Positions 1-64,000 of a stretch of 64,000 bases of DNA are shown one piece after another. Under the pieces are notes generated by a model. That model saw nothing but the letters and a program-made list of their open reading frames with translations, was not told where the DNA came from and ran no database searches. The stretch comes from Rhizobium sp. WYJ-E13. Lineage in GTDB: Bacteria; Pseudomonadota; Alphaproteobacteria; Rhizobiales; Rhizobiaceae. The stretch's first letter is position 1. Every line of letters begins with the position of its first letter. The stretch is from NCBI RefSeq assembly GCF_018987265.1, contig NZ_CP076853.1, positions 124,001-188,000 of the forward strand, read 5' to 3'. The position numbers were made by a program, and so were the translations under genes.

Positions 1-263
1 CACAGCACCTCGCCGGCCGTGCGTGTGATGACGCCGGTGAGCAATTTGATGAGAGTGGATTTGCCGGCGCCGTTTTCACCGACGATGGCGTGGATTTCGC
101 CGGCAAGGAAGGTCATGGTCGCGGGCTTCAGCGCCTGCACGTGACCATAATTCTTCTGCAGGCCTTTCAGTTCGAGGATGGGCGATCCGGTGGGAATTCG
201 ATTGGCTTCTTTCAGCGTCGTGCTGTCATCGTGGCGATGACTGACCTCTTCCAGTCCGACCAT
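1..263 (-). CDS. Sugar ABC transporter ATP-binding protein, N-terminal part (runs off left edge)
   Basis: About 87 N-terminal residues of a ribose/simple-sugar importer ATPase (RbsA/MglA type). The Walker A motif GENGAGKST lies at residues 61-69, preceded by the usual LxLKGLxKxYGxVxAL strand of an ABC domain. The rest of the protein, including the Q-loop, signature and second ABC half expected in this family, lies outside the window. The ATG at 263 is preceded by a purine-rich AGGAGGAGAGG stretch. It lies 103 bases downstream of the binding-protein gene on the same strand, so both probably belong to one transporter operon whose permease should follow to the left. The family is clear; the substrate is inferred from the neighbours. 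Confidence 0.9.
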   Translation of the reverse strand, partial: MVGLEEVSHRHDDSTTLKEANRIPTGSPILELKGLQKNYGHVQALKPATMTFLAGEIHAIVGENGAGKSTLIKLLTGVITRTAGEVL

Positions 264-325
264 GGACCTCTCCTCCTCTTGTCACGTCTGCTCCATCCCC
301 GGTGAACAATACCATGGATGAAAAG

Positions 326-356
326 GGCCGCGCCGGTTTTTGAAGCCGCCGCGGCC
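326..356 (-). other. Intercistronic GC-rich stem-loop in the sugar transporter operon
   Basis: A perfect 7-bp inverted repeat (GGCCGCG at 326-332 and CGCGGCC at 350-356) sits between the binding-protein stop codon and the ATPase start, followed on the minus strand by CTTTTC. Such hairpins commonly protect the abundant binding-protein transcript or partly terminate before the ATPase. The role here is inferred. Confidence 0.5.
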
Positions 357-366
357 ACCTGCCGTT

Positions 367-1356
367 TTACTTGATCTTCGGATTCAGCAGCGCGTCGATC
401 TTCGGATCGGCCATATTCGCCTTGGTGACGAGGTTTGCGCCCGTATCGACATTTTCCGGAACCTTCTCGCCCTTGGACACGGCAAGAGCGGTCTTGATGC
501 CGTCATAACCCATGCGATAGGGGTCCTGAACGACGAGGCCGGCAATCGCGCCGTCCTTGAGGAAGCCGACCGTCTTGTCGTCGCTGTCGAAGCCGATGAC
601 CATGATCTTGTCGCCGAGCTTGTTTTCGGCGATCGCCTGGCCCACACCCTGCGCCATGATGAGGTTCGAGGCGAAGACGCCGACGAGGTTCGGGTTTGCC
701 GTGATCAGGTCGGTCATCATGTTGAGGCCGGTCGTTGCCTGGCCGTCGCCATACTTGTCGGCGATCACCTTCAGGCCGGGATGCTTGGTCTTGATCTGAT
801 CCAGGAAGCCTTCGCGGCGCTGTTCCAGGGAGCCGACGCCGGGAAGGTTGGTCAGGATGACGACTTCGCCTTCTTCCTTGCCGGTCGCTTCCTTGATGGC
901 GGCGGCAAGACCGTCGGCAGCGATGCGGCCGCCCTGGACGTTGTCGGTCGTCAGAAACGACTTGAATGCCTTGGAGTCGGCGCCGGAGTCGATGCCGATG
1001 ATCGGAACCGACTTGGCGGCTTCATCGATCGGCTTGCCGAGTGCCTTGAACTCGGTCGGCGAGATGACGACAGCGGCCGGCTTGCCGGCAACGGCGTTCT
1101 CGAGAATGCTGATCTGGCCGTTGATGTCGGATTCAGCCTGGGCGCCAAGCTCCGGCACGTTGACGCCGAGATCCTTGCCGGCCTTGCGGGCGCCTGCCAG
1201 AACGATCTGCCAGTAGAAGGACGTCGTGTCCTTGACGATGATCGGGATCGTCACCTCGGCGGCAAAGGATGCGGCCGGCATTGCCGTGGCGATGACGGCA
1301 GCGCCCGCAAGTGCCGTAAAGGCGCGGCGAGACAGAATGGATTTCACGATACTCAT
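367..1356 (-). CDS. Sugar ABC transporter periplasmic substrate-binding protein (RbsB-like)
   Basis: 329 residues, typical for periplasmic binding protein family 4 (type I fold). It has a Sec signal peptide with an RR pair and a hydrophobic stretch, cleaving near ASFA-AE around residue 32. Mature motifs typical of RbsB-like proteins are visible: VISPTEF, PIIGIDSGAD, VFASNLIMAQGVGQAI and MVIGFDSDDKTVGFLKDG. It should deliver a monosaccharide to the membrane permease. The gene heads a transporter operon continuing to the left; a 23-bp operator-like site lies 66 bases upstream. The neighbouring mutarotase and aldose dehydrogenase suggest L-fucose or a related sugar, but the sequence alone does not prove the ligand. 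Confidence 0.92.
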   Translation of the reverse strand: MSIVKSILSRRAFTALAGAAVIATAMPAASFAAEVTIPIIVKDTTSFYWQIVLAGARKAGKDLGVNVPELGAQAESDINGQISILENAVAGKPAAVVISPTEFKALGKPIDEAAKSVPIIGIDSGADSKAFKSFLTTDNVQGGRIAADGLAAAIKEATGKEEGEVVILTNLPGVGSLEQRREGFLDQIKTKHPGLKVIADKYGDGQATTGLNMMTDLITANPNLVGVFASNLIMAQGVGQAIAENKLGDKIMVIGFDSDDKTVGFLKDGAIAGLVVQDPYRMGYDGIKTALAVSKGEKVPENVDTGANLVTKANMADPKIDALLNPKIK

Positions 1357-1421
1357 AAGGGTTCTCCTCTCAGGGTGCGTTCTCCTCCAATGAAACCGGA
1401 CCGCTGAACGCAGGCGGACGA

Positions 1422-1444
1422 TTTTTTATCGATAAAAAACATTT
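1422..1444 (-). promoter_or_regulatory. Operator-like site upstream of the binding-protein gene (copy 1)
   Basis: The segment contains a perfect 18-bp palindrome, TTTTTTATCGATAAAAAA (1422-1439), followed by CATTT. A near copy, identical at 19 of 23 positions and in the same orientation, lies at 4644-4666, upstream of the dehydratase gene. The distance to the start codon is 66 bases here and 60 there. This is what a pathway-specific repressor site would look like; the divergent GntR protein encoded at 4828 is the obvious candidate binder (inference). Confidence 0.6.
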
Positions 1445-1568
1445 ACAGTGAGAAGCTAGCTGAGGCGCAGGCAAATTGCAAGTGTGCCTATTTCGCTTTT
1501 TTAGCCGCTAAATTGCCTCCCAAGCAGTTGTTTTCGTTTAAAATACATAAGGACCTAAAATAAGATCC

Positions 1569-2015
1569 TCAGTCGAATTGCACTTCGTGCGGATGCACGA
1601 CACCCTTCTTCAAAATCAGGTTGCCATAGAGCCGGAACTCTGTGGTTGCGACGATGTAGGCGGCCTTCCGTGCCATCTCGTAAAAGGCGAAGCGTTCCAC
1701 CGATGCGATGGAGAAATTACCGGCACGCCGGGTGACGATCTCCTGGAATTCGGCGCAAACCTCCGGCACGGCCTTGGGATCGCCGACCACTTCCATCCGC
1801 CATGCCGATTGCGGCACGAACGTATCGAGCGGCATATGGGTGAGGATCGCCTCGGCCATGGCAGTCGCGCTGACGCCATCGGCCCGGATGACGTCTGGTC
1901 CCATGCTGCTTGCCGGGAAATTGGCGTCGGCAATGACGATATCGTCGCCATGCCCCATGCTCTTCAGTGCATAGAGCAGATCGGGGCCGAGAAGCGGATG
2001 AATACCTTTAAGCAT
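1569..2015 (-). CDS. RbsD/FucU family sugar mutarotase (FucU-like)
   Basis: 148 residues, the usual length of FucU. The N-terminus MLKGIHPLLGPDLLYAL followed by GHGDDIVIADANFP is the hallmark of the family, with the conserved His and Asp residues of the active site. FucU interconverts alpha- and beta-L-fucose, RbsD ribopyranose forms; the sequence is closer to FucU (LLxAL, MGHGD, FPA). The stop codon is 9 bases from the aldo/keto reductase stop-to-start junction, indicating one transcript: dehydratase, reductase, mutarotase. It presumably supplies the right anomer of the imported sugar to the dehydrogenase. Confidence 0.88.
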   Translation of the reverse strand: MLKGIHPLLGPDLLYALKSMGHGDDIVIADANFPASSMGPDVIRADGVSATAMAEAILTHMPLDTFVPQSAWRMEVVGDPKAVPEVCAEFQEIVTRRAGNFSIASVERFAFYEMARKAAYIVATTEFRLYGNLILKKGVVHPHEVQFD

Positions 2016-2024
2016 AGTGTCTCC

Positions 2025-3047
2025 TCAGACCCGCACGGCTTCGTCGCCGAGCGGCGCGGCAACCAGCGTATAGGGTTCGAATTCGGGATAGATGTCGGCG
2101 GGAAGCTGCGGTTCGAAGTTCTCCATGTTGCGAACGAGGCTCGAAGGCTTCGCCGTACCGATCAGCACCGAGGAGACAACGGGGTCGTGCAGCGGAAACT
2201 GCAGGGCAGGGGCGGCAAGCGGCACGCCGTGGCGCTTGGCCACCTCTTCCATTGCGCCCACCTTGGCGAGTACTTCCTCGGTTGCCGGCATATAATCGAA
2301 ATGCGAGCCCGGCACCGGGCCGGTTGCGAGGATGCCGGAATTGAAGACGCCGCCGACGACGAAAGAAGTACCCTTCTGCCGGCAGAGCGGGATCAGTTCG
2401 GCAACGGCAGACCGGTCGAGCAGCGTATAGCGGCCGGCCATCAGGATTGTGTCGATATCGGCGTTGCGCATCACGTCGAGGCAGACAGGCACCTCGTTGA
2501 CGCCGAGGCCGAAAGCCTTGATCGCGCCCGAGGATTTCAGCTGTTCCAGCGCCTTGATGCCGCTATCGAGGAAATTTTTCAGATGCACGGCATTCTTGGC
2601 CGCACCATGCGTATAGGCGCCGATGTCATGAACGAAGAGGATATCGATGCGGTTCAGGCCGAGGCGCGCATAGCTGAATTCCACCGATCGCATGATGCCG
2701 TCATAGGAATAGTCGTAATCGGCATCGAAGGAGAGCGGATCGACATAGCTGTAGTCGGGAACGGTGCCTGTCGGCACCGGGCGCAACAGACGGCCGACCT
2801 TGGTGGAGAGAACATATTCGTGTTCCGGCTTGTCCCGCAGGAAATCGCCGACGCGTCGTTCGGCAAGCCCGAGGCCATACCACGGCGCTACATCGAAATA
2901 GCGGATGCCGTGGTCCCATGCGGTTTCCAGCGTTTCCATCGCCTGCTCACGCGGGCAGGCACGATAAAGGCCGCCGAGGGCTGCGGCGCCGAAGCTGATT
3001 TCGGTCACCTCGAGCGCCGTCTTGCCAATTCTCCTCGTCTTCATCAT
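2025..3047 (-). CDS. Aldo/keto reductase, D-threo-aldose 1-dehydrogenase type
   Basis: 340 residues with the aldo/keto reductase barrel. The DVAPWYGLGLAERRVGDFL segment carries the catalytic Asp and Tyr, STKVGRLL the catalytic Lys, and FVHDIG the His position. The long loop and C-terminal FEPQLPADIYPEF resemble L-fucose dehydrogenase / D-threo-aldose 1-dehydrogenase, which oxidises L-fucose with NAD(P) to the lactone. It lies 9 bases upstream of the FucU gene and 28 bases downstream of the dehydratase, in the same orientation, so an oxidative (non-phosphorylating) sugar route is the likely setting. Substrate is inferred. Confidence 0.85.
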   Translation of the reverse strand: MMKTRRIGKTALEVTEISFGAAALGGLYRACPREQAMETLETAWDHGIRYFDVAPWYGLGLAERRVGDFLRDKPEHEYVLSTKVGRLLRPVPTGTVPDYSYVDPLSFDADYDYSYDGIMRSVEFSYARLGLNRIDILFVHDIGAYTHGAAKNAVHLKNFLDSGIKALEQLKSSGAIKAFGLGVNEVPVCLDVMRNADIDTILMAGRYTLLDRSAVAELIPLCRQKGTSFVVGGVFNSGILATGPVPGSHFDYMPATEEVLAKVGAMEEVAKRHGVPLAAPALQFPLHDPVVSSVLIGTAKPSSLVRNMENFEPQLPADIYPEFEPYTLVAAPLGDEAVRV

Positions 3048-3075
3048 TCCTCCTCGTGAAGACCCAATGTTTTAT

Positions 3076-4584
3076 TTAGAGCGTGGCGCCGAGATGCCAC
3101 GGGACGAATTCGTTGTCGCCGTAGCCGAAAATCTCACTTTTCGTCTTCTTGCCCGAGGCCGTATCGACGATCAGGTCGAAGATCTCGCGACCCTTGCCGC
3201 TGATCGTCGCGTCACCCGTAACGATCGTGCCGCAATCGATGTCCATATCCTCTTCCATCGAGGTATAAAGCGCCGAATTGCTGGCGAGCTTCAGCGAGGG
3301 TGCGGGGCGACAGCCGAAGCAGCTTCCGCGGCCGGTCGTGAACGCAATCATGTTCGCGCCGCCGGCAACCTGGCCGGTGGCTGAAACCGGGTCATAGCCG
3401 GGCGTATCCATGAAGACGAGGCCGGGGGCCGTAACGCGCTCGGCATAACCATAGACGGCGGTCAGCGGCGAGCGGCCGCCCTTGGCGACGGCGCCGAGCG
3501 ACTTTTCGAGAATGGTCGTCAGCCCGCCGCGCTTGTTGCCCGGAGACGGATTGTTGTCGAGCGAAGCGCCATGCAGGGCGACATAGTCTTCCCACCAGGC
3601 GATCTTCTCATCGAGCTTCTTGGCGACCTCTTCGCTGACCGCGCGGCTGCGCAGCAGATGCTCCGCACCATAGATCTCGGAGGTTTCCGAAAGGATTGCC
3701 GTGCCGCCGGCAGCCGCCAAGAGGTCGGCCGCGACACCGAGCGCCGGATTGGCGGTAATGCCCGAAAAACCGTCGGAGCCGCCGCACTGCAGCCCGATGA
3801 TGATCTCGCTGACGGACATCGGCACGCGCTTTTCGCGGCCGACATCGGCGGCGATTTCGCGCAGCACGCCCATGGCGCGCTCGACCGCGCGGCGCGAACC
3901 ACCCGCGTCCTGGATGTTGAAATGCCGCTTGGAGGCACCCGCGCCACTCTGGCCGTAAAGGGTGAGCTGATTGACCTCGCAGCCGAGGCCGATCATCAGC
4001 ACGCCGCCGAAATTCACATGGCGCGTATAGCCGGCAAGTGTGCGGTGCAGCACGTTCATGCCGTCGCCGGTCGAGCTCATGCCGCAGCCCTGGTCGTGAA
4101 CGATCGGCACGAAGCCATCGATCCCGTCATAATGCGGCAGAATGGTGCGGTTGGCCTCGTCGGCAATCGCCCGACAGACCGTGGTGGAACAGTTCACGCT
4201 GGCGATGATGCCGATATAGTTGCGCGTCGCCGCCCGCCCGTCGGCACGGCGATAACCCATGAAGGTCCGCGCCCTGTCTTCAGCGCTCGCTTCTTCTGGC
4301 GCCGAGTTGGCGGTTGCAGCAAGGCGGTCGTTTTCGAAATGCAGATTATGGCTGTGAACATGGTCGCCGGCTTTCACATCTGCCGTGGTGCGGCCGATCG
4401 CCTGGCCGTATTTTACGACCGGCATGCCCTGCGGAATATCGGTAAGGGCGATCTTGTGGCCGGGGTCGATCTTCTGCCGTGTCGTGACGCCGGCAACATC
4501 AGATCCTTCAGCAATCGGAGCCGTCGCGACCGCGACATTGTCTCCGGCCGACAGGATGATCCAATTCTGTCTGTCCAATTTCAT
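3076..4584 (-). CDS. Altronate dehydratase (UxaA/GarD) family protein
   Basis: 502 residues from the Met at 4584. The N-terminal SAF domain (first about 90 residues, ending GDHVHSHNLHF) is followed by the large C-terminal galactarate/altronate dehydratase domain, with motifs NCSTT, HDQGCGM, GLGCEVNQL, GLQCGGSDGFSG, TTGRGSCFG and the metal-binding Cys residues within them. Family members dehydrate sugar acids to 2-keto-3-deoxy acids. In this operon it would act on the acid made by the aldose dehydrogenase. The longer reading frame to 4635 was rejected because the added residues are not family-like and the operator lies there. The AGGGAG directly abuts the ATG, so initiation could be slightly different. 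Confidence 0.88.
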   Translation of the reverse strand: MKLDRQNWIILSAGDNVAVATAPIAEGSDVAGVTTRQKIDPGHKIALTDIPQGMPVVKYGQAIGRTTADVKAGDHVHSHNLHFENDRLAATANSAPEEASAEDRARTFMGYRRADGRAATRNYIGIIASVNCSTTVCRAIADEANRTILPHYDGIDGFVPIVHDQGCGMSSTGDGMNVLHRTLAGYTRHVNFGGVLMIGLGCEVNQLTLYGQSGAGASKRHFNIQDAGGSRRAVERAMGVLREIAADVGREKRVPMSVSEIIIGLQCGGSDGFSGITANPALGVAADLLAAAGGTAILSETSEIYGAEHLLRSRAVSEEVAKKLDEKIAWWEDYVALHGASLDNNPSPGNKRGGLTTILEKSLGAVAKGGRSPLTAVYGYAERVTAPGLVFMDTPGYDPVSATGQVAGGANMIAFTTGRGSCFGCRPAPSLKLASNSALYTSMEEDMDIDCGTIVTGDATISGKGREIFDLIVDTASGKKTKSEIFGYGDNEFVPWHLGATL

Positions 4585-4643
4585 CTCCCTGACGAAACGT
4601 TCGCTTCTGCGCCCGTTACATCGACGAATGCGCATTGATTTTG

Positions 4644-4666
4644 TTTTTTATCTACAATAAACATTT
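4644..4666 (-). promoter_or_regulatory. Operator-like site upstream of the dehydratase operon (copy 2)
   Basis: This 23-bp stretch begins TTTTTTATC and ends AAACATTT, matching 19 of 23 positions of the site at 1422-1444 in the same orientation relative to the downstream gene. It lies 60 bases from the dehydratase start and within the divergent region shared with the GntR gene, so one bound repressor could control both directions. The binding protein is inferred. Confidence 0.6.
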
Positions 4667-4827
4667 TCAAGTCAACGGGAATATTGATCCTGTGGACGAG
4701 GGAGGCAAACGGCCGCAGGCGACCGAAAAACAAGATAAAGGTCGCCTGAAGAGGCTCCTGGTCCGGCTGTACCCGTTGTTGGCAGCGGGGATCATCGCCG
4801 TATCGCTTGGGCGGAAAGCAGGGTCTG

Positions 4828-5727
4828 ATGGCAAGGCAGAATACGGTCTTCAAGGAAGCCTATAATCGATATGCGGCAGCGTTGCGCACCGATACCGCGC
4901 TGCCCTCCGAGCCGGAGATTGCCGCCCAGCTCGGCGTCAGCCGCAGCACGGCACGCGCCATCCTGACCCGCCTCAGCGATGAGGGCATCATCCGCTGGAA
5001 CAAGCGCCAGAAGATCGTGTTGCGCCAGCCTGTTGACCGCGACTTTTTTCCCACGGAAGAGACCGATTCACTGCACGACATCATCGAGCGCAGCTTCATG
5101 CAGCGCATTCTTTCGGATGAAGCAGCCCCCGGCATGCAGATCAACGAGCTGGAGCTTGCCCGCGAGATCGGCACGGGCACGACGAGCGTGCGCGAATTCC
5201 TGATCCGCTTCTCGCGCTTCGGGCTGATCGAAAAGCGGCCGAACAGCCATTGGACGCTGAAGGGCTTTACCCGCGAATTCGCGCTGGAACTTGCCGATGT
5301 GCGCGAAATGTTCGAGCTGCATTCGGCTGCCGAATTCGGCAGGCTGCCTGCCGAGCATCAGGCATGGGCCGATCTTGCTGTTATCAAGGAAGATCACCTC
5401 TCCATGCTTTCCGATATCAACAACCGCTTCAAGGAATTCTCTGTCCTCGACGAGCGCTTTCACCTTTTGATCCACCGCGCCTCGAAGAACCGCTTCATCG
5501 CCGACTTCTACGACGCGATCGCCATCATCTTCCACTATCACTATCAGTGGAACAAGACGGCCGCCCGCCAACGCAACGAGCGCGCGATTCACGAACATCT
5601 CGATTATATCGCAGCGCTCGAAGCCCACGATCAGGCAAGGATCGAGGCGGCCTGCCGCATCCACCTTCGCTCGGCCCGCCAGACGCTGCTGCAGTCCATT
5701 CCGCAGGCGGCTACGGAAAGTGTCTGA
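4828..5727 (+). CDS. GntR family transcriptional regulator with two winged-helix segments and FCD domain
   Basis: 299 residues from the ATG at 4828 (GGAAAGCAGGG upstream; the ATG at 4807 has no good site). Residues about 20-60 form one winged HTH (PSEPEIAAQLGVSRSTARAIL, then LSDEGIIRW), and residues about 80-145 form a second, canonical FadR-type GntR HTH (PGMQINELELAREIG, SVREFLIRFSRFGLIEKR). The remainder is an FCD ligand domain (LADVREMFELHSAAEF, HLLIHRASKNRF, EHLDYIAALEAHD). Divergent from the sugar catabolism operon, it is most likely its repressor, releasing DNA when a sugar acid binds. The doubled HTH is unusual for the family. Confidence 0.88.
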   Translation: MARQNTVFKEAYNRYAAALRTDTALPSEPEIAAQLGVSRSTARAILTRLSDEGIIRWNKRQKIVLRQPVDRDFFPTEETDSLHDIIERSFMQRILSDEAAPGMQINELELAREIGTGTTSVREFLIRFSRFGLIEKRPNSHWTLKGFTREFALELADVREMFELHSAAEFGRLPAEHQAWADLAVIKEDHLSMLSDINNRFKEFSVLDERFHLLIHRASKNRFIADFYDAIAIIFHYHYQWNKTAARQRNERAIHEHLDYIAALEAHDQARIEAACRIHLRSARQTLLQSIPQAATESV

Positions 5728-5791
5728 ATTATCGTCATGAAGGGCGGATGAGGGGACCACATCCACCGATCCCAACCGATCAGCATTATCT

Positions 5792-7285
5792 CTAATGCGA
5801 GGCGGCTTCGCTCGCCGCACCTCCCGCACCTTTGCTCTTCACCCCGCGGCCGATCGGAATGAGCCAGGTGGTCGCAAAGGTCAGCACCGCTACCACGACG
5901 ACGCCCCAGAAGCTCCAGTGGAGCGCCGCATCGAAAATGCCGCGCACCGTCGCATCGCCGGCGAGCTCCGAAAGGCCGGTCGGCTCGTTCAGGACATGAT
6001 GCAGGCGGTTTGCCACATCCCCCGTCGCATAGTGACTGATCCCGGCGTTGAGGATGGCGCCGAGCACGGTGGCGCCGAGCGTATTGCCGAGGCTGCGGGC
6101 AAAGATGATCGAGGCCGTCGCACTGCCGCGCATCGACCATTCCACGCTGTCCTGCACCAGCGCGATGCTGGTGAGATTGATGAGCCCCATGCCGAAGCCC
6201 ATGAAGAAGGAACCGGCGCCGGCGACGGCCGGATGGCTGTCCGGCGACAGGAACAAGAGGAAGAAAGCGCCGAAGGGGAACATGAAGCTGCCGACCCGCA
6301 GCGTATTGCGGATACCGAATGCCCTGAAGAAGCGGCTGGACAGCATCACCGACAGCGGCCAACCGACCACGAGCATGGTCAGCGTGAAGCCGGCCACGAT
6401 GGGCGAGCGGCCGAGCACGCCCTGCACATACATCGGCAGGATCGTCGAAAGGCCGATCAGCGCCATGCCGGCAAGCAGCATGCAGGCGTTGCTGGTGGCG
6501 ACAAGCCGCCGGCTCCAGAGCGCGATGGAAATGATAGGCTCCGGCGTGCGCCTTTCCTGCAGCACGAAAAGAATGCCGGTCACGACGAAGACGATCGCCA
6601 GCGCGATGAGGATCCAGGCCGGCGCATTCGTTTCCGTCAGGATCGTCAGGAGCGCGATGATGGAAATCGAAAACAGGATGGCGCCGAGATAGTCGATCCT
6701 GGCATTTTTGTGCGCCAAGTCCTCTTTCAGGAAGAGCAGGAAGGCGATGATCGAGAAGATGCCGATCGGCAGATTGATCCAGAAGATCCAGGCCCATGAG
6801 ATGGTGTCGACGATGATACCGCCGGCAAGCGGCCCAACGACCGCCGAGGTCGCCCAGACGGTCGCCATCACGCCCTGCACCTTGCCGCGTTCCTCCAGCT
6901 TGAACAGGTCGCCGATGATGGTCATCGTCACCGGCTGGATCGCGCCGGCCCCCAGGCCCTGCACCAGACGGAACACGATGAGCGAGGCCATCGACCAGGC
7001 AAGCCCGCAGAAGAGTGAACCGACGAGGAAAACCAGGATGCCGCCGATCAGCACCGGCTTGCGGCCGAAAATATCCGAGAGCTTGCCGTAGATGACCGTG
7101 GTCGTCGACTGCGCCAGCAGGAAGGCGGAAAAGACCCAGCTGTAATAGGTGAAGCCGCCGAGCTGGCCGACGATCCGCGGCATGGCGGTCGCAACGATCG
7201 TGGCCTCGATCGCCACCATGAAGGTCGCGAGCATGATCGTCGCAACGACGAGCGTGCGGTTGGATTGCGTCGATGGTGCGGACAT
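5792..7285 (-). CDS. MFS multidrug exporter, DHA2 (EmrB/QacA) type, 14 TM
   Basis: 497 residues with about 14 predicted membrane segments. The N-terminal pattern LATFMVAIEATIVATAMPRIVGQLGG is the conserved motif D1-like start of DHA2 transporters, and GKLSDIFGRKPVLIGG is MFS motif A between TM2 and TM3. RLVQGLGAGAIQPVTMTIIGDLF (motif B/C region) also fits drug/proton antiporters. No membrane-fusion partner (EmrA) lies nearby, so it may act alone in the inner membrane. Converges with the GntR gene with 64 bases between. Substrate unknown. Confidence 0.9.
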   Translation of the reverse strand: MSAPSTQSNRTLVVATIMLATFMVAIEATIVATAMPRIVGQLGGFTYYSWVFSAFLLAQSTTTVIYGKLSDIFGRKPVLIGGILVFLVGSLFCGLAWSMASLIVFRLVQGLGAGAIQPVTMTIIGDLFKLEERGKVQGVMATVWATSAVVGPLAGGIIVDTISWAWIFWINLPIGIFSIIAFLLFLKEDLAHKNARIDYLGAILFSISIIALLTILTETNAPAWILIALAIVFVVTGILFVLQERRTPEPIISIALWSRRLVATSNACMLLAGMALIGLSTILPMYVQGVLGRSPIVAGFTLTMLVVGWPLSVMLSSRFFRAFGIRNTLRVGSFMFPFGAFFLLFLSPDSHPAVAGAGSFFMGFGMGLINLTSIALVQDSVEWSMRGSATASIIFARSLGNTLGATVLGAILNAGISHYATGDVANRLHHVLNEPTGLSELAGDATVRGIFDAALHWSFWGVVVVAVLTFATTWLIPIGRGVKSKGAGGAASEAASH

Positions 7286-7634
7286 GATGAACCTTTCGGA
7301 GCTTTCTCCGTGGCGAGAAAACTGCTCTCGGCTGGCAGGGCAGCTGCAACGCGTGATGTCGGCAGTTCTTTTATGCTCCTGCTGATAGCAGGTAAAGCGC
7401 AGGTGACAGGCTTTCTTTTGTGTCGAGGCTTAAACTGCTTCCGGCCCTGGCGAATTTAAAATACAAGGAGGAAAAGAGATCTGACAGGCTGCGATCCGGC
7501 AGTTTGCCGGGGCTCTCGGATGTCAGGATTGCATTTCCGCCAGGTTATTCCCAACTGAAGATCTGATGCAGGCCTGTGAACCGCTCCATCGCGGGTGCGA
7601 AGGGTTCCGGATCCGGGCACGGAAATGGCGAGAT
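7286..7634. other. Intergenic region between divergent MFS and glycosyltransferase genes
   Basis: About 350 bases without a convincing gene. It should hold both divergent promoters. An isolated strong Shine-Dalgarno-like AAGGAGG at about 7467 is not followed by an open reading frame of any length. Confidence 0.5.
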
Positions 7635-8477
7635 ATGATGGCGCATGTTTTGGCTGCGAGCGGAGGCGTTAAACAGGTAATCTGCATCAATTGGGGTACG
7701 AGATACGGGCCGACTTTCATCAACCGGCTCTATGCGATGGTGGCACGCAACATCACGCCGCCCTTTACCTTCACATGCTTCACCGACTGCCGGGACGATC
7801 TCCACCCCGGCATCCTGTGTGAGGATCTGCCGCCTCTGGATGTCGAAATGCCCGTCAATACGAGGGGCATCTGGCCGAAGGCGAGGCTTTGGGGACCGAA
7901 GCTCGGAAGCCTGAGCGGGCCGGTCCTCTATCTGGACCTCGATCTTGTTATCGTCGCCTCCCTCGATGACTTTTTCGAAGTCGGAGGCCCTGACGACGTC
8001 GTCATGGCCCGCAACCAGACGACGCCTTTCGAAAGGCTCGGCCAGAGCTCGCTCTTTCGCTTTCCGGTCGGCAAGCTCCTGCCGCTGCAGGAAAAGTTCA
8101 GGGCCGATCCGCAGAAAGTGGCCGATGAGTATCAGTACGAGCAGCGTTTCGTCACCCGCAATGCGCCCGGCGGCGTGAAATTCTTCCGACGAAACTGGGT
8201 TCTGCATTTCCGGCAGGACTGCCACTGGGCCTTTCCGCTGAACTATTTTCTCGCCCCCCGCCTGCCGTCCAGCGCCCGCGTGGTCCTCTTCCCGCGCGGC
8301 TTCCACCCGCAGAACGCCATCGACGGGAAATTCGGCCCGAAAGGCCGCGCCGAAACGAGGCTCGCTCATATCAAGGGCGTCTTCGATGCCAGCAAACGCA
8401 ACGGCAAGGCGCCCTTCCGCTACCTGCGCCACTATATATTGCCGACACCCTGGGTGGCCGACCATTGGCATGAGTAG
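7635..8477 (+). CDS. Glycosyltransferase-like protein with DxD motif
   Basis: 280 residues starting at one of two adjacent ATG codons (7635/7638). The pattern is that of a small nucleotide-sugar transferase: an N-terminal VICINWGTRYGPTFINRLYAMV strand-helix, TFTCFTDC, KARLWGPKL and the metal-binding DxD in LYLDLDLVIV, followed by FFEVGGPDDVVMARN. It has no signal peptide or membrane segment. Similar proteins occur singly in rhizobia; the acceptor is unknown, and surface polysaccharide decoration is only a guess. It stands alone, followed by an unrelated exported protein. Confidence 0.65.
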   Translation: MMAHVLAASGGVKQVICINWGTRYGPTFINRLYAMVARNITPPFTFTCFTDCRDDLHPGILCEDLPPLDVEMPVNTRGIWPKARLWGPKLGSLSGPVLYLDLDLVIVASLDDFFEVGGPDDVVMARNQTTPFERLGQSSLFRFPVGKLLPLQEKFRADPQKVADEYQYEQRFVTRNAPGGVKFFRRNWVLHFRQDCHWAFPLNYFLAPRLPSSARVVLFPRGFHPQNAIDGKFGPKGRAETRLAHIKGVFDASKRNGKAPFRYLRHYILPTPWVADHWHE

Positions 8478-8555
8478 GAACGTTAATTTCGGATCGCAGC
8501 GGAACAATTTCCCGCCTTGAATGTTGTCGGCTGAGGAAAACTCCTGGGTGCTACC

Positions 8556-9059
8556 ATGCGTCCTCTTCTATGCGCAGCATTGCTCTCGCTCACCGGTCTC
8601 GCCGCCGGCGCAAACGCTTCCGAGGCGGATTTTCTCAATTCGCTGGAGGGTGACTGGCGCGGAAGCGGCATGGTCCTGGCCAAGATCGGCGGCATGAAGG
8701 TCAACGTGTCCTGCAATCTGAAATCCGACGCGAGCGCCACGACAGTTGCGATGAACGGCAATTGTCGCGGTCTCGCCGTCCTTACAAGAAGCTTCTCGGC
8801 AAATGTGAAGGCGGCCGGTCAACGCTACACCGGCAACTACACGGGACCATCGGGCCAGCCTTCCAGGCTTGTCGGCAGCAGGAAAGGCGACGCTCTCAAC
8901 TTCAATGTCACCTGGGCGCGCGTCACCAATGGCGACAGAAGCGCCATCATGATGATCGAAAAGGTGGGCCAGAACGGGCTTCGCCTGCAGACCGTCGATC
9001 GCGACCTTGCCTCGGGCCGGTCGGTAGTGACGAGCCGCATCGATCTGCAGCGGCAGTGA
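8556..9059 (+). CDS. Exported protein of unknown function (lipocalin-like barrel possible)
   Basis: 167 residues. A clear Sec signal peptide (MRPLLCAALLSLTGLAAGANAS, cleavage near residue 21) precedes a small beta-rich domain opening with LEGDWRGSGMV, a pattern seen at the start of lipocalin-like barrels. Cys residues in SCNL and GNCRG could form a disulfide in the periplasm. I do not recognise the family. Notably, the last 32 bases of this gene (9028-9059) recur with two mismatches at 10352-10383, evidence that a second copy once existed 1.3 kb downstream. Confidence 0.7.
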   Translation: MRPLLCAALLSLTGLAAGANASEADFLNSLEGDWRGSGMVLAKIGGMKVNVSCNLKSDASATTVAMNGNCRGLAVLTRSFSANVKAAGQRYTGNYTGPSGQPSRLVGSRKGDALNFNVTWARVTNGDRSAIMMIEKVGQNGLRLQTVDRDLASGRSVVTSRIDLQRQ

Positions 9060-9369
9060 CTGCCGAGATCGCCACCGCGAACGGACGTCTCGGGAGGCGG
9101 TTAGCGATGCCGCTACGGCATCCCCTCCACTTCAGCCCCGTGAACGTGTTCGAGGAATGATCGCAGGACGTGCTTGGTGCTTCAACTTTATCCTGTGCTC
9201 GCAAACGTCGCATTCAGGATTTAGCACGCGGAATAAGCGATTTGTTAACGCGCAAAATTCAAAGTTGTGACAACTAATGTCTCGTATCTAGGTTGCTCAG
9301 GCATGATGCCCCAAGCTCTTCCGTGCCGCGAATTCCGATGGAGGAAGTTCCGGTACCAGAGGAACGAAA
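9060..9369. other. Intergenic region before the 9370 gene
   Basis: About 310 bases with no credible coding sequence. The part from about 9180 is AT-richer and presumably holds the promoter of the downstream gene. No recognisable operator or repeat was seen. Confidence 0.4.
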
Positions 9370-10083
9370 ATGACCGCGATCTCTTCAGGCAACAATGCGG
9401 CACTGCTCATCCTGCAGCAGACGAACGCATCGTTGCTTCCCAACAAACAGCAAGCCGGGAAATCGGCTGCCGACACTATCGCAGCCATCGCTAACGGCGT
9501 TTCCAGTCAAACGAGCGCCGTAAAGACCCAGGCCTCATCGACAATCAACAGCGCGTTGCTCGACGTCAAGGAGAGCAACGACGGGATTGTCTCGAGCGCG
9601 CTCGATTTCCTGGATTCGGGCAACTTCAAAACCAGCGATGCCGGTGTTACCGACGTCATCAAGAAGCTCATCAATGACGATGGGGACAAATTTGCCTCGC
9701 TCGTTAAAGCCGAAAAGGCGAAGAATCCCAGCATCAGCGATGACAATGCGATCGCCAATGCCATTCAGCGCCTGATCCGGGACAACAGATCCAAGTTCGG
9801 TGACGGCGAATTCGTGATCGGCTTCAAACTTGGAAACGGTGGCAAGATCATCTCGAACATCGAAGACAAGAATGGAAACAGCACCAGCAAGACCCTTATG
9901 GCTGGATTTCAGGCGGCCCATTCCTCGGTGATCGAGGCGGCGAAGATCATCAGCAGTTCGGATGGTAGCAATACGGATGAGTTGAAAACGGCATCCGCAA
10001 TGCTGACCAACAGCAATTTTGGCGAAGCCTTGAACGACGTGGCGGCTTGGAACGACAAGTGGCTGAATGCGTTCGGCTTTTGA
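9370..10083 (+). CDS. Uncharacterised soluble protein, 237 aa
   Basis: 237 residues with a good start (GAGGAACGAAA before the ATG). There is no signal peptide or membrane segment. The N-terminus (SSGNNAALLILQQTNASLL) is rich in Ser, Asn, Ala and Gln, and the body is an acidic, helix-rich sequence with many Asp, Asn and Ser, somewhat like secreted or surface proteins that leave by a signal-peptide-independent route. I do not recognise the family. A strong hairpin terminator follows at 10114-10140. Beyond it lies a fragment of what looks like a type I-secreted repeat protein, so the locus may once have had a secretion theme (inference). Confidence 0.6.
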   Translation: MTAISSGNNAALLILQQTNASLLPNKQQAGKSAADTIAAIANGVSSQTSAVKTQASSTINSALLDVKESNDGIVSSALDFLDSGNFKTSDAGVTDVIKKLINDDGDKFASLVKAEKAKNPSISDDNAIANAIQRLIRDNRSKFGDGEFVIGFKLGNGGKIISNIEDKNGNSTSKTLMAGFQAAHSSVIEAAKIISSSDGSNTDELKTASAMLTNSNFGEALNDVAAWNDKWLNAFGF

Positions 10084-10113
10084 GGCCGATTATAATCCTG
10101 ATATCTGTAAAGA

Positions 10114-10147
10114 GGCCCAGATCCAACATCGATCTGGGCCGATTTCG
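10114..10147 (+). terminator. Hairpin terminator after the 9370 gene
   Basis: A perfect 10-bp stem (GGCCCAGATC at 10114-10123, GATCTGGGCC at 10131-10140) with a 7-base loop lies 30 bases past the stop codon. The following tract (GATTTCGTT) is only moderately T-rich. Confidence 0.65.
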
Positions 10148-10158
10148 TTCAGAGCCGC

Positions 10159-10337
10159 TTATGCAAAAAGCAGATCGGAGCCATCGATCGCGGACGGAGA
10201 GACGCCGTTCAGGAGCGCGTAGGTATAGTGTGCGCTTCCATCGTCGAACTCCAGGAGTGCCGAACCGCCGGAGTTGTAGAGATTCACCAGCGTGACGGAC
10301 GAGCCAACGACGATTTTGTCGATACCGTCGGCCCCGC
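10159..10337 (-). pseudogene. C-terminal fragment of an RTX-like secreted protein
   Basis: On the minus strand this stretch reads GADGIDKIVVG...LLEFDDGSAHYTYALLNGV...IDGSDLLFA and stops at 10159. The ending resembles C-termini of type I-secreted calcium-binding repeat proteins. The frame continues upstream only through sequence that belongs to a different, opposite-strand fragment (10352-10383), and no start codon or ribosome site fits. It is therefore best read as the truncated tail of a lost gene. Family assignment is by appearance only. Confidence 0.45.
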
Positions 10338-10351
10338 ATTGCCGTCGGCGC

Positions 10352-10383
10352 TGATGAGCCGCATCGACCTGCAGCGGCAGTGA
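10352..10383 (+). pseudogene. Remnant of the 3' end of a paralogue of the 8556-9059 gene
   Basis: These 32 bases match 9028-9059 at 30 positions, keep the same reading frame (SRIDLQRQ) and end in the same TGA. Sequence identity stops abruptly on the 5' side, where the opposite-strand RTX-like fragment begins. It marks a recombination junction at the left border of the accessory island. Confidence 0.6.
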
Positions 10384-10487
10384 AGGCCGCCTGGGCTCGG
10401 CCTGTATCGCGTTGAAATACATCGCGTTTATTATCAACAACTGTCGTCGCGCATTCTACCTCTGATCGGAAGCTTAGAGGAATGAGC

Positions 10488-10721
10488 ATGACTGGCAAGA
10501 CAATCCCCTACACACTTTTAAGTACGAGCGACGTTCAGAAGATTGCGCCGGTTTCGAACGTGACGCTCTGGCGCTGGGTGCGGGACGGCAGGTTTCCCGC
10601 TCCCATACGGGTGGCGAAAAACAATTTCTGGCGGTCCGACGAAGTTGGCGCCTGGATGGATGAAATGTCCTTGAGGCGCGCTGCGTCAAATCCGAAAGCC
10701 CCTTCTCAGGAACGCGAATAG
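10488..10721 (+). CDS. AlpA-like helix-turn-helix regulator
   Basis: 77 residues from the second ATG (10488), which has AGAGG at a spacing of 7; the ATG at 10482 is too close to it. The sequence LLSTSDVQKIAPVSNVTLWRWVRDGRFPAPIRVAKNNFWRSDEVGAWMDEM is a textbook AlpA/MerR-like excisionase-type DNA-binding domain: strand, HTH with a Trp-Arg-Trp recognition helix, then a wing. Such proteins regulate or assist excision of P4-like satellites and integrated elements. It lies 32 bases before the primase-helicase gene, so the two are probably co-transcribed. Confidence 0.82.
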   Translation: MTGKTIPYTLLSTSDVQKIAPVSNVTLWRWVRDGRFPAPIRVAKNNFWRSDEVGAWMDEMSLRRAASNPKAPSQERE

Positions 10722-10753
10722 GCGTCGGCCTCCCCAGTTTCATCGGAAAATCC

Positions 10754-13246
10754 ATGGATAGAATCTCGCAATACGCGCCGTCGCCGGCGGCGGGCGTCTC
10801 AGGCTGCGTCGAACGGCTGCGCCGCGACGTGTCCCTGTCTTCGACAGCGGCGCAATACGGCTGCAGGCTCACCCGCAACGGGCAGGAGTTTTCCGCCTGC
10901 TGCCCCTTCCACACCGAAGACACCCCGTCATTCACGATCTTTGCCGGTCAGGATGGCGTCGAGCGCTTCCATTGCTTCGGCTGCGGCAGGAAAGGCGATG
11001 TCCTCGACTTCGTACAGGAGGTCAGGGGCGTCGATCTTGCCGAAGCGATCCGCATTCTCGGCGGCCGCGACGACATCAAGCCAAACGTCCCTCCGCGCCA
11101 GATCCAGGCGCGCAACATCTATGAGGGGATAGTGCCTGTTCCGCCGCCGGCTGACTTGCTCACGCCCGGTGTGCGCATCACGCTCTATAATCCGAAACGC
11201 GGGGGGACGCCCTCGCAGTGGGGCACCTTCGCCCCATCGATGGTGTTTCCCTATCGACATGCCGACGGCTCCCTTCTCGGCTATGTCCTGCGCCGCGATC
11301 TGCCTGATGGCGGCAAGGAGACGCCGATGGTCATGTTCGTTCGCCTCCCCGATGGCAAGGAGACCTGGTCGCGTTTCCCCTTCCCGAAGCCGCGGCCGCT
11401 CTACGGCCTCGAAACGATCGGTGACCGGAGCCAAATGGTGATCGTCGAAGGCGAGAAGTGCCGCGATCGGCTCAGCCAGGCGAGCGGGCAAACCGTCGTC
11501 TCCTGGCCGGGCGGAACCCAGGGCGTAAAACACACGGACTGGTCGCCGCTCTCGGGTCGGCACGTGCTGATCTGGCCGGATTTCGACGGCCCGGGCCTGA
11601 CGGCTGCCGATGATATCGCCGCCCGCCTGACCGCCATCGGCGCGCATGTCCAGTGCGTCGGCTTCACGGATGCGGCGCACGCTTCCGATATCGAGCGCTA
11701 CCGTTTCGACGATTGGCGGGCCGGCCTTTTTCCATGCCGCGGCTGGGACAGCGCCGATGCCGTCGATGCCGGATGGACGCAAAGTCAGCTTGACGCTTTC
11801 ATGGCTGCCACGCTTCGCGACTGGATACCGGAGCCCGTTGCCGAGATGCCAGTTGCCGAGATGGAAGAGGGGCGCGTCGTGCAGTTCAAGCGGACAGTTT
11901 CCGTGCAGGCCTTCATAAGCGCACGTCCCGCACCGGTCGCAGATGCGTTCACCCAAGACCCGGATGCGTTCGAAGACGATGAGCCGACGCCGGCGATCGC
12001 GCCTGCCGGGGAGGCACCCCGACGTTCCGGCCGCCTGATGGGCATCGCGCGCTTCGATATCGAACTCGAACAATGGCTGGTTGATCGCCAATGGTTCATC
12101 AAGCTCAACCTGCTTTCGGGCGAGTTGGAGATCCATCGCAACAGCGGCATCGTTGCCATGAGCGACGCACGGCTGGCGGAAATTCGCTTCGAGCTCGCCC
12201 GCGCGCAGGGCAGGGAGCCGTCCAAGGACAACATTTTCGATGCCCTGGCGCTGATCGGCGAGCGGCGGGCCTATCATCCGGTGCACGACTATCTCGCCCG
12301 TGTCAAATGGGATGGAAAGCCGCGCATCGACACCTGGCTCGTCGATTATTTCGGCGCCGAGGACACGCCCCTCAACCGCGCCTTCGGCCGCAAGATCCTC
12401 TGCGCCGCCGTTCGCCGCGTCAGGCATCCGGGCTGCAAATTCGATCACATGCTCGTCGTCGAAGGCCCCCAGGGCATCGGCAAATCCTCGGCCATCCTGG
12501 CGCTCTGCCATGACAGCGACTGGTTCACCGACCAGCTCGAAATCGGCGCCGACGCCAAAGTGACCATCGAAAAAACCGCCGGCCACTGGATCCTGGAAAT
12601 GCCCGAACTCGACGGCTTGAGCCGCCGCGACACCAACCGCGTCAAATCCTTCATCCCCACGCAGAAAGATATCGCCAGGCTCTCCTATGGCCGCTTTCCG
12701 ACCAGGCGCAAACGGCAATTCGTCCTCTTCGGCACTACGAACGAAAGCCGCTACCTGACCGACACCACCGGCAACCGCCGCTTCTGGATCGTCCGCGCCA
12801 CGGCCGCTGATCCCTCCGGCATTGCGGCGGTGCGAGACCAGCTATGGGCGGAGGCTGCCGAGAGGGAGGCGGGTGAGGATATTTCTCTGCATGATCAGGC
12901 ATTGCGGAAGGCAGCGGCCGGCGTTGCCCATGAATCCTCGGATTTCGGGCCGTGGCTGGAAATCCTTGGCGAGCGCATTCCGGAAGGCCCGCTGAAGATC
13001 AAGGCCACCGATGTCTGGAAGCTCGTCGGCTTCGATGGCCCGGAAACCATCAACAAGCTGACGAAGGCTCATCACGCCCATATGCGCGCGGCGATGACCG
13101 GCCTTGGGTTTGAGAAGAGGGACAACGGCCTTCGCTTTCGCGACGGCGAGAAAAAGGCCGCTTACCTTCGCGGCGATGCGGAGGAGGCGAAGGAATGGAG
13201 CCCTGACAGGCCTGAGCCGGCCTATAGTTACGGTTCGATTTTCTAA
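10754..13246 (+). CDS. Primase-helicase fusion: CHC2 zinc finger, Toprim-like, VapE-type P-loop ATPase
   Basis: 830 residues. Residues 45-90 form a CHC2 zinc-binding primase domain (C50, H53, C74, C77). Residues 228-281 look Toprim-like (MVIVEGEKC with Glu, then VLIWPDFDGPG with two Asp). After an acidic linker, residues about 490-720 match the virulence-associated E (VapE/VirE) superfamily-3-like helicase: VKWDGKPRIDTWL, Walker A GPQGIGKSS at 571-579, Walker B region WILEMPELDGL at 612-622, and the conserved FVLFGTTNESRYLTDTTGNRRFW. This is the replication protein of phage satellites and integrated elements. Preceded by an AlpA-like gene and followed by a terminator and an array of repeated motifs. 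Confidence 0.88.
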   Translation: MDRISQYAPSPAAGVSGCVERLRRDVSLSSTAAQYGCRLTRNGQEFSACCPFHTEDTPSFTIFAGQDGVERFHCFGCGRKGDVLDFVQEVRGVDLAEAIRILGGRDDIKPNVPPRQIQARNIYEGIVPVPPPADLLTPGVRITLYNPKRGGTPSQWGTFAPSMVFPYRHADGSLLGYVLRRDLPDGGKETPMVMFVRLPDGKETWSRFPFPKPRPLYGLETIGDRSQMVIVEGEKCRDRLSQASGQTVVSWPGGTQGVKHTDWSPLSGRHVLIWPDFDGPGLTAADDIAARLTAIGAHVQCVGFTDAAHASDIERYRFDDWRAGLFPCRGWDSADAVDAGWTQSQLDAFMAATLRDWIPEPVAEMPVAEMEEGRVVQFKRTVSVQAFISARPAPVADAFTQDPDAFEDDEPTPAIAPAGEAPRRSGRLMGIARFDIELEQWLVDRQWFIKLNLLSGELEIHRNSGIVAMSDARLAEIRFELARAQGREPSKDNIFDALALIGERRAYHPVHDYLARVKWDGKPRIDTWLVDYFGAEDTPLNRAFGRKILCAAVRRVRHPGCKFDHMLVVEGPQGIGKSSAILALCHDSDWFTDQLEIGADAKVTIEKTAGHWILEMPELDGLSRRDTNRVKSFIPTQKDIARLSYGRFPTRRKRQFVLFGTTNESRYLTDTTGNRRFWIVRATAADPSGIAAVRDQLWAEAAEREAGEDISLHDQALRKAAAGVAHESSDFGPWLEILGERIPEGPLKIKATDVWKLVGFDGPETINKLTKAHHAHMRAAMTGLGFEKRDNGLRFRDGEKKAAYLRGDAEEAKEWSPDRPEPAYSYGSIF

Positions 13247-13265
13247 CGGGCACCGTCACCCTGAC

Positions 13266-13291
13266 AACCCGGCCACCGAGCCGGGTTTTTT
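13266..13291 (+). terminator. Intrinsic terminator of the primase-helicase gene
   Basis: An 8-bp perfect stem (AACCCGGC at 13266-13273, GCCGGGTT at 13280-13287) with a 6-base loop runs into a T6 tract (13286-13291), 20 bases past the stop codon. This is a classical rho-independent terminator. Confidence 0.85.
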
Positions 13292-13308
13292 ATGTCCTGG
13301 GGTATGAC

Positions 13309-13574
13309 GAACCCCCTCCACCGAACCCCGTCCGGGCCTGGAACCCCGTCCATCAACGGCAGATTCTGGACGGGGTTCATGGAGGTGGAGGGTGTATGGA
13401 CGGGGTAACGCCAGCCGGTTTAGGCGGTTGATTTGAAAAGATTATCTTCTTCTGGATGGGGTGGATGGGGTTGTTTGCTGAAAGGTATCGGAAACGGGTT
13501 ATGCCGGCTTGTAAACGGCGAAATACAGGGTGTTTCCGGCGACTCTTGGAAACTGCGTTTTAACCCCGTCCACC
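13309..13574. repeat. Iteron-like array of (GA)ACCCCGTCCA motifs on both strands
   Basis: Repeated motif family: 13309-13320 (variant ACCCCCTCCA), 13323-13333, 13341-13352, then inverted at 13367-13378 and 13397-13406, degenerate inverted copies (TGGATGGGGT) at 13453-13471, and a direct copy at 13562-13572. The copies at 13341-13352 and 13367-13378 form a perfect 12-bp inverted repeat around a 14-base spacer. The array occupies an otherwise gene-free stretch after the replication gene, so an origin or multi-site operator is likely (inference). Confidence 0.65.
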
Positions 13575-13717
13575 GCCTCCACGGATGAATGGCGCGGTTT
13601 TGATGATGCTACCGGATAGTACCAGCCTGCGGAGCGCAATAAGTAGCGCTGAAAATTTCTAGTATGCGTTCATCGGATGCTGTACGCGGTGGTTCTGATC
13701 AAGTTTCGGAGGATGCG

Positions 13718-14521
13718 ATGACGATTGCCGTCGTATGGCTAGAGGATGATGGTTTGTGGTGTGTTTCTGACACGCGAATTAGCAGACGCGGCCAGGGTGG
13801 CGGAGTACAGATCGTCACCGATGCCGGAGCTAAAATTTACCCCTTGAACGTGGAATGTCGCTTACTAACCGTTGAGAGGGAGCTCTACTACGGCCGCCGC
13901 TACGGGATGGTTTTCGCTGGGATGACCGCGGTTGCGACCCAGACGTTCGCCACTCTCTCAGGTATGTGCCAAGCCCTTCAGGGGGCTTCGCGTCAAGATA
14001 TTCCATCGCTGCGCGATGTAGCGACGCTTTTATCTAAACTGGTTGAGCTCTATGTGAGAGATTTTAGGGCTTCTACCACCTTGGCAGATCCCGGTGTTAT
14101 CGAAATCCTCTTGTTCGGGATGTGTCCCGTTTCAAGAAGCTATGAGATTTGGAGAGTTTCAGATCAGATCGTTGAAGGTTCCCTGCATGTCGCTATCGAT
14201 CAGCAGCCCGCGAGAACAGGCGATGTCGTCGCGATAGGAAGCCAAGTCTCACGGTTTCAAGAAATTCTCGCCGAGCTAAAACAGAAGACAGAAAACACTT
14301 TTCGCCTTCCCAAAATTGCTGTGGGACAAATGGCTGACGCAAGCCGAGGAGACGTAGGGGGAGCCGTTTCAATCGGAATTTGCAATCAATTTGGCTTCCA
14401 GACCTATTGGTCACTGGGGCTGACGCCTCATGGGCAAGGCGCTCGCCTAATGTTTGGCGTTGATCTCGATGACATTGGTTGGGTTGGCCCAGTAGTCATA
14501 TCAGGAGGCGGGATGGCTTGA
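13718..14521 (+). CDS. Proteasome-like Ntn hydrolase (N-terminal Thr), function unknown
   Basis: 267 residues from the ATG at 13718, which has CGGAGG at a spacing of 5; the frame's earlier ATG (13664) does not. After Met removal the chain would begin TIAVVWLEDDGLWCVSDTR, matching the first strands of HslV and proteasome beta subunits: Thr1, then Asp17 in the VSD turn, then Lys38 in AKIYPL as the likely counterpart of the catalytic Lys33, then YGMVFAGMTAVATQTFATL like the FAGGTADAFTLF segment of HslV. The chain is longer than HslV (about 175) with a C-terminal extension. No HslU-like ATPase is adjacent. Coding sequence is visibly lower in GC than its neighbours. A threonine-type hydrolase is inferred from motifs only. 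Confidence 0.6.
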   Translation: MTIAVVWLEDDGLWCVSDTRISRRGQGGGVQIVTDAGAKIYPLNVECRLLTVERELYYGRRYGMVFAGMTAVATQTFATLSGMCQALQGASRQDIPSLRDVATLLSKLVELYVRDFRASTTLADPGVIEILLFGMCPVSRSYEIWRVSDQIVEGSLHVAIDQQPARTGDVVAIGSQVSRFQEILAELKQKTENTFRLPKIAVGQMADASRGDVGGAVSIGICNQFGFQTYWSLGLTPHGQGARLMFGVDLDDIGWVGPVVISGGGMA

Positions 14522-14557
14522 GGGGTTCAACACAACCTGAGTATGAAGGAGTTTGCG

Positions 14558-15154
14558 TTATCCAGTTTTATCGAAAGCATTGAAGAGCTCTCCAAGGAAT
14601 GCGAGATCGACCAGCTTTCTAATCGCCGGAGCATTAGGATACTGGAAGTGTGATAGTCCCAAAGGCCCGTAGCCATTTCTCAAAACTTGCGGGTTGTTTG
14701 AAATGCGATCGATGAGGTGTGCTGTAGAAGGGAAGCAAAGATCAAGTTTGGCCGAGGAATAGCCGGTTTCGCCGTCTTTGAGGCCATATCGAAAGACGAA
14801 ACCTCGGTGCGCCTTTTCCATCGCCAGTATGCACGATGCTTCCCCCGCGTCGATCTGCAAGCCCTCCGCGATAGCCCTCGCCAGGAGAATTCGAAGACTG
14901 TGCGAGCGGGATAACTTATCGTATTGCGTGCTTGTTATATTTCTCCGCAGAAAGTGCTTGAGAGATAACTCCATGGAGTGGCTGAGGAGATGGCAGATCG
15001 GGTCATTTAGCATAATCTCCCTCGGAGCGTTCTCCCAGGCAAGCCTTGCCGTGTGCCAGAACTGCACGGCGAGTATCATCTCGCGCCATGAGTTCTTGGA
15101 AGGCACGGAAGGAATTTCGATATTGCTATTTCCTGATGAGGCAAGGCCGCTCAA
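14558..15154 (-). CDS. HEPN-like protein, partner of Abi-alpha gene
   Basis: 198 residues. The start appears to be a TTG at 15154-15152 overlapping the TGA of the upstream gene (TTGA), implying coupled translation; the next in-frame ATG is 25 codons later. The core ICHLLSHSMELSLKHFLRRN ... LSRSHSLRILLARAIAEG matches the helical pattern of HEPN proteins (a conserved Glu-Leu-x-Leu-Lys followed by His-x-Leu). The canonical RNase motif R-x4-6-H is not evident, so ribonuclease activity is uncertain. Rhizobial intact protein with no signal peptide. It ends 36 bases from the convergent proteasome-like gene. Confidence 0.55.
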   Translation of the reverse strand: MSGLASSGNSNIEIPSVPSKNSWREMILAVQFWHTARLAWENAPREIMLNDPICHLLSHSMELSLKHFLRRNITSTQYDKLSRSHSLRILLARAIAEGLQIDAGEASCILAMEKAHRGFVFRYGLKDGETGYSSAKLDLCFPSTAHLIDRISNNPQVLRNGYGPLGLSHFQYPNAPAIRKLVDLAFLGELFNAFDKTG

Positions 15155-15816
15155 TCGCCGTTACTCCATAGATCCCTAGTCGCCTCCCCCAGCCTCCGCA
15201 GCAGCCTCGTGGCGGTGTATTCCGCTTTGCCAACGGTAATGGTAAGGCGGCTGCCAACATTGCTCTTGGCAACGATGTATTGAACAGTGTCGTCGTCATA
15301 ATCGAAAAGACCAATGACTTCCATTCTGTCGAGTGCCGACGTGAGTTCGCTTTCCGACGCTTCAAAATCGCTGCTCACAAGGTCACCGACTGCGCGGCTG
15401 AAGACGATTCTCAATATTGGCCAGTCTGATGGTTCCAGGCGTCTGATCACATCGATCAACAAACGATCTGGGTGGGGCATCTTCGGATTGATCGCATTTT
15501 TGATGTACTCCGCCCACACGTCCTGCAACATGTCATCGCTTTCGTCAGCAATTGCATCGTACACCTGCACTCCAATTCGAGGGTCGAGCTGACGGGTGTT
15601 CCCCGCAAAGCGGGCTCTTTTAATTGCCGCTTGAGTCTTTTCCACGACCCGCATCCGATTTCGCATACGATATCCCGCCATACTGTCTTCGAACGCACCG
15701 CCCAAATGACGAAATCCTCCACCGAACACCTGATCCAGCCAACCTCCAGCTTTTTCGGCTGTCTCTAGGGACTTTTGGCCTAGTTTCGCTAATTCCTCGA
15801 TCGACCTATCAGTCAT
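15151..15816 (-). CDS. DUF4393 / Abi-alpha-like protein
   Basis: 221 residues from the ATG at 15816 (CAGGGATTAACA upstream; the in-frame extension to 15852 lacks a site). The middle part, DESDDMLQDVWAEYIKNAINP followed by MPHPDRLLIDVIRRLEPSDWPIL, fits the DUF4393 pattern of abortive-infection alpha proteins, in which a charged helix (E-x2-L-x2-M-W-A-x2-L) precedes HP-x-FV-x2-L-x-L-x3-D. The N-terminus has a Gly-rich amphipathic region (GGWLDQVFGGGFRHLGGAF) that could contact membranes. It overlaps the HEPN-like gene by 4 bases. Members are associated with phage-exclusion loci; role here inferred. Confidence 0.65.
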   Translation of the reverse strand: MTDRSIEELAKLGQKSLETAEKAGGWLDQVFGGGFRHLGGAFEDSMAGYRMRNRMRVVEKTQAAIKRARFAGNTRQLDPRIGVQVYDAIADESDDMLQDVWAEYIKNAINPKMPHPDRLLIDVIRRLEPSDWPILRIVFSRAVGDLVSSDFEASESELTSALDRMEVIGLFDYDDDTVQYIVAKSNVGSRLTITVGKAEYTATRLLRRLGEATRDLWSNGD

Positions 15817-16146
15817 TGTTAATCCCTGTATGTATCGAACTCGACTCGACAATCATATTCATCCGATCATCGGTTTCAGCGCTCAGGAAGCGATTAGAAG
15901 TGCGAGAGCCAATGAGCTATATAACAACTCGGCCGCGATGACAGGCTGGAGAAAATCTGGCAGCTCGAAAGTCGTAATTTTCCTCTGCCTCCATGCAATA
16001 GCTGGTATAGAGGCGGCGATTTGAGTTGGGGTGCTGCAGTTCACAAACTCGTGAATCCGCCCATACTACGCACTCAGAGGTGGATAGGAAGCATTCAGAA
16101 ATCGATTTTTCTAAAATAATTTCAGGACGGCATCAAAGAGAAAAAA
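15817..16146. other. AT-rich intergenic region between Abi-alpha gene and tRNA-Thr
   Basis: About 330 bases. It should contain the promoter of the Abi-alpha/HEPN pair. A short plus-strand frame (15830-16024) lacks a ribosome site and family features. I found no copy of the tRNA 3' end here or elsewhere in the island that would serve as the second attachment site. Confidence 0.4.
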
Positions 16147-16222
16147 TGGTGCCGCTTACGTGACTCGAACACGTGACCCCATCATTACGAATGATGTGCT
16201 CTACCGACTGAGCTAAAGCGGC
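16147..16222 (-). tRNA. tRNA-Thr (anticodon CGT)
   Basis: 76 bases including an encoded CCA. Acceptor GCCGCTT pairs with AAGCGGC, D-stem GCTC/GAGC, anticodon stem CATCA/TGATG around the loop TTCGTAA (anticodon CGT, reading ACG), and T-arm with GTTCGAGTC. A run of six T follows the CCA directly (16146-16141), serving as terminator. The 3' end faces the accessory island, the usual arrangement for an element integrated into a tRNA gene. Confidence 0.97.
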
Positions 16223-16346
16223 AATCCGGCGGGAGAAGCGTGTCGCCCGCGATTTGCATGGGGCTGATACAGGCATTGTCTGAAGATTTCAAGCACCCTC
16301 TTATGCCCCCGGGCAAAAAAGCTGAAGCCTGTGGAAAGGCTCCCCT

Positions 16347-17306
16347 TCAGAGGGAGAGCCGGGTGCGGGCGGCGTGATATTCCGCTTCCAGCCGGTCGAC
16401 CAGCTTCGCGACCGGCTCCACGGCCTTGATCGCGCCGATGCCCTGGCCGCTGCCCCAGATGTCCTTCCAGGCCTTTGCGCCGCCGGTCGCCTGTTCGAAA
16501 TCCATCTTCGAGGGGTCGGCGTCGGGCAGGTTGTCGGGGTCGAGGCCGGCGGCGCGGATAGAGGGTTTCAGGTAGTTGCCGTGTACGCCGGTAAAATAGT
16601 TGGAGTAGACGATATCGGCCGCCGCTCCCTCGACGATCGCCTGCTTGTAGGCTTCGGAGGCGCGGGCCTCCTCGGTCGCGATGAAGGGCGTGCCGATATA
16701 GGCCATGTCGGCGCCCATCGCCTGAGCCGCCAGAACGGCGCCGCCGGTCGCGATCGAGCCGGCGAGCAGCAGCGGGCCGTCGAACCAGGAGCGGATTTCC
16801 TGCACCAGCGCGAAGGGGGAAAGCGTGCCCGCATGTCCGCCCGCACCCGCCGCAACGGCGATCAGCCCGTCCGCGCCCTTGCGGATTGCCGAATTGGCAT
16901 GGCGGTTGTTGATGATGTCGTGCAGCACGATGCCGCCATAAGAATGCACCGCGGCATTCACCTCGGGCACCGCGCCGAGCGAGGAAATAACGATCGGCAC
17001 CTTGTATTTCACGCAGAGCATCAGATCGTGCTCCAGCCGCTTGTTCGACATATGGACGATCTGGTTGACCGCGAAGGGGGCTGCCGGCCGCTCCGGATGC
17101 CTGGCATTATACGCGGTAAGATCTTCCGTGATCATCGCCAGCCATTCGTCGAGCTGGCTTTCCGGCCGCGCGTTGAGCGCCGGAAAGGCGCCGATCACGC
17201 CGGCCTTGCATTGCGCCAGCGTCAGCGCCGGGTGCGAGATGATGAAAAGCGGCGAGCCGATAACGGGCAGTCTCAGATTATCCTTGAGGATCGGGGGCAG
17301 GGCCAT
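16347..17306 (-). CDS. Nitronate monooxygenase (2-nitropropane dioxygenase-like)
   Basis: 319 residues, FMN-binding TIM barrel. Motifs typical of the family: N-terminal LRLPVIGSPLFIIS, then GVIGAFPALN, ADGLIAVAAGAGGHAG (the phosphate-binding GGHxG loop), LLLAGSIATGGAVLAAQAMGADMAYIGTPFIATEEA. These enzymes oxidise alkyl nitronates (for instance propionate 3-nitronate) to carbonyl compounds and nitrite. Single gene between tRNA-Thr and a divergent membrane-protein gene; no nitro-compound pathway genes nearby. A general detoxification role is likely. Confidence 0.9.
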   Translation of the reverse strand: MALPPILKDNLRLPVIGSPLFIISHPALTLAQCKAGVIGAFPALNARPESQLDEWLAMITEDLTAYNARHPERPAAPFAVNQIVHMSNKRLEHDLMLCVKYKVPIVISSLGAVPEVNAAVHSYGGIVLHDIINNRHANSAIRKGADGLIAVAAGAGGHAGTLSPFALVQEIRSWFDGPLLLAGSIATGGAVLAAQAMGADMAYIGTPFIATEEARASEAYKQAIVEGAAADIVYSNYFTGVHGNYLKPSIRAAGLDPDNLPDADPSKMDFEQATGGAKAWKDIWGSGQGIGAIKAVEPVAKLVDRLEAEYHAARTRLSL

Positions 17307-17427
17307 GCTTTCACCGTTTTTTGACGTTTACGAAAACGTCAATTTAATATCAGAGCCGGCGCCCGAGGAAAAGATCAAGAGGGGAACGCGCGCTCTTTTC
17401 CGTAAACCTGTCCAGTTTCGGACTATC

Positions 17428-17482
17428 TAGAGCAATCCAGCAAAAGTGTGCAGCGGTTTTGCGTCTGGAATTGCGTAAAAAC
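17428..17482 (+). repeat. Dispersed rhizobial intergenic repeat (copy A)
   Basis: The stretch from TCTAGAGCAATCCAG to GCGTAAAAACAAG resembles a repeat family widespread between rhizobial genes. Within it, 17440-17463 recurs exactly (24 bases, inverted) at 40104-40127. It is followed directly by a 14-bp perfect inverted repeat (17490-17530). Confidence 0.7.
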
Positions 17483-17489
17483 AAGCAGA

Positions 17490-17530
17490 TAGAGCACTTT
17501 CGTGTTTCGAAGAAAAACGAAAGTGCTCTA
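17490..17530. repeat. 14-bp perfect inverted repeat
   Basis: TAGAGCACTTTCGT (17490-17503) and its exact complement (17517-17530) flank a 13-base spacer. It abuts the dispersed repeat and probably belongs to the same palindromic unit; it could form a strong hairpin in transcripts from either strand. Confidence 0.7.
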
Positions 17531-17684
17531 ATGAGCTCTGGAGCATTGCGCGGCATCGCTTTTCCCCGCCGATGCGCTCTGGAAGGGGTGCAAGGCTTGC
17601 GGTTTGCCGCACTTGCCGCTACCCAATTTTGACAGGCATTTTATCTTTTGCGGTGGATGTCTCTGGAAACGTGAAGGACTTGAC

Positions 17685-18935
17685 GTGAGCGGACTAGAAA
17701 CGGCCATCAGAACTGCCCTCGATAGTTCCGACCGCGACAATGCGGAAGTCCGTGCACGCATCTATCAGTCTGCCCGTCAGGCGCTGGAAGCCGGTCTGCG
17801 CAAGCAGGATATCACTGATGCCGATGTCGTGGCCTATCATCGCCATCGTCTGGAAACCACGATCCATACGATCGAGAGCGAGGAGCGCGCCCGTCTGCAT
17901 CCGCGTCAGGGGCCTCCGGAGGTTCCGGTCCCGCCCGTTGTCGAGATGCCCGAGCCAAGCCATCCCATAGAAGAGCCCGTGCATCACGTGGAAGAGCCCG
18001 CCTATCGTGCGCAGGTGCCCGTCCATCGCGAGCACGAGGATGACAGCCTGGCCGTTACGGGTGAAACGCGCGGCTACAAAGCCACTTCCAGGCGTACGGA
18101 CGATGTGAGCCTGGATGATGTACACGCCAGCAGCGCCGATCAGCTGGGGGCGGCTCCCGAGGCAGAGATGCGGGCAGAGGCGCGCGCGACGCCGGACAGG
18201 CGCGGCGGCATGGATTTCCGCCCGGAGCGGGCCGCCGTCCGCCGCAAGCCGCGCAAGTTCTTCTCGCGCCTGCTCGTCTGGTGCGTGGCTCTCGCCTTCA
18301 TCGGCACGGGTGCCTGGTGGGTCTATACATCAGGCCTTCTGATGACGGCGGCCGAGCGCGACACCAGCGTCGCCAATCCGCCCGCCAGCACCCAGCCGGA
18401 AGATTTCAACGGCGAGGAGAGTGCCGGCAACGGTGCTTCGCCGCATAGCGATGAACCGGTCACCATCGACCCGCAAAACAGCTTCTCGGCAGACTGGATC
18501 GAGATCTTCAAGCCCTCGGATGCCGACAAGATCCAGGCTGGTGCGCGTGCGCGCACGGAAAATGTCACCGAAACCGAAGGTCCGGCCGTCCGCCTGACCT
18601 CCGAGAGCGCCAACACGGATGGCAATGTCTCCATCAGCGTTCCCGCCAATGTCCTGCAGCAGCTCGCCGGCAAGTCCTCGACCATCGCGCTGACCCTGCA
18701 GTCCACCACGGACGAGCCCACGCAGATCACCGTCGAGTGCGATTTCCAGTCGCTCGGCAATTGCGCCCGCCATCGCTTCAACGTCACGCGTGAAAAATCG
18801 GACGCGCTGCTGCAGCTGCGCTTCGACCGGTCGCTGGCGCCGAATTCGCCCGGTCGGCTGATGATCAACAGCGATGTCGACGGCAAGGCCCGCGGCATCA
18901 ATCTCTTTGCCGTGCGGATCCTGCCGGGCCAATAA
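17685..18935 (+). CDS. Single-pass membrane protein with periplasmic beta domain, unknown function
   Basis: 416 residues from a GTG at 17685 preceded by AAGGA; the frame's ATG at 17604 lies within atypical sequence. An N-terminal cytoplasmic helix (SGLETAIRTALDSSDRDNAEVRARIYQSARQALEAGL) is followed by a Pro/Glu/His-rich linker, one membrane helix (LLVWCVALAFIGTGAWWVY, about residue 215-235) and a C-terminal extracytoplasmic domain with SADWIEIFKPSDADKI and many beta strands, ending VRILPGQ. The architecture suggests a cell-envelope sensor or biogenesis factor conserved in rhizobia; I do not recognise a named family. Confidence 0.75.
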   Translation: MSGLETAIRTALDSSDRDNAEVRARIYQSARQALEAGLRKQDITDADVVAYHRHRLETTIHTIESEERARLHPRQGPPEVPVPPVVEMPEPSHPIEEPVHHVEEPAYRAQVPVHREHEDDSLAVTGETRGYKATSRRTDDVSLDDVHASSADQLGAAPEAEMRAEARATPDRRGGMDFRPERAAVRRKPRKFFSRLLVWCVALAFIGTGAWWVYTSGLLMTAAERDTSVANPPASTQPEDFNGEESAGNGASPHSDEPVTIDPQNSFSADWIEIFKPSDADKIQAGARARTENVTETEGPAVRLTSESANTDGNVSISVPANVLQQLAGKSSTIALTLQSTTDEPTQITVECDFQSLGNCARHRFNVTREKSDALLQLRFDRSLAPNSPGRLMINSDVDGKARGINLFAVRILPGQ

Positions 18936-18973
18936 GCGGCCCGGCTGTCTAGGCCCCGGTTATCTCGTGAGAT

Positions 18974-19855
18974 TTATTTCAGAAACCCAGGACCCGAGCC
19001 GATGATCTTGTCATCAAGCGTGCCGATGGCATCCTTGTCCTTGCCGTCATAATCCATGGTCTTCAGCATGTGGCGGATGAGGTTGAGCCTCGCCCGGCGC
19101 TTGTCATTGGCGCGGATCACGGTCCAGGGTGCGAACTGCGTGTGGGTTTCCTTCAGCATGCGGTCGCGCTTCTCGCTGTAATCGCCCCATTTGGTCAATG
19201 CGGCTATATCCATCGAGGAGAGCTTCCAGACGGCGAGCGGATCGTGCCGCCGGTCGTGGAACCGCTTGATCTGCATTTCCCGGCCGATATCGAGATAGAA
19301 TTTGAAGAAGAATATGCCTTCGTGGGCGATGATCTTTTCGAGCTGCGGCGCCTGGTGCAGAAAATCCTCATACTGTTTCGGCGTGCAGAAGCCCATGACC
19401 GGCTCCACGCCGGCACGGTTGTACCAGGAGCGGTCGAAGAGCACGAACTCGCCCGATGTCGGAAACTGCGCGATATAGCGCTGGAAATACCATTGGCCCT
19501 GTTCGCGCTCGGTCGGCTTGGAGAGCGCCACCACCCGGGCGAGGCGCGGGTTCATGTGAGCCGAGGACGCCTGGATCGAGCCGCCCTTGCCGGCCGCGTC
19601 GCGCCCTTCGAAGAGCGCCATCACCCGCTTGCCCGTCGCCTGCAGCCAGAACTGCACCTTCACGAGCTCGATCTGCAGCTTCCTGAGTTCCCTGAGATAC
19701 TCGTCTTCCTCAAGCTTCTTCTTGTAGGGGTAGCCGCCGGATTCCAGCGCATGTTCATCCACCCAGTCGGGCAGGGCGGGGTCGTCAATATCGAAGACGT
19801 GCTTCTTGCCCCTGATATCCAGCTCTGAAGCTCTGCTTTCGACGTCTTTGGCCAT
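18974..19855 (-). CDS. Polyphosphate kinase 2 (PPK2 family)
   Basis: 293 residues, typical of the single-domain class I PPK2 enzymes. Walker A is in [14 protein letters not shown], Walker B in [22 protein letters not shown], and the lid region in [20 protein letters not shown]2 enzymes phosphorylate nucleoside diphosphates with polyphosphate (or the reverse). It is divergent from phoR, placing polyphosphate use beside the phosphate-starvation regulon. Start codon preceded by GAGAGGACG. Substrate preference (ADP or GDP) cannot be read from the sequence. Confidence 0.92.
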
Positions 19856-20055
19856 CGTCCTCTCCCGCGCACAATGATTTCGTTTTTCGGCAGGCGAACA
19901 TATTTATCATTGAAAATCAAATCCGCTGCGTAAGCAAAGCGCAATCCGGTGCCGCGCGGCTGCGGCTTTTCGCGCAAGTTTCTCAAACGGAAAACTTCTG
20001 TCATGAAAGCCGGCTATCAGGCAGAGTTTGAATATAAAGAAAACGAATCGATGCC

Positions 20056-21324
20056 GTGAGGGGCGCTTTGGAAGACGAAACGTCATGGACGAAAAGCCTG
20101 TTGGCACGCATCCGGCGCGAACGCCCGGTTTTGCTGGCAACGCTGCTGAGCGCGCTGGTGGCGCTTGCTGCGGGCATGAACAAATGGATCGTGCTCGCCC
20201 TGCTGCTCGTGATGGTCGTCACCGCGCTTTTCAAGGAGGCGCCGGTCATCAGGGCTGATGTCGTCGAGCCGGTCGAACCCGAGCCTGAAGTGCCTCAGAG
20301 CCGCCTGCCGGAGGTCTCCGCCACGCTGGCCGGTCTCGATATCCCGGTCATGGTGCTCTCGCAGGATGCCTCGGTGCTGTTCCAGAACCGCGCGGCCGAA
20401 AAGGCCTTCGGCGAGGTGACGCTCGGTTCCCATATATCGGCGAGGCTGCGTTCCCCCGGCGTCCTGGACATGGTGCGCGAAACCATCGCCACCAACGCGC
20501 CGAACCAGATCGAACATTCCGAGCGCCTGCCCTCCGAGCGTGTCTATATCGTTCGCAGCGCCCCGGTCGAATTCAAGGATGATGACGGCCGCGACGAGCG
20601 CTATTACATCCTCTCCTTCCGCGATATTTCCGAGGTGCGCCGTATCGACCGCATGCGCTCGGATTTCGTCGCCAATGCCAGCCATGAGCTGCGCACGCCG
20701 CTTGCCTCGCTGCGCGGCTTCATCGAAACCATCCAGGGTCCGGCAAAGAACGATCCCAAGGCGCAGGCGCGCTTCCTCGGCATCATGCTCGACCAGGCAA
20801 CGCGCATGAGCAGACTGGTCGACGATCTCCTGTCGCTGTCAAGGCTTGAGCTGAAGTCGCATATCGCCCCCGATGAAAAGGTGGATTTGGTGCCGCTTCT
20901 CGGCCATGTCAGGGATTCGCTTGTGCCGCTCGCAAGGGATGTCGGCGTCTCGATCAACCTGCACCTGCCGGAGGGCCGGGTCGAGGTGCTGGGAGATCGT
21001 GACGAACTCGTCCAGGTCTTCGAGAACCTGATGGAGAACGCCTGCAAATACGGCCAGGAAGGCGAGGTTGTCGATGTCTGGCTGAAGAACGGGTCGGGCC
21101 AGCCGGTGGAGGTCAGTGTCGTCGACAGAGGCCCCGGCATTCCAGCCGAACATGTGCCGCGCCTGACGGAGCGTTTCTATCGCGTCAGCATCGAAGACAG
21201 CCGCTCGAAAAAGGGCACCGGCCTCGGGCTTGCCATCGTCAAGCATATTCTGACGCGCCATCGTGCACGGCTGATCGTAAAATCCGAAGTCGGCAAGGGA
21301 ACGGAGTTTACCGTGCGTTTCTGA
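20056..21324 (+). CDS. phoR: Phosphate regulon sensor histidine kinase PhoR
   Basis: 422 residues from a GTG. Two N-terminal membrane segments (residues about 20-55), a PAS domain (AGLDIPVMVLSQDASVLFQNRAAEKAFGEV), then HisKA with the phospho-acceptor His in NASHELRTPLASLRGF, and HATPase with N-box NLMENACKYG, G1 VVDRGPGIP and G2 KKGTGLGLAIVKH. It opens the pho/pst cluster, whose response regulator gene phoB lies at the far end. PhoR phosphorylates PhoB when phosphate is scarce and PstSCAB/PhoU signalling is relieved. A single Pho half-site CTGTCAT lies at 19998-20004 upstream. Confidence 0.92.
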   Translation: MRGALEDETSWTKSLLARIRRERPVLLATLLSALVALAAGMNKWIVLALLLVMVVTALFKEAPVIRADVVEPVEPEPEVPQSRLPEVSATLAGLDIPVMVLSQDASVLFQNRAAEKAFGEVTLGSHISARLRSPGVLDMVRETIATNAPNQIEHSERLPSERVYIVRSAPVEFKDDDGRDERYYILSFRDISEVRRIDRMRSDFVANASHELRTPLASLRGFIETIQGPAKNDPKAQARFLGIMLDQATRMSRLVDDLLSLSRLELKSHIAPDEKVDLVPLLGHVRDSLVPLARDVGVSINLHLPEGRVEVLGDRDELVQVFENLMENACKYGQEGEVVDVWLKNGSGQPVEVSVVDRGPGIPAEHVPRLTERFYRVSIEDSRSKKGTGLGLAIVKHILTRHRARLIVKSEVGKGTEFTVRF

Positions 21325-21386
21325 CGCATTATGTCGCACACAATTTAATACCGCTATATTTTTACGTTTAATATCAATGATTTATA

Positions 21387-21404
21387 CTGTCATAAATGTT
21401 TCAC
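21387..21404 (+). promoter_or_regulatory. Pho box (PhoB binding site) upstream of pstS
   Basis: CTGTCATAAATGTTTCAC matches the two-repeat consensus CTGTCATAAATCTGTCAC at 16 of 18 positions and lies 119 bases before the pstS start. The match and the location fit PhoB activation of the pst operon on phosphate starvation. Confidence 0.85.
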
Positions 21405-21522
21405 CGATCTGACATAAAAGGACGGTGCTTAAGGCGCTAAGAGAGTCCTGCCGATGAAAAAAGGCAATGCGAGGGCCTCTTCGAGGCCGCACTCACACAA
21501 GCCCAAATGCCGGGAGATTCAA

Positions 21523-22557
21523 ATGAACACCTTTAAACTTACTGTTGCCGCGCTCGCTGCAACCGCCGCTTTTGCTGGCGTTGCTGTTGCCCGCGACCAG
21601 ATTCAGGTTGCTGGTTCCTCCACCGTCCTGCCGTACGCAAAGATCGTCGCCGAGTCGTTCGGCGAAACCTTCACCAACTTCAAGACGCCGATCGTCGAAT
21701 CAGGCGGCTCGAGCGCCGGCCTCAAGGAATTCTGCAAGGGCGTCGGCGAAAACACCATCGACATCGCTAACTCGTCCCGCGCCATCAAAAAAAGCGAGAT
21801 CGAAGCCTGCCAGGCTGCCGGCGTAACCGACATCCAGGAAGTCAAGATCGGTTATGACGGCATCGTCTTCGCAACCGACGCGTCTAACCCCGATGTCGCT
21901 TACGTTCCGGCCGACATTTACAAGGCTGTGGCTGCCCAGGTCGTCGTTGACGGCAAGCTCGTCGCCAACCCCTACAAGAAGTGGTCGGAAGTGAACCCGA
22001 AGCTTCCGGCTGTTGATATCGCTGCCTACATCCCCGGCGAAAAGCACGGCACCCGCGAAGTCTTCGAGGAAAAGGTCTTGGCAGCTGGCTGCGAAGCATC
22101 GGGCGCCGCAGAAGTCATTAAAGCCGCCATCTCGGACAAGGCCGCTCAGGGCAAGGCCTGCATCGCAGTCCGCAAGGACGGCGCTGCAGTCGACATCGAC
22201 GGCGACTACACCGAAACACTGTCTCGCATCGCCGCCAACAAGACCGCGGTCGGCGTATTCGGCCTCTCCTTCTATGAAAACAATGCTGACAAGCTCAAGG
22301 TCGCGACCATGAGCGGCATCGTTCCGTCGACGGAAACGATCGCCAACGGCACCTACCCGGTTTCCCGTCCGCTGTTCTTCTACGTCAAGAAGGCACATCT
22401 CGGCGCCGTTCCGGGCCTGAAGGAATATGTCAACTTCTTCGTATCCGACCAGATGATCGGCCCTGAGGGTCCGCTCGCCGAATACGGCCTTGTTGCCGCT
22501 CCGGATGCAGAGCGCGAAGCGATCCGTAAGGACGTAGAGGCTGGCAAGACCATGTAA
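21523..22557 (+). CDS. pstS: Phosphate ABC transporter periplasmic binding protein PstS
   Basis: 344 residues from the ATG at 21523 (CGGGAGATTCAA upstream); a longer frame from 21454 lacks a signal-peptide start. Signal peptide MNTFKLTVAALAATAAFAGVAVA, then the PstS signature QVAGSSTVLPYA, ESGGSSAGLKEFC and IDIANSSRAIK, which bind phosphate. YPVSRPLFFYVKK near the C-terminus is also typical. It captures phosphate for PstCAB. A 12-bp hairpin follows the gene and probably raises pstS mRNA relative to downstream genes. Confidence 0.95.
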   Translation: MNTFKLTVAALAATAAFAGVAVARDQIQVAGSSTVLPYAKIVAESFGETFTNFKTPIVESGGSSAGLKEFCKGVGENTIDIANSSRAIKKSEIEACQAAGVTDIQEVKIGYDGIVFATDASNPDVAYVPADIYKAVAAQVVVDGKLVANPYKKWSEVNPKLPAVDIAAYIPGEKHGTREVFEEKVLAAGCEASGAAEVIKAAISDKAAQGKACIAVRKDGAAVDIDGDYTETLSRIAANKTAVGVFGLSFYENNADKLKVATMSGIVPSTETIANGTYPVSRPLFFYVKKAHLGAVPGLKEYVNFFVSDQMIGPEGPLAEYGLVAAPDAEREAIRKDVEAGKTM

Positions 22558-22563
22558 TGACTT

Positions 22564-22596
22564 TGCCGGCGCGACGCTTGGGGTGTCGCGCCGGCA
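22564..22596 (+). other. Strong hairpin between pstS and pstC
   Basis: A perfect 12-bp stem (TGCCGGCGCGAC at 22564-22575, GTCGCGCCGGCA at 22585-22596) with a 9-base loop starts 7 bases past the pstS stop and lacks a T tract. It is likely a 3' stabiliser or partial terminator that lets PstS be made in excess over the membrane components. Confidence 0.7.
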
Positions 22597-22722
22597 TCGC
22601 CTTATCTGCCCGGCACCGTCAGGTGCCGTGCGGATGAAATTCTTCTCCATGATATTGAAGCCGATGGCATGCTCCTGGAGCTGCCGGGCTCTTTGGGGGC
22701 TGTGGGCCTGGGGACGTAACGA

Positions 22723-24204
22723 ATGAGCACATCCATCATACTCTTGTGCCTGGTAGTGATCGGCGCCGTTGCCTATGTGGCTGCGCGCAGCCGCGCTGCC
22801 GCACTTTCCGGCGGCAGGTCTTCTGCCCTGCATTCGCGGCCGGCCTATTATGGCTCCTATGCCGCGATCTGGGCTGTTCTGCCGTCCCTGATCGTTCTGT
22901 GCGTCTGGCTGGCTGTCAGCCCGGGCATCATATCCTCCTCCGTTCGCGGCGCCTTTCCTGAAGACGTGAAGGCCCAGCCGGCCGTCCAGCAGGACCTCGC
23001 CTACAGCATGGTCGCCACGGTTGCCCGCGGCATGAACATGCTGACGTCGGATGAGGTTTCTTCCCTCTCCGGCGATCCCGCCGGCCTGCAGGCAAAGCTC
23101 AGCGAGAAGGGCGTACCGCTCGCCGGCGAGCCGCAGCCCTATATGATCGATGCCGCAAAGACCCTGAACGCGGAGAGCATGACGAGCCGCATCTTCATGA
23201 CGGCGATCGTGCTGCTTATCTCCGTTGCGGGCGCCTTCTACGCGCTTCGTTCCGTTGCTCCGCGTTTCCGCGCCCGTAACCGCGTCGAGCGCGTCATGCT
23301 CTGGGCGCTTCTCGGGGCATCCTCCCTCGCCATTCTGACGACGATCGGCATCGTGCTCTCGATGCTGTCGGAAGCGGCCCGCTTCTTCGCGGTCGTTCCC
23401 TTTGCCGACTTCTTCTTCGGAACGGTCTGGGATCCGCGCTTTGCCGGTGCAGGCAGCTCCTCCTTCGGCCAGTTCGGCCTCATCCCGCTGCTGCTGGGCA
23501 CGCTCTATATCGGCTTCGTCGCCATGCTCGTTGCCGTGCCGGTCGGTCTCTTTGCCGCCATCTACATGGCCGAGTATGCCTCTTCGAAGGTCCGCTCGCT
23601 TGCCAAGCCGCTTCTCGAAGTGCTGGCCGGCATTCCGACCATCGTCTACGGCTTCTTCGCCCTTGTCACGGTCGGCCCGTTCCTGCGCGATCTCTCGGCG
23701 AATGTCAGCGGCCTCCTGAGCGGCAATTATACCAACTTCATCCAGGCGCAGAGCGTCATCACCGCGGGCATCGTCATGGGCATCATGCTGATCCCCTACG
23801 TCTCCTCGCTCTCCGATGACATCATCACCGCCGTGCCGCGCTCGCTCCGCGACGGCTCGCTCGGTCTTGGCGCCACGCGTTCCGAGACCATCAAGAAGGT
23901 CGTTCTGCCGGCGGCACTTCCCGGCATCGTCGGTGCCCTGCTGATGACGGCGTCCCGCGCCATCGGCGAAACCATGATCGTGGTTCTCGCAGCCGGTGTC
24001 GCCGCCCGTATCCAGATCAATCCCTTCGAGCCGATGACGACAGTGACCGTCAAGATCGTCAACCAGCTGACGGGTGACCTCGAGTTCACCTCGCCGCAGA
24101 CCCTGGTTGCCTTCGCCCTTGGCATCACGCTGTTCTGCATCACGCTCTGCCTGAACATCTACGCGCTCTACATCGTGCGCAAATACCGGGAGCAGTACGA
24201 ATGA
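22723..24204 (+). CDS. pstC: Phosphate ABC transporter permease PstC
   Basis: 493 residues, the long alphaproteobacterial form. Three membrane segments at the N-terminus with an intervening periplasmic stretch precede the core permease domain (residues about 250-490), which carries the EAA-type loop SLGLGATRSETIKKVVLPAALPGIVGALLMTASRAIGET. Together with PstA it forms the channel for phosphate. It overlaps pstA by 4 bases (ATGA), indicating coupled translation. Confidence 0.94.
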   Translation: MSTSIILLCLVVIGAVAYVAARSRAAALSGGRSSALHSRPAYYGSYAAIWAVLPSLIVLCVWLAVSPGIISSSVRGAFPEDVKAQPAVQQDLAYSMVATVARGMNMLTSDEVSSLSGDPAGLQAKLSEKGVPLAGEPQPYMIDAAKTLNAESMTSRIFMTAIVLLISVAGAFYALRSVAPRFRARNRVERVMLWALLGASSLAILTTIGIVLSMLSEAARFFAVVPFADFFFGTVWDPRFAGAGSSSFGQFGLIPLLLGTLYIGFVAMLVAVPVGLFAAIYMAEYASSKVRSLAKPLLEVLAGIPTIVYGFFALVTVGPFLRDLSANVSGLLSGNYTNFIQAQSVITAGIVMGIMLIPYVSSLSDDIITAVPRSLRDGSLGLGATRSETIKKVVLPAALPGIVGALLMTASRAIGETMIVVLAAGVAARIQINPFEPMTTVTVKIVNQLTGDLEFTSPQTLVAFALGITLFCITLCLNIYALYIVRKYREQYE

Positions 24205-25523
24205 CGAATATTGTTTCCCCCGTCGCCGGAGTGACCGTTTCCAAGGCGCCCGCGCGCCGCGACATCGGCATCAAGCGCCGTTATGCCGCCGAGCGCCGCT
24301 TCCAGGCCTATGGTATCGCCGCGATCGCCTTCGGCCTGATCTTCCTGTTTATCCTCCTGTGGACGGTCATCGGCAAAGGCTATACCGCCTTCCAGCAGAC
24401 GGCGATCACGCTGCCGATCGAGTTCACCGAGAAGACCATCGACCCGGGCAACAAGCGTGCGACCGATCCCTCGGTTCTGATCGCCGCCAACTACCCGGTT
24501 CTCCTGCGCGACGCGATCGTCAAGCAGCTTGGCATCAATGCGTCCAGCCGTCCTGACGTGCGCGACGCAACCGCCATGCTGTCCAAGGGTGCGCCGATCC
24601 AGCTGCGCGACATGGTCGTCGCCGACCCCCAGATCATCGGCAAGACCGTCAATGTCACGCTACTCGCCGATGCCAATATCGACAGCGCCAACAAGGGCCA
24701 GATCGACCTCACCGTCGATGAGAAGAACCGCAAGGTGAACGACAAGCAGCTCGGCTGGATGAACGAGCTGAAGGCGAGCGGTGCTCTCCACAAGCAGTTC
24801 AACACCGGCCTCTTCGTCAACGGCAATTCCAGCCGTCCCGAAGCTGCAGGTCTCGGCGTCGCTCTCATCGGCTCGCTCTACCTGATGCTGATCGTTCTCG
24901 TCCTTTCGCTGCCGATCGGCGTCGCCGCCTCGATCTACCTCGAGGAATTTGCGCCCAAGAACAAGCTGACGGACCTGATCGAAGTCAACATCAACAATCT
25001 CGCAGCCGTCCCGTCGATCGTCTACGGTCTGCTCGGCCTGTCGGTCTTCATCAACTTTGCCGGCCTGCCGCGTTCGGCATCGCTTGTCGGCGGGCTGGTG
25101 CTGGCACTGATGACGCTGCCGACGATCATCATCGCGACACGCGCGGCGCTTCGTGCCGTGCCGCCATCGATCCGCGCAGCCGCACTCGGCCTCGGCGCCT
25201 CGAAGATGCAGATGGTGTTCCACCATGTGCTGCCGCTCGCAATGCCCGGCATCCTGACCGGCACGATCATCGGCCTTGCCCACGCACTCGGCGAAACCGC
25301 GCCGCTGCTCCTGATCGGCATGGTCGCCTTCGTCGCCCAGGCGCCGACCACGCCGCTCGATCCTTCCACCGCACTTCCGGTGCAGGTCTACATGTGGGCC
25401 AACGAAGCCGAGCGTGCCTTCGTGGAAAGAACCTCGGGTGCCATCATCGTCCTGCTCCTGTTCCTGATCGTCATGAACCTCGGAGCTATCCTCTTGCGTC
25501 GTCGCTTTGAGCGCCGCTGGTAA
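24201..25523 (+). CDS. pstA: Phosphate ABC transporter permease PstA
   Basis: 440 residues, longer than enteric PstA because of an N-terminal membrane segment and a periplasmic insert of about 150 residues ([18 protein letters not shown] onwards). The permease core has [33 protein letters not shown] and the EAA-type loop [27 protein letters not shown], then [16 protein letters not shown]. It starts inside the pstC stop codon and is followed by pstB after 14 bases. Confidence 0.94.
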
Positions 25524-25537
25524 ACGGAGTAAAGATC

Positions 25538-26353
25538 ATGAACATGTTGACGGAAGCTGCAGTCGAGAAGGCGCTGGACCAGAAAATGAACAACGTCCCG
25601 TATAAGATGATCGGTCAGGATGTCTCCGTCTATTACGGAGAGAAGCGCGCGCTTTTCGATGTCAATCTGAACATCCGCGAAAACACGGTGACCGCGCTCA
25701 TCGGCCCGTCGGGCTGCGGCAAGTCCACCTTCCTGCGGTCGCTGAACCGCATGAACGACACGATCGACGGCTGCCGGGTCACCGGCAAGATCACGCTCGA
25801 CGGCGATGACATCTACGATCCCGATATCGACGTCGTCGAACTGCGCGCCCGCGTCGGCATGGTGTTCCAGAAGCCGAACCCGTTCCCGAAGTCGATCTAC
25901 GAAAACGTCTCCTACGGCCCGCGCATCCACGGCCTCGCCAAGTCCAAGGCAGACCTCGACCAGATCGTCGAGTCCAGCCTGCAGCGCGCCGGCCTCTGGA
26001 ACGAAGTCAAGGACCGCGTGCATGAATCGGGTACCGGCCTTTCCGGCGGTCAGCAGCAGCGCCTGTGCATCGCGCGCGCCGTTGCCGTCAGCCCGGAAGT
26101 CATCCTGATGGACGAGCCCTGCTCGGCGCTGGACCCGATCGCGACTGCAAAGGTCGAAGAGCTGATCCACGAGCTGCGTGAAAACTACACCATCGTCATC
26201 GTGACGCATTCCATGCAGCAGGCCGCCCGCGTGTCACAGCGCACGGCCATGTTCCACCTCGGCAACCTGGTTGAGGAAAACGATACCGACAAGATGTTCA
26301 CCAATCCGGACGATCCGCGCACCCAGGACTATATCATGGGCCGGTTCGGCTGA
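25538..26353 (+). CDS. pstB: Phosphate ABC transporter ATPase PstB
   Basis: 271 residues. Walker A is [19 protein letters not shown], the Q-loop [22 protein letters not shown], the signature [14 protein letters not shown], Walker [17 protein letters not shown] and the switch His [18 protein letters not shown]. These are the specific motifs of PstB rather than a generic ABC protein. It energises PstCA and, with PhoU, relays phosphate status to PhoR. Confidence 0.96.
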
Positions 26354-26397
26354 TTTTGGCGATGTGAAGCCTTCCCGATTTTCGAGGACAAAGCCCC

Positions 26398-27111
26398 ATG
26401 GCATCGACACATATTTTTTCCGCCTATGACGACGATCTGAAATTCCTGTCCCGGCGCATTTCCGAGATGGGTGGTCTTGCCGAACAGATGGTCGGCGAGG
26501 CCGTCCGTGCGCTGGTCAACGGCGATACGGCGCTCGCCCAGAAGGTCATTTCCGACGACGTGATCCTCGATCACGCGGAACGCGAAATCAACGACAAGGC
26601 GATCGTTACGATCGCCCGTCGCCAGCCGATGGCCTCCGACCTTCGTGAGATCATGGGTTCGATCCGCATCGCCGCCGACCTCGAGCGCGTCGGCGATCTC
26701 GGCAAGAACACCGCAAAGCGCGTCATCGCCGTGCAAAGCACCGGCGTTCCCCGCAAGCTTGCCCGCGGTCTCGAGCATCTCTCCGAACTGGCGCTCGTCC
26801 AGCTCAAGGAAGTGCTCGACGTCTACACGACGCGTTCGGCTGACAAGGCCAAGTCCATCCGTGAGCGCGACGACGAGATCGACGCGATGTACACCTCGCT
26901 GTTCCGCGAACTTCTGACCTACATGATGGAAGATCCGCGCAACATCACGAGCTGCACGCATCTTCTCTTCTGCGCCAAGAACATCGAACGCATCGGCGAC
27001 CATGCGACCAACATCGCCGAGACGATCTACTACATGGCAACCGGCGCCCAGCCGGAGGGCGAACGTCCGAAGGACGACAGCTCCAATACCGTCGGTGCGG
27101 TCACGGAGTAA
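26398..27111 (+). CDS. phoU: Phosphate signalling protein PhoU
   Basis: 237 residues, two repeats of the three-helix PhoU bundle. Family motifs seen: AFDDDLKFL-like start, GGLAEQMVGEAVRALV, DHAEREINDKAIVTIARRQPMASDLREIMGSIRIAADLERVGDLGKNTAKR and, in the second half, ARNITSCTHLLFCAKNIERIGDHATNIAE-like residues that bind metals. PhoU keeps PhoR inhibitory when phosphate is plentiful. It lies 44 bases after pstB and before phoB. Confidence 0.95.
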   Translation: MASTHIFSAYDDDLKFLSRRISEMGGLAEQMVGEAVRALVNGDTALAQKVISDDVILDHAEREINDKAIVTIARRQPMASDLREIMGSIRIAADLERVGDLGKNTAKRVIAVQSTGVPRKLARGLEHLSELALVQLKEVLDVYTTRSADKAKSIRERDDEIDAMYTSLFRELLTYMMEDPRNITSCTHLLFCAKNIERIGDHATNIAETIYYMATGAQPEGERPKDDSSNTVGAVTE

Positions 27112-27242
27112 TCCGGACCTGCCGATTGCATATGCGCGTCCCATGCGGGGGCGCGCATGGGTGCAGCCAATTCCGAGTTCCTGCATGATCCCTGCTTAAA
27201 TCACCCCCGGTTTAAGGATCATGCATTAGGAGACTGACACGC

Positions 27243-27926
27243 ATGATCCCAAGAGTTGCAGTTGTTGAAGATGAAGAGGCGCTGAGCGTGCTTCTCCGCT
27301 ACAACCTCGAAGCGGAAGGTTTCGAGGTGGATACGATCCTCCGTGGCGACGAGGCCGAAATCCGGCTTCAGGAGCGCACGCCCGACCTGCTCATCCTCGA
27401 CTGGATGCTGCCGGGCGTTTCCGGCATCGAGCTCTGCCGCCGGCTGCGCATGCGGCCGGAGACCGAGCGTCTGCCGATCATCATGCTGACGGCGCGCGGC
27501 GAAGAGAGCGAACGCGTTCGCGGCCTCTCGACCGGCGCGGACGACTATGTCGTCAAGCCCTTCTCCACGCCGGAACTTGTCGCCCGCGTCAAGGCGATGC
27601 TGCGTCGTGCCCGTCCGGAGGTTCTTTCCAGCGTTTTGAAGTGCGGGGATATCGAGCTCGATCGCGAAACCCATCGCGTTCATCGCAAGAGCCGTGAAGT
27701 CCGCCTCGGCCCGACCGAATTCCGCCTGCTCGAATTCCTGATGTCGTCGCCGGGCAGGGTCTTCTCCCGCTCGCAGCTTCTGGACGGCGTCTGGGGCCAT
27801 GATATCTATGTGGACGAGCGCACGGTCGACGTCCATGTCGGCCGCCTGCGCAAGGCGCTGAACTTTTCCAACATGCAGGATGTCATCCGCACCGTTCGTG
27901 GCGCGGGATATTCCATGGAAGCCTGA
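27243..27926 (+). CDS. phoB: Phosphate regulon response regulator PhoB
   Basis: 227 residues. The receiver domain has the acidic pair (VEDEEA), the phospho-acceptor Asp in LLILDWMLPGVSG, Thr in IIMLTARGEE and Lys in DDYVVKPFSTPEL. The C-terminal winged helix (VRLGPTEFRLLEFLMSSPGRVFSRSQLLDGVWG ... RTVDVHVGRLRKAL) is of the OmpR/PhoB class. Phosphorylated PhoB should bind the Pho box before pstS and others elsewhere. AGGAGA precedes the ATG. Confidence 0.95.
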   Translation: MIPRVAVVEDEEALSVLLRYNLEAEGFEVDTILRGDEAEIRLQERTPDLLILDWMLPGVSGIELCRRLRMRPETERLPIIMLTARGEESERVRGLSTGADDYVVKPFSTPELVARVKAMLRRARPEVLSSVLKCGDIELDRETHRVHRKSREVRLGPTEFRLLEFLMSSPGRVFSRSQLLDGVWGHDIYVDERTVDVHVGRLRKALNFSNMQDVIRTVRGAGYSMEA

Positions 27927-27947
27927 TCCGAGTGATCGGAGGTCCAG

Positions 27948-27984
27948 ACGGGTCGCTCGGGTTCTCCCGGGCGGCCCGTTTGTC
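27948..27984 (+). terminator. Probable terminator after phoB
   Basis: Imperfect GC-rich hairpin (ACGGGTCGCTCGGG with CCCGGGCGGCCCGT) around a TTCT loop, followed by TTGTCT. It lies about 20 bases past the phoB stop and closes the pho/pst cluster. Confidence 0.65.
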
Positions 27985-28149
27985 TATCCGGCTGCGTTTT
28001 TAGGAGTAGGCGTTGCCTCGCTCACACTTTGACCGACATGTTTCTTGCACCGCGAGGGCTGAAGCCATGATGGGGAGGGCTGCTATACGCCATCAGGAGA
28101 CGTTAGCTTCGGCTCGCTCGTGCGGCCACCCTTGTCTCCCTTGATGTGA

Positions 28150-28392
28150 TCATGGGGAGCTCAGGTCCAGACCGAGCATGCTGCTAAGGACAAAGGCGAG
28201 GAGCCCCACGCCGAGTAGCGCCAGCGCGAAGACTGCGGCCATCATGCCGCCCGTGCGCAGTACCGCTTGCCGCTCCCCCATCTCGCTTCGATCGTAATGC
28301 CACTTGATGGCGAAGAACATGGCCGTTCCCAAAGCGAGAACCTTGAACGTAACGAAGACTACAGGGACCCAATCCATATCAGATACTCTCAT
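28150..28392 (-). CDS. Small two-TM membrane protein, unknown
   Basis: About 80 residues; starts are possible at 28398 (GTG), 28392 or 28377 (ATG), none with a strong ribosome site. Two membrane helices are clear: VPVVFVTFKVLALGTAMFFAI and GGMMAAVFALALLGVGLLAFVLSSML, separated by a charged loop (KWHYDRSEMGERQ). The helix-loop-helix size resembles small HIG1-like or twin-TM proteins, but no motif proves it. Located downstream of phoB in the opposite orientation. Confidence 0.5.
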   Translation of the reverse strand: MRVSDMDWVPVVFVTFKVLALGTAMFFAIKWHYDRSEMGERQAVLRTGGMMAAVFALALLGVGLLAFVLSSMLGLDLSSP

Positions 28393-28657
28393 GTGCACCA
28401 GCTACGCGCCTTATGATCCCATCTTAGGCAAACGCATACGTCCTATTGTGCAAGGCTGATATGTAACAGCAGGGGGCGGTTTCCTGGCCTGTATCGTCGG
28501 GTTCGGGAATGACCGCTTAGGGCCGCCAGAAGGCTTTGAGCACTTATTGCCCCACCGACCAGTTCCACGCCAGGAGTTCAGCGATGGGAAAAAATTCGCC
28601 CCCCTGCGCGTCAGCGAAGAGGGGCGACGAATGCTGCATCTCTGGGCAAGGCGTGGA

Positions 28658-29188
28658 TCAGGCGACCCGGACAGCCTTGCGGCGTTCGCTCATCGGCTGA
28701 TAGGCGAGACGCTGGTGGTAGTTGCAATAGGGCGATGAATCCGGGGAGTCGCAGCCGCAAAAGTAGAAATCGTCCTTCATCGGATCGCCGACCGGCCATT
28801 TGCAGGTGCGTTCCGTGAGTTCCGTCAGGCCGAGGCGACGGGAGATAGGCACGACCACGTTTTTGGCCGGTACATATTCCATTTCCTCGACAGTTTCGAT
28901 CTCGATCTCTTCCTTCAGGACAGTTGCGCCCTGCTGGCGGGTAACGGTGCGGGTGGTGATGCGAGACGCATAGTTCGGGGCGCGGGGAGCCGAGGTATTG
29001 CGCTTCGGTGCACGCGCAGCGGTTGCCGTGCCGCCGGCCTTGGCGCGGCCAGGAAGACTGAGCCGGTGAACCTTGCCGATAACAGCGTTTCTACTGACGC
29101 CGCCAAGTTGCGCTGCGATCTGGCTGGCGCTCAGCCCCTCCGACCAAAGCTTCTTGAGCTTTTCGACACGCTCGTCTGTCCAGTTCAT
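28658..29188 (-). CDS. gcrA: GcrA cell cycle regulator
   Basis: 176 residues. The N-terminus MNWTDERVEKLKKLWSEGLSASQIAAQLGG, followed by VSRNAVIGKVHRLSLPGR, is the diagnostic GcrA helix-turn-helix domain. A basic/Thr-rich linker precedes the C-terminal domain (LTERTCKWPVGDPMKDDFYFCGC, Cys-rich) that binds the housekeeping sigma factor domain. In alphaproteobacteria GcrA activates promoters carrying CcrM-methylated GANTC sites. Seven GANTC sites lie in the upstream intergenic region. GGAGACAGGGC precedes the ATG. Confidence 0.95.
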   Translation of the reverse strand: MNWTDERVEKLKKLWSEGLSASQIAAQLGGVSRNAVIGKVHRLSLPGRAKAGGTATAARAPKRNTSAPRAPNYASRITTRTVTRQQGATVLKEEIEIETVEEMEYVPAKNVVVPISRRLGLTELTERTCKWPVGDPMKDDFYFCGCDSPDSSPYCNYHQRLAYQPMSERRKAVRVA

Positions 29189-29610
29189 GCCCTGTCTCCA
29201 CCTTTCGCGTTGGTGATGGCAGAATCCCTCACCGTTGCCTCGGAAACTTCCAAAGCAAGAAACGCCCGATCAATTTTGGTGACTAGTTCCGCCGCATGCA
29301 GTCTAGTAATTGAACTTTAACCTAGTGTGAGCCTGACTCTGTGACAAGAGTCGCAGGAATCCGATGAATCCGAATTCGTAGTTTTCCCCAACTTGCTTCC
29401 CGAGAGAGTCATTTCTGCAACATTAGCTGTTGATAGACCTGTAAAGCCGATTACCGGCTTGACGCATGCGCTAAATCCTCAGTTTTGTTGACATTGCAGT
29501 GCGAAAAGTAAATAGTGGTCCGGGCCGCCGAAAGGCGGCATTTTTAATTTTTCGGACCTGGTTTTCTTAGCCGGAGTCCGGTGCCCGGAACCTGATCAGG
29601 AGATCGCGCC
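29189..29610. promoter_or_regulatory. Divergent gcrA/argD control region with GANTC cluster and argD leader
   Basis: Seven GANTC (CcrM methylation) sites: 29222, 29335, 29348, 29357, 29366, 29406 and 29574 (first base each), five of them within 76 bases. A TTGACA -35-like hexamer is at 29488-29493 pointing to argD, followed about 20 bases after the expected start point by a terminator-type hairpin (next entry). The GANTC cluster is the kind of feature that ties gcrA expression to replication-dependent methylation. Confidence 0.7.
29517..29558 (+). terminator. Attenuator-like hairpin in the argD leader
   Basis: GCCGCC-GAAA-GGCGGC (29524-29539), a 6-bp stem with a GNRA loop, runs into ATTTTTAATTTTT. 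An outer helix can form between GGTCCG (29517-29522) and CGGACC (29553-29558). It lies between the probable argD promoter and the start codon, so some transcription may end here. No known riboswitch is recognised. Confidence 0.6.
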
Positions 29611-30810
29611 ATGGCTGAAGCCTCGCCGCTTTATGACACCTATTCTCGTGCCCCATTGCGGTTCGAGCGAGGTGAAGGCGTCTGGCTGATCACCGACACC
29701 GGCGAGCGATATCTGGATTTCGGCGCGGGCGTTGCCGTCACATCGGTGGGGCATGGCAACCCGCATGTCGTGGCCGCGCTCAAGGATCAGGCTGACAAGG
29801 TCTGGCACCTTTCGAACGTCTACGAGATCCCCGGCCAGGAGAAGCTTGCCAAGCGGCTGACGGATGCCACCTTCGCTGACAAGGTGTTCTTCACCAATTC
29901 CGGCGCTGAGGCTCTGGAATGCGCGATCAAGACGGCGCGCCGCTACCAGTTCTCCAAGGGCCACCCCGAGCGCTTCCATATCATCACCTTCGAAGGCGCC
30001 TTCCACGGCCGGACGCTGGCGACCATCGCCGCCGGTGGCCAGGAGAAATATCTCGAAGGTTTCGGTCCGAAGACCCCTGGATTCGATCAGGTACCCTTCG
30101 GCGATATCGAGGCTGTCCGCGCCGCGATCACCGAAAAGACGGCCGCCATCCTCATCGAGCCCGTGCAGGGCGAGGGCGGTGTCCGCCCTGCGACGTCAGA
30201 ATTCATGAAAGCGCTCCGCCAGCTCTGCGACGAGCATGGCCTGCTGCTGATCCTCGATGAGGTCCAGACAGGTGTCGGCCGCACCGGCAAGCTTTTCGCC
30301 CATGAGTGGTCGGGTATCACACCTGATATCATGGCCATCGCCAAGGGCATCGGCGGCGGTTTCCCGCTTGGTGCCTGCCTTGCGACGGCAGAGGCCGCGT
30401 CCGGCATGAAAGCCGGCACGCATGGCTCAACCTATGGCGGCAACCCGCTTGCCATGGCTGTCGGCAGCGCGGTGCTGGATATCATCCTGGCCGACGGCTT
30501 CCTGCAGCATGTGCGTGATGTCGCCCTCGTTTTCCGCCAAGGCCTTGCCTCGCTCAAGGATCGTTATCCTGACGTAATCGAGGATGTCAGGGGCGAAGGT
30601 CTGCTGCTCGGCATCAAGGCCGCTATTCCCTCGGCTGAGCTGTTACAGGCGATCCGCGCAGCACATCTTCTGGCAATCCCGGCGGGCGACAACGTCATCC
30701 GTCTGCTTCCGCCGCTGGTCGTAACCGCAGAGGAGGCGCGCGAAGGGATTTCCCGTATCGAGCATGCCGCCGAAAGCATCCGCGCCGCCAAGGTCAAGAA
30801 GACCGCTTGA
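29611..30810 (+). CDS. argD: Acetylornithine aminotransferase
   Basis: 399 residues, class III PLP transaminase. Key motifs: [56 protein letters not shown], the PLP Asp in [15 protein letters not shown] and the Schiff-base Lys in [17 protein letters not shown]. It converts N-acetylglutamate semialdehyde to N-acetylornithine in arginine synthesis (and may also serve in lysine synthesis). AGGAG precedes the ATG. argF follows after 44 bases in the same operon, supporting the arginine role. Confidence 0.95.
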
Positions 30811-30854
30811 TAGGATATTGCCCCGCCCGCCGGCGGGCGTAGCAGGTAAAGAAC

Positions 30855-31772
30855 ATGGCTTCCCCGAAACATTTCCTCGATCTCTCCGCAGTCACCGCAT
30901 CCGACCTCAGAACCATCATGGAGGATGCCAAGCTGCGAAAGCAGGCATTCAAGGCCGGCACCGCCGACAAGCCGCTCGCCGGCAAGATGCTGGCCATGAT
31001 CTTCGAGAAGCCGTCGACCCGAACCCGCGTCTCCTTCGATGTCGGCATGCGCCAGCTCGGCGGCGAAACGCTGTTCCTGTCGGGCACCGAAATGCAGCTC
31101 GGCCGCGCCGAGACGATCGGTGACACCGCCAAGGTTCTGTCGCGCTATGTCGATGCGATCATGATCCGCACGACCGAGCACAGCCGTATGCTGGAGCTCG
31201 CCGAGCATGCCACCGTGCCTGTCATCAACGCGCTGACGGACGATACCCATCCCTGCCAGATCATGGCCGATGTCATGACTTTCGAAGAGCATCGCGGCCC
31301 GATCAAGGGCAAGACGATCGCCTGGACGGGCGACGGCAACAACGTGCTGCATTCCCTGGTGGAAGGAGCCGCCCGTTTCGGCTACCGCATGAACATGGCC
31401 GTACCCCTTGGTTCCGAGCCGAAGGATCACTATTTGAACTGGGCCCGCAATGAGGGCGCCGAAATCATGCTCTACCATGATGCTGACCGTGCGGTCGCCG
31501 GCGTCGATTGCGTGGTGACCGATACCTGGGTCTCCATGAATCAGGAACATCGGGCTCGCGGTCACAATGTCTTCCAGCCTTATCAGGTCAATGCGCATTT
31601 GATGGCGCAGGCCGGCAAAGACGCATTGTTCATGCATTGCCTTCCCGCTCATCGCGGTGAGGAGGTGACGGACGAGGTGATCGACGGCCCACAATCCGTG
31701 GTCTTCGATGAAGCGGAAAACCGTCTTCATGCGCAGAAGTCGATTCTTGCTTGGTGCCTGGGCGCGATCTGA
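30855..31772 (+). CDS. argF: Ornithine carbamoyltransferase
   Basis: 305 residues. Carbamoyl-phosphate binding motif [23 protein letters not shown], and the ornithine-binding [11 protein letters not shown] with the catalytic Cys are all present, with [15 protein letters not shown] at the C-terminus. It makes citrulline from ornithine and carbamoyl phosphate. It lies in the argD-argF-hslO gene order typical of Rhizobiales. Confidence 0.96.
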
Positions 31773-31814
31773 ACCATAATCGGATGTCGCGAGTCCAAAA
31801 CTCGCGGCTGCGCA

Positions 31815-31840
31815 AGCAGCCGGTGCGCTAGCCGGCTGCT
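31815..31840 (+). other. Hairpin between argF and hslO
   Basis: A perfect 9-bp stem, AGCAGCCGG (31815-31823) and CCGGCTGCT (31832-31840), with an 8-base loop and no T tract. It may stabilise argF mRNA or reduce read-through into hslO. Confidence 0.55.
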
Positions 31841-31863
31841 CTGACAAAACAGGAGTGAAAGCC

Positions 31864-32856
31864 ATGGCAGAAGCTGCCGCCGCCCTCGGCGAGTTCGATT
31901 TCGCCGGCGATGATCATGTCGTCCCTTTCCAGGTCGAAGGGCTGGATGTGCGCGGTCGCGCCGTCCAGCTCGGCCCGATGCTGGATTCAATCCTCGAACG
32001 TCATCATTATCCTGCGCCCGTCGCCCGCCTTCTGGCGGAAGTGGTGGTGCTCACGGTGCTGCTCGGCACATCGCTGAAGTTCGACGGCAAATTCACCGTT
32101 CAGACCAAGAGCGACGGTCCCGTCGACCTGCTGGTCGCCGATTTCTCGACGCCGGAAAACGTCCGGGCCTATGCCCGCTTCGATCAGGCCTCGCTCGACA
32201 AGGCTATTGCGGCAGGCGAAACCGAGCCGGAACAGCTTCTTGGCAAGGGTGTGCTCGCCTTTACCATCGACCAGGGCAAGTTCAGCCAGCCCTATCAGGG
32301 CATCGTCGCGCTTGACGGTACCTCACTGGAAGATATCGCCGGCGTCTATTTCCGCCAGTCGGAGCAGATCCCGACGCGTGTGCGCCTTGCCGCTGCCGAG
32401 CTCTTCGATCGTGACGATCATGGCAAGCCGCGTCACCGCTGGCGGGCAGGGGGCCTCGTTGCCCAGTTTCTGCCGGAAGCGCCGGAGCGTATGCGCCAGG
32501 CCGATCTTCACGGCGGCGATGGCGACACGGGCGAACGCGCCCATCTCGAAGACGATGCCTGGGCGGAAGCCCGCTCGCTCGTCGAAACCGTGGATGCCGA
32601 TGAGCTGACCGATCCGCTGGTCGGCACGGAACGCCTGCTGTTCCGCCTCTTCCACGAACGCGGCGTGCGCGTCTACGATCCGCGCGCGGTCTTCGATCGT
32701 TGCAGCTGTTCGCGGGAAAAGATCGGCAACGTGCTGAAGGGTTTCAGCGCCGAGGAAGTAGAGGAAAGCCAGGAAAACGGCGAGATCGCCGTAACCTGCG
32801 AATTCTGCTCCACGACCTATCGCTTTCCGGTAAACGAGGTTGCACCGGCGGAGTGA
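31864..32856 (+). CDS. hslO: Redox-regulated chaperone Hsp33
   Basis: 330 residues from the ATG at 31864 (ACAGGAG at a spacing of 9); the GTG at 31855 overlaps that site. The zinc-binding redox switch is at the C-terminus: CSC (in FDRCSCSREKI) and CEFC (in VTCEFCSTTYRF). The N-terminal chaperone fold contains LDSILERHHYPAPVARLLAEVVVLTVLLG. Oxidation releases zinc and activates holdase function in the cytoplasm. The TGA stop abuts the convergent apaG stop with no spacer (TGATCA). Confidence 0.94.
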   Translation: MAEAAAALGEFDFAGDDHVVPFQVEGLDVRGRAVQLGPMLDSILERHHYPAPVARLLAEVVVLTVLLGTSLKFDGKFTVQTKSDGPVDLLVADFSTPENVRAYARFDQASLDKAIAAGETEPEQLLGKGVLAFTIDQGKFSQPYQGIVALDGTSLEDIAGVYFRQSEQIPTRVRLAAAELFDRDDHGKPRHRWRAGGLVAQFLPEAPERMRQADLHGGDGDTGERAHLEDDAWAEARSLVETVDADELTDPLVGTERLLFRLFHERGVRVYDPRAVFDRCSCSREKIGNVLKGFSAEEVEESQENGEIAVTCEFCSTTYRFPVNEVAPAE

Positions 32857-33249
32857 TCAGTTCAGCACCCTGAGCAGGCCGGGTGAATCCAAGGAGAAGG
32901 CGGGGATGTCGACATCGAACAGCTCGCCTTCGTCCGTCTCCATCTGGTAGTGGCCGAACATCAGGCCGGATGGCGTATCCAGCGGACAGCCCGATGAATA
33001 TTCGTAAGTATCGCCTGGCTGCAGCCGCGGCTGTTCGCCAACGACGCCGGGGCCGCTGACCTCGTCGATCTGCCCGTTCTGGTCGGTAATATTCCAGTAG
33101 CGGTTGACGAGGCGCACGGCTATGTCGGAGTTGTTGGCGATGACGACGCGGTAACCCCAGACATAACGATCATCGTCCGGATCGGATTGCTCCTCCAGAT
33201 AAAAGGGTTCGACAACCACTTCGATGTCTCGTGTGAGGGCGCGATACAT
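32857..33249 (-). CDS. apaG: ApaG domain protein
   Basis: 130 residues, standard length. The sequence follows the ApaG fibronectin-type fold: [86 protein letters not shown]. The precise biochemical role of ApaG is still unsettled. Converges exactly on hslO with no intergenic bases. Confidence 0.93.
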
Positions 33250-33441
33250 GCCTTACACCTTAGTCAAGATATGTTACCCGTATCTTATAAGAGGCCCCAT
33301 CCGTCAAGAAATGGGACAGTGATCGCGGCCTCGCCACCCCAGTTGGGCGGTCTTTCGTTCATTAAGCCTAACTCTCGGTGTTAATTTCAAGGCAAATGCT
33401 GCTGTCGCGGCATGATCCCTGGCATTCTACTCTTTGAAACT

Positions 33442-33487
33442 CATGCATCGGACCGAAAATCGATCCCGATTTTCGGGCCGATGCATG
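33442..33487. repeat. 21-bp palindromic element after metZ
   Basis: Two arms, 33442-33462 and 33467-33487, are inverted repeats with one mismatch around the loop ATCC, each beginning CATGCATCGG on its own strand. It lies 7 bases past the metZ stop and could terminate or protect the transcript; similar palindromes are common in rhizobial intergenic DNA. Confidence 0.7.
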
Positions 33488-33493
33488 AAAAGA

Positions 33494-34678
33494 TCAGGCC
33501 GAAACCTTGGACAGCGCGCGGGCGAAATCCTCAAGGAGATCGTCCGTGTCTTCGATGCCGGCCGAGAGGCGCACCGTGCCCGGCGAAATGCCGAGTTCGG
33601 CGCGGGCCTCATCCGTCAGGTTCTTGTGCGTCGTCGTGGCCGGATGAGTGATCAGGCTCTTGGAGTCGCCGAGATTGTTGGAGATCTTCACGATCTCAAG
33701 CGCGTTCTGCAGCGCAAAGGCCGCTTCCTTGCCGCCCTTTAGCTCAAAGCAGACGAGCGTCGAGCCGCCCGACATCTGCTTGGCGATGATATCGGCCTGC
33801 GGATGGTCCTTGCGGCCGGGATAGATGACCTTGGCGACCTTGCCCTGATCGGCCAGGAAATCGGCGATCTCAGCCGCGTTCTGCGTCTGCTGCTTGACGC
33901 GCAGCGGCAGCGTCTCGATGCCCTTCAGCAGTGTCCAGGCATTGAAGGGCGACATGGCCGGGCCGGTGTGGCGGAAATAGTCATGCAGGTTTTCGTCGAT
34001 CCATTCCTTGTCGGAGAGAACCACGCCGCCGAGGCAGCGGCCCTGACCGTCAATATGCTTGGTCGCGGAATAGACGACGATATGCGCGCCGAGCTCCAGC
34101 GGCTTCTGGAAGAGCGGCGTCGCAAAGACGTTGTCGACCACGACCTTCGCGCCGATCTGGTTGGCGAGCTTGGCCACACCGGCTATATCGACCACTTCCA
34201 GCGTCGGATTGGTCGGGCTTTCCAGGAAGAACACCTTGGTCTTCGGCGTAATCGCCTTTTCCCAGTTCTCCAGATAGCGGCCGTCGACCAGCGTGCAGTC
34301 GATGCCGTATTTCGGCGCCAGCGTCTCGACCACCCAGCGGCAGGAGCCGAAGAGGGCACGGGCGGCAACGATATGATCGCCGGCCTTCAGCTGGCAGAGA
34401 ATGGCGGCGGTGACGGCGGCCATGCCGGAAGCCGTGGCGCGGGCATCTTCAGCGCCTTCGAGAGCGCACATGCGCTTTTCGAACATGTCGTTGGTCGGGC
34501 TGCCATAACGCGCATAGATGAAACCTTCGGTTTCGCCCTTGAAGCGCGCCTCTGCTGCCTCGGACGTATCGTAGACGAAGCCCTGCGTGAGATAGATTGC
34601 CTCTGACGTCTCGCCATATTGCGAGCGCAGCGTTCCGCTGTGGACGAGTTGGGTTGCCGGGCGCCAGGTCTTGCTCAT
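33494..34678 (-). CDS. metZ: O-succinylhomoserine sulfhydrylase
   Basis: 394 residues from MSKTWRPATQLVHSG at 34678; the frame runs further upstream but through the riboswitch and terminator. Cys/Met metabolism PLP enzyme with IYLTQGFVYDTSEAAEARF, GFIYARYGSPTNDMFE, ASGMAAVTAAILCQLKAGDHI and the PLP Lys in VVYSATKHIDGQGRCLGG. It forms homocysteine directly from O-succinylhomoserine and sulfide. Control by the SAM-II riboswitch upstream fits end-product feedback by S-adenosylmethionine. Confidence 0.93.
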   Translation of the reverse strand: MSKTWRPATQLVHSGTLRSQYGETSEAIYLTQGFVYDTSEAAEARFKGETEGFIYARYGSPTNDMFEKRMCALEGAEDARATASGMAAVTAAILCQLKAGDHIVAARALFGSCRWVVETLAPKYGIDCTLVDGRYLENWEKAITPKTKVFFLESPTNPTLEVVDIAGVAKLANQIGAKVVVDNVFATPLFQKPLELGAHIVVYSATKHIDGQGRCLGGVVLSDKEWIDENLHDYFRHTGPAMSPFNAWTLLKGIETLPLRVKQQTQNAAEIADFLADQGKVAKVIYPGRKDHPQADIIAKQMSGGSTLVCFELKGGKEAAFALQNALEIVKISNNLGDSKSLITHPATTTHKNLTDEARAELGISPGTVRLSAGIEDTDDLLEDFARALSKVSA

Positions 34679-34700
34679 GCCATCACCACTTTCAAACAAC

Positions 34701-34729
34701 AAAAAAACCGGCCGCAAAAGCAGACCGGT
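34701..34729 (-). terminator. Riboswitch expression-platform terminator before metZ
   Basis: On the minus strand ACCGGTCTGC-TTTT-GCGGCCGGT forms a 9-bp stem with one bulged base and runs into a T7 tract. It sits between the SAM-II aptamer and the metZ start, so SAM binding would favour termination. Confidence 0.85.
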
Positions 34730-34736
34730 TTTCAAC

Positions 34737-34796
34737 CCGGTCTTTTTAGCCACTTGTTTAACGTGGCTGCAAGCCGACCGGCCAAATCACCACGGG
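34737..34796 (-). promoter_or_regulatory. SAM-II riboswitch (metA-type aptamer)
   Basis: The minus strand carries the SAM-II core: CGTGGTGATTTGGCCG, then GCTTGCAGCCACG, TTAAACAA and GTGGCTAAAAAGACCGG. The P1 helix, the pseudoknot strands (GCCAC with GTGGC) and the conserved GCTAAAAAG are all present. SAM-II elements sit before metA, metZ and related genes in alphaproteobacteria and switch off expression when S-adenosylmethionine is high. A terminator follows directly. Confidence 0.93.
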
Positions 34797-34879
34797 ATAA
34801 ATTTGCAATACTGCCGTTCTGCGCTTGCGTCAATTCCCCGACTTTGGTTTTGTCGGCGGCAGATTATGGATGGAGCATG

Positions 34880-35971
34880 ATGGCTCGCGAAACTGGAATT
34901 CTGGCCGACCGCGCGATAGCAGCGCTGTTTGAAACGGGGCGTCTTCAAAGCGAACGCGAGCTTGATCGTGACCAGATCCAGCCCGCAAGCCTGGATCTGC
35001 GGCTGGGCGCCAAGGCTTTCCGGGTGCGCGCCAGCTTCATGCCCGGCCCGTCGCATCTCGTCTCCGACAAGCTTGACCGGCTGAGCCTGCACGTCATCGA
35101 CCTCTCCGAAGGCGCGGTGCTGGAAACCGGCTGCGTCTACATCGTACCGCTGATGGAGCGCCTCGATCTGCCGGCCGACATGTCGGCTTCGGCCAATCCC
35201 AAAAGCTCGACCGGCCGGCTCGATATCTTCACCCGTGTCATCACCGATTACGCGCAGGAGTTCGACAAGATCCCATCGGGCTATTCCGGCCCGCTTTATC
35301 TCGAAATCAGCCCGCGCACCTTCCCGATCGTCGTGCGTCGCGGCTCGCGCCTGTCGCAGATCCGCTTCCGCGTCGGCCATTCGGTTCTCGGCGAGCCGGA
35401 GCTTTTGAAGTTGCACGCAACGGAAACGCTCGTCGCCGCCAAGCAGCCGAACGTCTCCGGCGGCGGTATTGCGCTGTCGATTGATCTGACAGGCGACGAG
35501 GAAGGCCTGATCGGTTATCGCGGCAAACACCACACGGCCGTCGTCGATGTCGACAAGAAGGCCCAGCACGATATCTTCGACTTCTGGGAGCCGCTCTATA
35601 GCCGCGGCCGCAATGAGCTGATCCTCGATCCGGACGAATTCTACATTCTCGTCTCACGCGAGGCCGTGCACGTTCCCCCGCACTATGCGGCGGAAATGAC
35701 CCCCTTCGATCCGCTCGTCGGCGAATTTCGTGTCCATTATGCCGGCTTCTTCGATCCCGGCTTCGGCCATGCGCCCGCCGGCGGGCGCGGCAGCCGCGCC
35801 GTGCTGGAAGTACGCAGCCACGAGGTGCCCTTCATCCTCGAAGACGGCCAGATCGTCGGCCGCCTGATCTACGAACACATGCAGGAACAACCATCGAGCC
35901 TCTACGGCTCGGGCCTCGGCTCCAACTATCAGGCCCAGGGTCTGAAACTGTCGAAGCATTTCCGCATCTGA
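34880..35971 (+). CDS. dcd: 2'-deoxycytidine 5'-triphosphate deaminase (long alphaproteobacterial form)
   Basis: 363 residues from the second of two adjacent ATGs (GGAG at a spacing of 4). Two Dcd/dUTPase-type beta domains are in tandem: the N-terminal half has IQPASLDLRLG and ANPKSSTGRLDIFTRVITD (the conserved SSxxR motif), the C-terminal half has GRGSRAVLEVRSHEVPFILEDGQIVGRLIYEHM. Usual Dcd is about 190 residues; the doubled form is common in Rhizobiales. It produces dUTP for dTMP synthesis. Just upstream of tRNA-Gly. Confidence 0.88.
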   Translation: MARETGILADRAIAALFETGRLQSERELDRDQIQPASLDLRLGAKAFRVRASFMPGPSHLVSDKLDRLSLHVIDLSEGAVLETGCVYIVPLMERLDLPADMSASANPKSSTGRLDIFTRVITDYAQEFDKIPSGYSGPLYLEISPRTFPIVVRRGSRLSQIRFRVGHSVLGEPELLKLHATETLVAAKQPNVSGGGIALSIDLTGDEEGLIGYRGKHHTAVVDVDKKAQHDIFDFWEPLYSRGRNELILDPDEFYILVSREAVHVPPHYAAEMTPFDPLVGEFRVHYAGFFDPGFGHAPAGGRGSRAVLEVRSHEVPFILEDGQIVGRLIYEHMQEQPSSLYGSGLGSNYQAQGLKLSKHFRI

Positions 35972-36031
35972 TCTGCGGTGATTGCCGCGACTTGACAGCG
36001 GCGGCCATCTGTTGGAAGTCTCAAGTGGTTG

Positions 36032-36105
36032 GCGGGTGTAGCTCAATGGTAGAGCAGCAGCTTCCCAAGCTGAATACGAGGGTTCGATTCCCTTCACCCG
36101 CTCCA
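36032..36105 (+). tRNA. tRNA-Gly (anticodon CCC)
   Basis: 74 bases with encoded CCA. Acceptor GCGGGTG pairs with CACCCGC, D-arm GCTC/GAGC, anticodon loop TTCCCAA (anticodon CCC, reading GGG) and T-arm GAGGG-TTCGATT-CCCTT. The discriminator base is T. Confidence 0.97.
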
Positions 36106-36115
36106 GTTACCCTCC

Positions 36116-36397
36116 TCAATCGCGTCCGAAAATATTGATCGGTCGGTACTGGCGGTGCGCAATCGCCAGCGAACGGTCCGGACGGATGATATAGGTCTCC
36201 TCGACCTGCCGGCCGTACTGGTCGATGAAACTGTGCGGGAAGGTCGATCCAATTGGCGACTTTGTCAGTTTCGTGCGCGGCTGGCCGTTGTAGGTGATGC
36301 TGCCGGGAATGGGCTCGATGCCGGGGCCGGTATATTCGACGGTGGTGCAGCCGGCGAGCGCCAGCGCGCCGATGAGGCTAAATGCGATCAGTTTCAT
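36116..36397 (-). CDS. Small lipoprotein, unknown
   Basis: 93 residues. Lipoprotein signal MKLIAFSLIGALALAGC with lipobox LAGC (Cys17), so it should be acylated and anchored in a membrane facing the periplasm. The mature part includes TYIIRPDRSLAIAHRQYRPINIFGRD. I do not recognise the family. Single gene, ending 10 bases from the tRNA-Gly 3' end in the opposite direction. Confidence 0.75.
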   Translation of the reverse strand: MKLIAFSLIGALALAGCTTVEYTGPGIEPIPGSITYNGQPRTKLTKSPIGSTFPHSFIDQYGRQVEETYIIRPDRSLAIAHRQYRPINIFGRD

Positions 36398-36660
36398 CTC
36401 CGGAGCCTTTCTGTCCGCGGCACGGTGTCATTGTACCGCAAATCGCGGAAAGCTCACGACACAAACGGCACGCATGTCTTCAACCCTTCGAGAAGAGCTT
36501 TGGTAAGGTCACCGCCGGTCTGACTTCGCTCCTCTGAAGTCGCTCGGCCGGCCTTATTGCCGCTTTCGGCTCGATCTGCGGCGGCTGGCTGTTTTATTGC
36601 ACGGCGCCCGGTAACGTGCTCATCGACGTCGGCTGGTGGCCGCAAGCCTGAAAAGGCCTG

Positions 36661-36691
36661 AAACGAAAATGGGCGGCCGGAGCCGCCCATT
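36661..36691 (-). terminator. Terminator of the chemoreceptor gene
   Basis: On the minus strand AATGGGCGGC-TCCG-GCCGCCCATT (10-bp perfect stem, 36668-36691) is followed by TTCGTTT. It lies 22 bases past the stop codon of the MCP gene. Confidence 0.8.
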
Positions 36692-36713
36692 CTCATTCGA
36701 TCAGGTTGTCAGC

Positions 36714-38714
36714 TCAGAATTCCGTCCAGTCGGCTTCCTGGCTGCTGGATGGGGCGGCAGTGCTGTTCGCACCGAAGGCGCTGGCGAGCTTCTGGCCAAG
36801 GGCGCGTGCCGGCGAAGCCTTCGGGCGTGCGGTGCTTTCGGCAACGCGGACCGGGGTTCTGGCGGCCGGCCGTGCGGCAGCGCGTGGCGCGGCCGATGTC
36901 GTCTGGATCGGCGTGGCTGCAACGAAGCCGCCGGTGCCCGTCAGGCGGAACTGGCCGAGCAGGTTGTTGAGTGCCGTCGCTTCCGTGGCAAGGTTATGGC
37001 TTGCCGCGGTGGATTCCTCGACCATCGCAGCATTCTGCTGCGTGCTCTGATCCATGCTGTTGACCGCAGTATTGATCTCCTGCAGGCCGATTGACTGCTC
37101 GCGCGAGGCTTCGGCGATCGCATGGACGTGCTGGTTGATTTCCTGCACCTCGTGGACGATCGCATCAAGCGCCTTGCCGGTTTCGCCGACCAGCGAGACG
37201 CCGGTCTGCACATGCGTGCCTGATGTGGTAATCAGCGCCTTGATTTCCTTGGCGGCGTTTGCAGAGCGCTGGGCGAGTTCCCGGACTTCCTGTGCGACGA
37301 CCGCAAAGCCCTTGCCGGCTTCACCGGCGCGCGCAGCTTCGACACCGGCGTTCAGCGCCAAGAGGTTCGTCTGGAAGGCGATATCGTCGATGACGCCGAT
37401 GATATTGCTGATCTCGGCGGAGGACTGTTCGATCTGATGCATGGCAGCGACAGCCTTGCGGACGACGTCGCCGGATTTCTCGGCGCCAAGGCGGGTTCGG
37501 GCGACGAGTTGGCTTGCCTCTTCGGCCCGCTTTGCTGCGTCCTTTACCGTCGTGGTGATCTCCTCGAGGGCTGCTGCCGTTTCCTCCACGGAAGCGGCCT
37601 GCTGCTCGGTGCGCTTCGAAAGCTCGTCGGCGGACGACCGGATCTCGTTGGCGCCGGCGCTGATGGCGCGGGCATTGGAGCCGACCGTGTGCATGGTCTC
37701 GTTGAGCTTTTCGACCGAGTTGTTGAAGTCCTGGCGCAGCGCGTCGAGATGCGCGACGAAAGGCGTTTCGATGTGCGAGACGAGGTCGCCCGCCGAAAAC
37801 CGGCGCAGCCCGTCGCCGAGTGCATTGACCGCACGCTCGAGATCGGCTGCTTCCGCGGCCTTCTGTGCTTCGCGTTCGCGGCGCTCGCTGTCGCTGAGGC
37901 TGCGATCGGCTTCGGCGCGGGCTTCGAGCTGGATGCGTTCGATCGCATTGTCGCGGAAGACCGAGACGGCCTGCGCCATTTTGCCGATCTCGTCGCGACG
38001 GTCGAGGCCGACGATTTCGCTGTCCGTATCACCCTCTGCCAGGCCGGTCATGCGCTCGCGCAGCTTTGCCATGGGGGTGGTGATGCCGATCTGGGCGACG
38101 ACGATGCTGAGACCGATGGCGCCGACGACGGCTAGGCCGATCAAGGCAAAGCAGAGGTTGATGCGGTCGTTGACGGAAGCCGAAAGCGCATCGCCGCCGT
38201 CGTTGAGCATCGCCATCATCGCATCGTTGTTGGCGATCATCTTCGGCGTCAGTGCGTTGAGCTTGGCGTTGATCAGGCCGACATTCGCCAGGGCGCCGGC
38301 GCTGTCCTTGGCCTTGCTCTGCTCGATGATCTTGTTCGCCAGAGTTTCGATTTCATCGATGCCTGCCTGGATTTCATCGACCGCCGCCTTGCGGCTGGGC
38401 ACAAGCGCCAGCGCCTGCTTCATGCGGTCGCGTGCCTGCGGCAGCTTGCTGGGTGTAGCGAGTGCCGTTTGGAATGCCGGCGTATCGGGTTTCATGTCGG
38501 CAAGCAGGCTCACCTGCAGCACCGAGGCGACGACCGATGCGCTGGCGCGCGCGCTCTGCATCGAGGCCAGCGCCTCATGATCGATGAAGGCGCCGTAGGC
38601 CGCGTCCGCTCGGCGAAACTCGGAGATGACATAGATCAGTCCGGCTATCGTGATGAGCCCCAGGAGCGCCACGACCGATATGATTTTTGTGCGGATTTTC
38701 AGATGTTTCAGCAT
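36714..38714 (-). CDS. Methyl-accepting chemotaxis protein
   Basis: 666 residues. Two membrane helices (residues about 11-31 and 187-210) bracket a periplasmic four-helix-type sensor of about 150 residues. HAMP follows (ITTPMAKLRERMTGLAEGDTDSEIVGLDRRDEIGKMAQAV), then a long coiled coil and the signalling tip IDDIAFQTNLLALNAGVEAARAGEAGKGFAVVAQEVRELAQRSA. The C-terminus ends EADWTEF, a pentapeptide-like tail that may tether CheR/CheB. Ligand unknown; no che genes nearby. Confidence 0.93.
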   Translation of the reverse strand: MLKHLKIRTKIISVVALLGLITIAGLIYVISEFRRADAAYGAFIDHEALASMQSARASASVVASVLQVSLLADMKPDTPAFQTALATPSKLPQARDRMKQALALVPSRKAAVDEIQAGIDEIETLANKIIEQSKAKDSAGALANVGLINAKLNALTPKMIANNDAMMAMLNDGGDALSASVNDRINLCFALIGLAVVGAIGLSIVVAQIGITTPMAKLRERMTGLAEGDTDSEIVGLDRRDEIGKMAQAVSVFRDNAIERIQLEARAEADRSLSDSERREREAQKAAEAADLERAVNALGDGLRRFSAGDLVSHIETPFVAHLDALRQDFNNSVEKLNETMHTVGSNARAISAGANEIRSSADELSKRTEQQAASVEETAAALEEITTTVKDAAKRAEEASQLVARTRLGAEKSGDVVRKAVAAMHQIEQSSAEISNIIGVIDDIAFQTNLLALNAGVEAARAGEAGKGFAVVAQEVRELAQRSANAAKEIKALITTSGTHVQTGVSLVGETGKALDAIVHEVQEINQHVHAIAEASREQSIGLQEINTAVNSMDQSTQQNAAMVEESTAASHNLATEATALNNLLGQFRLTGTGGFVAATPIQTTSAAPRAAARPAARTPVRVAESTARPKASPARALGQKLASAFGANSTAAPSSSQEADWTEF

Positions 38715-39163
38715 GGAGTTACCCGATTGGCCGGGCCTGTTGCGAGCCCGGTGCTTTTGAAATCATTTGTTGCAGAACGATTCTTCGGTATTGCGCTGGT
38801 GGGGATACCTTAAGAGGTGCGACATGCGCATCATGCAGTCGGCCGGTGAGGTCGATGTCGTCGCGTCGAATAAGATGGGATATTGCTTAATTCCGCGCTA
38901 ACGGGCTCGGTGGTTGCCCATGAATTTGGACGGGCACGGTAGTTATTTGTGCTCAGGTGTTCGAAGATGCAATTTATGCGGAATTTTTGCGGCTGGTACG
39001 GCATCGTACTCGGTGAAAGACCTTGCTTTAAAGGCCGATGCGTCGTTCTAACCCCGCCGAGGCGCGGTCTGTCGCCTCGCCGGGCCATATTCCCCGACGG
39101 ATATGATTCTGTTACATCTCGGCTGAGCGGCAAGCCCCGCGCGTAATCGTCAGGCAGATCAGA
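38715..39163. other. Intergenic region between MCP and orphan binding-protein genes
   Basis: About 450 bases with no convincing gene. A GC-rich hairpin (CCGGGC ... GCCCGG, 38731-38751) lies in the presumed 5' leader of the MCP gene, and another weak one near 39055-39095. Both divergent promoters should be here. Confidence 0.45.
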
Positions 39164-40039
39164 ATGGTGCAATGTAAACCGGCGTTTCCGGCCTCCAGGT
39201 GGATGTCCATCCTCTGCCTGTTTTCAGTTGTACTGCTTTCGGCTTTTTCTGCTTTTGCGCAGCAATCCGGCTCGTCCGTGCCGCTGCTCTTCGATTCCCG
39301 TGAACGCCTGGCCAAGCCCGATCTCACTTCGCTCGTGCGCCTGCGTTTCCTGACCTCGGTAGACTTTCCGCCCTTTAATTTTACGGACCAGAACGGCAAG
39401 CTCTCCGGCTTCAACGTCGATCTCGCCCGCGAGATCTGTTCCGAGCTGGAGATTGCAGACAAGTGCCAGATCCAGGCGCTGCCCTTCGCCGACCTGCAGA
39501 AGGCGCTCGCCGGCTCGCAGGGCGATGCCGTCATCGCAGGCCTTGCCGTCACGCCGGAGCTGCGCCGCGAGTTCCTCTTCTCCCGTCCCTATCTGATGCT
39601 GCCGGCCCGCTTCGTGCGCAATACGGCGGCCGCCGTGACCGGAACGACGGCTGCCGGCCTCGCCGGCCATTCCGTCGGCATCGTCAAGGGCACCGTCCAC
39701 GAGGCGATGCTCGCGGCCTTTTTCCCGGCCATCAAGGCCCAGCCTTTTGACAACAAGGAAGCGCTGTTGACGGCCTTGAAGGAGCGGAAGGTCGATGCTG
39801 CCTTTGCCGATGCGCTGCAGCTTTCCTTCTGGGTGGCTTCGCCCGCTTCGGACAAATGCTGTGCCCTGTTCGACGGTCCCTATATGTCGGAGCATTTCCT
39901 GGGCGAAGGGATGACGATCATGCTGCGCCAGAACGACAGCGTGCTGACGGCAGCAATCGACCATGCGCTGGCAACGCTCTCGCGCAATGGCCGCCTGCAG
40001 GAAATCTATCTGCGTTATTTCCCCTACGGTCTATACTAA
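39164..40039 (+). CDS. Amino-acid-type ABC transporter substrate-binding protein (family 3), orphan
   Basis: 291 residues; an alternative start is the ATG at 39203. Signal peptide SILCLFSVVLLSAFSAFAQ, then the family-3 fold: LRFLTSVDFPPFNFTDQNGKLSGFNVDLAREIC, LPFADLQKALAGSQGDAVIAGLAVTPELRREFLFSRPY, VGIVKGTVHEAML, LKERKVDAAFADALQL. Usually such proteins bind polar amino acids. No permease or ATPase gene is adjacent, so it works with a distant transporter or as a sensor. Confidence 0.85.
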   Translation: MVQCKPAFPASRWMSILCLFSVVLLSAFSAFAQQSGSSVPLLFDSRERLAKPDLTSLVRLRFLTSVDFPPFNFTDQNGKLSGFNVDLAREICSELEIADKCQIQALPFADLQKALAGSQGDAVIAGLAVTPELRREFLFSRPYLMLPARFVRNTAAAVTGTTAAGLAGHSVGIVKGTVHEAMLAAFFPAIKAQPFDNKEALLTALKERKVDAAFADALQLSFWVASPASDKCCALFDGPYMSEHFLGEGMTIMLRQNDSVLTAAIDHALATLSRNGRLQEIYLRYFPYGLY

Positions 40040-40081
40040 AGCGCGTCGCGATCTCCAAGATTCGCATGTCGCGCTTTAGGT

Positions 40082-40138
40082 TCATGTTTTCGCATGTCGT
40101 TATCGCAAAACCGCTGCACACTTTTGCGCGACATGCTT
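40082..40138 (-). repeat. Dispersed rhizobial intergenic repeat (copy B)
   Basis: Contains 40104-40127, the exact inverse complement of 17440-17463 (24 bases), and is flanked by short palindromic pieces (GCGCGACATGC and related). It lies between the binding-protein gene and terB-like gene. Confidence 0.7.
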
Positions 40139-40551
40139 TAACCCTTGCGGAAACGGGCGATCGCGCTGCGCTCGATGGCAGCACAGGTCAGCTTGTCGAG
40201 GCCGAGACGGTCGCGCAGCAGGCTGAGCAGCCGCAATTCTTCGGCCTTGACGGAAAGGTCGGCGGAGGCGACTTCGACCGCCAGTGCGTAGGCGGTGTCG
40301 TAGAGACGGGCAGGCAGCGTATCGCGAACGGTCTCCAGCACCACATCCAGCCCTTCCGGACCGGCCAGCAGCGAAGCGCAGTCACGGGCGATGGAAATCA
40401 GATTGTCGTCGTCGAAATCGCGGAACACCGGCAGGAAGCCGATGAGTTGGCCGATCCTCTCCATTTCCCGGTCGTTCATGGTGCTGTCGACGGCGGATGC
40501 CATCACCATCACATAGATCAGCGCGTCATGGGCGGAAAGCGGCTTGTTCAT
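40138..40551 (-). CDS. TerB family (tellurite resistance-like) protein
   Basis: 137 residues, all-helical. The TerB-like metal-binding pattern is visible: LIYVMVMASAVDSTMNDREMERIGQLIG in the first half and LAVEVASADLSVKAEELRLLSLLRDRLGL in the second, the two symmetric D/E-rich repeats. Stand-alone TerB proteins are frequent in alphaproteobacteria and their function is unclear; no other ter genes are nearby. AGAGGGAATCAGAC precedes the ATG. Confidence 0.85.
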   Translation of the reverse strand: MNKPLSAHDALIYVMVMASAVDSTMNDREMERIGQLIGFLPVFRDFDDDNLISIARDCASLLAGPEGLDVVLETVRDTLPARLYDTAYALAVEVASADLSVKAEELRLLSLLRDRLGLDKLTCAAIERSAIARFRKG

Positions 40552-40599
40552 GTCTGATTCCCTCTTGAATGAACGGAGATTAGGAATTGACAGTCGTCA

Positions 40600-41349
40600 T
40601 TACAAGGGATCTGCGGGTTCAGGCCGGGGCGTCGCCGCCGGCCTGCGGCGCGGATCCTCGCCGTGAATGCCTTCCTTCGTTTGCTTTGCTTTCTCGCCGG
40701 CGGCGGCAAGCGGCGAGCCCGGTTGCGCTTCCGCCCAGCCATTTTCCACCAGCCATGTGCCGATATCCTGCTGCCCCAGCCGGCAGGCGGCGCTTGCCAT
40801 GTCTTCCCATGCATCGGAAGGCAGGTCGCAATCGATCGCGCGATTGCGCAGGAAAAGCCGCAACGCCGTCTTTGCCATCATGCCGCACGGCCATTGTTTG
40901 CCTTCGGAGCCGCAACTCTTTTCGGCGGGCGTCGCAATGATGCCGGCAATCTGCAGCCGGCGTTTGCCGAAGGAAAGGACGCCGGCGTTTTCCACCGTCG
41001 GCCGCAACAGCTCAACACTGTCTTTTCCATCAGCTGTGGCCGGCGGTGTCCCGGCGGGCGCCGGTTCGCTCTGCGCCGTTTCCTTCGCTGTCGCATTTTC
41101 GGAAGGAGGCGGGGAGGGGCCTGCCGCAGGCTCTGTTGCCCGGGCAATCAACGCCGCATCCTCGTCTGTGAGCGATGCGGGTGGCTTTGTCCCATCGGTA
41201 TCCGCATCGGGCAACTCGGCGGTCACGCTTCCGGCATCTGCGTCAGGTGCCGCTCCGTCGCCGCTGTTGAGCCGCGCTTGCCCGGCCAGCAGCAGGCCGG
41301 TCACGATCGCCATCCCCGCGATACCTGTGATGAAGGCTGCAGGGCGCAT
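40600..41349 (-). CDS. Membrane-anchored thermonuclease-like (SNase) domain protein
   Basis: 249 residues. One N-terminal membrane helix or uncleaved signal (AAFITGIAGMAIVTGLLLAGQA), a Pro/Ala/Glu-rich linker of about 90 residues, then an SNase-like domain: LQIAGIIATPAEKSC, CGMMAKTALRLFLRNRAIDCDL, ACRLGQQDIGTWLVENGWAEAQP. The catalytic Arg/Glu triad of true thermonucleases is not clearly conserved, so enzymatic activity is doubtful. It probably acts in the periplasm. Next to the S24 regulator gene. Confidence 0.75.
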   Translation of the reverse strand: MRPAAFITGIAGMAIVTGLLLAGQARLNSGDGAAPDADAGSVTAELPDADTDGTKPPASLTDEDAALIARATEPAAGPSPPPSENATAKETAQSEPAPAGTPPATADGKDSVELLRPTVENAGVLSFGKRRLQIAGIIATPAEKSCGSEGKQWPCGMMAKTALRLFLRNRAIDCDLPSDAWEDMASAACRLGQQDIGTWLVENGWAEAQPGSPLAAAGEKAKQTKEGIHGEDPRRRPAATPRPEPADPL

Positions 41350-41360
41350 GGATTATTTTC

Positions 41361-42032
41361 CTATTGGCTGGCCCAGATGATACGAGCAATCCATTCGACG
41401 TCGGAAAGCTCGATCGTCCGGTTGGGATGTTCGGGATTGAGAGACAATAGCTCGATGGAGCGCGGGCTCTGGCGCAACAGCACCTTGGCCATGACTTCGC
41501 CCTCGCGTGTCTTGACGACGACACGGTCGTTGCGGCGCACCTGCGCGCCGGGCTCCACGATCAGCACATCGCCGTCGCGATAGAGCGGCATCATGCTCTC
41601 GCCCTGCACTTCCAGCGCATAGACGCCCGCCTTCTGCGAGGGGCCGGCCGGAAATTCCACCACATCCCAGCCCTGGCCTGCCGGAAAGCCACCATCGTCG
41701 AAAAAGCCGCCGGCGCCCGCCTGCGCAAAGCCGAGCAGGGGAATGGAGCTTCCCTGCGACGCAAAAATACCGTCCGGTAAGCTGGCGGCGGCAGCGGCAC
41801 TCGCCGGCCGCATGAAGCCCATGAACTGCTCCATGCTCGCCCCCGTCGCCTCCAGCACCTTGGCGATGGATTCCGTCGAAGGCCAGCGCAGGCGCCCATC
41901 CGCCGAAAGTCGCTTGGATTTATTGAAGGAGGTCGGATCGAGCCCCGCCCGCCGCGCAAGACCCGACGGCGTCAGGTCATGCCGTTCGGCAAGCCCGTCG
42001 ATCGCCCCCCAGATCTGGTCATGTGACAGCAT
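41361..42032 (-). CDS. XRE-type HTH / S24 (LexA-like) regulator
   Basis: 223 residues. N-terminal helix-turn-helix (DLTPSGLARRAGLDPTSFNKSKR) and a C-terminal S24 peptidase fold with the catalytic Ser in LEVQGESMMPLYRDGDVLIVEP and Lys in RVVVKTREGEVMAKVLL. The self-cleavage Ala-Gly appears in GFAQAGAGGFFDDGGF. This arrangement occurs in phage CI-like and stress repressors. It is not LexA itself (HTH differs). It ends 11 bases before the SNase-like gene. Confidence 0.88.
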   Translation of the reverse strand: MLSHDQIWGAIDGLAERHDLTPSGLARRAGLDPTSFNKSKRLSADGRLRWPSTESIAKVLEATGASMEQFMGFMRPASAAAAASLPDGIFASQGSSIPLLGFAQAGAGGFFDDGGFPAGQGWDVVEFPAGPSQKAGVYALEVQGESMMPLYRDGDVLIVEPGAQVRRNDRVVVKTREGEVMAKVLLRQSPRSIELLSLNPEHPNRTIELSDVEWIARIIWASQ

Positions 42033-42148
42033 ATGCGTCCGGTTCCGCGGTCCATTCGGCCGCTTTCTATCGCCGGCAGATTAACCGAGGCATCTCCCCG
42101 AGTAAAGCGCAAATGAGGAATAAAATCCTGTCCGGTGGGTGCCTGAAC

Positions 42149-42796
42149 TCAGGCGACCATCGCCATGTTGATCTTGCCAAGCTGGATCACCGCCTGCGTG
42201 CGGCTGTCGACGTTGAGCTTCAGGAGGATCGCCGAGACATGCGCCTTGATCGTCGCTTCGGAAACCCCGAGCTCATAGGCGATCTGCTTGTTCAGCAGTC
42301 CTTCGCCGAGCATGGTCAGCACCCGGCTCTGCTGCGGTGTCAGCGTGTGAAGGCGGTGGATGAGGTCGGCGACATCGGGGTCCTGCTCCTGTCCGTCGCG
42401 ATAGCTCTCCGGCGTGGCGATATCGCCTGCCAGCACCGTCTGGATGCCGCGGCGGATATCCTCGATACCTGAGGATTTCGAAATGAAGCCGGAAGCGCCG
42501 AGCTCCAGCGCCCGGCGGATTGTCGTGGTGTCATCGGTCGCTGAGATGATGACGATCGGCAGGCTGACGAATTCGGATCGCAGCGCCATCAGGCCGGAAA
42601 AACCGCTGACTCCAGGCATGGCGAGATCGAGCAGCATCAGGTCCGCATCCGGATGCGCAGTCGCTGCCCTCCTTGCCGCGGCAAAATCCCCGGCCTCGAC
42701 GATTGTCTGCCGGCCTTCCATGCCGAGCACCGCCTGCCGCAGCGCGTCGCGGAACAGCGGATGGTCGTCAGCGATGATGATGGTCTGTTCCTGCAT
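42149..42796 (-). CDS. NarL/FixJ-type response regulator, orphan
   Basis: 215 residues. Receiver domain with IIIADDHPLFRDAL, phospho-acceptor Asp in LMLLDLAMPGVSGFSGL, Ser/Thr in VIISATDD and Lys in ASGFISKSSGIEDI. The C-terminal LuxR-type HTH reads LTPQQSRVLTMLGEGLLNKQIAYELGVSEATIKAHVSAILLKL. No histidine kinase is adjacent, so the partner is elsewhere. Confidence 0.92.
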   Translation of the reverse strand: MQEQTIIIADDHPLFRDALRQAVLGMEGRQTIVEAGDFAAARRAATAHPDADLMLLDLAMPGVSGFSGLMALRSEFVSLPIVIISATDDTTTIRRALELGASGFISKSSGIEDIRRGIQTVLAGDIATPESYRDGQEQDPDVADLIHRLHTLTPQQSRVLTMLGEGLLNKQIAYELGVSEATIKAHVSAILLKLNVDSRTQAVIQLGKINMAMVA

Positions 42797-42886
42797 CGAA
42801 AACTCCCTCCCAAGAGCTCGATCTCCTCAGTCCTGTCCGGCTCCCCCGCACGAACATGACCCTCTACTTATATGAATATAACCAGA

Positions 42887-43285
42887 TCAACTCCGCTGCG
42901 GAAGGGGATTGGCCTCGTCTTCCGCTTGGAATTCCCGAACTATACCCATGAAACTGCGCATCATCCGCTCCATGATGCCGATCGAGCGGTCGACTTCCGC
43001 ATCCGTCGGCAGGGCGGGTCGGGCGGTTGTACTCTTCTCCAGCGCGCTCACCCGGTCGGCAAGCCGGTCGAGTTCGTCCTCGTAGGCAGCGCGTTCATCG
43101 GCGGCCATGCGGCAGACCAACGCCCCGTCCTTCTCGGTGCAGAGCGACATGGCCCCCGTTTGCCGGTCCAAGCGCACGAAATGGTCGCCGCTGCGCTCGA
43201 GCTGGAAGCGCGCCGCATCGGGCTCCGCTGCCATTGCCGCAAGCGGCAGAAGACCGGCGGCAAGCGTGATTGCAAATGCCTTCAT
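42887..43285 (-). CDS. Exported hypothetical protein with coiled coil
   Basis: 132 residues from the ATG at 43285 (GGAGG at a spacing of 8); the frame is open further upstream but overlaps the divergent gene's leader. Signal peptide MKAFAITLAAGLLPLAAMA, then a small beta region (FQLERSGDHFVRLDRQTGAMSLC) with two Cys and a predicted coiled coil (AYEDELDRLADRVSALEKS). Family not recognised; conserved-looking periplasmic protein. Confidence 0.7.
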   Translation of the reverse strand: MKAFAITLAAGLLPLAAMAAEPDAARFQLERSGDHFVRLDRQTGAMSLCTEKDGALVCRMAADERAAYEDELDRLADRVSALEKSTTARPALPTDAEVDRSIGIMERMMRSFMGIVREFQAEDEANPLPQRS

Positions 43286-43418
43286 CGTCTCATCCTCCGC
43301 AAAGCATGGTGCCTGTCCGTTTTTGCGCCCTGAGGCGTGGACATCGCCGTCTCTTTGGGGCAAAGCCCTCATCAGGAAGGCCAGCCCCCTTCTCAACAAG
43401 ACCACTAACGGGATCATC

Positions 43419-43772
43419 ATGACCGCGACACCGACCCTTTACAAGATCGTGCCGGAGGCGCTCTGGCAGGAAGCCAGACAAACCGGCGTTTTTCATGGCG
43501 CGGGCATCGATCAGAAGGACGGCTTCATCCATTTCTCGACGGCAGATCAGGTCAAGCAGACCGCAGCCCTGCATTTTGCCGGTCAGACCGGCCTTGTCCT
43601 CGTTGCTATCGATGGCCGCAATTTCGGCGACAAACTGCTCTTCGAACCCTCGCGCGGCGGCGCGCTTTTCCCGCATCTTTATGCCGATCTGCCGCTTTCG
43701 GCGGTGCTTTGGGAGGCGGCCTTGCCGCTCGATGACGCAGGCGCCCACATCTTTCCGGAGCTCGCACCGTGA
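43419..43772 (+). CDS. DUF952 family protein
   Basis: 117 residues from the ATG at 43419. The pattern LYKIVPEALWQEARQTGVFHGAGIDQKDGFIHFSTADQVKQTA is diagnostic of DUF952, followed by LVLVAIDGRNFGDKLLFEPSRGGALFPHLYADLPLSAV. The function of the family is unknown, though a catalytic role has been suggested by its fold. The TGA stop overlaps the GTG start of pyrD (GTGA), as often seen in Rhizobiales, so the two are co-translated. Confidence 0.9.
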   Translation: MTATPTLYKIVPEALWQEARQTGVFHGAGIDQKDGFIHFSTADQVKQTAALHFAGQTGLVLVAIDGRNFGDKLLFEPSRGGALFPHLYADLPLSAVLWEAALPLDDAGAHIFPELAP

Positions 43773-44857
43773 TCGATCCTTTCAAGAGCATCGCCCGCCG
43801 CGGCCTCTTTCTCTTTGATCCCGAAACCGCGCATGGCATGTCGATCGCGGCGCTGAAATCCGGCGTCGTGCCTGCCTGCCGCTTCGCGCCGGACCCGCGC
43901 CTGCGCCAGACCGTTGCCAACATCGACTTTCCCAACCCGCTCGGCATGGCTGCGGGCTATGACAAGAATGCCGAAGTGCCGGAAGCCCTGCTGAAGCTTG
44001 GCTTCGGTTTCACCGAGATCGGCACCGTCACGCCGAAGCCGCAATCCGGCAATCCACGCCCGCGTATCTTCCGCCTTGTGGAAGATGAAGGCGTCATCAA
44101 CCGCCTCGGCTTCAACAATGAAGGCCATGAAGCAGCCTTCCGCCGTCTCTCGCAGATCGGCCGCGCCGGCATCGTCGGCGTCAACATCGGCGCCAACAAG
44201 GACAGCGATGACCGGATCGCCGATTATGTCGCCGGTATCCGCCGCTTCTATTCCGTCGCCCGCTATTTCACCGCCAACATATCCTCGCCCAACACGCCGG
44301 GCCTGCGCGATCTGCAGGCGCGTGAAAGCCTCGCCGCACTTTTGTCGGCCGTGCTTGCTGCACGCAACGAAGAAGCCGAGAAGGCCGGTCGAAAAATCCC
44401 GGTCTTCCTGAAGATCGCCCCCGATCTGACCGAGGAAGGCATGGATGACATCGCCGCCGAAGCTCTCTCGCATGCGCTGGACGGTTTGATCGTTTCCAAC
44501 ACGACGCTTTCTCGTGACGGCCTGAAGGACCGGGTCCAGGCGAAGGAAACAGGGGGCCTTTCCGGCGTGCCGCTGTTCGAGAAGTCGACGGTCGTGCTCG
44601 CCAAGATGCGCAAGCGTGTCGGTTCGGCCCTGCCGATCATCGGCGTCGGCGGTGTCTCATCGGCCGAAACCGCGCTGGAAAAGGTCAGAGCAGGGGCCGA
44701 TCTCGTACAGCTCTATTCCTGCATGGTTTATGAAGGTCCGGGCCTTCCCGGCACGATCGTGCGCGGCCTGTCGAAACTGCTCGATCGCGAAAAGGTTGCC
44801 TCGATCCGCGATCTCAGGGATATCAGCGTCGATTACTGGGCGGCGCGAAACGTCTGA
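43769..44857 (+). CDS. pyrD: Dihydroorotate dehydrogenase (quinone), class 2
   Basis: 362 residues from a GTG overlapping the DUF952 stop. The N-terminal helical extension (FKSIARRGLFLFDPETAHGMSIAALKSG) identifies the membrane-associated, quinone-using class 2. The FMN barrel has NPLGMAAGYDKNAEVPEALLKLGFGFTEIGTVTPKPQ, NRLGFNNEG, catalytic Ser in ANISSPNTPGLRDLQ and GVGGVSSAETALEKVRAGADLVQLYSCMVYEGP. It oxidises dihydroorotate in pyrimidine synthesis. Its 3' end overlaps the convergent MATE gene by 25 bases. Confidence 0.96.
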   Translation: MIDPFKSIARRGLFLFDPETAHGMSIAALKSGVVPACRFAPDPRLRQTVANIDFPNPLGMAAGYDKNAEVPEALLKLGFGFTEIGTVTPKPQSGNPRPRIFRLVEDEGVINRLGFNNEGHEAAFRRLSQIGRAGIVGVNIGANKDSDDRIADYVAGIRRFYSVARYFTANISSPNTPGLRDLQARESLAALLSAVLAARNEEAEKAGRKIPVFLKIAPDLTEEGMDDIAAEALSHALDGLIVSNTTLSRDGLKDRVQAKETGGLSGVPLFEKSTVVLAKMRKRVGSALPIIGVGGVSSAETALEKVRAGADLVQLYSCMVYEGPGLPGTIVRGLSKLLDREKVASIRDLRDISVDYWAARNV

Positions 44858-46179
44858 GCTGCGCGCGGCTTCACCAGCACCGCCAGGAAGAAACCACGAA
44901 ACAGCAGGAAGGCGTTCATCGCCAGCCACAGGCCGTGATTGCCGAAGAGCGGCACGAAGACGGCGAGCATGGCGAGATACCCCGCGAACGACATCAGCAT
45001 GCGGTTACGCATGTCGACGGACCATGTCGCGCCGATGAAGACGCCGTCCATCAGGAAGGCGAGCGCGCCCGTCAGCCCCGTCACCGCCGCCCAGGGCATA
45101 TAGGTCTCGGCGGCTGCCTGTACCTCCGGCGAACTCGTCAGCCCGGCAATGAGGGCAGGACCGGCAAAATAGAAGAAGGCGGAAATGATTGCTGCGAGCC
45201 CGAAGGACCACAACGTCGTGAGCCTCAGACCGCGGTCGAAGGCCGGCCTATATTGCGCACCGATCGCCCGCCCGGTGATCTGCTCCGCGGCGTTGGCAAG
45301 ACCGTCGAGATAGTAGCCTGACAACAGGAAGAAGTTCATCAGCACTGCATTGGCCGCAAGGGTAATGGCACCGAAGCTGGTGCCGATGCGGGTCATGATC
45401 GCGAAGGAGCCGATCAGCACGAAGGTGCGGATCAGGATATCGCGGTTCAGCGCGAAAAGCTCGGCAAGCTTGGCGCGCGAAAACACCTCCGTCCGGTTTG
45501 GCCGATGTGCCCGATCGAAGCTGCGCAGCACGATGAAGAGACCGGCAAGCGCGCCCGCCGTTTCGCCCGCCATCGTGCCCCAGGCGACACCGGAAACACC
45601 CCAGTCGAGCGACAGGCCGAGATAGATGGAAAGCAGGATGTTGATGCCGTTGATCAGCGCCTGCAGCAGCAATCCCGTGCGACCCTGTCCGCGGCCAAGC
45701 ACGAAGCCGAGCAGCGCGTAATTGGCAAGTGCTGCCGGTGCGGCGAGAATGCGGATCGAGAAATAGGTGCTGGTCGCCTCGGCAATACGGCCCTCGGCCC
45801 CCATCAGCTTCAGTCCGACAAGGATCAACAGCGGCGACAGCACGAGAAGGGCCAGGCCGGAGCCGAGCGCCGAAACGATCGCCCGCCAGAAGACAGCTTG
45901 CTGCTCATGCGCATCGCGCCGCCCGAGCGCCTGTGCCGTCAGCCCGGTCGTAGACGCCCGCAGGAAATTGAAGCTGCCCATGATGAGGTCGAACAGCATG
46001 GCGCCGATGGCGAGCCCCGCCAGCGCTTCCGGATCACCCATACGACCGACGACGGCGGTATTGGTAATGCCGAGCAGCGGCGTCGTCATGAAGCCGAGCG
46101 TCATCGGAATGGCGATCGACAGCACCAGTTGGTGCGTCACGTCGAATGCCAATGCGTTTCTGGGTCTGCCGGTATCCAT
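44833..46179 (-). CDS. MATE family efflux transporter (DinF-like)
   Basis: 448 residues from MDTGRPRNALAF at 46179 (AGAGGCGAAT upstream); the frame extends into the CAP gene but without a site. About 12 membrane segments. MATE features include the two symmetric halves, SIAIPMTLGFMTTPLLGITNTAVVGRMGDPEALAGLAIG at the N-terminus and LDGLANAAEQITGRAIGA in the second half. It exports cationic drugs or metabolites by ion antiport. Its 3' end overlaps pyrD by 25 bases. Confidence 0.9.
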   Translation of the reverse strand: MDTGRPRNALAFDVTHQLVLSIAIPMTLGFMTTPLLGITNTAVVGRMGDPEALAGLAIGAMLFDLIMGSFNFLRASTTGLTAQALGRRDAHEQQAVFWRAIVSALGSGLALLVLSPLLILVGLKLMGAEGRIAEATSTYFSIRILAAPAALANYALLGFVLGRGQGRTGLLLQALINGINILLSIYLGLSLDWGVSGVAWGTMAGETAGALAGLFIVLRSFDRAHRPNRTEVFSRAKLAELFALNRDILIRTFVLIGSFAIMTRIGTSFGAITLAANAVLMNFFLLSGYYLDGLANAAEQITGRAIGAQYRPAFDRGLRLTTLWSFGLAAIISAFFYFAGPALIAGLTSSPEVQAAAETYMPWAAVTGLTGALAFLMDGVFIGATWSVDMRNRMLMSFAGYLAMLAVFVPLFGNHGLWLAMNAFLLFRGFFLAVLVKPRAAQTFRAAQ

Positions 46180-46211
46180 ATTCGCCTCTTGGGGAGAGAG
46201 GCGGAATCGCC

Positions 46212-46709
46212 TCAGCTGGAAAGCACCATGGCCCAATAGGGCAGGTTCCTGGAAGACGTATTATGTGCAACGGCAACGCCGAGACCGCTATAGCGCCCGA
46301 GCATGTTTTCCAGATGGTGGGGCGAGTTGATCCAGGCGGTGACGACCGCATCGACGCTCTGCTGGCCCGAAGCGATGTTTTCGGCGGCCGGCAGTGCAAC
46401 GCCGCTCGCCTTCACGCGGGCGCCGAAACTGTCCGACATGCCCATCAGATGCTTCATCCTGCCCGCACTTGCCATGCGCTTGGCCTGGAAGATCGCGGCG
46501 GCACTTGCATGCGGATCGACGCTGAGCGGCGGCAGGCCGTTCTTGGCGCGCAGCTGGTTGACGAGCGGCAGGGCCGAAGCGGTCTGGTCCGTGGCGTCGG
46601 ACGGCGTGCTCGCGAGTTTCGGAGTGGTCGTGCAGCCGGCAACGCCGGCCACCAGTGCAAGACCTGAAAGCTGCAGCAAGCCGCGGCGTGAAAGGATGAT
46701 TGAAGCCAT
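46212..46709 (-). CDS. CAP/SCP domain lipoprotein
   Basis: 165 residues. Signal peptide with lipobox VAGC (Cys26). The CAP domain follows: LVNQLRAKNGLPPLSVDPHASAAAIFQAKRMAS, then the HLM and the AENIASGQQSVDAVVTAWINSPHHLENMLG signature with the conserved His/Glu residues, and LGVAVAHNT. CAP proteins act in extracytoplasmic binding or cell-envelope processes; the role in rhizobia is unknown. It lies 2 bases after the DUF6460-type gene on the same strand, and 32 bases before the MATE gene. Confidence 0.88.
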   Translation of the reverse strand: MASIILSRRGLLQLSGLALVAGVAGCTTTPKLASTPSDATDQTASALPLVNQLRAKNGLPPLSVDPHASAAAIFQAKRMASAGRMKHLMGMSDSFGARVKASGVALPAAENIASGQQSVDAVVTAWINSPHHLENMLGRYSGLGVAVAHNTSSRNLPYWAMVLSS

Positions 46710-46710
46710 G

Positions 46711-46977
46711 TTATTTTCGATAGCTGAAGAGACGGATGATGATGAAGATCGGGATGACGATGGTGGCGCCGAGGATCAGATAGTCGCCGACGCGGCCAAG
46801 CGCAGAGAAGCCCTGCCGCCATAGATGGATCACGAAATCACGAAAGTTGTAGATAAGTTCCCAGGGGGTCAGCCCGAAGATGGCCATGACGAAGCCGACG
46901 ATCAGCGAAACCACCAAGAGCTTGATGATCGTGCGGCCAATGGAATCGCCGAGGAACCTGTTCACCTGATCGGACAT
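46711..46977 (-). CDS. Small membrane protein (DUF6460-like)
   Basis: 88 residues from MSDQVNRFLGDSIGRTIIKLLV at 46977 (AGGAG at a spacing of 8). Two membrane helices: IIKLLVVSLIVGFVMAIFGL and YLILGATIVIPIFIIIRLF, with WELIYNFRDFVIHLWRQGFSALGRVGD between them. The N-terminal pattern fits a family of small alphaproteobacterial integral membrane proteins annotated DUF6460. Function unknown. Confidence 0.78.
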   Translation of the reverse strand: MSDQVNRFLGDSIGRTIIKLLVVSLIVGFVMAIFGLTPWELIYNFRDFVIHLWRQGFSALGRVGDYLILGATIVIPIFIIIRLFSYRK

Positions 46978-47117
46978 GCGCCATCTCCTGTTTGCCTTGA
47001 GATACGGTCGCGGCGATTCGCCCGCAAGCCTTTTCCGCCAAGACAGCACCGCCTCTGAAATAGGACTTGAGTTTTTTTGTGGCCGAAGCCAAATGCCGCC
47101 AGCCAAAGGGTCCAATC

Positions 47118-48050
47118 ATGCAGCCAAGCCAGCTTTCCTCCGGCGACGTCATCGCCGACCGCCGCGCCGATTACGCCAGGATGCTGGATGAGGGCGGCGA
47201 GCCGGAAGCGGCGGCCGAACTGATGGAGCAGGCACTGGAACTGACGCCGGCCTGGGCAGCAGGCTGGTATCGCCTCGCCACATACCGCGAAAAGGCAGGC
47301 AAGGCGGACGCTGCCGTCGAAGCCTACCGCCGCACGCTTGAACTCGACTCCGAAGATATTTTCGGCGCTGGCTTGAAGCTCGCCTTGCTCGGCGACACTG
47401 AGACGCCAGCCCAGCCGTCGAGCCGCTATGTCGAGCGCCTCTTCGATGACTATGCCGACCGTTTCGAGACATCCCTCGTGGAGAAGCTGGATTATTCCGT
47501 CCCGCAGAAGCTTGCAGCACTCGTCGCGTCCACCGGCCGGCAATATCAATACGCTGTCGATCTCGGCTGCGGCACGGGCCTGCTCGGCCCTGAAATCCGT
47601 ACCCGGGTCGCACAACTCGAAGGCTTCGACCTCTCGCAGAACATGCTGGTGAAGGCTGCCGAAAAGCACGTCTACGATCATCTTGCGCAGGCGGACTTGT
47701 CGCTGTCGCCCGAAGCCTCCGGCCTCTTTGCGGATGGCGCCCGGCATCGCGCCGACCTCGTAACCGCCGCCGATGTGCTGATGTATCTCGGCAATCTGGA
47801 AAATGTCTTCGCGATCCTCGACGAGCTCCTGGCTCCTTGCGCCGACTTCGCCTTTTCCGTGGAGGACGGTGGCGAAGGAAATGGTTTTCATCTGGCGCCG
47901 TCGCTGCGCTATGCCCACTCCGAGACCTATGTCGAAGGGCTTGCCGTCGCCCATCGGCTCCAAATCCTCAAGACGGTCAAAACCACCATTCGCAAAGATG
48001 GCGGCAAACCGGTTCTCGGTATTCTATTCCTTACGCGCAAGACCGCCTGA
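47118..48050 (+). CDS. TPR-containing SAM-dependent methyltransferase
   Basis: 310 residues from the ATG at 47118 (AAAGGG upstream). Two TPR-like repeats (residues about 15-80: AAAELMEQALELTPAWAAGWYRLATY, KADAAVEAYRRTLELDSEDIFGA) precede a class I methyltransferase with motif I AVDLGCGTGLLG and ADVLMYLGNLENVFA. The TPR suggests a protein partner. Substrate unknown. Divergent from the DUF6460-like gene. Confidence 0.85.
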   Translation: MQPSQLSSGDVIADRRADYARMLDEGGEPEAAAELMEQALELTPAWAAGWYRLATYREKAGKADAAVEAYRRTLELDSEDIFGAGLKLALLGDTETPAQPSSRYVERLFDDYADRFETSLVEKLDYSVPQKLAALVASTGRQYQYAVDLGCGTGLLGPEIRTRVAQLEGFDLSQNMLVKAAEKHVYDHLAQADLSLSPEASGLFADGARHRADLVTAADVLMYLGNLENVFAILDELLAPCADFAFSVEDGGEGNGFHLAPSLRYAHSETYVEGLAVAHRLQILKTVKTTIRKDGGKPVLGILFLTRKTA

Positions 48051-48245
48051 GCGCATATTTCTTGCGATTTTGAAATAGGTCAGCATTGCTTACGTATTTC
48101 GCTTGCGCACCACCTTGGAAGGCCTGATAATACGGCCATTCAGCGAGAGGCGACGCGCTCCCTGGAGCGCAACACGCGCCGCATCCACCCAGACATTCCC
48201 TTCTCCTCCGGTCGGCCCGGAGCAGCCGCTATCGGAGATCGCGAC

Positions 48246-48881
48246 ATGAGCCAGCTCATCAATGCCCTTGGGTTCTGGAATACCACCGCGACACGTCACA
48301 CGCCGGTCGAGGATGTGCAAGGTGTGTTCTCCGGCAGCCTCGTTTCCGCGCTCGGTCTTTACATTCTTGCCAGCGCCGGCCTTCTCACCGGCAGCACCGC
48401 CGGCATTGCCTTCCTGCTGCATTATGCCTTCGGCGTGAATTTCGGTCTCGCCTTCTTCCTGCTCAACCTGCCCTTCTTCTATCTCTCGTGGAGGAGTCTC
48501 GGCATGGCCTTCACGATCAAGACCTTCATCGCCATCGGTTTGACCTCGGCATTGACCAGCCTGCAGCCGAAGGTCATGGAAATCGCCGCCATTCATCCGG
48601 CCTGGGCAGCTCTCCTTGGCGGCCTGCTACTGGGTTACGGCCTTCTTGCGCTCTATCGCCACCGCGCCAGCCTCGGCGGCGTCGGCATTCTCGGCATCTA
48701 TATGCAGGAGCGTTTCGGCATCCGCGCCGGCCTCGTACAGCTTGCCATCGACATGTGCGTCTTGGCGGCCGCATTCTTCGTCACCACGCCGCCGGTCGTC
48801 TTCTATTCCGTGCTCGGTGCAGTTGTTCTCAATCTCTTCGTTGCGATCAATCACAGGGCCGACCGCTACATTGCGCTCTAG
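48246..48881 (+). CDS. YitT family membrane protein
   Basis: 211 residues with about 5-6 membrane helices. The start region GVFSGSLVSALGLYILASAGLLTGSTAGIAFLLHYAFGVNFGLAFFLLNLPFFYLSWRSLGM is typical of YitT/DUF161 (GGxAG-like element). Function of this family is unknown. CGGAGATCGCGAC precedes the ATG. Followed by a small gene in the same direction. Confidence 0.86.
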   Translation: MSQLINALGFWNTTATRHTPVEDVQGVFSGSLVSALGLYILASAGLLTGSTAGIAFLLHYAFGVNFGLAFFLLNLPFFYLSWRSLGMAFTIKTFIAIGLTSALTSLQPKVMEIAAIHPAWAALLGGLLLGYGLLALYRHRASLGGVGILGIYMQERFGIRAGLVQLAIDMCVLAAAFFVTTPPVVFYSVLGAVVLNLFVAINHRADRYIAL

Positions 48882-48989
48882 GCAGCTCTAACCTTACAAA
48901 TCGGTAAGCCATTATAAACAAAACGTAACTTGCCTGTGATCGGCCCCGGCGCGACACTTTTCCTTGCGCCGGATATGATGAGGTAAGCT

Positions 48990-49160
48990 ATGTCAGATTT
49001 GGAAAAGCTTGTCAGACGCCGCATGCAGGAAGAATACGCCAAGGGCTCTTCCGCAAAGGAAATCGCCAAGGTCGTTCGTGACATATTCAACAGCATCGAC
49101 CTCTCGGGCAAATTGCCTGAAGCTGTTGCCATGAGATCCGATACGCACCACGGACGATGA
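48990..49160 (+). CDS. Small cytoplasmic protein, 56 aa, unknown
   Basis: 56 residues, ATG at 48990 with GAGG at a spacing of 7. The sequence is a charged helix pair: MSDLEKLVRRRMQEEYAKG, then SSAKEIAKVVRDIFNSIDLSG, then a short polar tail. It has no membrane segment. The codon use and helix periodicity look genuine. I do not recognise the family. Located after the YitT gene; a short downstream convergent gene follows at 49226. Confidence 0.65.
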   Translation: MSDLEKLVRRRMQEEYAKGSSAKEIAKVVRDIFNSIDLSGKLPEAVAMRSDTHHGR

Positions 49161-49225
49161 AATATTCAACCGACCCGATCTCTCGGGTCGGTCACCGGAC
49201 AAAGCTCCCTATCAGCAAAGAGATA

Positions 49226-49687
49226 TCAGGCTGCCTTCTGCGGCGCATCGATCGGATGCTGGCTGCGGAAGCCGACGGCAAGCCGGTTCCAGATATTGAT
49301 CGTGCCGATCGCAACCGTGATCTTGGTCATTTCCGCTTCCGAGAAATGCGCCTTCAATGCTTCGTAATCGGCATCCGGTGCACCGGTCTCCGCAATCTTC
49401 GTCACCGCATCGACCCAGCCGAGCAGGGCGCGTTCACGGGCGTCGTAAACCGGAGATTCCCGCCAGACGCACATCAGGTTGATCCACTGTTCGGAAAGGC
49501 CGTGATGGCGTGCTTCCTTCGAATGCATATCGACGCAATAGGCGCAGCCGTTGATCTGCGAAGCGCGAAGCTTGATCAGGTGAATGAAGCGCTTATCCAG
49601 TCCGGATTCCTGCACATATTGCTCCAGCGCGACGACGGCCTTGTAGGCATCCGGAGCGGCTTTGCCGAAGTTGAAACGTGCTTGCAT
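49226..49687 (-). CDS. Carboxymuconolactone decarboxylase / AhpD-like peroxidase
   Basis: 153 residues from MQARFNFGKAAPDAYKAV at 49687 (AAGGAGACATATC before it). The catalytic CxxC plus His signature is present: INGCAYCVDMHSKEARHHG. DARERALLGWVDAVTKI and FSEAEMTKITVAIGTINIWNRLAVG fit the CMD/AhpD helical fold. Likely a thiol-dependent peroxidase. It lies 49 bases after the Rrf2 regulator gene on the same strand, suggesting joint redox-responsive control. Confidence 0.9.
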   Translation of the reverse strand: MQARFNFGKAAPDAYKAVVALEQYVQESGLDKRFIHLIKLRASQINGCAYCVDMHSKEARHHGLSEQWINLMCVWRESPVYDARERALLGWVDAVTKIAETGAPDADYEALKAHFSEAEMTKITVAIGTINIWNRLAVGFRSQHPIDAPQKAA

Positions 49688-49736
49688 GATATGTCTCCTT
49701 AGGTTTGGAATTGGGGGTTGGGGTTTGTGTTGCGGC

Positions 49737-50237
49737 TCAGCGAGCCGTATTTCTCTCGTGTATTTCCATGAAGGCGCAGCCTCTGGCGGCGATCCCGCCG
49801 TCATCATCCGCGGAAAGTTCGGCCAGGATGTCGGCGATGCTGGTGTTTGCGAGTTCGGCGCGGTAGGCGCGCTCGGCCCTCAGCATTGCCGCCGTGATCT
49901 GGCAGGGTTTGGTGAAATAGCGCTGCGGCAGCGGGTTCGGTCCGCGCTGACGGATCTCCGAACAGCGGAAAGCCGGTGCCGGTCCCTCGACTGCGAGCAC
50001 GATCTCAAGCAGCGAAATATCCTCCGGCTTCTTCGCCAGCCGGTAACCCCCCTTCGGCCCCGGTACCGTCTCCAGAATTCCGGCTCCCGAAAGCGCCTGC
50101 AGGTGCTTCAGCAGATAGCTCGTCGACACGCCATGGAATTCGGCAAGGGCCGCCGCCGAAAGCACGCCGCCAGCCGAAAGCCCTGATAGTACCGCCGTGC
50201 AATGAATGCTCTGTTCGACGCCGTCACCAAGTTTCAC
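49737..50237 (-). CDS. Rrf2 family transcriptional regulator
   Basis: 166 residues. The winged HTH reads CTAVLSGLSAGGVLSAAALAEFHGVSTSYLLKHLQALSGAGILETVPGPKGGYRLAKKPEDISLLEIVLAVEG, the Rrf2 pattern. Only two Cys (FRCSEIRQ and TKPCQI) are in the sensing loop, where IscR has three, so Fe-S binding is uncertain; a thiol switch is possible. It heads the operon with the AhpD-like gene. The intergenic TTATTTATCCATGATTATCG may hold the operator. Confidence 0.88.
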   Translation of the reverse strand: MKLGDGVEQSIHCTAVLSGLSAGGVLSAAALAEFHGVSTSYLLKHLQALSGAGILETVPGPKGGYRLAKKPEDISLLEIVLAVEGPAPAFRCSEIRQRGPNPLPQRYFTKPCQITAAMLRAERAYRAELANTSIADILAELSADDDGGIAARGCAFMEIHERNTAR

Positions 50238-50333
50238 AGCTGATCTCCTTTAATCGTAGATATTATTTATCCATGATTATCGCGAGGAGTCAATAGCGCT
50301 TCTATTCGCCCGCGTTTGAACTACATTTGCCCC

Positions 50334-52844
50334 GTGGATCAGATCGAAACCGACCTCAGCCTTGCCTTGCCCGCTCCCTTCCTCCGCTGGTTTGCGGAAA
50401 AGGGCTGGCGTCCCCGCGCCCACCAGCTCGAGCTCCTGTCTCGTGCCGAAGCTGGCGAGAGCACGCTGCTGATCGCGCCGACCGGCGCCGGCAAGACACT
50501 CGCCGGTTTCCTGCCGTCGCTGACCGATCTCACGCGACGCGGCAAGATCCCGCCGGGTTCGGCATTTACCGGCATCCATACGCTTTACATCTCGCCGCTG
50601 AAGGCGCTGGCCGTCGATATCGAGCGCAACCTCACGAAGCCCGTCACCGAGATGGGCTTGCCGATATCGATCGAGAACCGCACAGGCGATACGCCGAACG
50701 CCAAGCGCCAGCGCCAGAAGCTCAATCCGCCCGATATATTGCTGACGACCCCGGAACAGGTGGCGCTGCTCCTGGCAAACCGGGAAGCCGAACGTTTCTT
50801 CAGGGATCTGAAATACGTCGTCTTCGATGAGCTGCACTCGCTGGTCACGTCCAAGCGCGGCCACATGCTCTCGCTCGGCCTTGGCCGGTTGCGCCGGCTG
50901 GCACCCGATCTGAAAACGATCGGCCTCTCGGCCACCGTCGCCAATCCCCTGGATCTACAGAAATGGCTGGTGGCGCAGGAGGAGGGCAGGGAAAACCATG
51001 CCGGCCTCGTTCTCGTCGAAGGTGGCGCCAGGCCCGATATCTCCATTCTCGACACCGAAGAGCGCATTCCCTGGGCGGGCCATTCCGCCAAATACGCAAT
51101 CCCGGATGTTTATCGCCAACTGATCGACCACAAGACGACGCTGCTCTTCGTCAATACCCGCTCGCAGGCCGAAATGCTCTTTCAGGAGCTCTGGACGGTC
51201 AACGAGGAAAACCTGCCGATCGCGCTCCACCACGGTTCGCTCGATGTTGCCCAGCGCCGCAAGGTCGAAGCCGCCATGGCCGCTAACCGGCTGCGGGCCG
51301 TTGTCGCAACCTCGACGCTCGATCTCGGCATCGATTGGGGCGATGTCGATCTCGTCATCCATGTCGGCGCGCCCAAGGGAGCCTCGCGCCTTGCCCAGCG
51401 CATCGGCCGCTCCAATCACCGCATGGACGAACCATCAAAGGCAATCCTCGTGCCCGCCAACCGCTTCGAGGTCATGGAATGCCAGGCCGCACTCGATGCG
51501 AACTATATCGGCGCGCAGGACACGCCGCCCGTCGGCCGCGGTGGACTTGATGTGCTCGCCCAGCACGTGCTCGGCATGGCCTGCGCTGAGCCCTTCGACA
51601 TGCTGGAACTCTATGACGAGATCACCAGCGCCTCGCCCTATGCCGACCTTTCGTGGGAAACCTTCGAGCGCGTCGTCGATTTTGTCGCGACCGGCGGTTA
51701 TGCGCTCCGCACCTACGAGCGTTACGCCCGTATTCGCAAGACCAAGGAGGGTCGCTGGCGCGTCTCCAATCCGCAGGTCGCCCAGCAATATCGCCTGAAC
51801 CTCGGCACCATCGTCGAGGATCCGATGCTGAATATTCGCATGGCCAAACGCGGCGAGGGCGGCAGGCTCGGTCGCCCCGGCGCCGTGCTTGGAAAAGTCG
51901 AGGAATATTTCCTCGAACAGCTCGCTCCCGGCGACACTTTCATCTTCTCCGGCAAGGTTTTACGCTTTGAGGGCATCAGGGAGAACGAGGCGCTGGTAAG
52001 CCAGGCCTATTCCTTCGATCCGAAAATCCCTTCCTATGCCGGCGGAAAGTTCCCGCTCTCGACCTACCTTGCCGATCAGGTCCGCTCGATGCTGGATGAT
52101 CCCGATCGCTGGCCCCGCCTGCCGGACCAGGTGCGCGACTGGCTCTCGCTGCAGAAGGAAAAATCCTTGCTGCCGAAGCGCGACGAGCTGCTGATCGAGA
52201 CCTTCCCGCGCGGCAGCCGCGGTTACATGGTCATCTATCCCTTCGAGGGGCGGCTGGCGCACCAGACGCTCGGCATGCTGCTCACACGCCGGCTGGACAG
52301 GGCAGGGGCAAAACCGCTCGGTTTCGTCGCAACCGATTATTCCCTCGCCATATGGGGCCTGGAGGATCTAGGTCTCAGGATCGCCAATGGCCACCTCAGC
52401 CTCTCTGACCTCTTCGATGAGGATATGCTGGGTGACGATCTGGAATCCTGGCTGAACGAATCCTTCCTTTTGAAGCGTACCTTCCGCAATTGCGCCGTGA
52501 TTGCAGGCTTGATCGAGCGGCGCCATCCGGGCAAGGAAAAGACCGGCCGGCAGATCACCGTCTCCGCCGATCTGATCTACGATGTGCTCCGAAGCCACGA
52601 GCCCGACCACATCCTGCTGCAGGCAACGCGGCAGGACGCAGCGACCGGTCTTTTGGATATTTCCCGCCTTGGCGATATGCTGAGGCGAATCAGGGGCCAC
52701 ATCACCCACCGGGCGCTGGACCATATTTCGCCGCTCGCCGTGCCGGTCATGCTGGAAATCGGCCGGGAATCGGTGCCGGGTCAGGCCCACGATGCGCTGC
52801 TTGCCGAAGCCGCGGACGATCTGATCGCCGAGGCCATGTCCTGA
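50334..52844 (+). CDS. Ligase-associated DNA damage response DEXH helicase (Lhr-like)
   Basis: 836 residues from a GTG at 50334 (a TTG at 50316 is also possible; neither has a strong site). Helicase motifs: I APTGAGKTLAGFLPSL, Ia, II FDELHSL, III LSATVANPL, V VVATSTLDLGIDWGDVDLVIHVGAPKGASRLAQRIGRSNHR. The C-terminal part matches the Lhr-core type. This protein is normally encoded with PdeM nuclease, an exonuclease and an ATP-dependent DNA ligase; only PdeM is present here, 35 bases downstream. Confidence 0.92.
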   Translation: MDQIETDLSLALPAPFLRWFAEKGWRPRAHQLELLSRAEAGESTLLIAPTGAGKTLAGFLPSLTDLTRRGKIPPGSAFTGIHTLYISPLKALAVDIERNLTKPVTEMGLPISIENRTGDTPNAKRQRQKLNPPDILLTTPEQVALLLANREAERFFRDLKYVVFDELHSLVTSKRGHMLSLGLGRLRRLAPDLKTIGLSATVANPLDLQKWLVAQEEGRENHAGLVLVEGGARPDISILDTEERIPWAGHSAKYAIPDVYRQLIDHKTTLLFVNTRSQAEMLFQELWTVNEENLPIALHHGSLDVAQRRKVEAAMAANRLRAVVATSTLDLGIDWGDVDLVIHVGAPKGASRLAQRIGRSNHRMDEPSKAILVPANRFEVMECQAALDANYIGAQDTPPVGRGGLDVLAQHVLGMACAEPFDMLELYDEITSASPYADLSWETFERVVDFVATGGYALRTYERYARIRKTKEGRWRVSNPQVAQQYRLNLGTIVEDPMLNIRMAKRGEGGRLGRPGAVLGKVEEYFLEQLAPGDTFIFSGKVLRFEGIRENEALVSQAYSFDPKIPSYAGGKFPLSTYLADQVRSMLDDPDRWPRLPDQVRDWLSLQKEKSLLPKRDELLIETFPRGSRGYMVIYPFEGRLAHQTLGMLLTRRLDRAGAKPLGFVATDYSLAIWGLEDLGLRIANGHLSLSDLFDEDMLGDDLESWLNESFLLKRTFRNCAVIAGLIERRHPGKEKTGRQITVSADLIYDVLRSHEPDHILLQATRQDAATGLLDISRLGDMLRRIRGHITHRALDHISPLAVPVMLEIGRESVPGQAHDALLAEAADDLIAEAMS

Positions 52845-52879
52845 GAAATCGGGCCTGAATTATTGGGAATACGAGAGTG

Positions 52880-53605
52880 ATGAACCGCTTGGCGCTCGCG
52901 CGCGACATGATTGGTCTTGCCGCAATACCGGGCGTCGAAACCGCCGTTCACGGTGTCGCTGCCGTCTGTGATCCCTTGGGCGCGCTCTATCTGCCGGATG
53001 CCGGCATTCTCGTCGTCTCTGACCTGCATCTGGAAAAAGGGGCAGCCTTCGCCCGCCGCGGCATGATGCTGCCGCCCTACGATACGCTGGCGACGCTCAC
53101 CGTGCTCGCCGCCGTCATTTCCCGTTATGATCCAAAGATCATCATTTCGCTCGGCGACAACTTTCACGATCGCGTTGGCTCCGAATATCTGCCGGATTCT
53201 TTCCGCACGCTGATCGTCGAAATGGCCCGCAGCCGCGAATGGATCTGGATCAATGGCAACCATGATCCCGATGGCACCGTCGACCTGCCCGGCACCTGTT
53301 CGGACGAGCTCTATTATGCCGGCCTGACCTTCCGCCACGAGCCGCGTGACGGCCTGCAAAAAGGCGAGATCGCGGGCCATCTGCATCCGGCTGCGACCGT
53401 CCGCCGCCGCGAGAAATCCGTCCGCCGTCCCTGTTTCGCGACAGATGGCGACCGCCTGCTGATGCCTGCCTTCGGCGTCATGAGCGGTGGCCTGGATCTC
53501 GGCCATAAGGCCATGAAGGGCCTTTTCGACAAGACCTCGCTGATCGCCCACCTGCTCGGTCGTGATCGGATCTACTCGGTCCGCTATGGCAATTTGCGCG
53601 GCTGA
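52880..53605 (+). CDS. pdeM: Ligase-associated endonuclease PdeM
   Basis: 241 residues; a GTG three bases upstream is an alternative. Metallophosphoesterase motifs in order: DLHLEKG (VVSDLHLEKGAAFA), GDNFHD, NGNHDP, GHLHP. The spacing fits the PdeM group, a metal-dependent phosphoesterase linked to DNA repair with a ligase and helicase. It follows the helicase gene by 35 bases. The third partner (ATP-dependent DNA ligase plus exonuclease) is not in this window. Confidence 0.9.
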   Translation: MNRLALARDMIGLAAIPGVETAVHGVAAVCDPLGALYLPDAGILVVSDLHLEKGAAFARRGMMLPPYDTLATLTVLAAVISRYDPKIIISLGDNFHDRVGSEYLPDSFRTLIVEMARSREWIWINGNHDPDGTVDLPGTCSDELYYAGLTFRHEPRDGLQKGEIAGHLHPAATVRRREKSVRRPCFATDGDRLLMPAFGVMSGGLDLGHKAMKGLFDKTSLIAHLLGRDRIYSVRYGNLRG

Positions 53606-53643
53606 CACGCGCTACCTTCTGACTTGGGGAGATGGGAAGAGGC

Positions 53644-54225
53644 TCAATTACATCCCTGCAATTGCTGCTGATAGGTCCCGGCCATCCTTGCGAACTTCTG
53701 TGCCGTCTGCTGCAACTGACCATTGCTGCGCCAATCGCCGCGCTTGTAGCCGGTCGGGCCGGAATAATAGGCGAGGTAAAGGCTGTAGGCGTCGTTGAGC
53801 GGAATGCCCGTCGCTTGGGCGTTGCTGTAGTGGTACCAGCCAATGAAATCGATCGCGTCGGCGAAGTTTGTCCTCGTTGCAGACCAGTTGCCTGTGGCGG
53901 ACTGGTAGTGATCCCAGGTTCCGTTCAGCGCCTGCGAATAGCCATAGGCCGTCGAGGGCCGTGTCCAGGGAATGAAGCCGAAGAGCTTGGTGCGCGGCGG
54001 TCGTGCATAGGGCTGGAAGCCGGATTCGACATACATGGTCGCCATCAGGATCGGCACCGGCACGCCGTATTTCTTCTCGGCACGCTCCGCAGCCCCCTGC
54101 CAGCTGGTGAAGAGACCATCCTTCTGATCGAAAACAGCGCAGATATTACGCGTCTGGCGCGGCGCCGTCGCACAGCCGGCAAGCAAAGCCAGCCCGACGA
54201 CCGCAAGCACGGTGGGAGTACGCAT
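53644..54225 (-). CDS. Lytic transglycosylase-like lipoprotein (SLT domain)
   Basis: 193 residues. Lipoprotein signal peptide with lipobox LAGC (Cys18). The SLT fold begins after about residue 50: YGVPVPILMATMYVESGF with the catalytic Glu, then STAYGYSQALNGTWDHYQ and DAYSLYLAYYSGPTGYKRG. It would cleave peptidoglycan in the periplasm. Slightly shorter than the larger Slt enzymes. Ends at 53644, convergent with pdeM. Confidence 0.9.
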   Translation of the reverse strand: MRTPTVLAVVGLALLAGCATAPRQTRNICAVFDQKDGLFTSWQGAAERAEKKYGVPVPILMATMYVESGFQPYARPPRTKLFGFIPWTRPSTAYGYSQALNGTWDHYQSATGNWSATRTNFADAIDFIGWYHYSNAQATGIPLNDAYSLYLAYYSGPTGYKRGDWRSNGQLQQTAQKFARMAGTYQQQLQGCN

Positions 54226-54282
54226 GATACAAACCTCTCATTTCCGAGAGATTACTAACTCGTAAACGTTAAAGAGCGGTTT

Positions 54283-55224
54283 TTATGCAAATACGAGATG
54301 TTCCGGTGGTCTTTTGCCGGGCCAGGGATTGGTCCCGTCCCGCAGCCAGAGCAGGGTATCGAGCCAGAAACCGGTGGCGTGGCGCGCATGAAAAAGATCG
54401 AAATGCCCGATCCTCGGAAATCCGAGATCTTCCGGCCTCAGCAGCACCTCCTCCACTTGGGCATTGCGATAATGGGAAAACCCGCGGCGAATGGCCTGAA
54501 CGGTGGCGATCTCGTCGTCCGAAACGGCGAGGCTGAGGACCGGCGCACGAAAGCTGTCGAAGCGATTGAACGCCACTGTCCATTCTCTCGCCGCGTGAGG
54601 ATCTTTCCATCCCCGCTGAAAAGCCCAGTCGAGCGCGACGTCCTTCGGCAGATCCTCAAGCCAGCCAAGGCGCCGTCCGGGAAAGTAGCCGAAGAGCAAT
54701 GTGGTTGCCGGCATGACGACGTGCCATTTCAGGAACAATCGCCACCGGTGTGCTGCCGCATAGTCCCGCGGATTGCCATATTGGGCGCCGACCGCCAGCA
54801 TGCGTGTGATACGGCCGGCATGCGCCGAGACACCCGGTAGGAACCCGCCGATACTGTGGCCGACGACGAGAAGCGCTCGACCGGGCCGCCGGCTTTCCAT
54901 GAAAAGCAGCGCCGCATCGAAATCCAGCTCGCCCCAGTCCTGCCAGCGATAGCCCGATCCCTTTAATCGCTCCGGACGGGACAGGCCGATACCGCGATAG
55001 TCATAGGTCAGTACATCAAAACCATGTTCGGCGAGAAAGCGCGCATAATAGTGATAGTAGCGTGCCGCAACCCCGGTCGCCGGATTGATGACGACGCTCC
55101 CATTGGCACCACTACGGGCGCCGTTCCAGATATGACCGCGGAGTTCAACTCCGTCACGGCAGTGGATCGAGACGGCTTCCGCTTCTCGTGCGAACTCGCT
55201 CTGCCTCCGTTTGCTCTCCGGCAT
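54283..55224 (-). CDS. Alpha/beta hydrolase
   Basis: 313 residues. The alpha/beta hydrolase features are VLTYDYRGIGLSRPERLKGSG, nucleophile elbow LLVVGHSIGGFLPG (Ser), an Asp in the ALSLAVSDDEIATVQA region, and a His in HFDLFHARHA. The strand VVINPATGVAARYYHYYARFLAEHGF is near the N-terminus. Substrate unknown. It is divergent from a TetR gene, which probably regulates it. AGAGGAGATGACGA precedes the ATG. Confidence 0.88.
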   Translation of the reverse strand: MPESKRRQSEFAREAEAVSIHCRDGVELRGHIWNGARSGANGSVVINPATGVAARYYHYYARFLAEHGFDVLTYDYRGIGLSRPERLKGSGYRWQDWGELDFDAALLFMESRRPGRALLVVGHSIGGFLPGVSAHAGRITRMLAVGAQYGNPRDYAAAHRWRLFLKWHVVMPATTLLFGYFPGRRLGWLEDLPKDVALDWAFQRGWKDPHAAREWTVAFNRFDSFRAPVLSLAVSDDEIATVQAIRRGFSHYRNAQVEEVLLRPEDLGFPRIGHFDLFHARHATGFWLDTLLWLRDGTNPWPGKRPPEHLVFA

Positions 55225-55310
55225 TCGTCATCTCCTCTGCGGATATTTCGGCAGGACGATAGGCAGATGCGTGCGTTGATGACACTCACTAGTCGGTATA
55301 CATTGGCTGA

Positions 55311-55907
55311 ATGGCAAGATCAGGAATCGATACGCGCGAACGCATTATCGCGGCCGCTGCAAAACTCTTCTATAACGAGGGTGTCAGGGCGGTCAGCGTC
55401 GATGCCGTGGCCGAGAAGGCTGATGTCACGAAGCGCACCCTCTATTATCATTTCGACAGCAAGGACGACCTGATCGCCGCCTATCTCGAAACCCGCGACC
55501 AGCCCAACCTTGCTGTCTATCGGCGGTGGTTTGCGGAGACGGACGGACATCTGCCAGCGAAGATAAAGGGCATTTTCGACAATCTGGCCCGCTCGGCCCG
55601 GCATCCGAAATGGAAGGGCTGCGGTTATCTCAGAACATCGGCCGAGCTTGCAAACATGCCTGGCCATCCCGCCATCAAGGTGGGGGCCGCACACAAGAAA
55701 AATGTCGAGCAATGGCTGGCGGCTCTCTTCGAGGAACAGCATCTCGCCGCGCCGCCAAAGCTTGCCCGCCAGATCGTTCTGCTGCTCGACGGCTCCTTTG
55801 CCGCCGTGCTCCTGCATCGCGATCCGACCTATATGGAAGCTGCAGGAGAAGCGGCCGCAGCCTTGGTGGCTGCGGCCAGCGCGGGCAAAATGATCAGGCT
55901 GCCCTGA
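55311..55907 (+). CDS. TetR/AcrR family regulator
   Basis: 198 residues. The N-terminal HTH is DTRERIIAAAAKLFYNEGVRAVSVDAVAEKADVTKRTLYYHFDSKDDLIAAYLETRD. The C-terminal ligand domain has GCGYLRTSAELANMPGHPAI and ends MIRLP. Divergent from the alpha/beta hydrolase; the spacer contains ACTCACTAGTCGGT, a possible operator. Its 3' end overlaps the convergent DHFR-like gene by 14 bases. Confidence 0.92.
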   Translation: MARSGIDTRERIIAAAAKLFYNEGVRAVSVDAVAEKADVTKRTLYYHFDSKDDLIAAYLETRDQPNLAVYRRWFAETDGHLPAKIKGIFDNLARSARHPKWKGCGYLRTSAELANMPGHPAIKVGAAHKKNVEQWLAALFEEQHLAAPPKLARQIVLLLDGSFAAVLLHRDPTYMEAAGEAAAALVAAASAGKMIRLP

Positions 55908-56454
55908 CCGGCTCGTAGCGCAGGATCACCGCGCCGCTCTTCGTCACCGAGGACTCGAGCAGTTTCAGGGGTTGCTGCGCGTCCGCCGGCTTGAAATGCG
56001 GATTGCCGCGGCCGAGGATGACGGGCACCAGGCAGATGCGGATTTCATCCACCAGTCCCGCCTTCAGCAGGGTATCGGCAAGCTCGGCGCTGCCGAAGAC
56101 GAAGATCGTCTTGCCGTCCTGCTCCTTCAGTCTTCTCAGTTCGGAAACCGGATCGCGAACCACGCACGTATTGTTCCAGTCCGCCTTTTCCATGCTCCGC
56201 GAGACGGCGATCTTGGCAATGCTGTTCATATAGGCCTTGATCTTGTCTTCACTCTCGGCGCTCGGCCAATAGGCCGCCATGCCCTCATAGGTCTTGCGGC
56301 CGAAAACCAGCAGATCACCTTCTTCGCCGAACTGCTCAGCATATTTTTCAAGCTCCGGCCCCCAGGCCAGATTGTGGAATTCGATATCCCACGGCTTCGT
56401 CCCTTCGAAATAGCCGTCCAGCGTCATCAGGTTCCAGACAACCAGTTTCCTCAT
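55894..56454 (-). CDS. Dihydrofolate reductase-like (RibD C-terminal domain) protein
   Basis: 186 residues from MRKLVVWNLMTLDGYFEG at 56454 (GGAGGAG immediately before). The NADPH-binding DHFR-like fold shows LLVFGRKTYEGMAAYW, AVSRSMEKADWNN, IFVFGSAELADTLLKAGLVDEIRICLVPVILGRG. The family is common and usually uncharacterised; it does not carry the full DHFR active site. Overlaps the TetR gene end by 14 bases. Confidence 0.9.
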   Translation of the reverse strand: MRKLVVWNLMTLDGYFEGTKPWDIEFHNLAWGPELEKYAEQFGEEGDLLVFGRKTYEGMAAYWPSAESEDKIKAYMNSIAKIAVSRSMEKADWNNTCVVRDPVSELRRLKEQDGKTIFVFGSAELADTLLKAGLVDEIRICLVPVILGRGNPHFKPADAQQPLKLLESSVTKSGAVILRYEPVRAA

Positions 56455-56690
56455 CTCCTCCTCCTTCCAGGCCGCGCCTTCTTTAAAACCGGTTGCCATA
56501 AACAACTGGTTGTAAAGATAAGCAGACTGATAGTGAAATGTAAGCGGTATTCGCGGAAGAAAGTGGAAGAGCCTCACGCTTCAGCTGAATCGAGTTTCTG
56601 GACAGGTTTTGCCGCCGGGCACGTATCCGTGCCCGGATATTCGATCGAAGCCTGTCTGAAAGTCGTCGCCGGACGACGGAAACCCGCCGA

Positions 56691-57491
56691 TCAATCCTTG
56701 CGGAAGATCAGACTGGCGCCCCATCCCGTCAGCACGGCCAGCAGCACCGCAAAGCAGCCATAAAAGATTGGCTGCTCATGCGCCGCATCGGTGATCGTCT
56801 GTTCGATACCCGTCTTGATGACGCGCAACGGCTGCGACTTCTGCGTCACGAACTTCCCGCTCTTGAACAGGTAGGCGCGTACGGTGTGCACGCCGTTCGG
56901 GATGTTCGCCGGCAACCGCAGGCTTGCCTTGAAGAGATTGGAGGAGACGAAGCGAACGCCGCTCGGGTCACGCTCGTAAAGCCCGCCTACCTGCTGCAGG
57001 CGCCGGAAGGCAGTGCGGAATTCGTTGAGACTGTTGAAGTTGCCGGCAAAATCGATCGGTCGCAGCGGAATATGGTCGATGCCGATACCCTCTCCGGTCA
57101 GGTCGAGCGGTGTCGTTATGTCGTCGATGGAGCGCGAACTCGACATCGAATAGGAATGCGGCACGTCGGCGAAGGTCATCGACGAGGCATTGATCCAGAT
57201 GCCGAAGACCCGCTCTTTCCTGCGTACCGTGGCGTCTTCGCGCGGACCTTCCAGAACCACGACAACGTCATACTGGCCGATGGCAAGCAGCAGGTCGTCT
57301 GTGTTCGTCACAGCGCCGAAAATCGTCAGGTCCGCGCCGCGGAAATCGGAGGTGATGGCGATTTCGCTGGTAGAGGTGCCGATTTCCAGCCCCTCGCGCT
57401 CGACCTGTGTCCCCTGCCCAGGCAGCATCTGCGCCGCCACCAGCGATGGCAGCAGAAGCGCAAGCAGCAAGGGCAGAACACGCCAGGGCAT
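56691..57491 (-). CDS. TIGR02186 family protein
   Basis: 266 residues. Signal peptide (LPLLLALLLPSLVAAQ), a beta-rich periplasmic body (EIGTSTSEIAITSDFRGADLTIFGAVTN) and a C-terminal membrane helix (PIFYGCFAVLLAVLTGWGASLIF). This is the gene usually found beside a TauE/SafE transporter, and it overlaps that gene here by one base (TGATG), implying translational coupling. A role as an accessory to anion export is inferred. Confidence 0.9.
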   Translation of the reverse strand: MPWRVLPLLLALLLPSLVAAQMLPGQGTQVEREGLEIGTSTSEIAITSDFRGADLTIFGAVTNTDDLLLAIGQYDVVVVLEGPREDATVRRKERVFGIWINASSMTFADVPHSYSMSSSRSIDDITTPLDLTGEGIGIDHIPLRPIDFAGNFNSLNEFRTAFRRLQQVGGLYERDPSGVRFVSSNLFKASLRLPANIPNGVHTVRAYLFKSGKFVTQKSQPLRVIKTGIEQTITDAAHEQPIFYGCFAVLLAVLTGWGASLIFRKD

Positions 57492-58414
57492 CAGTTCCCC
57501 ACTCCCATGACCACCGAATAGATATCTTCCGGCGTCACGACCAGCGCGACGGCGAGACGTAGGCCCACCGCGAGAACCAGGAGACCGAGCAGCGCGCGCA
57601 GCTGTTCGCCGCGCAGCCGCTGCCCGACGCGCACGCCATATTGCGCGCCGATGACGCCGGCGAGCATCAGGAAGAAGGCGAGCACGATATCGACGGAGTA
57701 GTTGGTCGCCGCCTGCACGATCGTCGTATAGGCGGTCACGAAGATGATCTGGAAGAGCGAGGTTCCGACGACGACATTGGTCGGGATGCGCAACAGGTAG
57801 ATCATCGCCGGCACCATGATGAAGCCGCCGCCGACGCCCATGACCGAGGTGAGGATGCCGATCGCAAATCCGAGCGTCACGATGGGGATGACAGACAGAT
57901 AGATCTTCGATTTCTTGAAGCGCACCTTCAGCGGCAGCTTATGCACCCAGTGCTGATGGCCGGGCCGGCGCGGAACCGGTGGCTCGTTGCGGGCGGCGCG
58001 GCGCATGGCGTTGACGCTCTCCCACAGCATCAGCCCGCCGACCGCGCCGAGGAAGACGACATAGAGAAGCGAGATGAAGAGGTCGAGCTGGCCGATCGCA
58101 CGCAGCAGCGAGAAGATCCAGATACCGACTGTCGCCCCCGACAGACCGCCGACGAGAAGCACCGAGCCGAGCTTCAGGTCGAGGGAGCCGCGCCGGAAAT
58201 GCGTGATCGCCCCCGATATCGAAGAAGCCACCACCTGGTTGGCGCCTGTCGCGACGGCGACGACCGGCGGAATATTGTAGAAGATCAGGAGAGGGGTGAT
58301 CAGAAAGCCGCCGCCGACGCCGAACATGCCGGACAGGAAGCCGACAGCTGCCCCCATGCCGAGAATGATGAAGATGTTCACCGACAATTCTGCGATGGGC
58401 AGATAGATTGTCAA
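57491..58414 (-). CDS. Sulfite exporter TauE/SafE family permease
   Basis: 307 residues from a TTG (TTGACAATCTATCTGCCC), the only start that gives the family N-terminus MTIYLPIAELSVNIFI. About 8 membrane helices in two halves; GGGFL/GVGGGFI motifs (GMFGVGGGFLITPLL and GVGGGFIMVPAMI) mark the TauE fold. Likely exports sulfite or a related sulfonate-derived anion in the inner membrane. It is the first gene of the two-gene operon with the TIGR02186 protein. Confidence 0.9.
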   Translation of the reverse strand: MTIYLPIAELSVNIFIILGMGAAVGFLSGMFGVGGGFLITPLLIFYNIPPVVAVATGANQVVASSISGAITHFRRGSLDLKLGSVLLVGGLSGATVGIWIFSLLRAIGQLDLFISLLYVVFLGAVGGLMLWESVNAMRRAARNEPPVPRRPGHQHWVHKLPLKVRFKKSKIYLSVIPIVTLGFAIGILTSVMGVGGGFIMVPAMIYLLRIPTNVVVGTSLFQIIFVTAYTTIVQAATNYSVDIVLAFFLMLAGVIGAQYGVRVGQRLRGEQLRALLGLLVLAVGLRLAVALVVTPEDIYSVVMGVGN

Positions 58415-58639
58415 AGCCGACCCCGATTATCGCCGCGCCCGCCGCGGCGGCCTGTGTCACGTTCCCGTTCGAATGGCGCATCCTACTGTGAAATCGTTGC
58501 CAGAGGCTTTCGAAGGAAAAAAGCGCAACCAGCCGGATGCAGGCCCCGATATGTCCCGCATAATCCGGCTTTTTTCAGGTTTTGTGACAGCCGGTTCCAA
58601 AAGCCGGAAAGCCCGGTGGCGGAGTGCCGCCGAGGTGTC

Positions 58640-61600
58640 TTAGATGGCCTTGGCGCGCGGTTTGTTGCGCTCCAGAAGCGCCTTCACAGTATCGTCGTTG
58701 ACCTTGCCGCTCGGTTCCTGGCCGATCGACTTCTGGAAGTTCTTGATGGCGGTCACCGTCTTGGCGCCCATCTCGCCGTCGGGCGGGCCGGCGTCGAAGC
58801 CGTTATTGTTCAGGATCGCCTGGATGTTGCGGATCGCCTTCTTCATGTCGACGGTTGCCGTCTTTGGGGCAGCGCCGTTTGCCCAGGTGTCCGGGATTTC
58901 GATGCCGTTCGCCTTGTTGTCGAGCGGCTGCGGCTTCCAGAGGTCGGCCTTGGCGCGGGCGCGTTCGAGTTGGCCCGGCTTCATGGCATTGGCCACTTCG
59001 TCGCGCTTCTGGGCGGCGTCCTTGTCGCCTGCTTTGGCGGCGATCGCGAACCACTTGTAGGATTCTTCCAGATCGGCCGGAACGCCATTGCCGCGGGCGC
59101 AGAGGATGGCGAGGTTGAACTGGCTGTCGGTGATGCCGAGATCGGCCGCCTTCTGGAACCAGGAGGCCGCCGTCGCATAATCCTGCTGGCCGAGCGCGCC
59201 GGAGGCGTAAAGCACTGCGAGATTGTGCATGGCGCCGGCATTGCCCTGGCTTGCGGCTTGCTCGTAGAGAGCCTTGGCCTTCTGCACGTCGCGATCGACG
59301 CCGTTGCCCTTCTCATACAGGCTGCCGAGGCGGTATTGCGCCGGGGCGAAGCCCTTGTCGGCCGAAAGCTGATACCAGCTCGCTGCCTGCTTCTGATCGG
59401 CGGCGAGGCCGTTGCGGCCCTCGGTATAACGCGCGCCGATCTCGAAGAGCGCCAGTGCATCGCCGTTGCGTGCCGCATCGGCAAGCGGCTGTGGCTGGAT
59501 CGTGTCGGGAACGATGATCGAGGCAGCCGCAGGAGCTGCTGGCGTATTCGGAACGAAGCCGGAGGCATCCTGTGCCGGTGCCTGGTCGAATCCTTCCGCA
59601 CCTTCGCCGTCGAGCGGCGCGGTGTCGGTCAGGTGATCGGACACTGCGGGAGCAGCCGCCTCGGGAGGAATTGTCTCCGGTGCGATTGCCGGCGGCTGGA
59701 CGGCCATTTCCGGTGCCGATGCTTCCGGCGCAACCGGCATTGGGGCTGCCATATTGGCCTGCGGTGTTTCGGTGGCGTCGGTCAGGGCCGAGACTTCAGC
59801 CGGCGGTGGGGCCTTTTCGCCTGTCGTCAGCGTGCGGGCGAGCGGGAAAGCCATGATGGCGAGCAATACGGCGCCGACTGCCAGCAGGATCGGCCGGCGG
59901 AAGCGCTGGAAGGTGCCGCCCTTGCCGGTTTTTTCCGGCTTTGCGGCGCGGCGTTCGGCGCGCGTCGCCGGCTTTGCGTTGCTGTCGATTTCCATGGCGG
60001 CGGCCTGCGCGGCGCGGCGCGCGGCGGCGATATAGTCCGCACGATCGTTCTCGGTGGCCGGCTTGCCGCGCTGGGCGTTCTGGCTGGCGCGTACGCGCTC
60101 CAGGATCTTCTTCACGTCGGGAGCGCCGGAGCCGGGTTCCAGCAGCTCGTTTGCCGCTTCGGCCGGCACCACATCGACGGGATCGATCGATGGAGCCGGA
60201 TCGATAACCGTGCGCTCGGCAGCTTTTGTTTCCGTTTTGCGGGCAGGCATCAGCTTGCGGCCGAGGCTTGCGAGCAGGCTGCCTTTGGCGGGAACGGCCG
60301 GCTTTTCCGGCTGGATGTTGGCTTCGATTGCGATCGCGCTGGTGCTGTCGGCCAATGCCGCTTCCGATACGCGGCCTGTCGGCTCTTCGGCGATATCAGC
60401 CGTATGCAGCACGGGCGAAGCCTTCGGCGCTTGCATTACCGGAGCTCTGGCCGGCTCCCTGCCGGCATCGACCAGCGCGTAGGGATCGAAGTCGAAATCG
60501 GCATTGGCAGCCGGCATCCTCGCGGCAGGGCGCACCCGCTCTTCCATTGTGTCCAGCCGGTCGGCGATGTGCACCAATGTCTCGTGCAGGGCCTGGAAGG
60601 TCTTGTGGGTGCGCTCCTCGCCGTCCCGGCTCAAATCTTCCAGATGCCGCAGATCTTCGGCGAGCGCGGCCAGCGCCGACATATCGGCTGCCGCCGGCGC
60701 GGTTCCCTGTACCCCGCCGTTGCGCGAATAGGCGTCGACGACGGCCTCCGCCGCCTGTCGCGCGGCTTCGATGATATATTCGTCGTTCGTCGCGATGTAG
60801 TCTTCGATCGCGCCCATGCGGCGGTCGAGATCCGCCGATGCCTCGGCGTTCTCGCGCGGCGCGCTCAAGAGGTCGGAGAGATTGGCGATCTGGTCTTCGA
60901 GGTTCTTCAGCGCGCGCGCGTCGGTTGGCGCAGCCGCCGTGCTTTCCTCCAGCCGAGCGGCGATGTCGCTCAGCCGACCTTCGAGACGATGGAAGGCGCT
61001 GTCGTCGATTTCCACTGCCGGGGCAGGGCGGATTTCTATCTCGTCGATACGCCGTGCGAGATAATCGAGCCGCTTGGCGAGCGCATCGTTGACCGAGCCG
61101 CTTTCCAGCGCGTCGATCTTGCGGGAGATGTCGGAAAGCGCGCCGGTCAGATCCTGTTGCGGCGGAGCCTTCTGGGTACGCTCGAGCAGGTAGGAAAGAT
61201 GCTCGAGCCGCTCATCGAGACGCGAAGTCGCCTCGGTCTTGGCAAGATCTTCGACACGCGCCGTCAGCGCCTCCAGCCGGCTTGCCATCTCATCGGCGGG
61301 GTTGGGGTGGCTCATGGCGGCCCTGCCCATCAGCTCGATCTGTTCGCCGAGTGCGGAGAGACGATTTTCCAGCCGCTGCATCAGCGCCGGGTCGGTGCCG
61401 GCGGAGACACGCCCGCTGGCGGCGATCGCGCGGCTGATCTCGTCGAGCCTCGTGTCCATGGCCGCGAATTGTTCGGACATGATCCGGTCGTGCGGCTGGA
61501 TCATGTTGCCGAACTGCTCGACGGCAGAGGCAATCGTGATGAGCTTGTCTTCCAGCGCCCGCACTGCCGGGCTTTCGCCCATGCCGCCGAGATGGCGCTT

Positions 61601-62359
61601 GATGTCATCAAGCCGGTAGGCAAGCGAGACCAGCTCTTCCTGGAGCCCGACCGTATCGAGCTCTGCGAGGCGGCCTTCCACATTGTCCCAGCGCCGTTCA
61701 ATGTGGCGCAGCGAATCCTCGCGCGCCAGCCCGTCCATCAGCGAACGCAGTTCTTCGAATTCGTTGCGCAGGCCAGCGGCTTCCGGCCCGACCGAGCGGC
61801 TGGTGAGCTGCGCGATGCTTTGCGAAAGGCGGCCCATGTCGGCGCGGAGGTCGTCGGCGAAATGCCGGTCCTGTGCACTGGTCTTGATCTCGCGCAGCTC
61901 GCTGCGCAGCGCGTTCATTTCGCGCGTCACGCCTTCGGAAATGTCGCGCTTCAGGTCCTGCCGCAGGTTGACGAGCGCCTGGGCGATTTCCGTCATCGTG
62001 TCGTCGGATGCGCGGTAGGGCGGTGTTACCGGCTGCGGCGCCGAAGCGCGCTGCGGGGCAGGGACCGATTCACGCAGGAGGGCCGGCGCTGGTTCGCGCG
62101 TATAGGCCCGCTCGCGGTTTTCCCTGCTGGCGTCGAGCGCGCGCTGGCGCTGGCGGATTTCCGCAAGTGGATCGGCTGCGCGCGGCGCGGGGGAGCTGGC
62201 ATAGAGATCGCGTTCGGGCGCCGTGCTGCGTGGCCGCTGCTCGCGCCCGCTGCCCATCAGGCCTTCGATCCGCGCTTCGAGCCCCTCGATGGTGCGGTTC
62301 AACGCGTCGAGCGAGGTCCTGTCGGAATGCCGGGAAGAATGTGATCGCGATCCGTTCAT
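58640..62359 (-). CDS. podJ: PodJ-like polar organelle development protein
   Basis: 1239 residues. A long cytoplasmic N-terminal part (about 800 residues) with coiled-coil repeats (LDALNRTIEGLEARIEGL, RLENRLSALGEQIELM, RLSDIAARLEES) precedes one membrane helix (RRPILLAVGAVLLAIMAFPLA). The periplasmic part has Pro/Ala-rich linker, four SEL1/TPR repeats (ALFEIGARYTEG, PAQYRLGSLYEKGNG, AMHNLAVLYASG, SQFNLAILCARGNG) and a peptidoglycan-binding domain ending VKALLERNKPRAKAI. This is the PodJ architecture of alphaproteobacterial pole-organising proteins. It spans a long open antisense frame on the other strand, which is not a gene. Confidence 0.88.
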   Translation of the reverse strand: MNGSRSHSSRHSDRTSLDALNRTIEGLEARIEGLMGSGREQRPRSTAPERDLYASSPAPRAADPLAEIRQRQRALDASRENRERAYTREPAPALLRESVPAPQRASAPQPVTPPYRASDDTMTEIAQALVNLRQDLKRDISEGVTREMNALRSELREIKTSAQDRHFADDLRADMGRLSQSIAQLTSRSVGPEAAGLRNEFEELRSLMDGLAREDSLRHIERRWDNVEGRLAELDTVGLQEELVSLAYRLDDIKRHLGGMGESPAVRALEDKLITIASAVEQFGNMIQPHDRIMSEQFAAMDTRLDEISRAIAASGRVSAGTDPALMQRLENRLSALGEQIELMGRAAMSHPNPADEMASRLEALTARVEDLAKTEATSRLDERLEHLSYLLERTQKAPPQQDLTGALSDISRKIDALESGSVNDALAKRLDYLARRIDEIEIRPAPAVEIDDSAFHRLEGRLSDIAARLEESTAAAPTDARALKNLEDQIANLSDLLSAPRENAEASADLDRRMGAIEDYIATNDEYIIEAARQAAEAVVDAYSRNGGVQGTAPAAADMSALAALAEDLRHLEDLSRDGEERTHKTFQALHETLVHIADRLDTMEERVRPAARMPAANADFDFDPYALVDAGREPARAPVMQAPKASPVLHTADIAEEPTGRVSEAALADSTSAIAIEANIQPEKPAVPAKGSLLASLGRKLMPARKTETKAAERTVIDPAPSIDPVDVVPAEAANELLEPGSGAPDVKKILERVRASQNAQRGKPATENDRADYIAAARRAAQAAAMEIDSNAKPATRAERRAAKPEKTGKGGTFQRFRRPILLAVGAVLLAIMAFPLARTLTTGEKAPPPAEVSALTDATETPQANMAAPMPVAPEASAPEMAVQPPAIAPETIPPEAAAPAVSDHLTDTAPLDGEGAEGFDQAPAQDASGFVPNTPAAPAAASIIVPDTIQPQPLADAARNGDALALFEIGARYTEGRNGLAADQKQAASWYQLSADKGFAPAQYRLGSLYEKGNGVDRDVQKAKALYEQAASQGNAGAMHNLAVLYASGALGQQDYATAASWFQKAADLGITDSQFNLAILCARGNGVPADLEESYKWFAIAAKAGDKDAAQKRDEVANAMKPGQLERARAKADLWKPQPLDNKANGIEIPDTWANGAAPKTATVDMKKAIRNIQAILNNNGFDAGPPDGEMGAKTVTAIKNFQKSIGQEPSGKVNDDTVKALLERNKPRAKAI

Positions 62360-62642
62360 GTTCTTGCTCGCTTCGATTGCCCGGTCAGGGCTCGATCAAT
62401 GCCTTTCCGAAACGCACCAAGGCGCGCGCCGGAGAGCGCCGTTCTTAAGGAAATAATCAATTAGACTTTCCTCAAGCTTGACGGACTGTTAGCGGCACTC
62501 CTGAAACGCGAGACAAAGAAAAGGAATGCAGATCGCCAATGCTCACCGCGCACCTTTTACGAAACGTGGTAAAGAACTCGTTAACCTCGATGAGAATTTT
62601 TTAACTTTTGCTTTTTTGGGCCAATTGCGGGCGCCGAAACCT

Positions 62643-63008
62643 TTAAAGCGGCCGCTTGTACTGCAACTCGATCTTCACGCCCTCAGGCCCGTAGATGAAT
62701 ACCTGTCCGAGATCAGTATCCGGAATATCGCGATATTCGTAGCGATAGCCGCCGGCTTTGATGCGAGCGAGCGCCGGTTCGAATTCGAAGAGGCTGAAGG
62801 CCACATGATTGAAGATGCCGGGTGGAAAATCACCTGCCCGCTCTGTCAGGCTCAAATGGATCACCGGCTTGTCGTCGAGATAAAGCCAATGGCCGCGCGA
62901 GGAAAAGGGTGGCCGATAGCCTTCCTTCACGCCAAGAATGTTCTCGAAAAAAGCGATCATGGCAGGCGCATCGCGTGTATCGATCGTCACATGGTCCAGA
63001 CGCAGCAT
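62643..63008 (-). CDS. VOC (glyoxalase-like) family protein
   Basis: 121 residues from MLRLDHVTIDTRDAPAMIAFFENILGV at 63008 (GGGAGGGAACG upstream); the frame continues upstream without a site. The VOC pattern is complete: His in LDHVT, RGHWLYLDDKPVIHLSL, NHVAFSLFEFE (His) and GQVFIYGPEGVKIELQY (Glu). Small dimeric metal-dependent enzyme of unknown substrate. Confidence 0.9.
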   Translation of the reverse strand: MLRLDHVTIDTRDAPAMIAFFENILGVKEGYRPPFSSRGHWLYLDDKPVIHLSLTERAGDFPPGIFNHVAFSLFEFEPALARIKAGGYRYEYRDIPDTDLGQVFIYGPEGVKIELQYKRPL

Positions 63009-63096
63009 CGTTCCCTCCCAGGCTGTCGAAGCCGGTCCGATCCTACCGGTTTCGACGCCTTCGGGAAAGCATGTATGCTCAATGAGACCGGCTGGA

Positions 63097-63798
63097 TCAG
63101 AAGTTCTCCGTCCACGGCCGCAACTCCACCTCCTGCGACCAGGCGCTGCGGTGCTGCAGCAGCACGTCGATATAGGACTGCGCAATCGCATCGGGCGAAA
63201 GCGTACCGTCGGGCTTGTCTTCCCTATCCGGCCTTGTGGCGGAGCGCACGGCACCGTCAATGATGAAATGCGCCACATGGATCCCGAGCGGCCCAAGCTC
63301 GCGGGCGGCACTCTGCGCCAGTCCGCGCAACGCGAATTTCCCCATGGCAAAAGGCGCCGATTGTGCATAGCCCTTGATGCTGGCCGTCGCCCCTGTCAGC
63401 AGGATCGCGCCGCGCCCCCGGGGGATCATGCGTTTTGCAGCCTGTTGCGTGACGAGGAATCCGCCGAAGGCACTCGTCGCAATCGCCTGTTCCACGTCGG
63501 CAGGATCCAGATCGGCAATCGGCCCGCGCACGCGACCGCTGGCATTATAGATCACGATATCGGGCTCGCCGATTTCGGCATCGACACGTTCGAACAGTGC
63601 CGAAACTGCCGCCGGCTGCGCGGCATCGGTGGCGAAAGCCTTGGCTCCTGTTTCATCGAGCAACGGCCCGAGCTTGCCGATATTGCGCGCTGCAAGGCCG
63701 ACCTTCACGCCGCGTTCTGAAAGCTTGCGGGCGAGCGAACCACTGATGCCGGAACCGGCGCCGACGATCAGCGCGCTGCGATAGGGAAACTCGACCAT
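63097..63798 (-). CDS. SDR-family protein with Phe in place of the catalytic Tyr
   Basis: 233 residues. The Rossmann start ALIVGAGSGISGSLARKL has the GxxxGxG cofactor motif; IYNASGR (NAS in place of NAG) and LLTGATASIKG follow. In most SDR enzymes the catalytic motif is YxxxK, but here the matching site reads FAMGK (SAPFAMGKFALRG), so Tyr is Phe. GPLGIHVAHFIIDGAV follows as usual. Hence it may be non-catalytic or use another mechanism. Preceded by GAAGGAGAAGATCTC. Confidence 0.85.
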   Translation of the reverse strand: MVEFPYRSALIVGAGSGISGSLARKLSERGVKVGLAARNIGKLGPLLDETGAKAFATDAAQPAAVSALFERVDAEIGEPDIVIYNASGRVRGPIADLDPADVEQAIATSAFGGFLVTQQAAKRMIPRGRGAILLTGATASIKGYAQSAPFAMGKFALRGLAQSAARELGPLGIHVAHFIIDGAVRSATRPDREDKPDGTLSPDAIAQSYIDVLLQHRSAWSQEVELRPWTENF

Positions 63799-63876
63799 GA
63801 GATCTTCTCCTTCGGATGAACCTTTGGGAGAAGTAGGCAGTCCCGGCCTTCCAAAAAACGGCCGGCCTGAAATATT

Positions 63877-64000
63877 TCACTCCTTGGGGGCGTCGATCGA
63901 AAGCCCGCAGATGCGCGAGAGATAGGCGAGCGGCAGTTCCGTTTCCCTGGCCCAGCGGTTGAAGGTCTGTTGGATCAGTTGCTGGTCCTTCTTGCCGGTT
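63877..64000 (-). CDS. C-terminal part of an unidentified gene (right edge)
   Basis: The minus strand reads through the window edge in one frame ending TGA at 63877-63879. The visible tail includes DQQLIQQTFNRWARETELP and LAYLSRICGLSIDAPKE. Only about 40 residues are visible, so no family can be named. The tail lies 78 bases upstream of the SDR start, same strand, so the two may be in one operon. Confidence 0.55.
   Translation of the reverse strand, partial: TGKKDQQLIQQTFNRWARETELPLAYLSRICGLSIDAPKE

Follow-up and report, generated by a model that had tools for sequence, protein, structure and literature searches.

A predicted stand-alone proteasome-like hydrolase encoded in a variable tRNA-side region of Rhizobium sp. 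WYJ-E13

The window analysed here, a stretch of 64,000 nucleotides from Rhizobium sp. WYJ-E13 (contig NZ_CP076853.1, positions 124,001 to 188,000), carries in a swappable chromosomal stretch the gene of a lone proteasome relative with its active-site residues intact, and relatives of this gene are often found on plasmids, prophages and other mobile DNA. Its product is probably a stand-alone threonine-type N-terminal nucleophile (Ntn) hydrolase of the proteasome-like superfamily, with no dedicated ATPase, that travels as accessory cargo of mobile DNA. Computed support comes from the predicted fold, the conserved active-site residues, the patchy distribution and the mobile settings of many relatives.

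The gene, its predicted fold and its active-site residues

13718..14521, plus strand: putative proteasome-like Ntn hydrolase gene, 267 amino acids, starting Met-Thr
13708..13712, plus strand: Shine-Dalgarno-like GGAGG, 5 nt upstream of the ATG at 13718
13721..13723, plus strand: codon of Thr2, which would be Thr1 once Met is gone, the predicted nucleophile (70 of 71 aligned sequences)
13769..13771, plus strand: codon of Asp18, the counterpart of proteasome Asp17 (77 of 78 aligned sequences)
13832..13834, plus strand: codon of Lys39, predicted to correspond to proteasome Lys33 (present in 75 of 77 aligned sequences; a weak-scoring hhalign alignment pairs it with the Lys of presumed Anbu)
13919..13921, plus strand: codon of Gly68 in an FAG motif, predicted from motif and order to be the equivalent of the oxyanion-hole Gly47 (79 of 80 aligned sequences)

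The ORF finder gives an in-frame ATG at 13664 as an alternative start; the ATG at 13718 is preferred because GGAGG lies 5 nt before it. The features that the original prediction had read from the letters are present in the chain: the Met-Thr start, the Asp and the Lys in an AKI context at 17 and 38 of the mature protein (residues 18 and 39), and the segment YGMVFAGMTAVATQTFATL, which had been placed opposite the FAGGT strand-helix of HslV and the proteasome. The low G+C content was also borne out, at 0.526 overall and 0.515 at third codon positions (GC3), under the GC3 of each of the nine other window genes computed (0.588 and 0.560 in two minus-strand neighbours, 0.675-0.838 in the other seven). 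The excess of about 90 amino acids over HslV agrees with a mature HslV length of 171-173 amino acids, taken from six of 25 sequences cut by hand at the Thr.

Searches of Pfam, PHROGs, PADLOC and NCBIfam found nothing significant for the window protein (best E 0.15-0.2), and querying PDB sequences with the protein or with the A1 profile brought up chance-level matches only, none of them a proteasome. Because detection from sequence failed, the structure was predicted, and Foldseek places the model in the proteasome-type Ntn fold. The original prediction had named two things that would count against it, absence of the four-layer fold and loss of Thr2, Asp18 and Lys39 in homologues; the model has the fold, and the three residues are kept in an alignment of 83 sequences, so that the interpretation as a proteasome-like Ntn hydrolase is supported by prediction and alignment together.

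Thr2, Asp18, Lys39 and Gly68 fall within the 15 columns that are at least 95% conserved among the 68 sequences of at least 240 amino acids, and Thr, Asp and Lys are invariant in 13 diverse members from alpha-, beta- and gammaproteobacteria. Trp7 is present in 71 of 71 aligned sequences. Arg20, which we take to be proteasome Arg19, is replaced by Lys, Cys or Glu in divergent members. Since the four residues are highly conserved and the predicted fold is proteasomal, the resemblance is not put down to chance. The labels Thr1, Asp17, Lys33 and Gly47 for the proteasome triad and oxyanion hole follow the available text of a 2021 survey (PMC8665760); the register of Lys39 with Lys33 is drawn from conservation and the weak hhalign alignment.

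The residue in second position of the sequence used is Thr in 60 of the 83. Sequences beyond those counted at each site are gapped there, being fragments or late-started gene calls, as is P0069 at Lys39 and Gly68; the sole exceptions at the four sites are P0069, P0025 and P0026, which seem to be chimeras, fragments or misalignments and were kept in the counts. Eleven of the 83 were hand-trimmed to a Met-Thr start. The alignment leaves out two Vibrio copies with the Thr present and no ATG before it (L014 and L042), one relative found later that has Thr, Asp and Lys (L104), and the E. coli records except L016 and L037. In the Vibrio plasmid record L014 (5955-5975), a Shine-Dalgarno-like AAAGGAG precedes ATC ACT (Ile-Thr) at the place of the ATG ACN of other relatives, which reads as either the loss of the start codon or an uncommon start at ATC; the gene annotated at the hydrolase site of the sister plasmid record L042 measures only 534 bp.

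The variable region and its other genes

9060..16140: variable region
10482..10721, plus strand: AlpA/excisionase-like regulator of a neighbouring element, below Pfam cut-offs
10754..13246, plus strand: CHC2 zinc finger-VapE primase-helicase of the neighbouring element
14558..15154, minus strand: HEPN-fold protein, 198 amino acids, convergent with the hydrolase gene
15151..15852, minus strand: Abi_alpha-like protein, 233 amino acids, overlapping the start of the HEPN-fold gene
16147..16222, minus strand: tRNA-Thr (CGT), right border, the same tRNA in L043-L046

Five sister genomes delimit the region. The left-hand alignment ends at 9059-9064 for two of them and at 7264 for another two, and the fifth (L047) has a right-hand alignment only; on the right, homology begins anew for all five at 16135-16145, where the tRNA-Thr lies. 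The proposed tRNA-bounded island therefore holds as a variable region beside one tRNA-Thr, on its right side. The same AlpA/VapE element is present in G033 (L043), 86-90% identical over window positions 10399-13607, and is followed there by different cargo, a fatty-acid hydroxylase and other genes; on the element's other side G033 has part of window 9208-10144, with a relative of the 237-amino-acid gene at 9370-10083. In G027 the AlpA region is down to 120 bp (79%); neither G012 nor G009 has a match to it. From the comparison of these four genomes, the hydrolase, HEPN-fold and Abi_alpha-like genes look like exchangeable cargo.

A scan of six proteins of the variable region recognised no integrase. 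The claim that the hydrolase gene is unlinked to HslU stands for the eight window proteins scanned with Pfam, none of which is an HslU-type unfoldase, the nearby P-loop gene being the VapE-type primase-helicase. Of the two neighbours that had been likened to defence proteins, the HEPN-like one does resemble HEPN proteins in fold, as judged from a modest model, whereas the Abi-alpha-like one keeps its resemblance (Pfam PF14337, E 2.4e-5) but falls short of the Pfam cut-off (24.9 bits against 29). The two genes probably form an operon. Among 150 relatives, three have the HEPN-like gene and one has the Abi_alpha-like gene, each count including the window's own genome.

Two further observations concern this region. 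Conserved residues of the HEPN-fold gene (14558-15154) read H-x5-R-Y; the usual HEPN motif is R-x4-6-H. A 31-nt near-repeat with two mismatches joins 9029-9059, the 3' end of a gene at 8556-9059, to 10353-10383, immediately ahead of the AlpA/VapE element; 100 shuffles gave a mean of 0.00 matches. The near-repeat looks like an attachment-type duplication, as if an element had inserted at the gene's end and copied it. No direct repeat involving the right-border tRNA was found in a search for repeats of at least 14 nt from 11-nt seeds.

Relatives and their genomic settings

A search with the window protein returned 7 proteins, a profile of those 22, and a 19-sequence profile 55, the two profile searches scoring only the roughly 8000 candidates with most words in common. 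Their union is 72 proteins including that of the window (P0001-P0072), none with a precomputed Pfam domain, and 11 more from loci bring the set to 83. The closest relative with an organism name, from Ensifer sp. 22564, is 45% identical. With the window's own genome counted, the gene is present in 1 of 100 near relatives (that genome itself), 3 of 397 genomes of the order (one very partial), 3 of 394 of the family and 3 of 289 of the phylum (one partial); in a second family, with the own genome not counted, it is present in 4 of 391 (two partial). A search of complete E. coli genomes, started from a plasmid copy, found a DNA match to a relative in 42 of 5426: six records are near-identical across the whole query and 36 lie in a 60-80% band, in which the 34 matches listed have the query's first 252 bases at 74.6%. 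One genome in this band encodes a protein 60% identical to the plasmid-borne one.

Fourteen distinct settings were counted, with near-identical copies taken once and the partial G282, G1107, G1177 and G1239 left out. Nine of them involve mobile DNA, an adjacent recombinase or a variable slot next to a tRNA, four of the nine being mobile by selection as they were drawn from a plasmid collection. Besides the window, where the gene is cargo beside a tRNA, they include E. coli prophage ends with tail-fibre genes, where the hydrolase gene is next to an integrase (L016, L040, L093) or torT (L038, L039, L092); an E. coli integrative and conjugative element (ICE) that has it between conjugation genes, with the same neighbours in all four opened of 36; and a Ruegeria plasmid, typed non-mobilizable, where a relative adjoins a recombinase and a DUF3800 gene. 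In G591 a relative lies beside tRNA-Glu, in a slot that is unaligned in four of four sister species and holds 1.2-1.3 kb of other DNA there (one opened). Four of the 14 settings (G508, G1165, L003 and G1325; loci L019, L020, L003 and L104) speak against the mobile-cargo reading, as no mobile or defence gene was recognised there among the ORFs read by eye. No constant partner gene was seen beside the relatives, and neither the HEPN-like nor the Abi_alpha-like gene was seen by eye among the ORFs listed beside other hydrolase relatives.

Several settings bear on a reading that we regard as possible but somewhat improbable, in which the protein is a defence effector, a single-gene or toxin-like anti-phage factor that would degrade a host or phage protein when triggered. 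On Vibrio conjugative plasmids the hydrolase gene lies between PDC-M27 genes and a CBASS system (cyclase and Cap15), with SLATT and the reverse transcriptase (RT) UG17 of a DRT system beyond; in G1075 a relative adjoins a resolvase and an MmeI-like type IIG enzyme; on an Acinetobacter conjugative plasmid an RT, IS3, a zeta toxin and a PDC-S53 fragment are near the relative. The HEPN-fold and Abi_alpha-like genes of the window and the prophage-end and ICE cargo of E. coli point the same way. However, a defence or toxin-antitoxin gene lies within about 5 kb of the relative in only 5 of the 14 settings, a raw count with no background rate, from neighbours partly scanned; no PADLOC model matches the window protein; and the neighbouring CBASS and DRT pairs appear to be complete without the hydrolase.

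A clearance protease of housekeeping type, the role proposed for BPH, whose spread by gene transfer would be incidental, is an unlikely reading. Some relatives do sit among ordinary genes, such as an annotated alanine racemase that adjoins the relative on a mobilizable Azoarcus plasmid, or neighbour ORFs read by eye as carB, glutathione-reductase-like and cysN/cysD. The very patchy distribution among near relatives and the unaligned tRNA-Glu slot of G591 argue against it.

Viral sequences were also searched. Pattern scans of viral contigs matched 38, 1 and 129 stretches, none confirmed by tblastn, and in a phage collection the queries P0010, L016 and L024 brought up no relative. These results give no support to a structural or packaging role in phages, although prophages can carry the hydrolase gene, as the copies at E. 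coli prophage ends show. In all five of these ends compared (L038, L039, L040, L092 and L093; around 6917-10567) a 200-amino-acid hypothetical gene precedes the hydrolase gene, and in three (L038, L039 and L092) a 410-amino-acid gene follows it; Pfam gave no match for the L016 plasmid copies of either. Among the predicted structures of BFVD, 16 viral proteins match the window model in Foldseek at E ≤0.001, some from Vibrio and Gordonia phages and most without a name or function.

Proposed action and comparison with known systems

On the basis of the predicted fold, the conserved Thr-Asp-Lys-Gly and the Met-Thr start, host methionine aminopeptidase would remove Met1 and expose Thr1, with no propeptide, and Thr1 would attack an amide bond, tuned by Asp17 and the Lys33-like Lys, with the Gly47-like Gly in the oxyanion hole. 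The enzyme may act independently of ATP and of any dedicated ATPase. Because it appears to have neither an ATPase partner nor a propeptide, its substrates would be small, unfolded or specific: probably peptides, unfolded chains or a single particular protein. The genomic setting suggests a trait useful to mobile elements, and as accessory cargo the gene may be kept, we conjecture, probably for an effect on mobile-element conflict: defence, superinfection exclusion or toxin control. That a Thr-type peptidase serves satellites, prophages, ICEs and plasmids as a one-gene weapon or shield in conflict between elements and phages, with no ATP-driven unfoldase, is the boldest reading, possible but somewhat improbable.

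A different chemistry, that of a specific ligase or processing enzyme similar to connectase, in which Thr1 would form an acyl-enzyme with one partner protein that is then transferred or cleaved, is quite unlikely. No ATPase partner was seen, and connectase, in the available text of PMC8665760, shows that family members can be monomeric ligases; however, the two-helix S3/S4 insertion described there for connectase is absent from the window model, which has no helix between strands 21-24 and 30-34 and does have H1/H2-type helices (70-84 and 98-120) that connectase lacks. A catalytically dead structural or antitoxin-like subunit is very improbable: proteasome alpha subunits show that the fold can be inactive (PMC8665760, available text), and in L024 (G355, 7058-9155) a gene for a HipA-family kinase stops 37 bp short of a hydrolase gene on the same strand, but this is only one distant relative, and the equivalents of Thr1, Asp17, Lys33 and Gly47 are kept among members about 20-30% identical.

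For the hydrolase proposed here, the setting is what adds to earlier work. Whereas the available part of the 2021 survey reports no functional hint from genomic context (PMC8665760), the present lineage offers a hint in its mobile, cargo-like settings, which in several cases lie amid anti-phage genes. The function of stand-alone proteasome homologues thereby becomes testable with straightforward infection assays and activity probes, and E. coli is among the species that can serve for this, because genomes of that species match a relative's DNA.

The closest comparison is with the proteasome-like family described by Fuchs, Alva and Lupas in 2021, who presented 22 new subfamilies with many more likely and, in the text available, saw neither AAA+ partners nor a telling genomic context (PMC8665760). 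The present lineage shares the predicted beta-like core and Thr1/Asp17/Lys33/Gly47 pattern, the lack of a propeptide seen in most subfamilies, a narrow patchy distribution and no co-occurring ATPase seen; it differs in that Pfam PF00227 reaches only 1 of 45 members (E 0.29), below the curated cut-off, and the window protein has no Pfam family. Against the 22 subfamilies (GPH, DAH and others) it was compared by description, as given in that part of the text. Phage proteasome homologues (PPH and AAH of PMC8665760, available text, and unnamed viral proteins) are similar in mobile life style and in the viral proteins of the same fold found by Foldseek, but no sequence match was confirmed in phage or viral collections. 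Two phage papers, in the portions available, note phage genomes with a proteasome-like or BPH gene and give no tested role (PMC7289586, PMC8953757), and the open-access literature searched, with subscription papers and preprints outside it, yielded no publication that treats proteasome homologues as acting in defence.

From the 20S proteasome beta subunit the window protein differs in sequence (10-19% identity among the matches listed), in having no propeptide and an extra C-terminal tail, and in having no second proteasome-like gene beside its own. HslV is an Ntn-fold enzyme with a Thr nucleophile, and the window protein is predicted to share both; unlike HslV it is longer and has no HslU beside it among the eight proteins scanned, the two families align in hhalign only at E 0.054 over 19 columns, and the window's genome has a separate HslV-like protein. 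HslV is not among the 50 VIA rows listed, which says nothing against HslV. Anbu, which PF00227 matches were taken to be by length and motif, is similar in the Foldseek match to 5nyw (E 2.2e-6) and in that six presumed Anbu start Met-Thr and read SD[ST]R, hhalign pairing Thr, Asp, Arg and Lys; it differs in that the family matches presumed Anbu weakly in hhalign (E 0.0079, probability 5%) and in that the window model lacks the long C-terminal helix H5, with only a four-residue helix (250-253) after residue 207. The hhalign profiles held 66 of the 83 family sequences, presumed Anbu from 6 of 10 loci and HslV from 25 of 31.

That stand-alone proteasome homologues without ATPase partners exist is not new, as the available text of the survey makes clear (PMC8665760). 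By the features tested, the present lineage is not HslV, Anbu or connectase, and by its predicted fold and aligned catalytic residues it belongs to the proteasome-like superfamily.
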